DNA of 41,038 nucleotides from Phenylobacterium sp. (GTDB taxonomy: Bacteria > Pseudomonadota > Alphaproteobacteria > Caulobacterales > Caulobacteraceae), in assembly GCA_020402745.1 (NCBI GenBank), contig JADBYZ010000016.1, positions 1-41,038 of the forward strand, read 5' to 3'. The translations under genes were made by a program, and so were the position numbers. Position 1 is the first letter of the stretch; the number at the start of each line of letters is the position of its first letter. The notes beneath the pieces were generated by a model, which was not told where the DNA came from, did not search any database, and was given only the letters and a program-made list of their open reading frames with translations. This document shows, in pieces, positions 1-41,038 of this stretch.

Positions 1-95
1 GACAGGAAACCGACGCTGGTAAGCGGCTGCAGTCCAAGACGGCAGTCACTGATTCCGTTTTGTTCCCGGTTTTTGATCGAGCGGGTCTTGCGCAG
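1..95. repeat. Left copy of a ~95-bp repeat found at both window ends
   Basis: The first 95 bases recur in the same orientation as the last 94 bases (40945-41038). I count about five differences, including two single-base indels. The indels argue against a conserved coding frame. I see no transposase or tRNA in it. The copies flank essential genes such as recA and alaS, so this is not the terminal repeat of one mobile element. A dispersed repeat that ended contig assembly is the simplest explanation. Confidence 0.75.
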
Positions 96-130
96 CCAAG
101 TCGTTCTATGGGCGGAATCTATATGCGATA

Positions 131-331
131 GCCCTGCCCCCGGGGGGAGGAATGAGAGAGCCATTGCTCCCCCAAGGGGGAGCTCCGACCGAAGGTCGGT
201 GAGGGGGTCTACGGCGCCTCAGCTGACCCCCTCCGTCGCGCTTGCGCGCGCCACCTACCCCTGGGGGGAGGAATGAGAGAGCCATTGCTCCCCCAAGGGG
301 GAGCTCCGACCGAAGGTCGGTGAGGGGGTCA
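131..331. repeat. Palindromic intergenic repeat cluster (two direct copies)
   Basis: Two near-identical units (142-209 and 263-330) repeat with a 121-bp offset. Each holds the hairpin CTCCCCCAAGGGGGAG, a second hairpin CCGACCGAAGGTCGG, and a GAGGGGGTC arm that can pair with GACCCCCTC in the spacer. The same unit, direct or inverted, recurs at 12328-12551, 15040-15150 and 27241-27525, always between genes. It looks like a REP/BIME-type mosaic element. No protein-coding gene is seen in 1-365. Confidence 0.8.
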
Positions 332-337
332 ACGGCG

Positions 338-360
338 GCGCCGATGCGTCCTCTCGGCGC
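338..360 (-). terminator. Possible hairpin terminator after the S9 peptidase gene
   Basis: On the minus strand GCGCCGA and TCGGCGC can form a 7-bp stem around a 9-base loop, starting 5 bases after the peptidase stop. There is no U-tract, so intrinsic termination is uncertain. Confidence 0.3.
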
Positions 361-365
361 TGAAT

Positions 366-2573
366 CTAGGGCGTGAGCTTGCGCCTGAAGAAATCCAGGG
401 TCGCCTCCGTGCGGTGCCTCAGGTGGGCCTGGGTCCAGCCGGCGCGGTGGCGCAGGCCGGGATAGACCATGGTCTCGAAGGCGGTCCCGCGCGCCTGCAG
501 GTCGGCCATCACCCGCGTGGCGTTGTCGAAGGTGACGTTGTCATCGGCCATGCCGTGCATCAGCAGCAGGCTTCCCGGCTTCAGCCGTCCCAGCCGGGCG
601 GTGACCTCGGAGGCCGAGTACCCCTCCGGGTTCTCTGAGGGCTTGCCCATGAACCGCTCGGTGTAGTGGGTGTCGTAGAGGGTCCAGTCGGTGGGCGGCG
701 CCCCCGAGACCCCGGCGGCGAAGGGGGTGTCCGGCGCGGTCAGGAGCATCAGGGCCATGTAGCCGCCATAGGACCACCCGGTGACGCCGATACGGGCCGG
801 ATCGACATAGGGCTGGGTCGCCAGCCAGCGGGCGCCGGCGATCTGGTCGTCCACCTCTAGCTGGCCCAGGCGGCGGTCGATGGCTGTCTTGAAGGCGGTG
901 GAGCGGTTGGGCGTGCCCCGGTTGTCCAGCGAGAAGAGGATGAAGCCCGCCTGCAGATAGAGCTGGTCGGCCGGGTCATGCCAGACCTTGCGCACCTGGG
1001 CGCTGCCCGGCCCGCCATAGACCCGAACCACCACCGGATACTTCCGGGAGGGATCAAAGCCTGGCGGCGTGCGCATGGACCACCACAGGTCCGTCCCGTC
1101 CGCAGCCTTCAGGGTCCCGTAGGTGGGAGTCCTCAGCCGGTCCCGGTAGGCGGCCAGGGGGTGGGCGTCGTCGAGGGGGTTTTCCTCGATCCATCGCACC
1201 AGCCCGCCATCGGGGCGGTAGAGGCCGGTCCGGGGCGGGGTGGCGGGGTCCTCGTAGGTCCCGGCGAAGGCGCCGCCACGGGCCGCAACCTTGATGGTCC
1301 ACCAGCCGCCGGCGGGCGTCAGGGCGCGCGGGGCGCCGGGCCGCTTCCAGGAGGCCTCGTAGAGCCGCCGCTCCACGGGCAAGTCCCGGTTGGCGGTGAA
1401 CAGCACCACGCCGCGGTCCTCGTCGATCCCCTGGATGGCGTCGACGGGCCAGTCGCCCCGGGTGACCTGGCGGATCCGGCGGCCATCGGCGCCGTGCAGG
1501 TCGATGTGCTTCCAGCCCGCCCGTTCGGAGGTCCAGAGGAAGGACCCGTCCTTCAGGGGGCGGAAGTCGTCGGTCAGCTCGACCCAGTGCGCGCTGGTCT
1601 CGGTGAGCAGGACCCGCGACTTTCCGGTCGCCGGGTCCACGGCCAGGAGGTCCAGCCGCCTCTGGTCCCGGGACTGCCTCTGCACATAGAGGGTCTGGCC
1701 GTCGCGGGACCAATCGACCCGGGCGAGGTAGATGTCCGGGTCCGGTCCCAGGTCCACGGGAACCCGGGCGCCGTCCGCCAGGGACTGGACGAACAGCTCC
1801 ACCTGGGCATTGGGCCGGCCGGTCCGGGGGTACCTCTGCGGCACGATGACGGCGCCGGCGGCGTTCACATCGAACCGCTCGACGACGTCGACGGTGGTGA
1901 GGTCCACCCGGGTCAGGGCGATGCGGGTCTCGTCCGGGCTCCACCAGTAGCCTGTCTGCCGGTCCATCTCCTCCTGGGCGATGAACTCGGGCGTCGCCCA
2001 GCTGCGCAGTTCGGTCCCGTCGCGGGTCAGGGCACGGGCCTCCCCTCCCGCCGCCGGAGCGATCCACAGGTTGTCGCCCCGGACGAAGGAGACGAAGCCG
2101 CCCTTGGGGGACACGCGGGCGTCGATCTCGTCCTCCGGGGTCTCGGTCAGTCGCCGCACGGACCCGTCGGCCCGGGTCCAGAGCCAGAGGTCGCCCTCCA
2201 CCGGCGCCAGGATGAACCGGCCCTCGTCGTCCCAGTCATAGGCCACCACGCCCGAGGTCTGGACGCCCTGGCGCTCGCGGCGGCTCTTCTCGGCCTCGGA
2301 CAGGTCGCGTCCGGTGGGAATAAGGGCGGCGGCGTCGATCAGCCGCCGGGGGGCGCCTCCGGCGACATCGGCCGCCCAGAGGTCGGTGACCCGCGGGTTG
2401 TCCGGCCGGGCGCGGAGGTATGTGACCAGGGTCCCGTCCGGCGACAGGGCCACGCCCCGGGCCCGGGGACCGGTGAGGTCGGGGGCGGCGTAGACCCGCT
2501 CCAGGGTCAGGTCCGCCGCGGTCGCGGATCCCGTCATCAGGGCCAGGGCCAGCACTCCTGCTACAAGTTTCAT
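366..2573 (-). CDS. S9 family prolyl peptidase, dipeptidyl-peptidase IV type
   Basis: A 735-residue secreted serine peptidase, expected to release N-terminal dipeptides (often X-Pro) from peptides in the periplasm. Residues 1-20 form a signal peptide. An N-terminal beta-propeller region (DPPIV_N) carries the paired glutamates of the free-amine site (AQEEMDRQTGYWW, E201/E202). The C-terminal alpha/beta hydrolase domain has the nucleophile motif GWSYGG (S601), the acid in HGMADDNV (about D677) and a catalytic His near H709. The start at 2573 is chosen because GGAGG lies 7 bases upstream; the frame is open a further 18 codons but without signal or ribosome site. It lies 66 bp downstream of the SDR gene and may be cotranscribed. 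Family assignment is firm; substrate is inferred. Confidence 0.9.
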   Translation of the reverse strand: MKLVAGVLALALMTGSATAADLTLERVYAAPDLTGPRARGVALSPDGTLVTYLRARPDNPRVTDLWAADVAGGAPRRLIDAAALIPTGRDLSEAEKSRRERQGVQTSGVVAYDWDDEGRFILAPVEGDLWLWTRADGSVRRLTETPEDEIDARVSPKGGFVSFVRGDNLWIAPAAGGEARALTRDGTELRSWATPEFIAQEEMDRQTGYWWSPDETRIALTRVDLTTVDVVERFDVNAAGAVIVPQRYPRTGRPNAQVELFVQSLADGARVPVDLGPDPDIYLARVDWSRDGQTLYVQRQSRDQRRLDLLAVDPATGKSRVLLTETSAHWVELTDDFRPLKDGSFLWTSERAGWKHIDLHGADGRRIRQVTRGDWPVDAIQGIDEDRGVVLFTANRDLPVERRLYEASWKRPGAPRALTPAGGWWTIKVAARGGAFAGTYEDPATPPRTGLYRPDGGLVRWIEENPLDDAHPLAAYRDRLRTPTYGTLKAADGTDLWWSMRTPPGFDPSRKYPVVVRVYGGPGSAQVRKVWHDPADQLYLQAGFILFSLDNRGTPNRSTAFKTAIDRRLGQLEVDDQIAGARWLATQPYVDPARIGVTGWSYGGYMALMLLTAPDTPFAAGVSGAPPTDWTLYDTHYTERFMGKPSENPEGYSASEVTARLGRLKPGSLLLMHGMADDNVTFDNATRVMADLQARGTAFETMVYPGLRHRAGWTQAHLRHRTEATLDFFRRKLTP

Positions 2574-2639
2574 GTCGCGCACCTCCGCAAGGCTGGGATC
2601 AAGACCGGCGTTGCGACGGCAAGGCAAGCCCCGTCGGGC

Positions 2640-3458
2640 TCAGATCAGGGCGGAAGGCTTAAGGCCCAGCTCCTTCAGGAGGGGCTCGGCATAGTCCACC
2701 CGGCCGGTCATGGTGGCGGGATCGGCCTTGGCCAGCTGGTAGACCGCCTCGGCGATGTACTCGATGGGCTGGACCCGGTCCTTGGACTGCTCGTTGATCA
2801 GGCCGTGGACGGCGACCCCGGGAGTGTCCACCAGGCCCGGCGAGACGACGTTGACGGCGATCCCGTTGGCCTGGACCTCGGAGGCGAGGCCCGTGGTGAA
2901 CCGCTCCAGCGCCGCCTTGCAGAGGCCATAGACCGTACCGCCGCGACCGCCCTGGTAGGGCGGCTTGGGGTGGATGCCTGCCGGCGAGGAGATGTTGACG
3001 ATGGACCCCGAACCGCGCGCGATCATCGAGGGCAGGACCAGCTGGGAGAGGTGGAAGGGGGCGTAGACCTGCACCTCCATCATCAGCTTGAAGCGCTTCT
3101 CGGTGAAGTCGACGACCGGCATGAAGTAGGTGATGGCGGCGTTGTTGATGAGGATGTCGACCGGCCCGAACAGGGCCTCCGTCTCGTCGATCAGCCGCTC
3201 CCGGTCGGCGGCAAGGGCGAGGTCGGCCTTGATGAAGGCGGCCTCGGCGCCGGCGCGGCGCAGGCGGTCCACCGTGTCATGAAGGGTGCCGGGCAGGCGG
3301 CTCTCGCCGGACTCCGCCGTGCGGGCCGAGGCCACCACCCGGGCGCCTTCCATGGCCAGGCGGGCGCAGATCGCCTCGCCAATGCCCCGGCTGGCGCCGG
3401 TCACGACCGCGACCTTGCCCTTGAGGGTTCCGTTGGGATTGATGACAGGCGAAGACAT
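2640..3458 (-). CDS. Short-chain dehydrogenase/reductase (SDR)
   Basis: A 272-residue classical SDR, an NAD(P)-dependent oxidoreductase of unknown substrate, presumably cytoplasmic. The Rossmann nucleotide motif TGASRGIG lies near residue 20, the structural NNA motif follows (ILINNAAITY), and the catalytic Ser (VNISS) and Tyr-x-x-x-Lys (YGLCK) are present. The start at 3458 is preceded by GGGAGG at good spacing; the open frame runs on into the end of alaS but the added sequence is low-complexity and unlikely to be translated. The gene lies 85 bp downstream of alaS on the same strand. A 14-residue glycine/proline-rich stretch sits just before the active-site Tyr. Confidence 0.88.
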   Translation of the reverse strand: MSSPVINPNGTLKGKVAVVTGASRGIGEAICARLAMEGARVVASARTAESGESRLPGTLHDTVDRLRRAGAEAAFIKADLALAADRERLIDETEALFGPVDILINNAAITYFMPVVDFTEKRFKLMMEVQVYAPFHLSQLVLPSMIARGSGSIVNISSPAGIHPKPPYQGGRGGTVYGLCKAALERFTTGLASEVQANGIAVNVVSPGLVDTPGVAVHGLINEQSKDRVQPIEYIAEAVYQLAKADPATMTGRVDYAEPLLKELGLKPSALI

Positions 3459-3543
3459 GGGGCGGCCTCCCGGATTTTTTTGTTCAAGCTCTGCCTGAAC
3501 CCTCGCCCCGGACGTCGCCCGAGGCAAGGCCCGCCGCTCCGCC

Positions 3544-6186
3544 TCAGCCCTGCAGAAGCGCCCGGATGGCCGCCAGGCCCTCTTCAGCCCGAGCCGCCTC
3601 GGGGGCGCCGCCCTGGGCGAAGTCCGGACGGCCGCCCGCCCCCTGCCCGCCGAGGGCCTGGACCGCGGCCTTGGCCAGATCCACCGCGCTGAAGCGCTGG
3701 GCCGCCGCGCCGGTGACGGCGACGGTGACGGCGGCCTTGCCATCGGCGGTTCCCACCAGGGCGATGACGCCGTCGGGCAGCTGCTTCTTGAACTCCTCGG
3801 CGATGGGCCGCAGGTCCTTGCCGCCGACCCCGTCCATGACGCGGGCCAGGAGCTTCACGCCGCCGATCTCCTCGACGACGACGCCTGCAGCTGCGCCGCC
3901 GCCCCCGCCCATGGCCAGCTGGCGCCGGGCGTCGGCCAGGTCCTTCTCGAGCTTGCGGCGCTGGGACTCCAGGGCCTCGACCCGGGCCAGGACTTCGGAC
4001 ACCGGCGTGCGGAACTGTTCGGAAAGGCTGCGCGCCACCGAGGCCTGCTCGATCAACCAGCGGCGCGCCGCTTCGCCCGTCAGACCCTCGATCCGCCGGA
4101 CGCCCGCCGCCACGCCGCCTTCGGAGACGATCTTGAACAGGGCGATGTCGCCGGTGCGGTCGACGTGGGTGCCGCCGCAAAGCTCGACGGAATAGGCGCC
4201 CTCGCCCTCCAGGGCGTCGCCCAGGGTCAGGACACGCACGGACTCGCCGTACTTCTCGCCGAACAGGGCCACGGCGCCGGCGGCGATGGCCTCGTCAGGC
4301 GCCATTTCCGCGGTCAGCGCCGAGCGGTTCTGCCGGATGACGGCGTTCACCTCGGCCTCAATGGCCTCGATCTCGGCGGCGGTCACCGGACCGCCATGGC
4401 TGAAGTCGAAGCGCACGCGCTCGCCGTCCACCATCTGGCCCTTCTGGGCCACGTGGGGGCCGAGAACCCGGCGCAGGGCCGAATGCAGGAGGTGGGCCGC
4501 CGAGTGATTGGCCCGGGTGGTGCGCCGCAGGTCGGCGTCCACCGCCAGCCGGACGCGGGAACCCACATGAAGTTCACCCTCCAGAATCTCGATCTCATGG
4601 ATGAAAAGGTCGCCCGCCTGTTTCTGCGTGTCGAGCACCTTGCCGCGCCCGCCGGGCCAGGAGGCCTGGCCCACATCCCCCGCCTGGCCGCCGCTCTCGG
4701 CATAGAAGGGGGTGCAGTCGAAGACGGCGAAGACGGTCTCGCCGGCGCCGGCGGAGCTCGCCTCGTCGCCGCCCTTCACCAGGCTGACCAGCTCGCCCTC
4801 GGCCTCGGTGCGGTCGTAGCCCAGGAACTCGGTGGCGCCGAGGCGCTCGCGGATGCCGAACCACTCGGCGGCGGCCGCCGCCTGGCCCGAGCCCGTCCAG
4901 GCCTCCCGGGCCATCTCGCGCTGGCGGCGCATGGCGTCCTGGAACCCGTCCAGGTCCACGGCCACGCCCCGGGCGCGCAGGGCGTCCTGGGTCAGGTCCA
5001 GGGGGAAGCCGTAGGTGTCGTAGAGGCGGAAGGCCACCTCGCCCGGCAGGCGGTCGCCCTCGCCAAGGCCGGCGGTCGCGTCCTCCAGGAGGGCCATGCC
5101 GCGGCCGAGGGTGCGGCGGAACCGCTCCTCCTCCTGGCGCAAGGTCTCGACGATCATGGGCTCGGCGCGGCGGAGCTCGGGATAGGCCTCGCCCATCTCG
5201 GTCACCAGGGTCGGCGCCAGCCGGTGCATCAGGGGCTCCTGGGCGCCCAGGAGGTGGGCGTGGCGCATAGCCCGGCGCATGATGCGGCGCAGGACATAGC
5301 CCCGGCCCTCGTTAGAGGGCGAGACGCCGTCGGCGATCAGGAAGCTGGACGAGCGCAGGTGGTCGGCGATGACCCGGTGGGAGGCCGCCTCCCCGCCCGG
5401 ACCCACCAGGCCCTGGGAGGCCGAGATCAGGGTGCGGAAGAGGTCGGTGTCATAGTTGTCGTGCACCCCCTGCAGGACGGCGGTGATGCGCTCCAGGCCC
5501 ATGCCGGTGTCGATCTGCGGCTTGGGCAGGGGGCGGCGGGTCCCGTCGGCCATCTGCTCGAATTGCATGAAGACCAGGTTCCAGATCTCCACGAACCGGT
5601 CGCCATCCTCCTCGGGGCTCCCGGGCGGGCCACCCCAGATGTGCTCGCCATGGTCGTAGAAGATTTCAGAGCACGGACCGCAGGGGCCGGTGTCGCCCAT
5701 CGACCAGAAGTTGTCGTTGGTGGCGATGCGGATGATCCTGTGGTCCGGCAGGCCCGCAATCCGCTTCCACAGGTCGGCCGCCTCATCGTCGGCATGATAG
5801 ACCGTGACGCAGAGCTTCTCGGCCGGGATGCCGAAATTGCGGGTCAGGAGCCCCCAGGCCAGCTCGATGGCGCCTTCCTTGAAATAGTCGCCGAAGGAGA
5901 AGTTCCCCAGCATCTCGAAGAAGGTGTGGTGGCGGGCGGTGTAGCCGACATTATCCAGGTCGTTGTGCTTGCCGCCGGCCCGCACCGACTTCTGGGAGGA
6001 GGCCGCGCGCAGGGTGGGCGGGGTCTCGGCGCCCGTGAAGTAGTTCTTGAAGGGCACCATGCCGGCGTTGACGAACAGGAGGGTCGGGTCGTTCTGCGGC
6101 ACGAGGGGCGCCGAGGGGATGACCTGGTGGTTGTTCGCCTGGAAGTAGTCCAGGAAGGTCGAGCGGATTTCGTTCAGACTGGGCAT
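3544..6186 (-). CDS. alaS: Alanyl-tRNA synthetase
   Basis: An 880-residue enzyme that charges tRNA-Ala, full length for the family. It starts with the typical class II sequence [15 protein letters not shown]. The aminoacylation domain is followed by the editing domain, whose zinc site residues are visible as HSAAHLLH (HxxxH) and CGGTH (CxxxH). A glycine-rich linker leads to the C-terminal DHHA1/C-Ala domain. It lies 182 bp downstream of recA on the same strand, an order I recall from Caulobacter. The intergenic gap holds one GC-rich hairpin but no convincing terminator, so readthrough from recA is possible. Confidence 0.97.
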
Positions 6187-6324
6187 GGCGCGGCTTCTGG
6201 ACTGTCGGAGCGGTGGTCAGGAGCCCGACGGCCGGGCCCTTGCTGCACCGCAGAAGCCAGAGGGTTTACGGGAGTTGAACGGCCTCGCCAAGATCAAGGC
6301 CGCACGCCGCCGCCCCTCGGGTCC

Positions 6325-6352
6325 GGGACCCCGGCGCTCCGGCCCGGGTCCC
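6325..6352 (-). terminator. GC-rich hairpin between recA and alaS
   Basis: GGGACCC and GGGTCCC can form a 7-bp stem just after the recA stop on the minus strand. It lacks a U-run, so it may attenuate or stabilise the recA message rather than terminate it. Confidence 0.3.
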
Positions 6353-6368
6353 ACACCTTTGAAGGGGA

Positions 6369-7439
6369 TTACTCCGCGTCGTCCTCGGCGGTGGGACCGA
6401 CCAGGAGTTCTTCCTCGATCACCTCACGGGCGCCGCGGACCTGGGCCTCGATCTGGCCGGCGATGTCCGGGTTGGCCCGCAGGAACTCGCGGACATTGTC
6501 CCGGCCCTGGCCGATGCGCTGGCTGTTCCAGGAGAACCAGGAGCCGGACTTCTCGATCACCCCGGCCTTGACGCCCAGATCGATGATCTCGCCCAGCTTG
6601 GAGATGCCTTCACCGTACATGATGTCGAACTCGACCTCGCGGAAGGGCGGGGCGACCTTGTTCTTGACCACCTTCACGCGGACATTGTTGCCGACGATCT
6701 CGTCCCGGGCCTTGACCGAACCGGTCCGGCGGATGTCCAGGCGGACCGAGGCGTAGAACTTCAGGGCGTTGCCGCCGGTGGTGGTCTCGGGCGAGCCGTA
6801 CATGACGCCGATCTTCATCCGGATCTGGTTGATGAAGATGATCATGGTCTTGGCCTTGGAGACCGAGGCCGTGAGCTTGCGCAGGGCCTGGCTCATGAGG
6901 CGGGCCTGGAGGCCGGGCAGGGAATCGCCCATCTCGCCCTCGATCTCAGCCCGGGGCGTCAGGGCCGCCACTGAGTCGATCACGATCACGTCGATGGCGT
7001 TGGAGCGCACGAGAGTGTCGGTGATCTCAAGGGCCTGCTCGCCGGTGTCGGGCTGGGCGACGAGGAGTTCGTCGAGGTTGACCCCCAGCTTGCGGGCGTA
7101 GGCCGGGTCGAGGGCGTGTTCGGCGTCGATGAAGGCGGCGGAGCCGCCGGCCTTCTGGACCTCGGCCACCACGTGCAGGGCCAGGGTGGTCTTGCCCGAG
7201 CTTTCCGGGCCGTAGATCTCAATGATCCGCCCCTTGGGCAGGCCGCCGATGCCCAGGGCGATGTCCAGGCCGAGGGAGCCCGTGGACACCGCCTCGACCT
7301 CCATGGCCGCCTTGTCGCCGAGCTTCATGACGGCGCCCTTGCCGAAGGCCCGGTCAATCTGGGTCAGCGCCGCCTCAAGGGCCCGCTGCTTCTCACCGTC
7401 TTCTTTCACCACGAGCCTCAACGCCGCCTGATTGGTCAT
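6369..7439 (-). CDS. recA: Recombinase RecA
   Basis: A 356-residue ATP-dependent strand-exchange protein and co-protease for LexA, acting in the cytoplasm in recombination and SOS induction. The Walker A motif GPESSGKTT lies near residue 70, followed by the Walker B strand [10 protein letters not shown] and the L1/L2 DNA-binding loop region ([19 protein letters not shown]). The C-terminus is acidic (GPTAEDDAE), as in other RecA proteins. A LexA box and a promoter lie about 90-105 bp upstream of the start. alaS follows on the same strand. Confidence 0.98.
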
Positions 7440-7508
7440 GATCCGGGGTCCTTATCCCATGATTCCGCGGCCCGGGGCCGCCCATCGACGCCGTCGCCGA
7501 TGACGATA

Positions 7509-7537
7509 TGTGTACCCGGTTTGTTCTCTGTTCGCAA
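7509..7537 (-). promoter_or_regulatory. Candidate recA promoter
   Basis: On the minus strand TTGCGA (-35, 7532-7537) and TACACA (-10, 7509-7514) are separated by exactly 17 bases and point toward recA. The -35 lies inside the LexA box, so repressor binding would block RNA polymerase. Confidence 0.6.
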
Positions 7538-7544
7538 GATGTTC
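7530..7544. promoter_or_regulatory. LexA box (SOS operator) of recA
   Basis: GTTC-GCAAGAT-GTTC is a perfect match to the alphaproteobacterial LexA consensus GTTC-N7-GTTC. It overlaps the candidate recA -35 element. SOS control of recA is established in this class; the site is read directly here. Confidence 0.9.
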
Positions 7545-7584
7545 TCTTATGGTGCGGATCACACGCTGCGACCGCTATTGACGC

Positions 7585-8109
7585 CTACCACTGCCGGACG
7601 CGACCGACGTCCACATGCACGAAGTGGGACTGGGGATAGTAGCCGACCCCGCCTCGGCCCAGGGCGAGAGCGGCCTTGCGCACCTGCCCCAGGTCGACAC
7701 CGGGGACGCGGATGTCCATGGCCATGCCCTGCATGTGGAGACTGCGGGTGGCGACGCCCGACGAGCGGACGTTCAGCGCGGCGTTCGAGGCCGGGGAGCG
7801 ATAGCCGGAAATGACCTGCACCGTCCCCTGCCCGCCCAGCCTCTCCGAGAGGGAGGCGACGAGGTCCAGGAGCCCCGGGGCGATGGGGTGGACGGCGCCG
7901 GTCCGATGATCCCGAAGGACCCGGTCGATAGCGGACAGGGCGTCAGGCAGGTAGCGCCCGGCCTCGAAATAGGTGGCGGCCAGCTTCTCGCCCGTATGCA
8001 GGTTCAGAAGGGCGAGCCGGCGGGGTGCGGCGGCCGAGGCGCCCCCGGCGATGAGGGAGGGTGCGGCGAGGCCCAGGGCTCCGGCCAGCAGGCGGCGGCG
8101 TCCGATCAT
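7585..8109 (-). CDS. DUF882 / YcbK-like M15-type peptidase
   Basis: A 174-residue exported protein of the DUF882 family, related to M15 D-Ala-D-Ala carboxypeptidases and probably acting on murein peptides in the periplasm. The N-terminus has a twin-arginine-like signal (MIGRRRLLAGALGL). The zinc-site pattern is present: SGYRSPASN, then H and D in LHMQGMAMDI, then HVD near the C-terminus (HFVHVDVG). The start at 8109 is supported by AGGAG about 8 bases upstream. It follows the L,D-transpeptidase gene by 69 bp, suggesting a two-gene cell-wall operon. Family is firm, substrate inferred. Confidence 0.88.
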   Translation of the reverse strand: MIGRRRLLAGALGLAAPSLIAGGASAAAPRRLALLNLHTGEKLAATYFEAGRYLPDALSAIDRVLRDHRTGAVHPIAPGLLDLVASLSERLGGQGTVQVISGYRSPASNAALNVRSSGVATRSLHMQGMAMDIRVPGVDLGQVRKAALALGRGGVGYYPQSHFVHVDVGRVRQW

Positions 8110-8178
8110 GGACAGGTCTCCTCTGCGCCCCGGCGGCTGTCTGCCCGCCGCAGCCCCGACTGGCAACCCCGAAGCGGA

Positions 8179-9522
8179 TCACATTCCCGACAGGGCCTGG
8201 GCTAGGCGTGCATCCCAGCCATAGACGTCGTCGAGGAAACCCACCTGTCCTTCCGGGTCGACCTGGACCGTCCAGTGAACAACCACCAGGGCGATGGGCC
8301 TGGACAGGGCGATGCGCTGGGTGCGCCCTGTGGCGAGGTCCGCCGTCAGGCGCGCGCCGCCCCGGCCCTGGGGCGCCAGCAGGAGGTCGGCCAGGGCGAC
8401 GGGTTGTTCCACCCGCATGCAGCCATGGCTGAGGTGGCGCTCCCGCAGCCCGAAGGCCTCCCGGCCCGGGGTGTCGTGCAGGAAGACGCCGAAGGGGCTG
8501 ACCAGGTCGAACTTGACGAGGCCGAGGGCGCTGCGGGGCCCCGGCGCCTGTTGAAGTCGGCCGTCGAGCTGGACGAAGCCGTTCCGCTCCAGATAGCCGG
8601 GGTCAAGGGCCGCCTTGGGCAGGATCTCTTCCCGGGCGATGCGATCGGGCACGTTCCAGGGCGGGTTCAGGACCACGCCGTTGATCTCGGACAGGAAGAG
8701 CGGGGTGGGGTCGCGCACGGCGCCGACGATCACCCGGAAGGTGCGCACGCGGCGGCCGTCCCGGTAGAGGGCGCCCTTGGCGCGGCCCGTGTCGATCTCC
8801 AGTCGGTCGGCCGGAACCGCCCGGGGCAGCCAGCGCCAGCGCTCGAGGTTGGCGTCGATCCGGGCGAGGCGAGCGTCGGCGGGGATGTTCAGCCGGGCCA
8901 GGGTCGCAGGCCCCAGGACGCCGTCCGGCTCCAGACCGTTTCGCGCCTGCCAGGCGACCAGGGACTGTTTGAGGGGCGGATCGAAGATCTCCGGCAGTTC
9001 GGGCGTGAGCGGGTCAGCGCCCTCGGCGGCCAGGCGCTGGCGCAGGGCCAGGACCCCGGGACCGGCGTCACCCGGACGCAGCCGCAGGTCTGAAGGCAGA
9101 CCCGGCCAGCCGCCACGGCTCTCGATGTCGGCATAGCGGAGGCGGGCGCGAGCGAGCGCTGCGTAGGCCTCATTGTCGGGCGACAGGGTCGCCGCCCAGC
9201 CGGCAAGCCGCCCTGCGGCATAAGCGTCGGCCATTTCCCGCTCCGGAGACCGGGGCGCCGCCGTCTGGGCCCAAAGGGGATCGAGGTCGGCGGGGCGCAG
9301 GCGGAGCCCCAGCTCGGCCTGCGCCAGGCGCTCTGTCGCCTCCCAGACCTGCGCGTCGCTGGCCCCAGGGGGCGGAGGGGCTTGCCCCGCCTGCGCAAAG
9401 GCGGCCTCAAGGGCGGCGCGATCGGCGCTGGAGAGGGCGAGGTCGGGAGGCGGCGCAGCGCCGGCGGCGGCCGTCAGCCCTGACGCCAAGGCGAGGGCGG
9501 CAAGGACGGCGTGCAGCTTCAT
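8179..9522 (-). CDS. L,D-transpeptidase, YcbB type, with peptidoglycan-binding domain
   Basis: A 447-residue periplasmic enzyme expected to form 3-3 cross-links in peptidoglycan or attach proteins to it. A signal peptide (MKLHAVLAALALASG) is followed by a helical region, a peptidoglycan-binding domain (LRPGDAGPGVLALRQRL to DGVLGPATLARLN) and a YkuD catalytic domain with the motif SHGCMR (C368). The start at 9522 has GGGAG upstream and gives the signal peptide; the frame is open further but would overlap the divergent DUF169 gene. It is the first gene of a pair with the DUF882 protein. Divergent from DUF169 with a 163-bp gap that can hold promoters for both. Confidence 0.92.
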   Translation of the reverse strand: MKLHAVLAALALASGLTAAAGAAPPPDLALSSADRAALEAAFAQAGQAPPPPGASDAQVWEATERLAQAELGLRLRPADLDPLWAQTAAPRSPEREMADAYAAGRLAGWAATLSPDNEAYAALARARLRYADIESRGGWPGLPSDLRLRPGDAGPGVLALRQRLAAEGADPLTPELPEIFDPPLKQSLVAWQARNGLEPDGVLGPATLARLNIPADARLARIDANLERWRWLPRAVPADRLEIDTGRAKGALYRDGRRVRTFRVIVGAVRDPTPLFLSEINGVVLNPPWNVPDRIAREEILPKAALDPGYLERNGFVQLDGRLQQAPGPRSALGLVKFDLVSPFGVFLHDTPGREAFGLRERHLSHGCMRVEQPVALADLLLAPQGRGGARLTADLATGRTQRIALSRPIALVVVHWTVQVDPEGQVGFLDDVYGWDARLAQALSGM

Positions 9523-9685
9523 GCCTGGACTCCCGGTTGGACGGCGAGCCCCCCGACCCCTCGTGCAGACTGAGGTTAGGCGGACCCCGGGTCCGGCGGC
9601 AATCCCGGGACAAACCCGGACCCCCCTTCCCTCCGCGCGCCCGGCGGTCAAGGATGGGGAAGAACATCTGGGAGGAGGCCCCGCC

Positions 9686-10480
9686 ATGACCGACACTGCC
9701 GCACCGACCGCCGAGGCTACGGACTGGGCCGCCCTGTCGTCGGAACTCGAGCAGACCCTTCGCCTGCGCTCCATTCCCTTCGCGATGAAGATGTTCGAGC
9801 ACCGGGCGGACATGGAGGCCGTTCCCCGCATCCGTCGGCCCAGCGCCGTCCACACCCTGGACCAGGTGGTGGGCCAGGCCTCGCGCCTGGGATGGACGGT
9901 GGGCGTCACGGCTGACGACCTCGTGGGCGCCCAGTGCCGGGCTGTCGTGGGCCTGGGCGGCGCCAAGACCGACGACTGGCGCTCTGGCCGGCACATGCAG
10001 GGGGTCTGGTTCGAGGACGAGGCCGGCGCGGCGGCGCACCAGGCGGCCATGCACTGCGTCCCGGACGGCAGATTTGAGGCGCTGGCGGTTTCGCCCCTGG
10101 CCAGCGGCCGGCTGGGCGAGCCGGACATCGCCCTCTTCTATGCCACGCCCGGGGCGATGATGTACTTCATCAACGGCCTGCAGTGGTCAGGCTACAAACG
10201 CTTTGACTGGGGCGTGGTGGGAGAGTCCGCCTGCGCCGACTCCTGGGGCCGGGCCCTGACCACCCGGACGCCGAGCCTGTCCATCCCCTGCTTCGCCGAG
10301 CGGCGCTACGGCGGGGTCCTGGACGACGAAATGCTGATGGCGGCGCCGCCGGAGTTCCTGGTCAAGGCCCTGGTCGGCATGAAGACTCTGGCGCGCAATG
10401 GCTTCCGCTATCCCTTCCCGCAATACGGCGTGCAGCAGGACGTCCGCGCCGGGATGGCGGTGAGCTACGGCAAGGACTGA
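9686..10480 (+). CDS. DUF169 family protein
   Basis: A 264-residue protein of the DUF169 family, function not established. It is soluble by sequence, with no signal peptide or membrane segment. Features include the segment RSIPFAMKMFEH near the N-terminus and conserved cysteines (GAQCRAVVG, SIPCFAERR). The start at 9686 is chosen for the strong ribosome site GGAGGAGG 7 bases upstream; the longer open frame would run into the divergent transpeptidase promoter region. Its 3' end is 9 bp from the convergent small membrane protein gene. Confidence 0.85.
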   Translation: MTDTAAPTAEATDWAALSSELEQTLRLRSIPFAMKMFEHRADMEAVPRIRRPSAVHTLDQVVGQASRLGWTVGVTADDLVGAQCRAVVGLGGAKTDDWRSGRHMQGVWFEDEAGAAAHQAAMHCVPDGRFEALAVSPLASGRLGEPDIALFYATPGAMMYFINGLQWSGYKRFDWGVVGESACADSWGRALTTRTPSLSIPCFAERRYGGVLDDEMLMAAPPEFLVKALVGMKTLARNGFRYPFPQYGVQQDVRAGMAVSYGKD

Positions 10481-10489
10481 GGCTTCAGG

Positions 10490-10771
10490 TCAGGCCCGGC
10501 GGCGGAGGGCGTTAACGGCGAGGCCGCCGAGGGCGGCGGAGAGGCCGCCGGCGAGGATGCCCCCAAGCAGCATGCCGGACAGCCCGGGCAAGGCATCGAA
10601 GCCCGGGGAAAACGCCGCCACAAAGCCGGCGCCGCTGACGCCGCCCAGGGCGCCGAGAACGGCATTGCCCAAGGGACCGACGTCCGCTGACCGCACCAGG
10701 TGGGACGACATGCAGCCCCCGACGACGCCCCCGACGACGTGGACGATAAGGACCAGAAAGTCCGCACCCAT
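10490..10771 (-). CDS. Small hypothetical membrane protein
   Basis: A 93-residue protein with three hydrophobic segments: FLVLIVHVVGGVVGGC, a central alanine/glycine-rich segment, and MLLGGILAGGLSAALGG, ending in a basic tail (ALRRRA). The Gly/Ala-rich pattern resembles small stress-associated membrane proteins, but I cannot assign a family. The start at 10771 gives a clean N-terminal membrane segment; the ribosome site is weak. Convergent with DUF169. Function unknown. Confidence 0.65.
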   Translation of the reverse strand: MGADFLVLIVHVVGGVVGGCMSSHLVRSADVGPLGNAVLGALGGVSGAGFVAAFSPGFDALPGLSGMLLGGILAGGLSAALGGLAVNALRRRA

Positions 10772-10855
10772 CCGCCTGCCCCCGCAAAGGTGAATTCTGA
10801 GTAACCACGTTCCACAGCCGCGCCGCGAGGTCAATCTGACCTCACCGGTTTGTGA

Positions 10856-12259
10856 TCAGGCAAAGAGCCCCGCGTAGGTCCGCCGCAGAAGCGCCTTCTG
10901 GACCTTACCCATGGCGTTTCTGGGCAGGGCCTCCACGAAGACGACGCGCTTGGGAGTCTTGTACCCGGCGAGGCGGCCGCGCAGGGCGGCGATCAGAGCC
11001 GCCTCATCCCCCCGTCCCTCCACAACCGCCACTACACCCTCACCGAAGTCCGGATGCGGGATCCCGATGACCGCGCTCTCGCGGACGCCGGGCTGTTCGT
11101 CGAGGAGAAGCTCCACCTCCTTGGGATAGACATTGTAGCCGCCGGAGATGATCAGGTCTTTGGCCCGGCCCGAGATCCAGAGCCGCCCGTCAGCGTCCAG
11201 TCGACCCACATCGCCGGTGATGAAGAAGCCGTCGGCGGTGAACTCCTCGGCGGTCTTCTCCGGCATGCGCCAGTAGCCGGAGAAGACGCTGGGGCCGCGG
11301 ATCTCGATGACCCCGGTCTCCTCCCCGCCGCCGATCCGCAGGTCGACGCCCGGCAGGGGAAAGCCCACAGAGCCGGGCTTGCGCTCCCCCTCCAGGGGGT
11401 TGGTGGTGATGATCACCGCCTCGCTCATGCCATAGCGCTCCAGGATCCGGTGGCCGGTGCGGGTCTCGAAGGCCTCGAAGGCGCTTTCGAGCAGAGGGGC
11501 CGACCCGCTGATGAACAGGCGCATGTGGGCGGTCGCCTCCCGGGTCAGGCCCGGATGCGCCAGCAGGCGGGTGTAGAAGGTGGGCACGCCCATCATCACG
11601 GTGGCGCCGGAAAGGCGCTCCAACACCGCCGCCTCGTCAAAGCGGTTCAGCCAGACCATGGGACAGCCCGACAGGAAGGCGCAGTGCAGGGCCACGAACA
11701 GGCCATGGACGTGGAAGGTGGGCAGGGCGTGCAAGAGGACGTCGTCAGGGGTGAAGCCCCAGGCCTCGTGCAGGGCCAGGGCGTTGGCCGCCAGGGCGCC
11801 GTGGGTGAGCATGGCCCCCTTGGACCGGCCCGTCGTGCCGCTGGTGTAGATGATCGACGCCAGGTCGTCGGCGCCCCGGGGCTCGATCCGGGGATCCGGC
11901 GCCAGATCCCAGGCCCCGGCCACGAAGCCTTGGGCATCCTGGATGAAGATGGCCGGCTTGGCGTCGTCGAGGAAGTACTGGACCTCTGACGGGGTGTAGG
12001 CCGCGTTCAGCGGCAGGAAGACCGCGCCGACCTTCAGGACGGCGAGGTAGATCACCACCGCCTCGACCGACTTCTCCACCTGCAGGGCGACCCGGTCGCC
12101 GGGCTGGACCCGCGCGGCGCGCAGGGCGGCGGCGGTCCGGGCCGCCAGGGTCTCGAGGTCGCCATAGGAAATGTCGTCGGCGCCGGGCTGGCGGAAGACC
12201 GGCCGTGTCCGGTCGGCCGGAAATCCCGAGGCCAGCAGGCTGAAAAGGTTCCCGGACAT
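10856..12259 (-). CDS. matB: Malonyl-CoA synthetase (MatB-like acyl-CoA ligase)
   Basis: A 467-residue ANL-superfamily enzyme that would join malonate (or methylmalonate) to CoA with ATP. The AMP-binding P-loop YTSGTTGRSKGAM lies near residues 138-150, then ALPTFHVHGLF, the aromatic/adenine motif ERYGMSE, the hinge Asp region ITGDVGRLDADG, and the C-terminal catalytic Lys region (PRNAMGKVQK). The segments LFISGSAPLLE and SVGFPLPGVDLR match MatB proteins closely as I recall them. It is about 35 residues shorter than Rhodopseudomonas MatB (about 500). The start at 12259 matches the MatB N-terminus (xxNLFxxL). It stands alone, next to a repeat cluster; no malonate transporter or decarboxylase is in view. 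Confidence 0.87.
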   Translation of the reverse strand: MSGNLFSLLASGFPADRTRPVFRQPGADDISYGDLETLAARTAAALRAARVQPGDRVALQVEKSVEAVVIYLAVLKVGAVFLPLNAAYTPSEVQYFLDDAKPAIFIQDAQGFVAGAWDLAPDPRIEPRGADDLASIIYTSGTTGRSKGAMLTHGALAANALALHEAWGFTPDDVLLHALPTFHVHGLFVALHCAFLSGCPMVWLNRFDEAAVLERLSGATVMMGVPTFYTRLLAHPGLTREATAHMRLFISGSAPLLESAFEAFETRTGHRILERYGMSEAVIITTNPLEGERKPGSVGFPLPGVDLRIGGGEETGVIEIRGPSVFSGYWRMPEKTAEEFTADGFFITGDVGRLDADGRLWISGRAKDLIISGGYNVYPKEVELLLDEQPGVRESAVIGIPHPDFGEGVVAVVEGRGDEAALIAALRGRLAGYKTPKRVVFVEALPRNAMGKVQKALLRRTYAGLFA

Positions 12260-12327
12260 GGCTCCACTCCCCCGACGATCTCCGGGCGGTAGCACGCTGG
12301 TCAAGGACGCCCAACCCCTTCCAGTTC

Positions 12328-12551
12328 CCACGGCGGCTCCCCCTGGGAGGCGCCCGGAGGGGGTCAACGGCCCCTCAGCTGACCCCCTCACCGACCTGCG
12401 GTCGGAGCTCCCCCTTGGGGGAGCAATGGGCTTCTTAATTCCTCCCCCCAGGGGGAGGTGGACCGCGCAGCGGGACGGAGGGGGTCAACGGCGGCTCGGC
12501 TGGCCCGCTCACCTGCCTCCGGCGGGAGCTCCCCCCTTGGGGGAGCAATCA
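12328..12551. repeat. Palindromic intergenic repeat cluster
   Basis: The gap 12260-12687 is filled by repeat units. 12381-12429 is the inverted form of the 161-209 unit (GACCCCCTCACC ... GGGGGAGCAATGG), and a diverged second unit ends near 12549. Between them is the partner module, a CCCCCCAGGGGGAGGTGG palindrome followed by GGAGGGGGTC. The arms can fold into several strong hairpins between the divergent genes on either side. No gene is seen in this gap. Confidence 0.78.
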
Positions 12552-12687
12552 GGCGGTTCAGTTCACCACCGGCCCAAAGGGCGCGTCGGACGAGGGCGAC
12601 AGCTGCTGGAGCGCGGTCGCGGCGGATTGACAGACGACCAGGCCGCCGGTCTTTTGGCGCCCTCAAGGTTGAGACCAGGAGTGGGTG

Positions 12688-13485
12688 ATGGAGATCGTGA
12701 CGGTTCTGGCGGTGAACGCGGCGATCTCGGCCGTCGTCTTCCTGGGGCTCTGGCGCTATGCGGTCGCCAAGCAGGATCCCAGCTTCATCGACGGCTGGTG
12801 GGGCGCCGGCATGGTGCTGATCGCCGTGACCACCTACCTCCAGTCGCAGGGCGGCGACCATGCCCTGGTCCTGACCCTGCTCTGCGCCGCCTGGGGCCTG
12901 AGGTTGGGTTACCACCTATTCCGCCGCTGGCGCCGCGAAGGCGCGGACCGCCGCTACTCCCGCATGATGGCGGACGCCAAGGAAGAGAAAGGTTGGAGCT
13001 TCGCCAAGGCCAGCCTGATCTATGTCTTCTCCCTCCAGGCCGTCATGCAGTTCATCGTCAGCCTTCCCATCCAGCTCGGCCAGCTGTCCGCCCCCGCGGC
13101 CCTTGGCCCGCTGGCCTGGGCCGGCGTCCTGGTGGCGGTGGTCGGCATCCTGTTCGAGACCATCGGCGACGCCCAGCTGGAGCGCTTCAAGGCCAACCCG
13201 GAGAACGCCGGCAAGGTGCTGGACACCGGCCTGTGGCGCTATACCCGCCACCCCAACTATTTCGGCGACGCCTGCGCCTGGTGGGGCATGTACCTGGTGG
13301 CCGCAGAGACGGGGCTGCTGGGCGCCCTGTCCATCGTCGGCCCGATCGTCCTGACCTTCCTGCTCACCCGCTGGAGCGGCGTGCCCACCACCGAGGGCCA
13401 CATGCGCCGCAAGAAGCCGGACTATGAGGCCTATGTGGCGCGCACCTCGGGCTTCATTCCCATGCCGCCGAAGCGCGGGAGCTGA
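12688..13485 (+). CDS. DUF1295 membrane protein (steroid 5-alpha-reductase-like fold)
   Basis: A 265-residue integral membrane protein of the DUF1295 family, related to steroid 5-alpha reductases and isoprenylcysteine methyltransferases. About six membrane segments are visible. The C-terminal signature GLWRYTRHPNYFGD and the later WSGVPTTEG ... RKKPDYEAY are diagnostic. A GTG three bases upstream could also serve as start; the ATG at 12688 is preferred because AGGAG is 6 bases away. The last 32 bp overlap the end of the convergent carotenoid oxygenase gene. Substrate is unknown. Confidence 0.88.
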   Translation: MEIVTVLAVNAAISAVVFLGLWRYAVAKQDPSFIDGWWGAGMVLIAVTTYLQSQGGDHALVLTLLCAAWGLRLGYHLFRRWRREGADRRYSRMMADAKEEKGWSFAKASLIYVFSLQAVMQFIVSLPIQLGQLSAPAALGPLAWAGVLVAVVGILFETIGDAQLERFKANPENAGKVLDTGLWRYTRHPNYFGDACAWWGMYLVAAETGLLGALSIVGPIVLTFLLTRWSGVPTTEGHMRRKKPDYEAYVARTSGFIPMPPKRGS

Positions 13486-14941
13486 AGCCCGGGATCATCT
13501 CAGGCCCCGCCCAGAAGGCGTGGGTCCCGCTGGAGATCTTGTGCGGCAGGGCGATCCGGCAGACCGGGCCGTCCTCGATGCGCTGGGCGTCGATGAGGAC
13601 GCACTCCGAGGCCTGTCGGTTCTCGTCGATGAGAAAGCTGACCAGGTAGCCGTCGTCCTCGGCGGTCGCGCCCCTGCGCGGGGCGAAGGGCGCCTCGCTG
13701 GCGAAGACGCCGGCGGGTAGGCGGTATTCCCAGGACGCTCCGGTCTCCAGGTCCGACTTCACGAAGCCGTTGAACAGGAACCAGCCCGGCTCGGGCAGGG
13801 TGGAGTAGGCATAGCGGTGGCGACGGCCGGCGTAACGGCCGTTGATCATGCCGAACTCCATGATCCGCGGGTCCAGCCTCTCCTCGCGGGTCGAGCCGTC
13901 ACGCAGGTTGAAGCGCCAGCGGTGCAGGTGCGGCCGGAAGCTCATCTCGTCCAGGTAGGCCATCATATGGCCGAAGCCGGGAGGCGCGTCCGCCCTCGGC
14001 GGGGGCATGGGTTCATCCTGGAAATAGCCGTCCAGGACCACCTCATCGCCGTCCTCGTAGGCGTTCAGCCAATGCAGGACATAGGTCGGCGCGGCCTCGA
14101 ACCAGCGCGGCTCGCCCCCCTCACGGGGCAGGATGGCGAAGCGGCTGGGCAGGCCCTCGTGCAGCCGGACGGCGTGGATGTCCCGGGCCAGGAGGTCGGC
14201 GTCCCAGAAGACCGGCAGGTCGTTCAGGATCACGAAGCGCTCGGTGAAGGCCATGTCATGCGGCAGGCGCGGCCCGGGGATGTCGATGGGCTGGAGCACC
14301 TTGAGCCGGTTGTCCGGCCCCACCAGGCCATAGTGCAGGTAGGGGGCGTGCTTCGAATAGTTGAAGAACATCAGCTCGCCGGTGTGCTCGTCCACCTTGG
14401 GATGGGCCGAGATGCCGTCGATGGGGGTCCAGCCTTCGACGCCGAGGGTGTCCAGGGTCACCGGGTCCAGCCGATAGCCCTCGCCGCACTGATAGAAGGT
14501 CGACAGGGCCGTTCCAGCGTGGACGACGATGTCGGTCGAGGACGAGTCCTTCAGGGCGCCATGGGCGCCAAAGCCCGGCCGCTTCGCCAGCTGGACGGGA
14601 TCGGCAAGGCCGCCCCAGAGCGACCCTCCGGCTTCCTGCTCCGCCCGGAAGCCGCGGGTACGGACGAAGCGGTTGGCGTAGCTGGCCCGGCCGCCTCGGA
14701 AGACTATCCGGTGGATCATCCCGTCCCCGTCAAAGGGGTGGTAACGCCCCAGGGGCTCGTGGACGGGGTTCTCGGTGTTGCGAAGGTAGACGCCCTCGAT
14801 GTCCTCCGGGATTCGCCCCTCCAGGAGCTCCGGGTCCGGCAGGTCGACCTCCTCATGGAGCGGCGTCCAGGCCCCGGTCATGTAGGGGTGGCGGGTCTCG
14901 CCAAGGGTTGTCACGACGGGCGGCTGTCGACGGAGGGGCAT
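13454..14941 (-). CDS. Carotenoid oxygenase family protein (RPE65/lignostilbene dioxygenase type)
   Basis: A 495-residue non-haem iron dioxygenase that would cleave a C=C bond of a carotenoid or stilbene-like substrate. The N-terminus has the family segment IEGVYLRNTENPV and RYHPFDGDGMIH. Candidate iron-ligand histidines sit in ISAHPKVD, LPHDMAF, VLHWLNAYE and the C-terminal SGTHAFW. A ribosome site GAGG lies 7 bases before the start. No signal peptide. Its 3' end overlaps the DUF1295 gene by 32 bp. Family is firm; substrate cannot be told. Confidence 0.88.
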   Translation of the reverse strand: MPLRRQPPVVTTLGETRHPYMTGAWTPLHEEVDLPDPELLEGRIPEDIEGVYLRNTENPVHEPLGRYHPFDGDGMIHRIVFRGGRASYANRFVRTRGFRAEQEAGGSLWGGLADPVQLAKRPGFGAHGALKDSSSTDIVVHAGTALSTFYQCGEGYRLDPVTLDTLGVEGWTPIDGISAHPKVDEHTGELMFFNYSKHAPYLHYGLVGPDNRLKVLQPIDIPGPRLPHDMAFTERFVILNDLPVFWDADLLARDIHAVRLHEGLPSRFAILPREGGEPRWFEAAPTYVLHWLNAYEDGDEVVLDGYFQDEPMPPPRADAPPGFGHMMAYLDEMSFRPHLHRWRFNLRDGSTREERLDPRIMEFGMINGRYAGRRHRYAYSTLPEPGWFLFNGFVKSDLETGASWEYRLPAGVFASEAPFAPRRGATAEDDGYLVSFLIDENRQASECVLIDAQRIEDGPVCRIALPHKISSGTHAFWAGPEMIPGFSSRASAAWE

Positions 14942-15039
14942 GGCGGACCTCGGCGGAACTTCAGGAGCCCCCAGACTAGGACGGATCCATCACCTGCGCA
15001 TCCAGATCCTGGAGCCGGCGACCGGCCCGCCCGGCGCCA

Positions 15040-15150
15040 CAGTCCCCCTTGGGTGGGCTTTGTCCGAAGCGCTGTGAAGGGATCAGCTGTGCCGCCGTTG
15101 ACCCCCTCCGGCCCGCTGCGCGGGCCACCTCCCCCTGGGGGGAGGAATTG
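15040..15150. repeat. Degenerate palindromic intergenic repeat
   Basis: A partial and diverged copy of the intergenic repeat family: AGTCCCCCTTGGG, then GACCCCCTCCGG ... GCGGGCCACCTCC and CCCTGGGGGGAGGAATT. It fills most of the gap between the carotenoid oxygenase start and the zinc-ribbon gene. Confidence 0.65.
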
Positions 15151-15183
15151 GAAGCGGCGGTGACTGTCGGGGTCTGGAGCGCT

Positions 15184-15516
15184 TCAGTGGCGCATGGGCC
15201 GGGCCCGCAGGCGGGTGGGCGGCGGGGTCTGGCGGAAATCCCCGGCGATGCCGATGCGGGCGTTGCAGCCGGGGCAGCGGACCACCTCGTCATCCGGCCC
15301 TTCGGCGGGGGGATCGAAGAAGGCGCCGCAGGGCTTGCACTTCCAGCCGTGGGAGGGCCGCTCGACAGGCTTCGACTCCTTGGGCGGCCGGGGCGAGCGG
15401 AATGGGCGCGGCTTGTCTGTCCGCAGCGGCGTCAGCGGCTGAGGTCCGAGGGGGCGGGTGACCTGGACGCCGGGCTTCAGGCTCAGGGTCCGGCGCTTGG
15501 GAGGGTCCTCGGTCAT
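15184..15516 (-). CDS. Small zinc-ribbon protein, function unknown
   Basis: A 110-residue protein with a basic, proline-rich N-terminal half and a C-terminal zinc-ribbon-like pair of knuckles: KCKPCGAFF and VRCPGCNARIG (CxxC-x18-CxxC). No other domain is recognised. The start at 15516 avoids overlap with tRNA-His, which is transcribed from the same strand just upstream; the open frame otherwise runs through the tRNA. It could bind nucleic acid, but that is only inferred from the basic charge and knuckles. Confidence 0.65.
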   Translation of the reverse strand: MTEDPPKRRTLSLKPGVQVTRPLGPQPLTPLRTDKPRPFRSPRPPKESKPVERPSHGWKCKPCGAFFDPPAEGPDDEVVRCPGCNARIGIAGDFRQTPPPTRLRARPMRH

Positions 15517-15566
15517 GGCCTTGCCGGATCTGCACCGGCCCCCAGGGCCGGCATTGACGTCCGCGA

Positions 15567-15643
15567 TGGTACCGCCTCCCCGGTTCGAACGGGGGACCTC
15601 TAGAGCCACAATCTAGCGCTCTAACCAACTGAGCTAAGGCGGC
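15567..15643 (-). tRNA. tRNA-His (anticodon GTG)
   Basis: A 77-nt cloverleaf with encoded CCA. Acceptor GCCGCCT pairs with AGGCGGT (G1:U72 wobble), anticodon arm CTAGA-TTGTGGC-TCTAG, T arm CCCCG-TTCGAAC-CGGGG, discriminator A73. The base at -1 is C, so the usual G-1 of tRNA-His is not encoded. Loss of G-1 together with A73 is known for many Alphaproteobacteria. Confidence 0.95.
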
Positions 15644-15732
15644 GCATCGCGGAGGCTAGCTTCTAGTCGGCGCAGGGACGTCGATCAAGCGGCGGCTTGG
15701 GTCCCCTACGACAAAGGGGGAGACCACCCACG

Positions 15733-15762
15733 AAAAAGCCCCGGAGGCGGACCCCCGGGGCT
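15733..15762 (-). terminator. Rho-independent terminator of exbB-exbD-tonB
   Basis: On the minus strand AGCCCCGG and CCGGGGCT form an 8-bp stem around a 10-base loop, followed directly by TTTTT. It lies 24 bp past the tonB stop, a textbook position. Confidence 0.9.
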
Positions 15763-15785
15763 CATCCGTAACCCATTCCTGATCC

Positions 15786-16475
15786 TCAGTCCTTGGGGAG
15801 CCGGAAACTCAGCGGAATGCGGACCGTACCGCCTTCCACAGGAGCGCCGTCCTTGGTCTGGGGACGCATCTTGAACAACCGGGTCATCCGCATCGCGGCC
15901 GAGCCAAAGTCCTGGTCCGCAGGGCTTTCCGACAAGATCGAGCAGCCTTCCAGCAGCCCCTTGGCGGTGACCTTACAGCTCAGGGTGACGCTGCCTTCCA
16001 CCTCCATCCGCTGGGCGCGGTCGGGATAAAAGCGGGCGATATCCTCACCCGAGGGTCTGCGGGCCCAGTCGGCGTTGGTGATCACCGACGGACGCGGCGG
16101 CTCCGGCGCAGGCGCCGGGGGCTTCGGCTCCTCGATCCGCTTCTCAACCGGCGGAACCGGCAGGGGCGGAATGGTCGGAGCGTTCGGCACCGCAACCGGC
16201 GGACGCGGCTGCAGCTTGGGCGGCGGCGGCGGCGGCGTATTCGGGGGCGGCGGCGGAGGCGGCGGAGGCGGAGCCATCGGCTTGATGATCTCCACGTCCG
16301 TCACGTCGTCCGAGAACTCCCGGATCTCGAGCTCAAAGCGCTGCTTCCAAAGCACGAAGCCAAGGAAGACATGGAGCACGAGGGCCACAAGGCCAGCGAT
16401 CCAGTAGCCCCTGCCCCGCTTCGGCGGCGGGACGTCGAAAGGATTTCGCAGGGGGTGGGTGATGTCTTCAGCCAT
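15786..16475 (-). CDS. tonB: Energy transducer TonB
   Basis: A 229-residue inner-membrane protein that passes proton-motive-force energy from ExbB/ExbD to TonB-dependent outer-membrane receptors. A short cytoplasmic part is followed by one membrane helix (GYWIAGLVALVLHVFLGFVL), a very proline-rich periplasmic spacer with runs of ten and six prolines (about residues 65-135), and a C-terminal TonB domain (GSVTLSCKVTAKGLLEGC, then MRMTRLFKMRP). It is the last gene of an exbB-exbD-tonB operon, 10 bp after exbD, and is followed by an intrinsic terminator. Confidence 0.93.
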   Translation of the reverse strand: MAEDITHPLRNPFDVPPPKRGRGYWIAGLVALVLHVFLGFVLWKQRFELEIREFSDDVTDVEIIKPMAPPPPPPPPPPNTPPPPPPKLQPRPPVAVPNAPTIPPLPVPPVEKRIEEPKPPAPAPEPPRPSVITNADWARRPSGEDIARFYPDRAQRMEVEGSVTLSCKVTAKGLLEGCSILSESPADQDFGSAAMRMTRLFKMRPQTKDGAPVEGGTVRIPLSFRLPKD

Positions 16476-16485
16476 GCTCCACCCC

Positions 16486-16923
16486 TCAGTCCTTCTTGTC
16501 TTCGCCGACGAGGGCGACGCTGTAGAAGCCGTTATCCTGGAGCGTGTTCATCACGCCCATGAAGTCGCCATACAACACGTCCTTGTCGGCGCGGATGTAG
16601 ATCCGCTCTTTCTCGGGGCTCCGCTTGTCACCCAGCTGGATGCGCAGCGTGTCCCCGAGCTCAGCCAGGTCGGTGCTGTAGTCCCCAATGAAGAGACGGC
16701 CGCCTGGCTGGATCGAGATGTAGACCGGCTTGGGAGGATTTGTGGCCGGTTTTGCAACCGCGTTCGGAAGAGCGATCTTCACGTTCACCGCCGCCAATGG
16801 CGCCGCCACCATGAAGATGATCAGGAGAACCAGCATGACGTCCACGAAGGGCGTTACATTGATCTCGCTGTTCTGCTCTACCGAGTACTTGCCACCCCCA
16901 GAACCTGAGAGTTTGGCTCCCAT
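16486..16923 (-). CDS. exbD: Biopolymer transport protein ExbD
   Basis: A 145-residue inner-membrane subunit of the ExbBD proton-driven motor. The single membrane helix follows the signature EINVTPFVDVMLVLLIIFMV, which contains the essential proton-carrying Asp. The periplasmic domain follows (YISIQPGGRLFIGD, IYIRADKDVLYGDFM). It starts 5 bp after exbB and 10 bp before tonB, so the three are translated from one message. Confidence 0.95.
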   Translation of the reverse strand: MGAKLSGSGGGKYSVEQNSEINVTPFVDVMLVLLIIFMVAAPLAAVNVKIALPNAVAKPATNPPKPVYISIQPGGRLFIGDYSTDLAELGDTLRIQLGDKRSPEKERIYIRADKDVLYGDFMGVMNTLQDNGFYSVALVGEDKKD

Positions 16924-16928
16924 CTGGA

Positions 16929-17831
16929 TCAGGCCCCCTTGTCGAGCTGCCGCGAAAGGCTGTTCATCAGTTCAGCAACGAACGACTCCGTACGACCGCC
17001 AAAGGTCGAAAGTCGGGTCTGGAAGTAGTTGTAGAAGATCGCGGCGGGGATGGCGGCGAAGAGGCCGATACCCGTGGCCAGGAGCGCCTCGGCGATGCCG
17101 GGGGCCACAACAGCCAGATTGGTGGTGTTCGTGTTCGCAATGCCGATGAACGAGTTCATGATGCCGTAGACCGTGGCGAACAGACCGATGAACGGGCCGG
17201 ACGAGGCGGTCGAGGCCAGGAACTGCATGCCCGCCGAGAGCCGCGCGCCGAGGGTCGCCTGAACGGCGCTGATGGCCGCCTCAGCCCGGTGCAGGGTGGT
17301 CTCGCGGTGCTCGCCCGAAACCTGCAGGCCCGCCTGCCGAGACAGCTCGACTTCCTGGATCGCCGCAGACGCCATATCAGCGAGCGGGTTGCCGGCGAAG
17401 TCCTCAGAAGCGGCCACACGGCCCACCTCGGAATAGTTCCTGGCGGTCCGGAAGGCCTCCATAAAGGCGGTCGCGGTCTTGTTGAGGCTGTTGAACTCGA
17501 TGATCTTGGTCACCAGCAGGAACCAGGAATAGATCGAGGCGAGGATCAGGCCGATCATCACCGCCTTCACGACGGGCACGGCCATCATGAACATGCCCGT
17601 GACGGTCAGCTTGCCGGCGTTCTCGATCTGCGGGGGATCTTCGGCCACGGGAGCCGCAACCGGATCAGCCGGGGCGGCGGCGGGAGCGGCGGCGTCGGCG
17701 GGAGCCGCAGCGGCCGGCGCGGCGGCTTCGGCAGCGGGCGCGGGCGCCTGAGCGAGAGCCGGAGCGCTCGCCATAAGCGCCATGGCGCCAAGGAGAGCGA
17801 TGAAGGGAGTCTTGAGCTTGTTGTCGATCAT
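16929..17831 (-). CDS. exbB: Biopolymer transport protein ExbB (MotA/TolQ/ExbB family)
   Basis: A 300-residue inner-membrane protein that forms the pentameric stator around ExbD. An N-terminal signal-like segment ending in ASAPALAQ is followed by an Ala/Pro-rich periplasmic stretch, as in long ExbB variants. Three membrane helices follow, with the family core GPFIGLFATVYGIMNSF and IAEALLATGIGLFAAIPA. The start at 17831 gives a sensible signal peptide; the upstream AGGA is weak and about 11 bases away. It is the first gene of the operon; its promoter should lie in 17832-18300. Confidence 0.93.
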   Translation of the reverse strand: MIDNKLKTPFIALLGAMALMASAPALAQAPAPAAEAAAPAAAAPADAAAPAAAPADPVAAPVAEDPPQIENAGKLTVTGMFMMAVPVVKAVMIGLILASIYSWFLLVTKIIEFNSLNKTATAFMEAFRTARNYSEVGRVAASEDFAGNPLADMASAAIQEVELSRQAGLQVSGEHRETTLHRAEAAISAVQATLGARLSAGMQFLASTASSGPFIGLFATVYGIMNSFIGIANTNTTNLAVVAPGIAEALLATGIGLFAAIPAAIFYNYFQTRLSTFGGRTESFVAELMNSLSRQLDKGA

Positions 17832-18311
17832 CTGTCGCCAGTTCCTGGTTGGTCTAGCACGTTTGGACCTAAGGGTCGTCACGCGAGAGCGTCTCTACCC
17901 CAAATTGATTGGCCCGCCGCTCCGAAGGGGCCGGATCCGGTTCCCGGATTCAGCCCAGCCGACGCGATAGAGCCGCTTTCGCTAACCCGACCCCTGACAC
18001 CGCCAGGAACCCGACCGGGTCCCGACGCCGTCCTGAACTCGAGTACGGCGCCGCCGACCCGAAGGCAGCTGCACCTTACGGACAAGTTAGACTTGCCGCA
18101 AAGGTCCTTTGGCAACCCCTTATTGTTCGGTCAAGTAGAATAGGCGGCGGGGAGCGTCCATCGGACAGCGATCTGGGGATCCGGATGGCCCGCGGGCATC
18201 GGGATGACGGCCGGATGACGCCGGCATGAAGTTCCTGAGACACCTCCTCCAACGGAATGCATTGTCCTGCATCCTCCTTCAGGCCACGGTGTCGCGTTTG
18301 CGGAGCCCGGC
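17832..18311. other. Intergenic region upstream of exbB
   Basis: About 480 bp with no convincing gene on either strand. It should hold the exbB promoter (leftward) and possibly one for the small secreted protein (rightward). A dyad TTGCCGCAAAGG-T-CCTTTGGCAA lies at 18093-18115 and is the only symmetric element I noticed. Confidence 0.5.
18093..18115. promoter_or_regulatory. Imperfect dyad upstream of exbB, possible operator
   Basis: TTGCC and GGCAA flank AAAGG and CCTTT with one extra GC step on one side. It lies about 260 bp before exbB. Its length and symmetry fit a repressor site, but I cannot match it to a known regulator. Confidence 0.25.
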
Positions 18312-18615
18312 GTGTTGCGAATCCCCGTTGACCGCCCCGCCTTGGCGTTGGCCGCGAGCCTTCTTCTGGCATCCGTCGCCGTCGCCGGCAGGCCCCGGGG
18401 CCAGACCCGGCGACCCCCGGATGTCTCAACAACCCAAGCCGGCGGAAGAACCGCGACTTGTCTGCGAGCATGTGGAACAGATGGGATCACACTTCCGCAG
18501 GTGGGTCTGCGCCACACCCGAGGCGTGGGAGGCCCGCCGCCGTCGGGATGCGGCCCAGTTGGAGCGCATGGGCGACCAGGGCGCCGGCTGCGGCGGGGTG
18601 ACGAATCCCTGCTGA
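18312..18615 (+). pseudogene. Small secreted Cys-containing protein, apparently frameshifted
   Basis: Two reading frames look like the halves of one small exported protein. From GTG 18312 (GGAG 6 bases upstream) a signal peptide is encoded (MLRIPVDRPALALAASLLL ... VAVAG). From about 18395 a different frame encodes SQQPKPAEEPRLVCEHVEQ, then GSHFRRWVCATPEAWEARRR, ending at 18615. The second half resembles small alphaproteobacterial secreted proteins with a C-x-x-x-x-x-x-G-(S/T)-x-F-x-x-x-x-C-x-T-x-x-x-W pattern that normally carry a signal peptide. A one-base slip in the GC-rich stretch 18385-18405 would join them. It could be a real mutation or a sequencing error. The second frame alone (ATG 18421) has no ribosome site. 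Confidence 0.5.
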
Positions 18616-18647
18616 TTGACCCCTTCATCCGGTCGGAAGAATGGTCC

Positions 18648-19430
18648 TCAGGCGGGGGGCGGTCCGGGAGGCGCCGGGAAGGCGAGTGGAGCGACCGACT
18701 CGCCGGCGGAGCCTGAGGTCACCATCCTGTAGAGTGGCTTGCCTGCAGGACCATAGGTGATGACCTCGGTGACCAGGACCATCGTGAAGAGGGCCGCAAG
18801 TCCGCCCACCCAGGCCGGATGAACCCGGCCTGCATTCCTGCGGTCCAGCAGGATGGCGACCCCTGGGAAGATGAGGCTGACCGCAATGGTCACCTCCCAC
18901 GCCCAGGGCATGAAGGCGGGAGAGGGAATGAGACGGCCGATCCCGGGGCCCAGAAGGGCGACCATCGCGCAGAAGTGAAGCCGGGCGTGCCAGTCGGTGT
19001 TGCGGCGGCGGGCGACCGCCCAAAGGGTGAGACCGGCGAAGGTGAGAAGGCTGGCCGTGTCGAGGACCAGGAAGTGGAGCGGCCTGAAGAAGAAGGGCGT
19101 ATCTGCCCTGCGGACCATGTCCACGACCACAATGACGCCCAGGAGGAGCATCAAGGGCACCCAGGCCATGGCGAGCCAGCCGAGGCGGCGGTGCCAGATC
19201 CCTGCGCCGCGCGCCGCAAGCGCCGTCTGCGCCAGATAGATCGCCAGCCAACCCATGAAGACCACGGCGTGGGCGTGGACGAGCAGGGGCGCCTCAAAGC
19301 TCGATCGACCGGCGAGCAAGTGGAAGCCAAAGCCGGCGACGGTGACCCCCGTCATGGCAATCGCACCCATGACAAAAAGTCTGCGGTCGGCTGGAAGCGT
19401 CTGGGCGCTTCCAATGTTCCTGTCCAGCAT
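18648..19430 (-). CDS. Polytopic membrane protein of unknown function
   Basis: A 260-residue membrane protein with about seven hydrophobic helices. Conserved-looking histidines sit in or near helices (FGFHLLAG, VHAHAVVFMGW, WHRRLGW, RPLHFLVLD, WHARLHFCA), which could bind haem or metal, but I cannot name the family. The start at 19430 is chosen because AGGAG lies 6 bases upstream; an in-frame ATG two codons earlier is too close to that site. It stands alone between the small secreted protein and tRNA-Phe. Confidence 0.75.
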   Translation of the reverse strand: MLDRNIGSAQTLPADRRLFVMGAIAMTGVTVAGFGFHLLAGRSSFEAPLLVHAHAVVFMGWLAIYLAQTALAARGAGIWHRRLGWLAMAWVPLMLLLGVIVVVDMVRRADTPFFFRPLHFLVLDTASLLTFAGLTLWAVARRRNTDWHARLHFCAMVALLGPGIGRLIPSPAFMPWAWEVTIAVSLIFPGVAILLDRRNAGRVHPAWVGGLAALFTMVLVTEVITYGPAGKPLYRMVTSGSAGESVAPLAFPAPPGPPPA

Positions 19431-19804
19431 CTGCATCTCCTCGGCCCCTCCGCCGACGAATAGGGGTGGCGACGACGGGCGGACAGGGCCCTTGCGCCCG
19501 GCCATTCGCCCGGGGCCGGAGGCTATCACACCACACCTTCCCCCGGGGGACTTTTTCACGACCCGCAGAGGCTGGGCGCCTCACATCTCGACGACCGCCC
19601 ACGCCTGGCGCAGCCCGCAATCCTGCAGAGGGCCCAGCCCGACCCACATCATGGCTTGAATCCCGGACCTGTCCGTCCAGGAGGCCTGCCCGTACTAGAC
19701 CTCACTGAGCACTCCAGGGGGCTTCGTGAACGCCGCCCGCAGAACAATGTCGAAGGCCGGGCGCATCGACTGAGCCAGCGTCGCAATATGATCATGAAAA
19801 GAAA
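19431..19804. other. Intergenic region without recognisable features
   Basis: About 370 bp between the membrane protein start and tRNA-Phe. I see no gene, repeat unit or clear terminator. It should include the promoter of the leftward membrane-protein gene. Confidence 0.5.
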
Positions 19805-19880
19805 TGGTGCCTGGGGCCGGAATCGAACCAGCGACACGCGGATTTTCAATCCGCTGCTCTACCAACTGAGCTACCCAGGC
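19805..19880 (-). tRNA. tRNA-Phe (anticodon GAA)
   Basis: A 76-nt cloverleaf with encoded CCA. Acceptor GCCTGGG/CCCAGGC, D arm GCTC-GAGC, anticodon arm GCGGA-TTGAAAA-TCCGC and T-loop TTCGATT are all standard. Confidence 0.97.
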
Positions 19881-19951
19881 GCGACGCCTCGCGGGTCGGA
19901 GGCGGTTCTATAGAAGAGGCCCCGCGCCGTGTCCAGCGAGGCGGGCGAGGC

Positions 19952-21424
19952 TCAGACGCCCGCGGCGGAGAGCCCGGGCCGCTTGCCGCACCCAATGGCG
20001 AAAAGGTAATGGGCCATGGGCGCATAACCCGTGTGCACCACCTCGTCGTTCATCGAGAAGAGGAAGACATTGCTGAAGAATTTCAGCATGAAGGCGCGCA
20101 GGTCCTCGCCGGTCTTGCAGTTCACGTGGCCCGCCTTGGAGATCTCGGACGCGTAGACCTGGGACTCCAGGGACGGTATGCCCACCACGAAGACCCCATC
20201 GTCCGTGAGGCTCTCGCAGACGTTCAGGACAAAGCGCGACTCCGCCTCCGGGGCGATGTGTTCCAGCACGTCGAGGCAGAAGGCGCCGTCGAACACCCCC
20301 TCAAGCGGGCCCTCGACCATGTCATGGCGCAAGAAGGTGATCCGGTCCCGGAAGGGATGCGAGACCTGGGCTTCCCGGACGAACATCCAGTCAAAGTCGG
20401 CGGCGGTCAGGGCGCCGACTTCCTGAAGGACCAAAGGGGTGCCGAAGGCGTCTGCGCAGCCGATCTCCAGGACCGATGTCTTGCCCGTAAGCATCTTGGC
20501 CACGAACTTGTAGCGAGACAGGGTGAAGGCCAGCCGCTTGGGGTTGGTGGCGTAGGCGTATCCCGTCATCAGGCCGAGGGCCTGGGCGCCGACGCCCTTC
20601 AGATCCTCGTACTGGCCCTCCTCAGTGGGCAGTTCCGTCCTGAGGGAGTTGTAGAGGACGCCGTCGCCGGCGGCGGGGTCCCGGGCTGGCCGGATTCGCG
20701 CCAGGAGGTCAGGGCGATCCGCATATCGCCTCAGGGCATAGGCGTGGAAGGACAGGCTCTCAGCCCCCGAGAACTGGAAGAGGCCGGTCGCCCGGCGATC
20801 GATCAGGCCGAGCAGGACAGAGGCGACCTCCTCGGGCGCAAGGGGCGAGATGAAGTGGTTGTCGAAGGCCTCCACGGCGTTCCCGGCTTCCAGTTCGCGG
20901 TCCCACCGCGCCGGCAGGCCGGTCGAGACGTCCAGGACCTTGGTGAGCCTCAGGATTCCCACCCCGGGCAGGGCCTGGAGGGCGACCTCCAGGTCCCGCT
21001 TCTGCCGGCCATATTCGGTTCGCGGCGCGGGCGGGTCGGCGGTGGAGAACAACTCCCGGCTTCCGTCAAAGACCGCGTTGGAGGACAGGGCCAGGACATG
21101 GCTTCCGGAGGCGACCAGCCGGTCTGCAAGGCGGACCTGGCCGGTCACATTCACCTGTCGCGAGCCGTCCGGATCCGCCGCGCAGGCCGCCTCACCCCCC
21201 ACGCCGGCGCAGATGACGGCGATGTCGAAACCCGTCGAAAGGTCGAAGTCCTCCGGAGCCCGGAGATCCAGGTAAAGACGGTTCCCGCTGCCCGCCGACT
21301 CCCGCGTCCGGGTCGTTCCCCAGACTTCGAATCGACCCGCCTCGCACAGCCGCCGCTCCAGCGCCGAGCCAATCAGGCCGTCTGCACCCACCACCAGAAG
21401 GCGAGGCTTTCCCGGGGATCTCAT
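19952..21424 (-). CDS. Fusion of RmlD-like epimerase/reductase and SAM methyltransferase
   Basis: A 490-residue two-domain protein. Residues about 1-260 are an extended-SDR domain like dTDP-4-dehydrorhamnose reductase: GADGLIGS for nucleotide binding, a LALSSNAVFDG strand and a Tyr-x-x-x-Lys pair (EYGRQK). Residues about 330-490 are a class I SAM methyltransferase with motif I VLEIGCADAFGTP and the post-II segment FCLDVLEHIAPE. The start at 21424 has AGGAG 9 bases upstream. It follows a dioxygenase-like gene by 34 bp. Together they suggest modification of a sugar or small metabolite, but no glycosyltransferase or transporter is nearby. Both domains are intact by motif. Confidence 0.82.
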   Translation of the reverse strand: MRSPGKPRLLVVGADGLIGSALERRLCEAGRFEVWGTTRTRESAGSGNRLYLDLRAPEDFDLSTGFDIAVICAGVGGEAACAADPDGSRQVNVTGQVRLADRLVASGSHVLALSSNAVFDGSRELFSTADPPAPRTEYGRQKRDLEVALQALPGVGILRLTKVLDVSTGLPARWDRELEAGNAVEAFDNHFISPLAPEEVASVLLGLIDRRATGLFQFSGAESLSFHAYALRRYADRPDLLARIRPARDPAAGDGVLYNSLRTELPTEEGQYEDLKGVGAQALGLMTGYAYATNPKRLAFTLSRYKFVAKMLTGKTSVLEIGCADAFGTPLVLQEVGALTAADFDWMFVREAQVSHPFRDRITFLRHDMVEGPLEGVFDGAFCLDVLEHIAPEAESRFVLNVCESLTDDGVFVVGIPSLESQVYASEISKAGHVNCKTGEDLRAFMLKFFSNVFLFSMNDEVVHTGYAPMAHYLFAIGCGKRPGLSAAGV

Positions 21425-21458
21425 GGAAACACTCTCCTGTGACGGGACGGGCCCGAGG

Positions 21459-22217
21459 TCAGAACAACTCGAAGTACGGCTTTCCGCTCGCCAGATGGTA
21501 AGACTTCGAGCTCGACGAATAGGCGCTGTAGGGCAGGATTCGGAAATCCACAGAGAACCGAATGCAGGCGTCGCCGTTGTGACCGGCGCCATGGATGAGC
21601 ATCCCGGGGAACAGGGCGCTGTGCGCCTCAGGGACCGTCATCGGCTGGCTGCGGTTCAGGTCCACCCCGCTCTGAATGACCTTCGGGCTGTAGAGGAAGC
21701 CGATACGGTTCCCCACGGAACCCTTTTCGGTCACCTCATCGGCGATGGACAGGGTCTCAATCTCCGGTTCCGGGATCCGCTGGGACTCGGGGATGAACCG
21801 CAGGGTGTTCTTCTCAGAGACACCCCGGACCGGCGTCCAGAGATTTACCGACCGCTCCATGTTCGGCCCGTAAAAGGTCTCCCGGTGCCAGCCGATCGCC
21901 TCCCGGCTGCGCCCGGACTCTGGCCGCGCGGCGCGAAGGTAAAGGTTGGTCTGGATATAGAAGCGGTCCTCGCCGATCGCCGCCAGGATGTTGTCATGGA
22001 CTTCCCCGCAGATGCGGCGGACAAAGTCCCCTGAATTCAGAGCGGTCTGCGCCTCAAGGACGAGGGCGCGGTAAGCTCCGATCTCCATGGCGGTGAGCCC
22101 GGATTCATCCTGCGGGAAGGCCGCGTCCAAGATGCGCCTCAGGTCCCGGAGGGTGTCTGGGGTCCGATGCCGGGCGAAGGTGACGCCCGAGGCGGAAAGC
22201 GCATCCGGATCCGGCAT
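21459..22217 (-). CDS. Phytanoyl-CoA dioxygenase-like Fe(II)/2-oxoglutarate enzyme
   Basis: A 252-residue protein with the double-stranded beta-helix pattern of PhyH-type oxygenases. The metal-binding H-x-E is in IGWHRETFYG, and the distal His and 2-oxoglutarate Arg are in IHGAGHNGDACIRFSVDFR. The motif NLWTPVRGVSEKN is typical of the fold. The start at 22217 is the first plausible ATG; GGAGG lies 14 bases upstream, so the start is not certain. It precedes the epimerase/methyltransferase fusion by 34 bp and is probably cotranscribed. Substrate unknown. Confidence 0.75.
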   Translation of the reverse strand: MPDPDALSASGVTFARHRTPDTLRDLRRILDAAFPQDESGLTAMEIGAYRALVLEAQTALNSGDFVRRICGEVHDNILAAIGEDRFYIQTNLYLRAARPESGRSREAIGWHRETFYGPNMERSVNLWTPVRGVSEKNTLRFIPESQRIPEPEIETLSIADEVTEKGSVGNRIGFLYSPKVIQSGVDLNRSQPMTVPEAHSALFPGMLIHGAGHNGDACIRFSVDFRILPYSAYSSSSKSYHLASGKPYFELF

Positions 22218-22362
22218 TCTTGGTTCTTGCACCTCCGGGTCAGCCGGGCCAGCCAGCCGGGATAGGGGCCCTGACAGCACGCGGCGGGTCCCCAGCGTAC
22301 GACTCACATCCCGCCCTGACCCGTGTGTAGGCGCCCGCCCCCAGCCTGTCCAGCCGGGCGGG

Positions 22363-22533
22363 TCAGGCGCCCCTGTCCAGGTCGGCGATGTCCTCCTCAT
22401 CGATTTCATCGCCCGGCAGGGCATAGCTTCCGGACAGCCAGCGCTGCAGGTCCACATGGGCGCAACGGGAGGAGCAGAAGGGCCGGAACTGCGGGTCGGC
22501 GGGCTTTTTGCAGATGGGACAGGCGGTCTTCAC
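22363..22533 (-). CDS. yacG: DNA gyrase inhibitor YacG (zinc-binding)
   Basis: A 56-residue protein starting at GTG 22533. It has the YacG zinc finger: CPICKKP, then FCSSRCAHVDLQRWLSGSYA (C-x2-C-x11-C-x3-C), followed by an acidic tail. Family members bind GyrB. AAGG lies 7 bases upstream of the GTG. It starts 10 bp after the short RNase E/G gene, the usual alphaproteobacterial neighbour. Confidence 0.92.
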   Translation of the reverse strand: MKTACPICKKPADPQFRPFCSSRCAHVDLQRWLSGSYALPGDEIDEEDIADLDRGA

Positions 22534-22543
22534 GGCAAGGCCT

Positions 22544-23584
22544 TCAGGGGAGGGTGATTTCGAAGCGGTCCCGTGGCCAGCCGGGCTCCACCGTCCGATC
22601 GAATCGGGCGCCCATCCGCTCGGCGAGGCGGTCGACCAGGGGCCAGGCCAGCCGGGCGACAGCCGGAGCGGCCTGGATCTTCACCAGCCGTCCCGTCTCC
22701 ACTGCGGCCTCGCTCTCGGCCCGGCGCACCAGTCTCTGGGCCAGGGTGCGGTCGCTGGGGACGCCGCCGGGATCGAGCAGAATCTCGGTCATCGCCCGGG
22801 TCCGGCGGGGAACCGTCAGCTCCAGGGTCCCGAACCGGCTGACCGGTCCGAAGGCGACGCCGGGCTGGTCTGCGGCGAAGGCGTTGCGGGCGGCGTTCAG
22901 CAGGGCTGTCCCGTCGTGGCCCCGCCCCGCAAGGTCGATGACCACCAGGCCGCCCAGACCCTTCAGGCGCAGCAGGCGCGCCGTCTCCGCTATGGCCGCG
23001 AGGTTGAGCTGTCGCACCAGGGACTTCGGGTCCGGACCCTTGCGCGGGCCCAGGTCGACGTCCACCGCCACCAGGGCGCGGGTCGGTTCGATCACCACCA
23101 GGCCGCCGCCCGGCAGGACATGGGCTTCGGTCAGGGCCGTCTCCTCGGCCTCGTCAGCCCTTCGGCGGGCCTCGGCGCCGGTCACCGTCTCCCGGCTTCG
23201 GGTCAGGTGGGCCAGCCGGTCGGCAAGGGACGGCGCCGCCGAGAGGAGCCGCACCGGAGCCTCCGCCGGCCCGACGCCGCGCACCGCCGCCAGCTTGCCG
23301 GGGCGCGGGGCGGCGCGCACCTCGACCTCCAGCATCTGGCCCTCCACGGGCCGCCGGTCAGGGGGATAGTCCATCAGGCCCTCAAGCCCCTCGCCCAGGT
23401 CGACGAAGGCCGAGGCGAAGGCCGGCTCGACCTTGCGCACCCGCGCCGCGATCCGCGCCCCCGGCTCAAGGCGCGGGTCGTCTTCGTCGCGGACCAGGAT
23501 CAGGTGCTCGGGCCGCCCGTCTAGGGTGACCACGCCCCTCGCCTCTCCGGGGGCGATGTCCAGGTAGGCGCGGCGCGGGCTCAT
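22544..23584 (-). CDS. Short ribonuclease E/G family protein
   Basis: A 346-residue member of the RNase E/G family. An N-terminal S1-like RNA-binding region (ASAFVDLGEGLEGLMDY) is followed by a catalytic domain with candidate metal-binding aspartates in LVAVDVDLG and GLVVIDLAGR. It is shorter than RNase G (about 490) and has no C-x-x-C zinc-link motif, which E. coli RNase E uses for tetramer formation. The start overlaps the maf stop (ATGA), indicating translational coupling. This short form next to maf and yacG is common in Alphaproteobacteria. Confidence 0.87.
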   Translation of the reverse strand: MSPRRAYLDIAPGEARGVVTLDGRPEHLILVRDEDDPRLEPGARIAARVRKVEPAFASAFVDLGEGLEGLMDYPPDRRPVEGQMLEVEVRAAPRPGKLAAVRGVGPAEAPVRLLSAAPSLADRLAHLTRSRETVTGAEARRRADEAEETALTEAHVLPGGGLVVIEPTRALVAVDVDLGPRKGPDPKSLVRQLNLAAIAETARLLRLKGLGGLVVIDLAGRGHDGTALLNAARNAFAADQPGVAFGPVSRFGTLELTVPRRTRAMTEILLDPGGVPSDRTLAQRLVRRAESEAAVETGRLVKIQAAPAVARLAWPLVDRLAERMGARFDRTVEPGWPRDRFEITLP

Positions 23585-24159
23585 GGCCGACGCCAGCCCA
23601 GGCCCTTCAGCAGGGTCTCGGTCTCATGCAGGGGCAGGCCGACCACGGCTGGCCAGGAGCCGCTGAGCGAGAGGATGAAGGCCCCTGCCCGCCCCTGGAT
23701 CCCGTAGCCTCCGGCCTTGCCCACCCCCTCGCCGCTGGCGGCGTAGGCGGAGATATCGGCCTCTGTGAGGCGTCGCATCTTCAGGCGGGTCTCGACCAGC
23801 CGGTCGCCGCGCCGGCCGCCGGGCCCGCGGACGCTGACCCCGGTGACGACCCGGTGCGCGCGGCCGGACAGAAGCTTCAGGCACTGGACTACCTCGTCGG
23901 CGTCCGCCGCCTTGGGCAGGATCCGGCGTCCTACCGACACCACCGTGTCGGCGGCCAGGACATAGTCGTCGGGATGGAGGGCGGCGACGGCCTCGGCCTT
24001 GGCGGCCGAAAGGCGAGCGGCCAGTCGGCGTGGCAGTTCGTCCCTCAGCGGCGTCTCGTCGATGTCGGCGGGGACGATGAGGTCCGGCGAGTGGCCGATG
24101 GAGGCCAGGAGGTCCCGCCTTCGCGGGCTCTCCGACGCCAGGACCAGCCGGGGCGGCAT
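23581..24159 (-). CDS. maf: Maf-like nucleotide pyrophosphatase
   Basis: A 192-residue Maf/HAM1-superfamily house-cleaning enzyme that hydrolyses non-canonical or modified nucleoside triphosphates. The N-terminal motif LVLASESPRRRDLL, the DIDET segment, LAADTVVSV and GKAGGYGIQG are all family signatures. It starts 7 bp after infA and its stop overlaps the start of the RNase E/G gene. Confidence 0.94.
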   Translation of the reverse strand: MPPRLVLASESPRRRDLLASIGHSPDLIVPADIDETPLRDELPRRLAARLSAAKAEAVAALHPDDYVLAADTVVSVGRRILPKAADADEVVQCLKLLSGRAHRVVTGVSVRGPGGRRGDRLVETRLKMRRLTEADISAYAASGEGVGKAGGYGIQGRAGAFILSLSGSWPAVVGLPLHETETLLKGLGWRRP

Positions 24160-24166
24160 GGCCGCT

Positions 24167-24385
24167 CTAGCGGACCCGGAAGGTGATGCGCCCCTTGGTG
24201 AGGTCGTAGGGAGTCATGGCCACGAGCACCTTGTCCCCGGCCGACACCCGGATGCGGTTCTTGCGCATCTTCCCCGCGGTGTGGGCGATGATCTCGTGAT
24301 CGTTTTCGAGCTTCACGCGGAAGGTGGCGTTGGGCAGCACCTCGCTGACGGTGCCCGGAAACTCGAGGGGTTCTTCCTTGGCCAT
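24167..24385 (-). CDS. infA: Translation initiation factor IF-1
   Basis: A 72-residue single OB-fold protein that binds the A site of the 30S subunit. The sequence ([20 protein letters not shown], then [10 protein letters not shown] and [18 protein letters not shown]) is the standard IF-1 pattern. GGAG lies 5 bases upstream. It heads an infA-maf-RNase E/G-yacG run. Confidence 0.98.
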
Positions 24386-24516
24386 GCAGGCTCCAGACTA
24401 TGGGTCGATGAAAACGGCGCGAAACCCACTGAATCGCGGGCGTCCGGGCCGGAAGGCAGGGGTCTATACCTTAAGTCGCCCGGCAAGGTCGACTGCCGAG
24501 GCGCAGGCCGGGGCCT

Positions 24517-24996
24517 TCAGCCCTTCCAGTGCAGGGCGGTGATCAGGGTGAAGAGGCGGCGCGCCGTGTCCAGGTCGGTCTCCACCTTGCCCGCCAGCCG
24601 CCGCTGCAACAGCTCGCTGGCCTCGTTGTGCAGGCCCCTCCGGCCCATATCGAGAGCCTCGATCTGCGAGGGCGTGGCCTGCCGGATGGCCTGGTAATAG
24701 CTCTCGCAGATCATGAAATAGTCGCGGATCAACCCCCGGAACGGCGACAGAGAGAGGATGTGCCGGCGCTGATAGTCCGGCCCGGTCACGTCCAGGACGA
24801 GGCGGTTCTCCATCAGCCCCATATTCAGGTCATAGGGCCCGCCCGCCGCGCCCTCGGGGGCGAAATAGTTCTGCTCCAAAAGGTCGAAGATGGCGATCTT
24901 CCGCTCCTGCTCCTGGTCGCGCGAGACCGCCGCGAGGGACTCGGGGTCCAGCTCGACGCTCTGCAGGCGCTGGAGGGTGCGGTCAGGCTCGGCCAT
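24517..24996 (-). CDS. UPF0262 family protein
   Basis: A 159-residue protein of the UPF0262 family, found almost only in Alphaproteobacteria and of unknown function. The segment [15 protein letters not shown], then [19 protein letters not shown] and the C-terminal [18 protein letters not shown] identify it. It lies 50 bp after hisD. In relatives I recall a low-molecular-weight phosphatase gene between this gene and infA; here only 131 bp separate them. Confidence 0.9.
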
Positions 24997-25046
24997 GTCC
25001 GGTTCGCAAGCTGCCCGCCAATCCTAGACCGAGGCGACCATGGCCG

Positions 25047-26333
25047 TCACCCGCCCTGGCTCAGCCGCAGGGCGGCCGAGCGGGCGTGCGCCGGAAGGCC
25101 CTCGGCCTCGGCCAGGGCGACAGTGGGCGGGCCTAGCACGGCGAAGCCCGCCGCGCCGGCCTTCACCAGCGAGGTGCGCTTCAGGAAGTCATAGAGTGAC
25201 AGGCCCGAGGAGAACCGCGCCGCCCGACTGGTGGGCAGGACGTGGTTCGAGCCCGCCACATAATCTCCCAGGGCCTCCGGCGTGTGCCGGCCCAGGAAGA
25301 TCGCCCCGGCGTGGCGGATCTTCGCCGACAGGGCGTCCGGATCGGCCACGGCCAGCTCCACGTGCTCGGGCGCCAGTCGGTCCACCAGGGTGGGGGCCGC
25401 GTCCATCGGCGCCAGGATCACCGCCCCGTGGTCGGCCCAGGACCGCCCCGCCGTCTCGCCCGTGGCCAGGGTCTTCAGCTGGGCCTCCACCTCGGCGACC
25501 ACCCGGTCCGCAAGGCCTGCGTCATCCGTGATCAGGATCGACTGGGAGGCCGGGTCATGCTCGGCCTGCGAAAGCAGGTCGGCGGCGATCCAGGCGGGGT
25601 CATTGTCCGCGTCGGCCACCACGACGATCTCCGAGGGGCCGGCCAGGGCGTCGATGCCCACCTGGCCATAGACCCGTCGCTTGGCCGCCGTCACCCAGGC
25701 GTTGCCGGGCCCGACGATCTTGTCCACCGGCCGGATCGGGCCGGCGCCATAGGCCAGGGCGGCCACGGCCTGGGCGCCGCCCACTCGCCAGATCTCGCTC
25801 ACCCCCGCCGCCTGGGCCGCCGCCAGCACCGCGGGCTGGAGCCGTCCGGGCGGGGTGACCATGGCGATGCGGCCCACACCGGCGGCGCGGGCCGGTACGG
25901 CGTTCATCAGTACGGTCGAGGGATAGGCCGCCCGGCCGCCCGGCACATAGATCCCCACCGAGTCCAGCGGCGTCCAGCGCCAGCCCAGCTCCACCCCGGC
26001 CTCGTCGGTGAACCGGGCGTCGGCGGGCCTCTGGCGGGCGTGATAGGCCTCGATGCGGCGGGCCGCAAAGGCGATGGCCTCGCGCACCTCGGGGGCGCAG
26101 GCCGCCGCGCCCTCGGCGATCTCTTCGGCGCTGACCTTCAGGCCCGCCGCGTCCAGCTCCACCCCGTCGAAACGTCGGGTGTAGTCCAGCACGGCCTCCA
26201 GGCCCCGGGCCCGCACCGCCTCCAGCACCTCGCGCACGGCGGCGTCCACCGTCTCGGGCGTGTCCCGCCGGGCGTCGGCGAAGGCGCCGAAGCGGGCGTC
26301 GAAATCAGGGTCCTGGAAGTTGAAGCGGCGCAT
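25047..26333 (-). CDS. hisD: Histidinol dehydrogenase
   Basis: A 428-residue zinc enzyme that oxidises L-histidinol to L-histidine, the last two steps of histidine synthesis. Full length. The substrate/zinc residues are visible in SQAEHDPASQSILIT (Gln, His) and APEHVELAV; the nucleotide region includes VGGAQAVAALAYG and KIVGPGNAWVTAAKR. The other his genes are not in the window. The position between DUF2948 and UPF0262 is the usual alphaproteobacterial order. Confidence 0.97.
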   Translation of the reverse strand: MRRFNFQDPDFDARFGAFADARRDTPETVDAAVREVLEAVRARGLEAVLDYTRRFDGVELDAAGLKVSAEEIAEGAAACAPEVREAIAFAARRIEAYHARQRPADARFTDEAGVELGWRWTPLDSVGIYVPGGRAAYPSTVLMNAVPARAAGVGRIAMVTPPGRLQPAVLAAAQAAGVSEIWRVGGAQAVAALAYGAGPIRPVDKIVGPGNAWVTAAKRRVYGQVGIDALAGPSEIVVVADADNDPAWIAADLLSQAEHDPASQSILITDDAGLADRVVAEVEAQLKTLATGETAGRSWADHGAVILAPMDAAPTLVDRLAPEHVELAVADPDALSAKIRHAGAIFLGRHTPEALGDYVAGSNHVLPTSRAARFSSGLSLYDFLKRTSLVKAGAAGFAVLGPPTVALAEAEGLPAHARSAALRLSQGG

Positions 26334-26409
26334 GGGGCCTATCTAGACCCGGCGACGGCGCGAGGCCATGGGGCCGGCGCCACACTCGCGGCAAAACCGC
26401 CCTGGGGCG

Positions 26410-26847
26410 TCAGTCCTCGTGCCGGGGTTCCGACTTCGCCGCCCAGGGCTCGGAGATGTCGGCCAGCACCAGGTCGATGCACTCCACCTCGACGGCCAGG
26501 TCGGCGTCGCCGGCGAACCGGAAGACCAGCCGCCCGCCCGGCGCCTCTCCCGGCTCGAAGGCCAGGGTCAGGAGCTGGACCACCGCCTCGGAGGCGCCCC
26601 GGCGCAGGCGACGGGCCTGCACCCCGAGGACCGAGCCCAGCTGCACCGCGCTGCGCACGCGCTCTGGCTCCCGGGCGCCCCAGCGATAGCGGTTGACGGT
26701 GATGGTCAGCCGCCGCGCCTTCGCCTCCCAGGCGATGTCGCCGATCTTCAGCACGGCGTCCTGCAGGGCGGCGGCCACCACCTCCAGGTCCTCGGCGTCC
26801 TCCGCCAGGAGCTTGAGCGGTGCGGTCTTGGCGAGCGGCTTGGCCAC
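26410..26847 (-). CDS. DUF2948 family protein
   Basis: A 145-residue protein of the DUF2948 family, unknown function, conserved upstream of hisD in Alphaproteobacteria. The segment LLAEDAEDLEVVAAALQDAV and the C-terminal LVLADISEPWAA are typical. It starts at GTG 26847 with GGAG 9 bases upstream. Confidence 0.88.
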   Translation of the reverse strand: MAKPLAKTAPLKLLAEDAEDLEVVAAALQDAVLKIGDIAWEAKARRLTITVNRYRWGAREPERVRSAVQLGSVLGVQARRLRRGASEAVVQLLTLAFEPGEAPGGRLVFRFAGDADLAVEVECIDLVLADISEPWAAKSEPRHED

Positions 26848-26877
26848 GTCTTGAAACTCCGGACTTCACGCCCGCTT

Positions 26878-27105
26878 CTAGCCGGGCGGGCGCGAGTCGC
26901 AAGGGGGATCGGCGCCGTCCGCAGGCGCCGGAGCCGGAGCTGGAGCCGGCGGGGCCTTGCGGCGGCGCAGATTGTCCCTCAGGGCCTTGGCCCGCCGGGC
27001 CTCGCGCCGTTCAGCCTCAGAGGGTCCGGGGGCAGGGGGCGTCTTCACCCGCCCCCGATGCCGCCCTCCACCCCGCCGGTCAAGCCGCCCCTCCCCCCCG
27101 GTCAC
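26878..27105 (-). CDS. Small basic protein (alphaproteobacterial, near hisD/murA)
   Basis: A 75-residue basic protein from GTG 27105. The core EAERREARRAKALRDNLRRR resembles a widespread small alphaproteobacterial family (ALRxNLxRRKxQ). The rest is Ala/Pro-rich. The start is uncertain and the ribosome site poor. Function unknown. Confidence 0.55.
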   Translation of the reverse strand: MTGGEGRLDRRGGGRHRGRVKTPPAPGPSEAERREARRAKALRDNLRRRKAPPAPAPAPAPADGADPPCDSRPPG

Positions 27106-27160
27106 GTTTTTCCCCTTCCCGTCCGGCGCGGCTTTGGCTATAGCCCGCGCCTCGCCTTTC

Positions 27161-27235
<75 letters not shown>

Positions 27236-27240
27236 TTTAT

Positions 27241-27525
27241 CCCCCTCCCGGGGCCCCTGGGACTCTCAATGGCTCCCCCAAGGGGGAGCTGTCAGCGAAG
27301 CTGACTGAGGGGGTCAACGGCCCCTCCGAAGACCCCCTCCGACGCGCTTGCGCGCGCCACCTCCCCCTAGGGGGATGAATTAGGAAGCCATTGCTCCCCA
27401 TCAGGGGGAGCTCCGACCGAAGGTCGGTGAGGGGGTGCAACGGCCCCTCAGCAGACCCCCTCCGTCCCGGGGCTTTCGCCCCGGTCCACCTCCCCCTGGG
27501 GGGAGGAATTAAGGACGCGCTCCGC
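27241..27525. repeat. Palindromic intergenic repeat cluster (three units)
   Basis: Between tRNA-Thr and the DUF2239 gene lie three modules of the intergenic family. The first has CTCCCCCAAGGGGGAG plus a variant second hairpin (CAGCGAAGCTG in place of CCGACCGAAGGTCGG). The second is the standard form at about 27389-27435, with CATC replacing the central CAAG. Linkers carry CCTCCGACGCGC and CCTCCGTCCCGGGG modules. No gene is seen in 27236-27589. Confidence 0.8.
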
Positions 27526-27589
27526 TCTCCTGTTATTATTATATCCGGGTAATATTGACGCCCCACCCGGCGCAGCCTATCCCCCCGCC

Positions 27590-28123
27590 ATGACCCAAGA
27601 GACCTTCACCGCCTTCCACCACGGCCGCCGCATCGCCTCGGGCGAGCCTGCGAACGTTCTCGCCGCCGCGTGGGCCGCCCTGACGGGCGACTCCGTCGAG
27701 CCCCTGATCTTCAGCGACCGGACGGGCGCCGCCCAGCCCCTCGCGTCTCCGGCCAAGGCTGGCCGAGGCCGGCCCCGCCTGGGGGTCTCGGCCCGGGAGG
27801 TCACCCTCCTGCCCCGCCATTGGGAGTGGCTGTCCGCCCAGCCCGGCGGCGCCTCCGCCGCCCTGCGCCGCCTGGTCGAGGCCGCCGCCCGCGCGCCGGA
27901 AAGCCCCGAAGCCGCCCGCCGCCGCGCCGCCGACGCCGCCTGCGCCGTCCTGTCGGCCCTGGCCGGAGACGCCCCCGGCGCCGAAGCCGCCGTCCGCGCC
28001 CTCTACGCCGGCGACGGGGCGACCTTCACGGACCAGACCGCCGCCTGGCCCGACGACATCCGCGACTACCTCGCCCGCCTCGCCGCCCCGGCCTTCAGCG
28101 CCCCTTCCGCCCCGCCCGCCTGA
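27590..28123 (+). CDS. DUF2239 family protein
   Basis: A 177-residue protein of the DUF2239 family. The segment RPRLGVSAREVTLLPRHWEW and then AQPGGASAALRRLVEAA are the family signature. Function is unknown, and a chromosomal (non-phage) role is assumed. Its last 29 bp overlap the end of the convergent Rz1-like gene, so this is the left border of the virion/lysis module. Confidence 0.85.
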   Translation: MTQETFTAFHHGRRIASGEPANVLAAAWAALTGDSVEPLIFSDRTGAAQPLASPAKAGRGRPRLGVSAREVTLLPRHWEWLSAQPGGASAALRRLVEAAARAPESPEAARRRAADAACAVLSALAGDAPGAEAAVRALYAGDGATFTDQTAAWPDDIRDYLARLAAPAFSAPSAPPA

Positions 28124-28400
28124 GCGCCTCCGCCTCCAGGGCGTGCTCGGCCTTCAGGGTCTCCAGGGCCAGTCTGCGGGCGGCGTCGCAGGCGGCGATC
28201 TGGACGCCTCTGCGGACATAGCCCTCATCAAGATCAGCCCGCGTCGCGTTCGGCGGCAGGACGTAGACCTCGCATGGCGCCTCCGCCGCCGGCGGGGGCG
28301 TCAGCTGCGGCAGGGCCACAGGCGAGGCCGGGAGCCGCGTCGCACAGCCCCCGGTCAGCCCGGCGAAGCTCACGAAGGCGGTCAGGATCCAGCGGCGCAT
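28095..28400 (-). CDS. Rz1-like outer-membrane spanin (lipoprotein)
   Basis: A 101-residue lipoprotein with a signal ending in the lipobox LTGGC, followed by a proline-rich segment (LPASPVALPQLTPPP), as in phage Rz1 proteins. It starts inside the Rz-like gene in another frame, with its own ribosome site (GGAGG, 7 bases), and continues beyond it: the overlapping spanin arrangement. In phage lysis the o-spanin joins the i-spanin across the periplasm to disrupt the outer membrane. It is the last gene of the phage module and its end overlaps DUF2239. Confidence 0.75.
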   Translation of the reverse strand: MRRWILTAFVSFAGLTGGCATRLPASPVALPQLTPPPAAEAPCEVYVLPPNATRADLDEGYVRRGVQIAACDAARRLALETLKAEHALEAEALRRAGRKGR

Positions 28401-28692
28401 GGGCGTCCTCCAGTCGGTTGAGGGCGTCGATCCGCGCCCGGGTCTCGGTTTCCAGCCGTGCGGAGGCGCGGGCGGCGGCCTCGGCCCGGACCAGCTGGCC
28501 CCGCGCCCCCTCCGCCTCCAGGGCCGAGCGGGCCGCCTCGGCGCGCAGGGCGGCGGCCTCGGCCTGCAGGGGCGCGGCCCCGGCCCTTCGCCCCGCCTCC
28601 CAAAGCCGCGCGGCCGCGAGGGCTAGCACCAGGGCCGCCCCCAGGCCCAGGGCCAGCCTCAGCCCGTTCGTCCATGCGAAAGCCGGCCCCAT
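28234..28692 (-). CDS. Rz-like inner-membrane spanin
   Basis: A 152-residue protein with one N-terminal membrane helix (LRLALGLGAALVLALAAARLW) followed by a long Ala/Glu/Arg-rich coiled coil, the topology of i-spanins. The start at 28692 overlaps the stop of the preceding membrane protein (TGATG) and has GGAGG 9 bases upstream. The Rz1-like lipoprotein gene begins inside it in another frame. The assignment rests on topology and gene overlap, not on sequence identity. Confidence 0.72.
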   Translation of the reverse strand: MGPAFAWTNGLRLALGLGAALVLALAAARLWEAGRRAGAAPLQAEAAALRAEAARSALEAEGARGQLVRAEAAARASARLETETRARIDALNRLEDAHAPLDPDRLRELRRADRGLCDAAPGLACGPAAADAPAGGGGAMRGLRPAAERDAG

Positions 28693-28961
28693 CACGACCC
28701 GTCCTCCCCGGCCTTCGCCTCACCCCTTGCGGCTCCGGCGATCCGCGCCCAGTCCGTCACCGTCGCTCCGGCCAGGTACAGGGTCGCCAGCACCACATTG
28801 GCCGCCACCAGGGCCAGGCCCAGGGCGGCCAGGCCCTGCGGGTCCTTCACCTTCGCAATCACCGCCGCCAGCAGGCCGGCGTTGGCCAGGCTGGCCAGGT
28901 AGGTGAAGATCCGCCTCCAGAGCCATGTGATCTCCACCGGCGGCCGCGCACCTTCGCTCAT
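28692..28961 (-). CDS. Small two-helix membrane protein, holin candidate
   Basis: An 89-residue protein with two predicted membrane helices (IFTYLASLANAGLLAAVIAKV and LAALGLALVAANVVLATLYLA) and charged ends. Its position directly before the spanins, size and topology fit a class II holin. A ribosome site GGAGGG is 6 bases upstream, and the start overlaps the preceding stop (ATGA). No endolysin accompanies it in the window, so the holin role is inferred. Confidence 0.6.
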   Translation of the reverse strand: MSEGARPPVEITWLWRRIFTYLASLANAGLLAAVIAKVKDPQGLAALGLALVAANVVLATLYLAGATVTDWARIAGAARGEAKAGEDGS

Positions 28962-29302
28962 CGCCCGCCCTCCCGCGCGACCAGCCCCGCGCCAAAGGCC
29001 GCCAGGGCCGCCGCCAGCCAGGGCGCGTGCCGCCCCAGCCAGGTCCAGAAGGCCGCCGCCCCGGCCACCCGGTCGCGCTGGGCCTCCAGGGCGTCGATCC
29101 GCGCCAGGGCCGACTTCAGCTCGCGCCGCACGGCCTCCACCAGCACGCCGGCCTCCTGCGCCTCCAGCCGGGCCAGCCGCTCGCGCACGTCGTCCACCTT
29201 GGCGCCCAGCCCCTCCAGCCGCCGGGTCTGGGCCGCCAGGTTGTCGCTGATCTGCCTCAGGGCGAACAGTTGGGCCTCGCCCAGGCCTCCCGCCTCCGCC
29301 AT
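28958..29302 (-). CDS. Phage coiled-coil protein with C-terminal membrane helix
   Basis: A 114-residue protein: a coiled-coil region (about residues 15-85; RRLEGLGAKVDDVRERLARL) followed by one C-terminal membrane helix (WLAAALAAFGAGLVA). Such tail-anchored coiled-coil proteins occur in phage lysis cassettes. It could be a second holin-like or holin-regulating protein. It starts one base after the ejection-type protein's stop and overlaps the holin candidate. Confidence 0.6.
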   Translation of the reverse strand: MAEAGGLGEAQLFALRQISDNLAAQTRRLEGLGAKVDDVRERLARLEAQEAGVLVEAVRRELKSALARIDALEAQRDRVAGAAAFWTWLGRHAPWLAAALAAFGAGLVAREGGR

Positions 29303-29303
29303 G

Positions 29304-30371
29304 TCAGCGCGCCCCGCCGGGGAACAGCCGCGACAGGGGCGAGCCGGTCAGGCTGTTCACCAGGGAGGCGATCTCCCCCAGGCTCGCCCCGCTGGTGGTC
29401 TCGGTCCCGTTCCTCTGGCCCTGGCTGTCCGTTACGCTGCCCTGGAACAGGCCCAGGGGAAGCCCTGAGAACATCTCGATCCGCCGGGCCAGGGCCTGCT
29501 CGGGCGCCGACAGCCGCGCCTGCTCCACCGCCCGCGCCTGCGCCCCGATCCGCGCCTGACTCTCCGCATCCGCCCGGCGCGAGGCCGCCTCGTCCAGGCC
29601 CAGGCGCTGGCGGGCCAGCTCGCCCTCCTGCCCCAGCTGGGCCCGGGCCAGGGCGTCCTGCATCCGCGTCGCGTCCTGCGCCTGCGACAGGCGGGCCCGC
29701 TCCAGGTCCCGGGCCTGGGCCAGCTGGGCCGCCGCCGTCGAGGCCTGCTGGCGCCGGTCCGCATCCCCCGCAGACAGGCTCGCGCCTTGCGCGAACATCT
29801 GGTCCAGCAGCCCCGCCAGACGGCTGTTGCGGCCCCGCGCCAGCTCGCCCTCGGTCAGGGACCGGGTCAGAGCCGCCCCCGAGCCGCCAAAGGCGCCCTG
29901 CCCCGCCAGCTCCAGGTCCTGGGCCGCGCGCCTTCGTCCCGCCTCGGCGTCATAGTCGCCCATGGCTGCGGCCAGCACCTGGTCGCGGAAGGGGGTCATA
30001 TAGGCCGACAGGTTGTCCAGCACGCTGGCCGCCTGCGGAACCTCGCCCCGCCCCTCCAGCCGCGCGCCGGACAGCTCGGGCGCCGTCGCCACCGGGGCCG
30101 GACCGGTCGCCGGCGTCGGTCGGCCCCAGTTGGCCCAGTCCGTCCCGCCGCTTCCCCAGCCGCCGCCGACGCCCAGGCCGGCCGCCCCCTCCGAGGCCCG
30201 GCGCTCCAGGTCTGAAAGCGGCGCCACCGAGGCCGCCGGATCCCGCCGCCCCAGGTCCGTCAGGGCGTCGTTCAGCCCCTTCGCCTGGTCGTCCACCCAG
30301 TCCGGCCGGGTCGGCGTCATCACCGTCCGGCTCGTTTCGGTGGAGCTCGTCTTGGTCTTCTTCTTTCCCAT
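29304..30371 (-). CDS. Phage virion protein, probably DNA-ejection/internal type
   Basis: A 355-residue protein with a basic N-terminus, a Gly/Ser-rich middle and a long Ala/Gln/Arg helical region (about 130-300) full of coiled-coil heptads (QLAQARDLERARLSQAQDA). The segment GQGAFGGSGAALTRS followed by LARGRNSRLAGLL resembles podoviral internal proteins that are injected with the DNA. The start ATG 30371 overlaps the previous stop (TGATG) and has GGAG upstream. No enzymatic motif is seen. Confidence 0.55.
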   Translation of the reverse strand: MGKKKTKTSSTETSRTVMTPTRPDWVDDQAKGLNDALTDLGRRDPAASVAPLSDLERRASEGAAGLGVGGGWGSGGTDWANWGRPTPATGPAPVATAPELSGARLEGRGEVPQAASVLDNLSAYMTPFRDQVLAAAMGDYDAEAGRRRAAQDLELAGQGAFGGSGAALTRSLTEGELARGRNSRLAGLLDQMFAQGASLSAGDADRRQQASTAAAQLAQARDLERARLSQAQDATRMQDALARAQLGQEGELARQRLGLDEAASRRADAESQARIGAQARAVEQARLSAPEQALARRIEMFSGLPLGLFQGSVTDSQGQRNGTETTSGASLGEIASLVNSLTGSPLSRLFPGGAR

Positions 30372-30736
30372 CACAGTCTCCGTTCAATCTCGTGTCCCGC
30401 CCGCCGGTAGCCAAAGGGCGCCAGCACCCGGGCCCAGCCCTTCCGTCCGTCCAGGGTGATCCGCCGGCAGCCCGCCCCCCGGGCCCAGGCCTCCAGGCCC
30501 GGCCTCAGGGCCAGCACGGCCGAAAGCCGCCCCGCCGCCAGCCAGACGTGCAGGCAGGGCCCGTCAGGCTCGGCCGCCAGCTCGGTGGCCAGCACGGCGC
30601 CTTCGCCCATCCAGATCCGCGCCCGCCCGCACCTCAGCGCCTCGGCCAGGTCCGCCGGTCCGGCGTCCGCCGCCAGGGCCTCCAGCGCCAGGGCCAGCGC
30701 CTCCCGGTCGCCCTCGCTCAGCGGCGCCTCACTCAT
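30371..30736 (-). CDS. GNAT-like phage virion protein
   Basis: A 121-residue protein whose C-terminal half, WARGAGCRRITLDGRKGW followed by RVLAPFGYRR, has the beta-strand/helix pattern of the acetyltransferase-like proteins found in podovirus virion operons (T7 gp13 neighbourhood). No clear acetyl-CoA P-loop (Q/RxxGxG/A) is seen, so it is probably structural. Both ends overlap its neighbours (ATGA and TGATG), showing tight translational coupling. Confidence 0.55.
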   Translation of the reverse strand: MSEAPLSEGDREALALALEALAADAGPADLAEALRCGRARIWMGEGAVLATELAAEPDGPCLHVWLAAGRLSAVLALRPGLEAWARGAGCRRITLDGRKGWARVLAPFGYRRAGHEIERRL

Positions 30737-32241
30737 CGGCCCCCCGCCGGCGCCAGGTCAAAGACCAGCTTCCCGATCCGTCCCGCCGTGGGCGAGGCGT
30801 CGCCGCTCAACCGCACCCGGAACAGCCGCCCCGACAGCCTCAGGTCCGCCCGCGCCTGTCCCGGCGCCAGGGCGGCCGGCGGCGCGCGCCGCTCAGGCCC
30901 CTGCGGCGTGCGCCGGGCCGAGATCTCCAGCACCACCGGCCCCTGCTGCCCGGCCAGGTCCGGCCAGACCCCGCGCACCAGGGCCGTGCGGTCCTCGTCC
31001 AGCACCTGGTCGGCGCTCTCCAGGAACCAGGCGAAGGGCGCCCCGTCCGCGCTCGCCCCCCGCTCGCACCAGAACATCGAGCCGTCCGGCGCCGTCGCCA
31101 CGGGATGCTCAGCAGGCCCGGCGTCGATCATGGCGGTGCGCGGGGTCGCCCCCCGGCTCCAGGCCCCGTCCGCCAGGGACAGCACCAGGCACCGGCTGTT
31201 CTCGGCCCCCTCGCGCCGGTCGGGATAGTCGAACCGCACCTCGGAAAAGGCCGACAGGGTCGAGGCGAACACCTTGTCCCCCTGCCCCGCCGCCAGGTTC
31301 TCGGCCAGGTCCGGTCTTAAGGGACAACTCAGCGACTCCGGCGCCCCGCCCAGGGCATAGCGCCAGACCTGCAGGTCCGGCCCCAGCCAGAAGGCCGTCT
31401 GCCCGCTCACCGTCGCCGCATTGGGGCCGATCAGGCCGCAGGCCTGCCCCACCCGGTCGAACCGCCAGGGCTGGCCCGGACTGCCGGTGAATACCCCCAG
31501 GAACAGGGCGTGGGTCGTCCAGACCAGCAGGTGCGACCCCAGGGTCCGCCCGCCCACGATCCGACCGCCGCCGGGCAGCACATATTCCCGCGCCGTGGTG
31601 TCCGGCGCCGTGGTCCACTGGTCCAGCCGCCGCACCCCGCCGTGCCGGATGCACAGGGGGTTGAAGACGCCCGAGGTCTCCTCATTGCAGCCCAGGGCGA
31701 AGACCTGGTCCGTGGCCGAGACCAGCATGGCGCTCATCCGCGCCGGAGCTCCCGCCAGGGCCCGGGCCCGTCCGCCGCTCGCCGGCGACCATTGATAGAG
31801 CGTGCCGTCCCTCGGCGCGGCCAGCAGGGTTTCGCCCCAGGCCGCCAGCGACCAGGTGCGCGGCGCCAGCTCCCCGTCCGAGGGCTCCGACCAGGCCCCG
31901 GCGCCCCAGGCGCCCGTGCCATAGCCCCGCCCGCCTGAACCGTCCGCCGCCCCGGGCGCCAGGCCCTGCGGCGTGGCATCCGCCAGCTCCCCGCCGCGCC
32001 AGACCTCCAGCCGCGACGGCCCGCCAAAGGCCAGCATCAGCCCCCCCGACAGGTCGCTCCAGCCCAAAAGGCCCCGGCACGGCCCGTCCAGCCGCCCGGG
32101 ATGCAGCCGCTCCCAGCCCCCGATCACCTGGGGCCGCCCCCGCCAGAACCGGATGTTGGACCCGTCGGCCCAGCGCCCCGCCGCCGCAAACGAAGTGTCA
32201 TCCGCCGCCAGCCCGGGCGGCGGGTCGAGTGTGAAACGCAT
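30733..32241 (-). CDS. Phage tail/stopper protein, P22 gp10-like beta-propeller type
   Basis: A 502-residue beta-rich virion protein. The N-terminus GRWADGSNIRFWRGRPQVIG matches the start of podoviral DNA-stabilisation/tail-hub proteins (P22 gp10 type, GD-x-IRF-x-x-G-x-P-x-x-IGGW). The rest is made of repeated beta-strand units with tryptophans. It would close the portal channel after packaging. The first ~125 bp of this gene, plus its leader, are duplicated at 33823-33965. A ribosome site GGGAG lies 9 bases upstream. Confidence 0.72.
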   Translation of the reverse strand: MRFTLDPPPGLAADDTSFAAAGRWADGSNIRFWRGRPQVIGGWERLHPGRLDGPCRGLLGWSDLSGGLMLAFGGPSRLEVWRGGELADATPQGLAPGAADGSGGRGYGTGAWGAGAWSEPSDGELAPRTWSLAAWGETLLAAPRDGTLYQWSPASGGRARALAGAPARMSAMLVSATDQVFALGCNEETSGVFNPLCIRHGGVRRLDQWTTAPDTTAREYVLPGGGRIVGGRTLGSHLLVWTTHALFLGVFTGSPGQPWRFDRVGQACGLIGPNAATVSGQTAFWLGPDLQVWRYALGGAPESLSCPLRPDLAENLAAGQGDKVFASTLSAFSEVRFDYPDRREGAENSRCLVLSLADGAWSRGATPRTAMIDAGPAEHPVATAPDGSMFWCERGASADGAPFAWFLESADQVLDEDRTALVRGVWPDLAGQQGPVVLEISARRTPQGPERRAPPAALAPGQARADLRLSGRLFRVRLSGDASPTAGRIGKLVFDLAPAGGR

Positions 32242-32257
32242 GATGAAGGCTCCCGCG
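32115..32257. repeat. Direct repeat copy 1 (5' end of gp10-like gene)
   Basis: This 143-bp segment covers the leader and first ~42 codons of the gp10-like gene. It is about 95% identical to 33823-33965 in the same orientation. The two copies flank the FkbM methyltransferase gene, 1708 bp apart. Confidence 0.92.
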
Positions 32258-32346
32258 AATGGGGGTGTCGCCGCCCAGCGGCGGCGAAGGGATCAAGAAA
32301 TCAGCTCAGGCCGGACGCCGGATCAGACGCCGGCATGGGACGGCGC

Positions 32347-33750
32347 TCAGGCGCGCCCCAGCGCCGACTCTCGGGGGACGAAGACAAAGTCGCTGTAGGC
32401 TTCGTTGCGGCTGTCTTCCCGAAGGATGTCGTAGCCATACGCCTCGAACAGCGCCAGGACCCGGCGCGTATTGAAGTTCAGCACCTCGATGGACACCGTC
32501 GGTCTCAGGCGGGCCAACACGTCCCGGGCGCCCTCCAGCACCCCCGGCTCACCGCCGTCCACGTCGATTTTCAGAAGGGCGCATTCCGGCAGGGCCAGGC
32601 TGTCCAGGGTCAGGCAGGGCGTCAGGGTGGCCCCGTGTTCGGTTCCCGGGGTCACGAACGAATAGTCATCCCTCACAAACTGGAACGGGATCTCCCCCAC
32701 ATAGGATGTCACCGCCTTGCCCAGGTGCGAAAGATCGACCTGGCCGCCCAGCCCGTTCATCTCGATCGTGTTCCGGAGATGATCGGCCATCCGGGGATTG
32801 CACTCGAAGGCGACCACCCGGCACCCTGCTTCGCCGGCGAAATAGACGGTGTGGTTGCCGAGGTTCGCCCCCACGTCCACCACGGTCTGCCCCGGCCGGA
32901 CCAGCGCCCGAAGGGCCTCCAGCGCCGGCTGCTCGTAGAAGCCGCCCGCCACCTGCGGCAGGGCGACTGAGAAATTCGTCGCCACGAAGGGGAATCGCCA
33001 GGTTCTCCCCCCCCCCCGGATTTCCACAGTCTCCCGGCCCTCCAGCAGACCTCTCGCCAGCGCGGCGGTGGAGGCGGGAACGGCGCTGATCTCCGCCAGG
33101 TAGCGCTGCACCCGGTCCCGGTCCACCATGGCGATGGCGGCCTGCAGCGCCGTCTTTCCCTGACGGCGCACCCCCGGGTGAATGGGCGCCTTGGCGTCGT
33201 AGTGGGCGACCACGGCGGCCATGTCGCCAGACGCGAACAGCTGGCTGGTCCTCTGGGTCTCAACGTCCTCGCCCATGGCGGTCAGCCGGTCCAGCAGGGC
33301 CAGGGCCCGGTCATGCTCAAAGCGGGCCTGAGCCATAAGCAGATCGACCTTGAGATCCGAGGCCTCCGCCAACGGAAACCCGGCGGTGCGCTCCAGGGCC
33401 TCGGCGGCCTCATCCACCCGATTGATCCGGATCAGGGCGATGGCGCCGTTGATGTGGTGCACCCGGTTCAGCTGACGCTCGCCGCGCACATCCCGATAGA
33501 TCCGGGCCGCCGTCTGGAAGTTCCCCTGGACGAGAAGCGCCCGAAAGAGTGTGTTGAGCGCCGAGCTCGAAAGCCGATTCTGCTCAAAAGCCCGATGCGC
33601 AAAGAACAACTCGTCCGCCGGCTGTCCCATCCGGCGAAAGACAATCGCAAGATCGTTCGAGGCGTCCGAGCCGCCCCGGTCCGAAAGCGGCCGCAGATGC
33701 GCGACCACATCGGCCCAGCGCTCTTCCTCGATAGCTTTGCGGATATCCAT
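32347..33750 (-). CDS. FkbM family methyltransferase with N-terminal TPR-like domain (phage cargo)
   Basis: A 467-residue protein. Residues about 1-250 are alpha-helical repeats of TPR type (WADVVAHLRPLSDRGG, then NDLAIVFRRMGQPADELFF). Residues about 285-455 are an FkbM SAM methyltransferase: motif I VVDVGANLGNHTVYF near 290, an acidic motif II end (VVAFECNP) and the FkbM signature LLKIDVDGGEPGVLEGA. FkbM enzymes usually O-methylate sugars or small molecules. The start at 33750 is favoured by GGAAG upstream; an in-frame TTG at 33786 has no ribosome site. It lies in the virion operon between two copies of the gp10-like 5' end, so it is an inserted gene. Role in surface-glycan change is inferred. 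Confidence 0.85.
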   Translation of the reverse strand: MDIRKAIEEERWADVVAHLRPLSDRGGSDASNDLAIVFRRMGQPADELFFAHRAFEQNRLSSSALNTLFRALLVQGNFQTAARIYRDVRGERQLNRVHHINGAIALIRINRVDEAAEALERTAGFPLAEASDLKVDLLMAQARFEHDRALALLDRLTAMGEDVETQRTSQLFASGDMAAVVAHYDAKAPIHPGVRRQGKTALQAAIAMVDRDRVQRYLAEISAVPASTAALARGLLEGRETVEIRGGGRTWRFPFVATNFSVALPQVAGGFYEQPALEALRALVRPGQTVVDVGANLGNHTVYFAGEAGCRVVAFECNPRMADHLRNTIEMNGLGGQVDLSHLGKAVTSYVGEIPFQFVRDDYSFVTPGTEHGATLTPCLTLDSLALPECALLKIDVDGGEPGVLEGARDVLARLRPTVSIEVLNFNTRRVLALFEAYGYDILREDSRNEAYSDFVFVPRESALGRA

Positions 33751-33796
33751 GGGGGCTTCCGTAGATGTTGAATCAGAATTGAGCAACGTTATGCAA

Positions 33797-33949
33797 TCAA
33801 AGCGGCAGGATACTGCTCTCTAAGCCCCCGATCACCTGGGGCCCGCCCCGCCAGAACCGGCTGTTGGACCCGTCGGCCCAGCGCCCCGCCGCCGCAAACC
33901 AAGTGTCATCCGCCGCCAGCCCGGGCGGCGGGTCGATTGTGAAACGCAT
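33797..33949 (-). pseudogene. Truncated copy of the gp10-like gene start
   Basis: From ATG 33949 the minus strand encodes about 42 residues nearly identical to the N-terminus of the gp10-like protein (AADDTWFAAAGRWADGSNSR, then GGPQVIGG), then eight unrelated residues and a stop. It is a fragment created by the duplication and could still be translated as a 50-residue peptide. Confidence 0.85.
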
Positions 33950-33965
33950 GGTGAAGGCTCCCGCG
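33823..33965. repeat. Direct repeat copy 2 (truncated gp10-like 5' end)
   Basis: The 143-bp partner of 32115-32257 with about seven mismatches. It lies directly upstream of the FkbM gene and downstream of the opposite-strand methyltransferase start region. Confidence 0.92.
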
Positions 33966-34047
33966 GGTTTGCGCCGTGAGGTGGGTCAAGCTATTCGGAA
34001 CGTCCGGGGCCCATCGAACGGGGGCGAATGGCTACTGAGGCACGCAA

Positions 34048-34710
34048 ATGACCGAACAGGCGCCCACCACTGAACCTCAGTATGAGTTCACCCGGGACTG
34101 GTTCAGTCAGAACGTCCCGGTTTGGCGTCAAATCATTAGTCGCGATAAGCCGACCAGAATCCTCGAGATCGGATCCTTCGAAGGTCGATCGACATGTTGG
34201 ATCATCGAGATGTGCACGGAGCACGCCCAATCAGGGATCGAGGTCTATTGCGTCGACACCTGGGAGGGTGGCATCGAACATCAAAAGGGCGGTCAAATCG
34301 AAACCCAGATGTCCGAGGTTGAGAGGCGTTTCGATCACAACGTTTCGGTCGCAAGGGGGAAGACGCCCCACCCTACGAACATCCACAAAATCAAGAAGTA
34401 CTCCAATCATGGCCTCCCCGACCTAATGGCGAGCGGGAAGTATGGGTTCTTTGACCTGATTTACATTGATGGCTCGCACCAGGCTCCGGACGTTCTGACC
34501 GATGCAGTCATGTCCTTTCAACTCCTTAGGGTTGGTGGGGTCATGATCTTCGATGACTACCTCTGGTCGATGGACAAGCCGGGGTTTCAGGACGTGCTCA
34601 AAATGCCGAAGCCAGCGATTGATGCCTTCATCAACATCTTCCAGCGGAAAATGTCCGTGTTCTTTGGTGCACCAATCGGGCAACTCTACACCCGGAAGAT
34701 CTCCGACTAG
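34048..34710 (+). CDS. Class I SAM methyltransferase (Methyltransf_24-like), foreign composition
   Basis: A 220-residue methyltransferase with motif I RILEIGSFEGRSTCW, an acidic motif II region (VYCVDTWEGG), and the strand/Asp segment LIYIDGSHQAPDVLTD with VGGVMIFDDYLWSMD, typical of Methyltransf_24. It is the only rightward gene inside the leftward virion operon. Its composition is unlike its surroundings: 34081-34140 has 30 G/C in 60 bases, against 42 of 60 in 38281-38340 of the coat gene. A ribosome site GAGG is 8 bases upstream. A 7-codon reading frame (34028) ends in the start codon (ATGA). Its stop shares CTAG with the stop of the convergent fibre gene. Likely a recently acquired cargo gene. 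Confidence 0.83.
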   Translation: MTEQAPTTEPQYEFTRDWFSQNVPVWRQIISRDKPTRILEIGSFEGRSTCWIIEMCTEHAQSGIEVYCVDTWEGGIEHQKGGQIETQMSEVERRFDHNVSVARGKTPHPTNIHKIKKYSNHGLPDLMASGKYGFFDLIYIDGSHQAPDVLTDAVMSFQLLRVGGVMIFDDYLWSMDKPGFQDVLKMPKPAIDAFINIFQRKMSVFFGAPIGQLYTRKISD

Positions 34711-35603
34711 CGGAGCTCAAACCAACCGTCGGAACTGAAGATCAGCAGCGTGGTCCCCGAGAGCGCCCTCGCCTCGGCACCAGACCAATTGATCCCCGGC
34801 CAGTCGGTACGGATGACAACTATGCCGCTGCCTCCGTTTCCTCCTGGAGACGCGTAGCCACCGCCACCGCCCCCTCCACCTGAGCCGGAGCGACCGTGGC
34901 CGCCAGAGCCATTCAGGGCTCCATCTCCAGCGCCATCGCCGCCCCGCCCGGCACCATTGCCCCCGGCAGATGGGTTGTTGCCTCCCCCTCCACCTGAGCC
35001 GAACGTCAGGAGTTCTCCTGTCAGGGTAAGTTGTCGCCCAGCTCCGCCAGCCCCACTGTTAGTTCCTTGTCCATCCTGACCGGGCTGCGTTGCTCCACCG
35101 CCACCACCGGAACCGCCTCCGGTAGCAGCAAATTTTGCGTCACCGCCCTTGTTGCCCTGAACACCTTGTCCTCCGGTTTGAACTTCGGATCGGGACCACG
35201 TGTTTGCATAACCACCCCCGCCCGATGAGGCTTCACCGATAGGGGGAGCCTGAGATGATCCGCCCCCGCCCCCACCCAGGGCGACTATCTTTTCTCCAAT
35301 CTGGGATACTCCCCCGGCAGCACCCCTTCCCGCGTTAGCAGCTGCTCCACCTTGGCCGCCACCGCCAACAATGACCGTGTACCGCCCGTTCTCGAAGGTT
35401 TGCCCTTCAAGGAAGACAACTCCCCCTCCTCCTCCCCCGCCTGCGGGGCCATAATAGTCTCCCCCACCCCCACCCCCGCCCCCCACGACGAGGTAGTCCA
35501 CACGCACCCCGCGGCCCCGGCGGCGGCCGGGGGCGGTCAGGCCGCGCAGGCCGGGCGGGGCGATGAGGCCCGGCGGCGCAATCAGTCCCGGCGGGCTGCG
35601 CAT
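34707..35603 (-). CDS. Glycine-rich phage tail fibre/adhesin-like protein
   Basis: A 298-residue protein. After a short Pro/Gly N-terminus, residues about 37-275 are a glycine-rich domain that begins VDYLVVGGGGGGG and ends GGSGIVVIRTDW, a pattern found in many phage tail fibres and adhesins and compatible with a polyglycine-II sandwich. A short C-terminal tip (SGTTLLIFSSDGWFELR) follows. The start ATG overlaps the preceding stop (TGATG). The 3' half is lower in G+C than its neighbours and the stop coincides with that of the opposite methyltransferase gene. Receptor binding is inferred. Confidence 0.7.
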   Translation of the reverse strand: MRSPPGLIAPPGLIAPPGLRGLTAPGRRRGRGVRVDYLVVGGGGGGGGDYYGPAGGGGGGGVVFLEGQTFENGRYTVIVGGGGQGGAAANAGRGAAGGVSQIGEKIVALGGGGGGSSQAPPIGEASSGGGGYANTWSRSEVQTGGQGVQGNKGGDAKFAATGGGSGGGGGATQPGQDGQGTNSGAGGAGRQLTLTGELLTFGSGGGGGNNPSAGGNGAGRGGDGAGDGALNGSGGHGRSGSGGGGGGGGYASPGGNGGSGIVVIRTDWPGINWSGAEARALSGTTLLIFSSDGWFELR

Positions 35604-36016
35604 CAGTAGTCGGCCCCTTCCACGCAGAAGACCACGCCCGTCTGGGCCTGGCCGATGGCGCCGTAGAGCTTCTCCCCCGCCCCCAGCAGCAGCGGGGCGC
35701 CGTCCGAATAGCCGAAGTCCACCGCCGCCTGGGCCGTGGAGGGCGAGACGGTCACAGCGGGCATGAGCCGGCTGGCGAAGAAGCGCTTCACGGTTCCCGT
35801 CCCGTCGTGGTCGCGGAACAGCTGGCACTCGGTGGCCGTCAGGCTGGCCCGGGTCACGGCGGTCACCCGCGTCACCCGCGCCCCGTTGGGGCCGGCGGCG
35901 AAGATCAGGGCCGCCCCGGCCGGGGCGTCGCCATAGGCGGTGTTGGCCAGGCTGGCCACCCCCGAGGCCGAGCGCGGAACCTGGGGGGTGATGATGGAGT
36001 TGGGCGTCACGGGCAT
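35603..36016 (-). CDS. Phage virion protein, function unknown
   Basis: A 137-residue protein with beta-rich sequence (GAALIFAAGPNGARVTRVTA, KRFFASRLMPAVTVS). It resembles small phage tail or head-decoration proteins found near fibre genes, but I cannot name a family. A GGAG site lies 7 bases upstream, and its stop overlaps the fibre start. Confidence 0.6.
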   Translation of the reverse strand: MPVTPNSIITPQVPRSASGVASLANTAYGDAPAGAALIFAAGPNGARVTRVTAVTRASLTATECQLFRDHDGTGTVKRFFASRLMPAVTVSPSTAQAAVDFGYSDGAPLLLGAGEKLYGAIGQAQTGVVFCVEGADY

Positions 36017-36042
36017 GGAAGGTCTCCGTCAGGAAGGGGGGG

Positions 36043-36645
36043 TCAGAGGGCGGTGGCCAGGGCCACCGAAAGGCCGAGGGCCGCGCCCGCCGCCCGGCGG
36101 TCGAAGTCGGAAATCGCTTCGGCGCTCAGGGGCGCCCAGCGGGGGGTCTGGCCGTCGGTCACCAGGGGCAGGCCCGCCGCCCCCTCCTGGCCCGGCAGGT
36201 TGCCCGACTGGCCGGCCCAGGCCTGGGCGTCCACATAGGCCTTGAGGCTGCGGCCGGCGATCTGGGCGCCCAGCACGTTCACCCCGTCGCAGGTCACCGG
36301 CCCCGCGTCGCCGGGGCCCAGAACCGCCGCCTGCCCCGCCCCGGTGGTCAGGGTCAGGGTCCCGGCGGTGGCGTTGACCACGTCATAGCGCTTGCTCACC
36401 GAGGGCAGGGTCACCGTACAGCCCCCCTGGCCGGTGAATTTCAGCATGGCCGCGCGGGCCTGGTCGGGGGCGAAGTTGGCGCTGGTCAGCACGGCGGGGC
36501 CGGTCAGGTTCACCACCGTCCAGCCGGCGATGGCGAAGTCGATCAGGGCGATCACCGTGTTCAGCTTGGGCGCGCCCCAGGTGTTCAGGTTCTCGCCGGC
36601 GGCCTGCATTTCCAGGCGCAGGCTCGGCGTGGCGGAAGAGGGCAT
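36043..36645 (-). CDS. Phage tail-associated protein, function unknown
   Basis: A 200-residue protein. The N-terminus LRLEMQAAGENLNTWGAPKL is typical of phage tail/fibre-base proteins, and the middle is beta-rich (VVNATAGTLTLTTGAGQAAV). The C-terminal part (QEGAAGLPLVTDGQTPRWAP) looks like a fibre-attachment region. AGGAG is 6 bases upstream; the start follows the preceding stop directly (TGAATG). Confidence 0.62.
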   Translation of the reverse strand: MPSSATPSLRLEMQAAGENLNTWGAPKLNTVIALIDFAIAGWTVVNLTGPAVLTSANFAPDQARAAMLKFTGQGGCTVTLPSVSKRYDVVNATAGTLTLTTGAGQAAVLGPGDAGPVTCDGVNVLGAQIAGRSLKAYVDAQAWAGQSGNLPGQEGAAGLPLVTDGQTPRWAPLSAEAISDFDRRAAGAALGLSVALATAL

Positions 36646-36891
36646 TCAGATCTCCTGTCCGGTGTCGTGACGGATCCAGCGGACCCCGTCGGAATGGGCC
36701 AGGACCCCCAGGTCCCGGACCAGGATCATCCGCCAGGGCCAGGCCGAGGCGGGGGGAAGGTCGGCGCGCAGGCAGGCGGCCGCGGGCATGGGGGCGCTCG
36801 GCGCCTCCAGGGCCCTCAGGGCGTCCAGCATGGCCGCCAGCAGGGGGCGCAGGGCCGGCGGGGCGCCGGGCCCCGGATCGGCGGGGATCAT
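36646..36891 (-). CDS. Small phage protein, function unknown
   Basis: An 81-residue protein, Ala/Pro-rich at the N-terminus with a C-terminal segment WRMILVRDLGVLAHSDGVRW that resembles small proteins encoded with podoviral tail genes. It overlaps the adaptor gene (ATGA) and abuts the next gene, so it is translated as part of the operon. Confidence 0.6.
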   Translation of the reverse strand: MIPADPGPGAPPALRPLLAAMLDALRALEAPSAPMPAAACLRADLPPASAWPWRMILVRDLGVLAHSDGVRWIRHDTGQEI

Positions 36892-37469
36892 CGCCGGGGC
36901 TCCAGCATCGCGGTCAGGCTCGGGTCGACCCTCAGCGGCGAGGCGCCGGCGATCCGGGCCTCGCGCATCCGCGCCTCGGTCAGGGCCGCATCGAAGCGGG
37001 CGGCGAAGACGGCCAGCATCTCCCCGTCCCGCAGGAAGGGCGCCGCCTCGGCCAGGGCGCCGAACAGGTAGAGGTCCGGGTGCTCGGCCAGAACGGGGTT
37101 GGCCGGCGCCGCCTCGCTCAGCCGCGGTCGGGCCCGATAGGTCAGGACCAGCCGCACCGGCGCCTCCGGCGGCGGCGTCAGCACCAGCCGCCCGGCCTCG
37201 GCGCGAAAGCCCTGGGCCGCCCCATCCCCGTCCCCGGCCCCGGCCCGGACCAGGGACAGGGCGTCGCGCAGGTCGGCGGGGGCGGTCAGTTCGGCCTGCC
37301 CGGCCCCGGCCTCCAGCTCCACCCGCGCGGTCAGGGCCGAAAAGCCCATCAGCCGGTTCAGCCGCGCCTCGGCCAGGGCGATGAAGTCGCCGGTCCGGCC
37401 GGACAGGTCCTCCCGGTCCAGCCAGTCGGCCACCGCCGCCTTCAGGTCGTCATAGGTGGCCAGCCCCAT
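36888..37469 (-). CDS. Phage head-tail adaptor protein
   Basis: A 193-residue protein. The start TYDDLKAAVADWLDREDL followed by DFIALAEARLNRLM is the common N-terminus of podovirus adaptor/connector proteins (T7 gp11 or P22 gp4 position) that sit below the portal. It is the first gene after the coat protein. AGGAG lies 8 bases upstream. Confidence 0.72.
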   Translation of the reverse strand: MGLATYDDLKAAVADWLDREDLSGRTGDFIALAEARLNRLMGFSALTARVELEAGAGQAELTAPADLRDALSLVRAGAGDGDGAAQGFRAEAGRLVLTPPPEAPVRLVLTYRARPRLSEAAPANPVLAEHPDLYLFGALAEAAPFLRDGEMLAVFAARFDAALTEARMREARIAGASPLRVDPSLTAMLEPRR

Positions 37470-37570
37470 GCGGGGGTCTCCTCTGTCAGTTGGGAAAGGC
37501 GGGAAGGCGGGGACGGAAGACGCCCTCGCCGCCCCCGGAGGTCATCCGGAGGCGGGAGGACCCTTCAGCC

Positions 37571-39096
37571 TCAGTTGCAGGCCAGGCGGCAGGCCAGCTG
37601 CGGGCGCAGGGTCCGGTAGCCGTAGAGGACGTCCAGCCGGCAGGGGAACCTGTCGCTGTTGATGTCGTACTGGCGCACGATCCGCATGGAGATCCCGTCA
37701 AAGGTCTGCCGGGCCGAGAAGTCGACGCCCCGGGGCATCACCAGGTCCGCCGTCGCAAAGGCGAAGGCGCTCTTGTGATAGAGCATGGACAGGCCGTGCG
37801 GCGTGTTCACCGCCCCCGCCACCGTGATCGGCGAGGCCGCGTTGGTGGTCGCCATCGTCACCGTCTGCTGCGGGCCCGCGGTGATGATGGGCGGCGAGAT
37901 CTGCACTGCGCCCGCCCCGCCCGGATGGGCCTGGGTCACCACGAACTGCTGCTGCACGCCGGTGCTGACCTTGGTCTCCGGGTGCACCCGCATGACCCCG
38001 GCGATGATGAAGACATCGCCCTTGGCCAGGCTCCCCGTCCCCGCCGCCACCGTGATGGCGTTCACCGGGTTGGGGCTGGCCGGCAGGGCGGCCGGCAGGG
38101 TGTTGGTGGTGTAGCCGGCGCCGCCGCCGCGCAGGTGCGCCGGCCAGAGGGTGTTCTCCATGAAGTCGAACCCCGCCGTGCGGCCCATATAGCCCTCGCG
38201 GTACTGCTTGGCCACGGCGTCGGAGTCGTTGAACAGGCCCTTCAGGGCGTCCACCAGGTCCATATTGTCCTGGGTGTTCAGGTTGGCCGTGCGGCCGCCC
38301 AGGGGCGCCAAATTGTCCACCAGGATCTTCCGGCCCTGCAGCACCTTCTGGAAGGTGGCCGCCGAGCCCTGGCTGTTCACCTGGTTGGCCACGTCCTGGT
38401 ACATGGTCATGGCGTCGGCCTCGATGGAGGCGGCCAGCACGCTCATGGCCGGCTCCAGGACCCGGTCGGAAAAGTCGTCCAGCCCCATGGTCAGGTCGAC
38501 GCTGGTGAAGTTCAGGTCCACCCCCCTCTGGGTCGCCACCTTCAGCTCCACGCTGGACTCATTGGTGTCCTGGGTCGACAGGGCCGGGCCGGTGCGCACG
38601 GCGTACTGGTTGGGCAGGCGAACCTTCAGAGTGTCGCCGATCTTGGCGCCCTGGCGGGCGAAGCGGTCGTCGTACTCCCTCGAAATGGTGCCGACGAAGT
38701 TCAGTTTCTGGTGCAGGCCTTTGTGTTCACCCCGGGTCGCTGGGCCGGGGCCGCCCTTTCGGGCCGCTGCGGGTTTCCGCCGCAGAGCAGACTATCTCAT
38801 CACCCACGCGGCCCTTTCGGACCCTCGGGGGTGCGATGCGCTTCGGGCCGCTTGGCCCTACTCCCTTGCGGGATAGTCGTTACACCTTCCCGCCCCCGTC
38901 GCCGGGATCGGGCTTGGCTCGGTGTGTCCATGCCGCTCAGGGGCCCGCAGGAGGGGGCGTCCGGGCCCTGGGGCGCGGTTTAGGAGTTCACCGAATTCAC
39001 ATCGTTCTTCGACGCGGGTCGCCCCGCGAAGGCGCCTTAGTCGACGCGCAGGGCCTCACGGGTGACCGTGGCGGCCGTCAGCAGGGAATTGGGCAT
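37571..39096 (-). CDS. P22-like major coat protein, gene interrupted by a group I intron
   Basis: Exon 1 is 39096-39044 (53 nt, after AAGGA 6 bases upstream) and encodes MPNSLLTAATVTREALRV. Exon 2 is 38717-37571. Read straight through, translation stops after 19 codons (TAA at 39039). Removing 39043-38718 joins GT to C and gives ALRVLHQKLNFVGTISREYD with no frame change: 1200 nt, 399 residues. The protein has the P22-type coat pattern: RLPNQYAVRTG, a long helical region with an AASIEADAM segment, YREGYMGRTAGFDF and GDVFIIAGVMRVHPETK. It would form the HK97-fold shell with the scaffold encoded just upstream. Expression therefore depends on splicing. Confidence 0.9.
38718..39043 (-). ncRNA. Group I self-splicing intron (IA-like) in the coat gene
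   Basis: A 326-nt intron without an ORF. The 5' splice site follows U (39044) and the intron ends in G (38718), as in all group I introns. Visible helices: P1 GCGU/GCGC (exon/intron); P2 CGCGGG-GCGA-CCCGCG (39028-39013); P3 CGAUGUG (39004-38998) with CGCAUCG (38840-38834); P4 UCGGUG (38994-38989) with CACCGA (38924-38919); P6/P6a with a GCGA loop; P7 GACUAUC (38878-38872) with GAUAGUC (38796-38790), perfect 7 bp; P7.1 CCC-GCAA-GGG; P7.2 GGGCC-AAGC-GGCCC; P8 CACCC/GGGUG with inner GAAA loop; P9 and P9.2 hairpins. P7.1/P7.2 and the text UAACGACUAUCCC ... AGUAGGG resemble T4-type IA2 introns. Confidence 0.93.
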
Positions 39097-39263
39097 CAGG
39101 GGTCCTTTCCGGGCGGCGCCCGGCTTGAGGGTTCAGGGTTCAGGGCGTTCGGGCGCAGGCCAGGCGGCGGTGCTGGAGGTCTCCAGGTCCGCCCGGCCTC
39201 GCCGGGGCGCGGCGCGAGGTCCCCGGTCAGGGGCCTGCTCGCGACGCGGAAAACTCAGGTCGT

Positions 39264-40109
39264 TCAGGGCCTTGGACGGCGCCGTCCGTTCAGGCCGGCG
39301 GCGTTGCGCCGGCGCATCCACTCCGCCGTCTCCATCCGGTCGTCCAGGCCCGCCGCGCCGCCTCCCGGTCGTCCGGGGTCGGCGGCGGGCCTCACCGCCG
39401 GGCGCGCGGCCCGCCGGTCCGCCTCGGCCAGGCGCCGGGCCAGGGTCTCGCCCAGGTGGGCCCGGTGCAAGATCCGCCACAGGCGCGCATCATTGATCTG
39501 GCGCAGCTCGTCGGCCTCGACGCCGAAGCTGCGGGCATAGTCGGCCAGGTCCGCCGCCAGGGCCGGCGACCAGCCCTCGATCTCCTGCGCCAGGGCCCGG
39601 CCGGTGGCCATCACCGCCTCGGCCTCCTCCGCCTCCTGGGCCAGCCGGGTCTCGTGCTCGCGCCGGGCCAGGTCAAAGGCCGCCCGCTCCCGGGTCTCGG
39701 TCAGGGTGCGCCGCCGCTCGGCCAGGGCCCTCGCCCGCTCCGGGTCCGCCGCCTCCAGGGCCGGCCAGTCCAGCCCCTCCAGCGCCCGGGCCTGCTCGTC
39801 CAGCAGGTGCAGCCGCGCCCGCGCCGCCACATGGGCGCCCGCCGCCTCCCGCTCGGCCTCCATCCGCCGCCTCTGCTCGGCCAGCTCCTGGGTCTTGCGG
39901 GTATAGTCCGCCTGCCGCAGGAAGGCCGACTTCAGCGCCGGCGGCGTCAGGTAAACCTCCCCATCAATCTCGATCTCCCCCCACCCGGACCGGTCCTCCT
40001 CGGCGGGCGCCTCAGCCTCGGGCGCGTCCTCCGGAGCCTCCTCCGGGATCTCCATCTCCGCCACGTCCACGCCCTCAACCGGCCCCTCGTCCAGGATCTC
40101 GTCCGTCAT
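39264..40109 (-). CDS. Phage scaffolding protein (P22-like position)
   Basis: A 281-residue acidic protein with an N-terminal Glu/Asp-rich part (MTDEILDEGPVEGVDVAEME), the segment YLTPPALKSAFLRQADYTRK, a long charged coiled coil (about 85-200) and a basic C-terminus (MRRRNAAGLNGRRRPRP). Highly charged helical proteins with a basic tail directly before the coat gene are the mark of scaffolds; the tail binds coat protein. The start at 40109 has GGAGG 7 bases upstream. It is the first gene of the leftward operon and lies 46 bp downstream of a LexA box. The portal and terminase genes that normally precede it are absent. Confidence 0.75.
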   Translation of the reverse strand: MTDEILDEGPVEGVDVAEMEIPEEAPEDAPEAEAPAEEDRSGWGEIEIDGEVYLTPPALKSAFLRQADYTRKTQELAEQRRRMEAEREAAGAHVAARARLHLLDEQARALEGLDWPALEAADPERARALAERRRTLTETRERAAFDLARREHETRLAQEAEEAEAVMATGRALAQEIEGWSPALAADLADYARSFGVEADELRQINDARLWRILHRAHLGETLARRLAEADRRAARPAVRPAADPGRPGGGAAGLDDRMETAEWMRRRNAAGLNGRRRPRP

Positions 40110-40155
40110 CCGCAATCCTCCATCATGAGAACATCCTGCCACAACCGCGCGACGG

Positions 40156-40170
40156 GAACAAAAAAAGAAC
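40156..40170. promoter_or_regulatory. LexA box upstream of the capsid operon
   Basis: GAAC-AAAAAAA-GAAC matches the alphaproteobacterial LexA consensus (GAAC-N7-GAAC) perfectly. It lies 46-61 bp before the scaffold start. A minus-strand TATGAT (-10-like) is directly adjacent (40171-40176), so LexA binding would cover the start of transcription. higB runs the other way from 40219 on. Confidence 0.8.
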
Positions 40171-40218
40171 ATCATAAAGTGACGGACTGTCGGCCGGGAG
40201 GCGAAGCCGGATCCGTGC

Positions 40219-40248
40219 GCCATTGACACATACGCCATTGACACATAC
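40219..40248. repeat. 15-bp perfect tandem repeat with TTGACA, higBA promoter/operator
   Basis: GCCATTGACACATAC occurs twice back to back. Each copy has a consensus -35 (TTGACA). The first pairs with TACTTC 17 bases on (40246-40251) as a weak -10. Such tandem copies before a toxin-antitoxin pair could be the HigA operator, which is inferred only. Confidence 0.6.
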
Positions 40249-40600
40249 TTCAGGACGCCTCCAGACCGTCGTGGAAACCCCGGAGTTCCTTCGCCGGGCC
40301 AGGGCGCACCTCACGGAGGCCGAACGCTTCGCCCTGATTGACCGCATCGCCGCAGCCCCGGAGACGGGGACGTCGCTCGGAGCGGGCCTCTGGAAGCTGA
40401 GGTCGCCGCGTCAGGGGGGAGGCAAGCGTGGAGGTTTCCGCGTCGTCTATGTTTTCGGAGGCGTCCACATGCCGATCTTCCTCATCACCCTCTTCGCCAA
40501 GAACGAGAGGGACAACCTCAGCCCAACGGAGCTGGCCGCTGCAGCAGACCTGAGCAGGGCCCTGATCTCATCCTACGGAGAGCCCCATGTCCGCTCATGA
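40238..40600 (+). CDS. higB: HigB/RelE-type toxin
   Basis: A RelE/ParE-superfamily toxin, probably a ribosome-dependent mRNA interferase. The pattern VVETPEFLRRARAHLTEAER, GLWKLRSPRQGGGKRGGFR, VVYVFGG and FLITLFAKNERDNLS is that of HigB-2-like proteins. Start codon is uncertain: relatives begin near the VETPEF segment, where only GTG 40271 is available; TTG 40238 (used here) or TTG 40223 extend it but lie in the putative promoter. Its 3' end overlaps higA by 14 bp. Confidence 0.82.
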   Translation: MTHTSGRLQTVVETPEFLRRARAHLTEAERFALIDRIAAAPETGTSLGAGLWKLRSPRQGGGKRGGFRVVYVFGGVHMPIFLITLFAKNERDNLSPTELAAAADLSRALISSYGEPHVRS

Positions 40601-40877
40601 CAGCCTTGTCCGTGGACTCCAGGAGGCCCTCGCCTTCCGGCGCGGAGAGATCCAGGGCGCGTCGGTCCATCACGTCCGCGTCCCCAACGACGTCGACGTC
40701 GCAGCGATCCGCGCCCGCACCGGCCTTTCCCAGGGCGCCTTCGCCCGCAGCATCGGCGTGCCCCGGGCGACACTTCTCAACTGGGAACAGGGCCGCCGCC
40801 GCCCCACCGGCCCCGCCCGCGTCCTCCTCGCCCTCATCGACCGCCGCCCCGCCCTGGTGACCGAACTGCTGGGCTGA
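40587..40877 (+). CDS. higA: HigA-type antitoxin (XRE family)
   Basis: A 96-residue antitoxin with a C-terminal XRE helix-turn-helix: IRARTGLSQGAFARSIGV, then PRATLLNWEQGRRRPTGPAR. It would neutralise the HigB toxin and repress the pair. GGAG lies 9 bases upstream and the gene overlaps higB, the order toxin-antitoxin typical of hig modules. Confidence 0.9.
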   Translation: MSAHDSLVRGLQEALAFRRGEIQGASVHHVRVPNDVDVAAIRARTGLSQGAFARSIGVPRATLLNWEQGRRRPTGPARVLLALIDRRPALVTELLG

Positions 40878-40944
40878 AGCGCCCCTCACTCCCCGAATAA
40901 TTCCTCCCCCCAGGGGCAGGGGAATCGCATATGCCGCCGCCTCT

Positions 40945-41038
40945 GACAGGAAACCGACGCTGGTAAGCGTCTGCAGTCCAAGAGGCAGTCACCGATTCCG
41001 TTTTGTTCCCGGTTTTTTGATCGAGCGAGTCTTGCGCA
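40945..41038. repeat. Right copy of the window-end repeat
   Basis: 94 bases nearly identical to 1-95, same orientation. It begins 67 bp after higA, behind a fragment of the palindromic repeat family (CCTCCCCCCAGGGGCAGGGG, about 40903-40922). Confidence 0.75.

Follow-up and report, generated by a model that had tools for sequence, protein, structure and literature searches.

A group IA intron without an endonuclease gene in a P22-type coat gene of a chromosomal Phenylobacterium cluster, and its HNH-bearing relatives at the same coat site

The split coat gene and its chromosomal setting

The window (the whole analysed stretch of 41,038 nt from Phenylobacterium sp.) is mostly host chromosome, with alaS, recA, hisD and tRNA genes, and carries part of a cluster of phage structural genes in which the coat gene is split in two (Table 1). 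The cluster runs in the order terminase, portal, scaffold, coat, adaptor and PHROG 3287, an order largely conserved among relatives; in genome G172 the terminase belongs to PHROG 2 and the portal to PHROG 156, and the portal of the window's own genome lies on contig C37. Two further features sit among these genes. A RelE-type toxin and HTH antitoxin pair occupies 40223-40874 (+), and its relatives in G172 lie between portal and scaffold, as presumably it does here; an FkbM-type and another methyltransferase gene stand amid the structural genes at 32350-34707, present in only some relatives as variable cargo.

Table 1. Features of the split coat gene, its intron and the surrounding cluster, in window coordinates
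Feature	Position	Strand	Basis and remarks
Coat gene exon 1	39044..39096	(-)	53 nt; ATG at 39096; 3' end ...CGCGT
Group IA intron without endonuclease ORF	38718..39043	(-)	326 nt; joint analysis and R1 match
Coat gene exon 2, including stop	37571..38717	(-)	P22_CoatProtein / PHROG 283
Internal guide sequence GCGC	39032..39035	(-)	Pairs with exon-1 end GCGU (39047-39044) as P1, 4 bp, closing U.G
P2 hairpin CGCGGG-GCGA-CCCGCG	39013..39028	(-)	Sequence reading; invariant in 7 introns; absent from RNAalifold fold
P3 5' strand CGAUGUG	38998..39004	(-)	R1 alignment; partner 38840-38834
P3 3' strand CGCAUCG	38834..38840	(-)	R1 alignment
P4 5' strand UCGGUG	38989..38994	(-)	3' strand CACCGA at 38924-38919; R1 alignment and RNAalifold
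P7 5' strand GACUAUC	38872..38878	(-)	3' strand GAUAGUC at 38796-38790; letters conserved in R1 alignment; RNAalifold
P7.1 hairpin CCC-GCAA-GGG	38863..38872	(-)	R1 alignment and RNAalifold
P7.2 hairpin GGGCC-AAGC-GGCCC	38845..38858	(-)	R1 alignment and RNAalifold; covaries in other phage introns
P8, outer part variable	38801..38833	(-)	RNAalifold; two-sided changes among 7 introns
P9 hairpin	38767..38785	(-)	R1 alignment and RNAalifold
Scaffolding protein (PHROG 3927)	39267..40109	(-)	PHROG match; same cluster
SU10-type adaptor protein	36891..37469	(-)	Pfam/PHROG profile match; same cluster
Virion structural protein (PHROG 3287)	30736..32241	(-)	Same cluster
hisD, host flank of cluster	25050..26333	(-)	
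tRNA-Thr(ggt)	27161..27235	(+)	3' end toward cluster; probable ancestral attachment site

Read from its ATG without splicing, the coat frame stops after 19 codons (MPNSLLTAATVTREALRVD, then stop). Excision of 39043-38718 joins GT/C in frame (...TREALRVLHQKLNFVGT...) and yields a protein of 399 aa, and the coordinates, frame and joint given in the original prediction were correct. The joint region reads ...TREALRV/LHQKLNFVGT..., with the insertion lying within codon 18 of the P22-type coat gene; exon 2 by itself matches both Pfam P22_CoatProtein (PF11651, 1.7e-33) and PHROG 283 major head protein (1.7e-70). The predicted U before the 5' site and G as last intron base are both seen in the sequence. 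A repeated C leaves the intron position ambiguous by 1 nt, and the boundary used here was chosen because the group I rule (U/...G/) selects it over the alternative. The intron has a G+C content of 0.70. A frame that stays open through the whole insert (107-108 aa) was not accepted as a gene.

Detection with Rfam and with a purpose-built covariance model

The original prediction had named a covariance search with Rfam as a possible refutation, and that search produced no match for the window intron: with Rfam release 15, no group I model reached gathering level in the window, and nothing of group I appeared at E<=1, either within 38300-39500 or in seven loci carrying the intron. Thirteen loci carrying other phage introns served as controls: RF00028 was recovered at E<=0.1 in every one, and the gathering score of 50 was reached in eight; the T4 nrdB intron scores 35.7, below that threshold. 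Because five of the 13 control loci also fall below gathering, the miss is taken as a false negative; at the same time, all controls matched at E<=0.1, and the window intron is therefore further from the Rfam model than any of them.

A separate covariance model, R1, rests on an alignment (A1) of seven introns of other phages and contains no Phenylobacterium sequence. The A1 structure was written by hand and comprises 43 pairs, with 98.7% of 299 cells paired; P3 is included among the pairs and P7 and P8 are excluded, P8 because the alignment is poor there. Two-sided changes occur in 21 of the 43 pairs against a shuffled mean of 8.9, a value reached in none of 500 shuffles. With filters off, R1 matches the window at 39004-38767 with 96.5 bits (E 2.1e-24), above its scores on T4 td (73 bits) and T4 nrdB (70 bits), and the second-best match across the 41 kb has 11.9 bits. 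Six other Phenylobacterium loci score 89-102 bits, seven uninterrupted coat loci used as controls give nothing at E<=1, and the window intron is the sole match in its own genome.

Searches with the intron core by blastn lead to phage introns, and in six of 12 such regions the two flanks bear one and the same gene annotation (DNA polymerase, ribonucleotide reductase, primase-helicase). Seven short matches from blastn (24-41 nt) were dismissed as chance. A plasmid search with the intron 3' half gave no match, nor did a degenerate pattern across the intron-exon 2 junction find anything in IMG/VR. Weaker R1 matches (27-44 bits) in 66 other genomes of the family were not accepted as coat introns. 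The two of these that were read, the Caulobacteraceae loci L254 and L257, appear from their letters to have a tRNA-Leu(UAA) gene interrupted by a group I intron, and they are the two of 20 loci scanned that score at or above Rfam gathering for group I. In 23 of the weaker-match loci ARAGORN reported no tRNA, and it misses that of L254 and L257. A stretch of Klebsiella phage KP12 (L187) carries two Rfam group I matches, at 1671-1975 and 625-1296.

Secondary structure of the intron

The helices P3, P4, P5, P6, P7, P7.1, P7.2, P8 and P9 can all be placed on the window intron by sequence reading, and the R1 alignment supports those that it models as pairs (P3, P4, P5, P6, P7.1, P7.2 and P9). RNAalifold applied to the seven Phenylobacterium introns draws P4, P5, P6, P7, P7.1, P7.2, P8 and P9, with two-sided changes in five of 93 pairs; P2 and P3 are missing from this fold, P3 because it crosses P7 in a pseudoknot that the program cannot draw. 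The predicted pairings P3, P4, P7 and P8 and the P7.1/P7.2 arrangement are thus present, each in agreement with the R1 alignment, the RNAalifold fold or both, and the GNRA loops claimed for P2, P6a, P7.1 and P8 are present as read from the sequence. The catalytic core is invariant across the seven Phenylobacterium introns. P1 has only 4 bp, followed by a C.C mismatch, and P10 appears weak on sequence reading; the GC-rich helices could allow misfolding.

HNH-bearing relatives at the same coat site

Scanning IMG/VR with a 44-base intron core recovered 32 contigs, the closest by blastn being L272 (82.6% over 167 nt), L286 and L285 (78%), all at the same site in other P22-type coat genes. Across 12 coat-site contigs the intron 3' half is 72.8-82.6% identical to the window intron. 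Ten contigs, several of them near-identical, retain both exons and have an intron of 758-939 nt in the same phase with an ORF of 177-243 aa; over all coat-site relatives with both exons parsed the length is 747-939 nt, as against 322-328 nt and no ORF in the Phenylobacterium copies. Three scanned intron ORFs match PHROG HNH endonuclease families (1.1e-14, 1.9e-6 and 1.5e-7), and the same ORFs gave no nuclease match in Pfam.

A search with four intron ORFs returned 438 relatives, the best 80 of which were analysed. R1 introns of at least 54 bits are found in 65 of these best 80 HNH loci, and in 64 of the 65 a P22-type coat exon 2 follows, the remaining one being cut by the contig end. In the other 15 the ORF is free-standing beside an uninterrupted coat gene, its stop lying between 26 nt inside and 23 nt before the coat start, 27-76 nt before the intron site. 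Joint parsing covered 82 loci, namely the best 80 together with L381 and L426: 64 could be parsed at the 3' end, 61 of them with exon 1 too, and 57 of the 61 are exact at the same codon with a terminal G. The shortfall reflects misparsing of L299, L306, L309 and L336; with a second pattern, L306 and L336 do show the usual exon 1. Among the 64 loci parsed at the 3' end there are 27 distinct 3' halves below 97% similarity. Among the matches listed for the coat of L264 (80 loci), at least three carry the intron. Among named phages, coat relatives occur in 86 records and relatives of the HNH ORF in 32.

The window intron shares its insertion site exactly with these HNH-bearing relatives, L264, L286 and L288 among them. 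An HNH profile built from four phage relatives and run in six frames at E<=1 found nothing in the window or in stretches of genomes G172, G048 and G042 (loci L201, L202, L205, L206 and L211), and gave strong matches in two control loci. The claim of a T4-like IA group I intron in a P22-type major capsid gene, with no endonuclease ORF of its own, is supported.

A tree of the introns was built from a short 3'-half alignment (about 150 columns), and many of its forks are weak. It unites the seven Phenylobacterium rows in a single clade that adjoins L272 and L296 (SH-aLRT 75.5, bootstrap 99) and then L299 (92, 95). L298 and L300, which also have a coat exon 2, are placed elsewhere, so that either introns invaded the coat gene on more than one occasion or these two rows are misplaced because the alignment is short. 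Exon ends vary by subfamily (GCGU, GGGU, GAGAU), and the guide of each intron fits its own exon end: the guide-exon run averages 5.62 bp over 24 distinct combinations, compared with 4.67 after shuffling of exon ends, and none of 2000 shuffles is as high, on a sample that is not independent since the combinations are related and 17 have a single exon end.

Capsid-gene introns extend beyond P22-type coats: L276 (1424-1600) and L279 (13055-13748) carry group I introns in major head protein genes of a separate family (PF13252, PHROG 334), and the L279 intron contains an HNH-like ORF as judged by eye. Two of the named-phage records were examined as well. In L457 (MW202512.1) an 88-bit intron match at 2142-2279 lies between an HNH-like 'icea protein' ORF and a 'major capsid protein' CDS that is probably missing its start, likely a split capsid gene. 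In L456 (MW202674.1) the annotation divides the P22 coat into two CDS some 220 nt apart (1449-1667), perhaps an intron at a second coat site, where R1 scores just 16 bits.

Distribution, empty sites and selection on the coat gene

Most coat relatives are uninterrupted. Coat loci on genome contigs read through in 55 of 60 cases and carry the intron in five; among the matches listed from IMG/VR, all 80 read through, which over both sets gives 135 of 140 uninterrupted and 5 of 140 with intron. A coat relative is present in 30 of 60 same-genus genomes including the window's own (partial in G011, weak in G024), always as a single match per genome, and was found in none of 40 genomes from four other families of the order; relatives also occur in IMG/VR contigs and in other bacterial families. 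The intron was found in seven of 390 genomes of the family, all seven Phenylobacterium. Genomes G000 and G172 are counted as same-genus by kinship only, and most of the named genomes are MAGs.

In a coat tree of 43 rows (G172 twice), the intron-bearing rows form one clade (100/100) requiring one change, as low a number as in none of 500 shuffles, and this therefore indicates one intron gain. All seven genomes have an exon 1 of 53 nt, with its frame kept and mostly synonymous changes, an intron of 322-328 nt (never a multiple of 3) and a joined coat of 399 aa, with dN/dS of 0.08-0.37 in all 21 pairs of joined coats. Because the joined length is constant while intron length varies, and dN/dS is low, the most economical reading is that the coat gene is in use and hence probably spliced.

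Inheritance of the structural cluster

Of 18 regions, 13 have the cluster next to hisD; the G048 contig breaks off too soon to show it, and in four genomes (G010, G053, G009 and G011) no hisD lies within about 20 kb downstream of the coat gene, so either the cluster lies elsewhere there or the region was rearranged. In the window and in all 13 hisD-linked regions the 3' end of tRNA-Thr points toward the cluster, and this gene is likely the cluster's old attachment site. A second tRNA-Thr(ggt) call inside the G040 cluster region (L224, 16877-16967) is possibly an attachment-site duplicate.

Protein distances of six cluster genes and four host genes correlate in all 24 comparisons, with r from 0.35 (terminase versus UPF0262, p=0.03) to 0.90 (portal versus murA, n=9; adaptor versus murA, n=10) and 0.54 for coat versus hisD (n=13, p=0.001). 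Certain pairs show less divergence in the element than in hisD, with coat distances of 0.03 versus 0.11 (G005-G037) and 0.12 versus 0.22 (G020-G034). Between G000 and G172, nine cluster genes have dS of 0.06-0.27, eight of the nine below hisD (0.217), with UPF0262 at 0.229; the cluster genes compared contain no stops, and every dN/dS is below 0.55. Among 62 tyrosine-recombinase matches in 12 genomes, none lies within the cluster region. The total for G000, as for G048, is two such matches, probably XerC and XerD by name, and G000 has one serine recombinase, on a different contig.

On account of the hisD locus, the absence of recognised integrases nearby and a divergence that roughly tracks host genes, we read the cluster as phage-derived and probably kept mostly by descent with the host. 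It is probably not an autonomous phage and resembles a gene transfer agent (GTA). We do not class it among the GTAs, because DNA packaging and transfer would be conjecture and the capsid type differs from that of alphaproteobacterial type I GTAs.

Proposed splicing and weighing of alternatives

The segment 39043-38718 is a group I intron, an identification that we hold with high confidence, and very probably it is a self-splicing group IA intron without an endonuclease, kin to the mobile HNH family of the coat site. Its splicing is likely. The steps follow the intron family, with structure and sites computed. The exon-1 end GCGU would pair with the internal guide GCGC in the transcript, guanosine bound in P7 would attack after the U, and the released exon-1 end would attack after the terminal G, joining the coat exons in frame; unspliced, the message would halt the ribosome after 19 codons. 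The Phenylobacterium branch may have lost the HNH ORF or never had it, the intron presumably passing on with the chromosome inside the phage-derived structural cluster. We infer endonuclease loss for this chromosomal branch and spread by homing for the phages. Only tentatively do we put forward the full picture, possible but not one that we would lean on: a mobile family at one P22-type coat codon, with its HNH endonuclease free or intronic, whose endonuclease-less branch is frozen in a vertical, GTA-like Phenylobacterium cluster where particle assembly would be splicing-dependent. In the original statement that virion production depends on splicing, 'virion' gives way to 'phage-derived particle, if any', since the coat gene probably does not belong to an autonomous phage.

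The insert might instead be dead and unspliced, with the coat either a pseudogene or read from a start codon inside exon 2, which does hold a GTG-started ORF (37571-38599); set against this, the exon 1 frame is kept with mostly synonymous changes in seven genomes, and intron length drifts while the joined coat stays at 399 aa, the core is invariant and dN/dS is low, so that we regard a dead insert as highly improbable. Translational bypassing as in T4 gene 60 has in its favour the in-frame interruption only; the insert scores with R1 as a group I intron and is more than six times longer than the gene 60 hop, and we give bypassing a negligible probability. Another possibility is a true group I intron that folds and splices only with the help of a protein from the host or a phage. 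Some phage introns fold better with helpers, and the high G+C together with the weak P1 and P10 points in that direction, but the P7.1/P7.2 and P9 layout is that of T4 td, which self-splices, and the scanned window proteins, which represent part of the ORFs, include no recognised splicing factor; dependence on a helper is, in our judgement, unlikely.

The remaining alternative concerns the cluster: an ordinary temperate prophage that re-enters the tRNA-Thr site, or moves between related hosts, would agree with the consistent orientation of that tRNA gene, with relatives in IMG/VR contigs and other bacterial families, with the four genomes without hisD downstream, and with the pairs in which the coat, or most of the cluster by dS, is less diverged than hisD. 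Yet in the 12 genomes searched the cluster region holds no tyrosine-recombinase match, each of the 30 positive genomes has a single coat match, cluster and host-gene distances correlate throughout and the cluster genes are under constraint by dN/dS. We consider a prophage of this kind rather improbable, and prefer the reading of a cluster inherited with the chromosome.

Comparison with known systems

The phage group IA introns (T4 td, nrdB; phiXacJX1, CP1), which we take to be of subgroup IA2, have the same core, P7.1/P7.2 and terminal G as the window intron. The Xanthomonas phages phiXacJX1 and CP1 carry theirs next to the DNA polymerase gene, and that of phiXacJX1 is 72% identical to the window intron over 172 nt. 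The window intron differs from them in its location in a capsid gene and not in DNA metabolism, its lack of an ORF, its 70% G+C and an extended P5. A standard Rfam model can evidently miss such GC-rich phage introns.

The capsid location had been put forward as unusual for phage introns, and here the claim needs qualifying. Mycobacteriophage LittleE is described as having a major-capsid intron whose splicing was proved by RT-PCR and protein sequencing, and lactococcal phage Tuc2009 is cited in the same account for another capsid-gene intron (PMC3706429). On the other side, a 2025 study of Bastillevirinae introns asks why these colonised only core nucleotide and DNA metabolism genes, which account for most split phage genes there (PMC11878797). 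LittleE resembles the window intron in its major capsid gene and U/...G/ boundaries, and its intron is described as 819 bp long in an HK97-like capsid gene, with an opposite-strand LAGLIDADG-related ORF and a class that is unclear, most likely group I (PMC3706429). As far as that description goes, the P22-type coat, the group IA assignment and the HNH ORF of its relatives set the window intron apart. Capsid-gene introns are already known, then, and the family at one coat site with HNH endonucleases appears so far undescribed: we found no description of it in the open-licence literature searched. Specialisation of an intron family on a capsid gene departs clearly from the DNA-metabolism pattern, and it allows the ideas of a 'replication switch' and of a 'conserved essential site' to be weighed against each other.

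There is precedent in principle for free-standing endonucleases that act next to an intron site, and F-CphI is reportedly linked to a psbA intron. This enzyme of cyanophage S-PM2 is described as free-standing (PMC6083498). At the coat site, the free endonuclease, the intron with it and the intron without it offer a natural series for the formation and decay of mobile introns. The chromosomal copies would be, to our knowledge, an unusual example of a bacterial protein gene that has retained a group I intron by descent.

With gene transfer agents the Phenylobacterium cluster shares a chromosomal set of structural genes, signs of vertical inheritance, purifying selection and the absence of recognised integrases nearby. 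Alphaproteobacterial type I GTAs are described as having an HK97-type capsid protein (PMC9662315, PMC6821227), in contrast to the P22-type coat (PF11651) and PHROG 156 portal of this cluster, which may represent a new kind of gene transfer agent.
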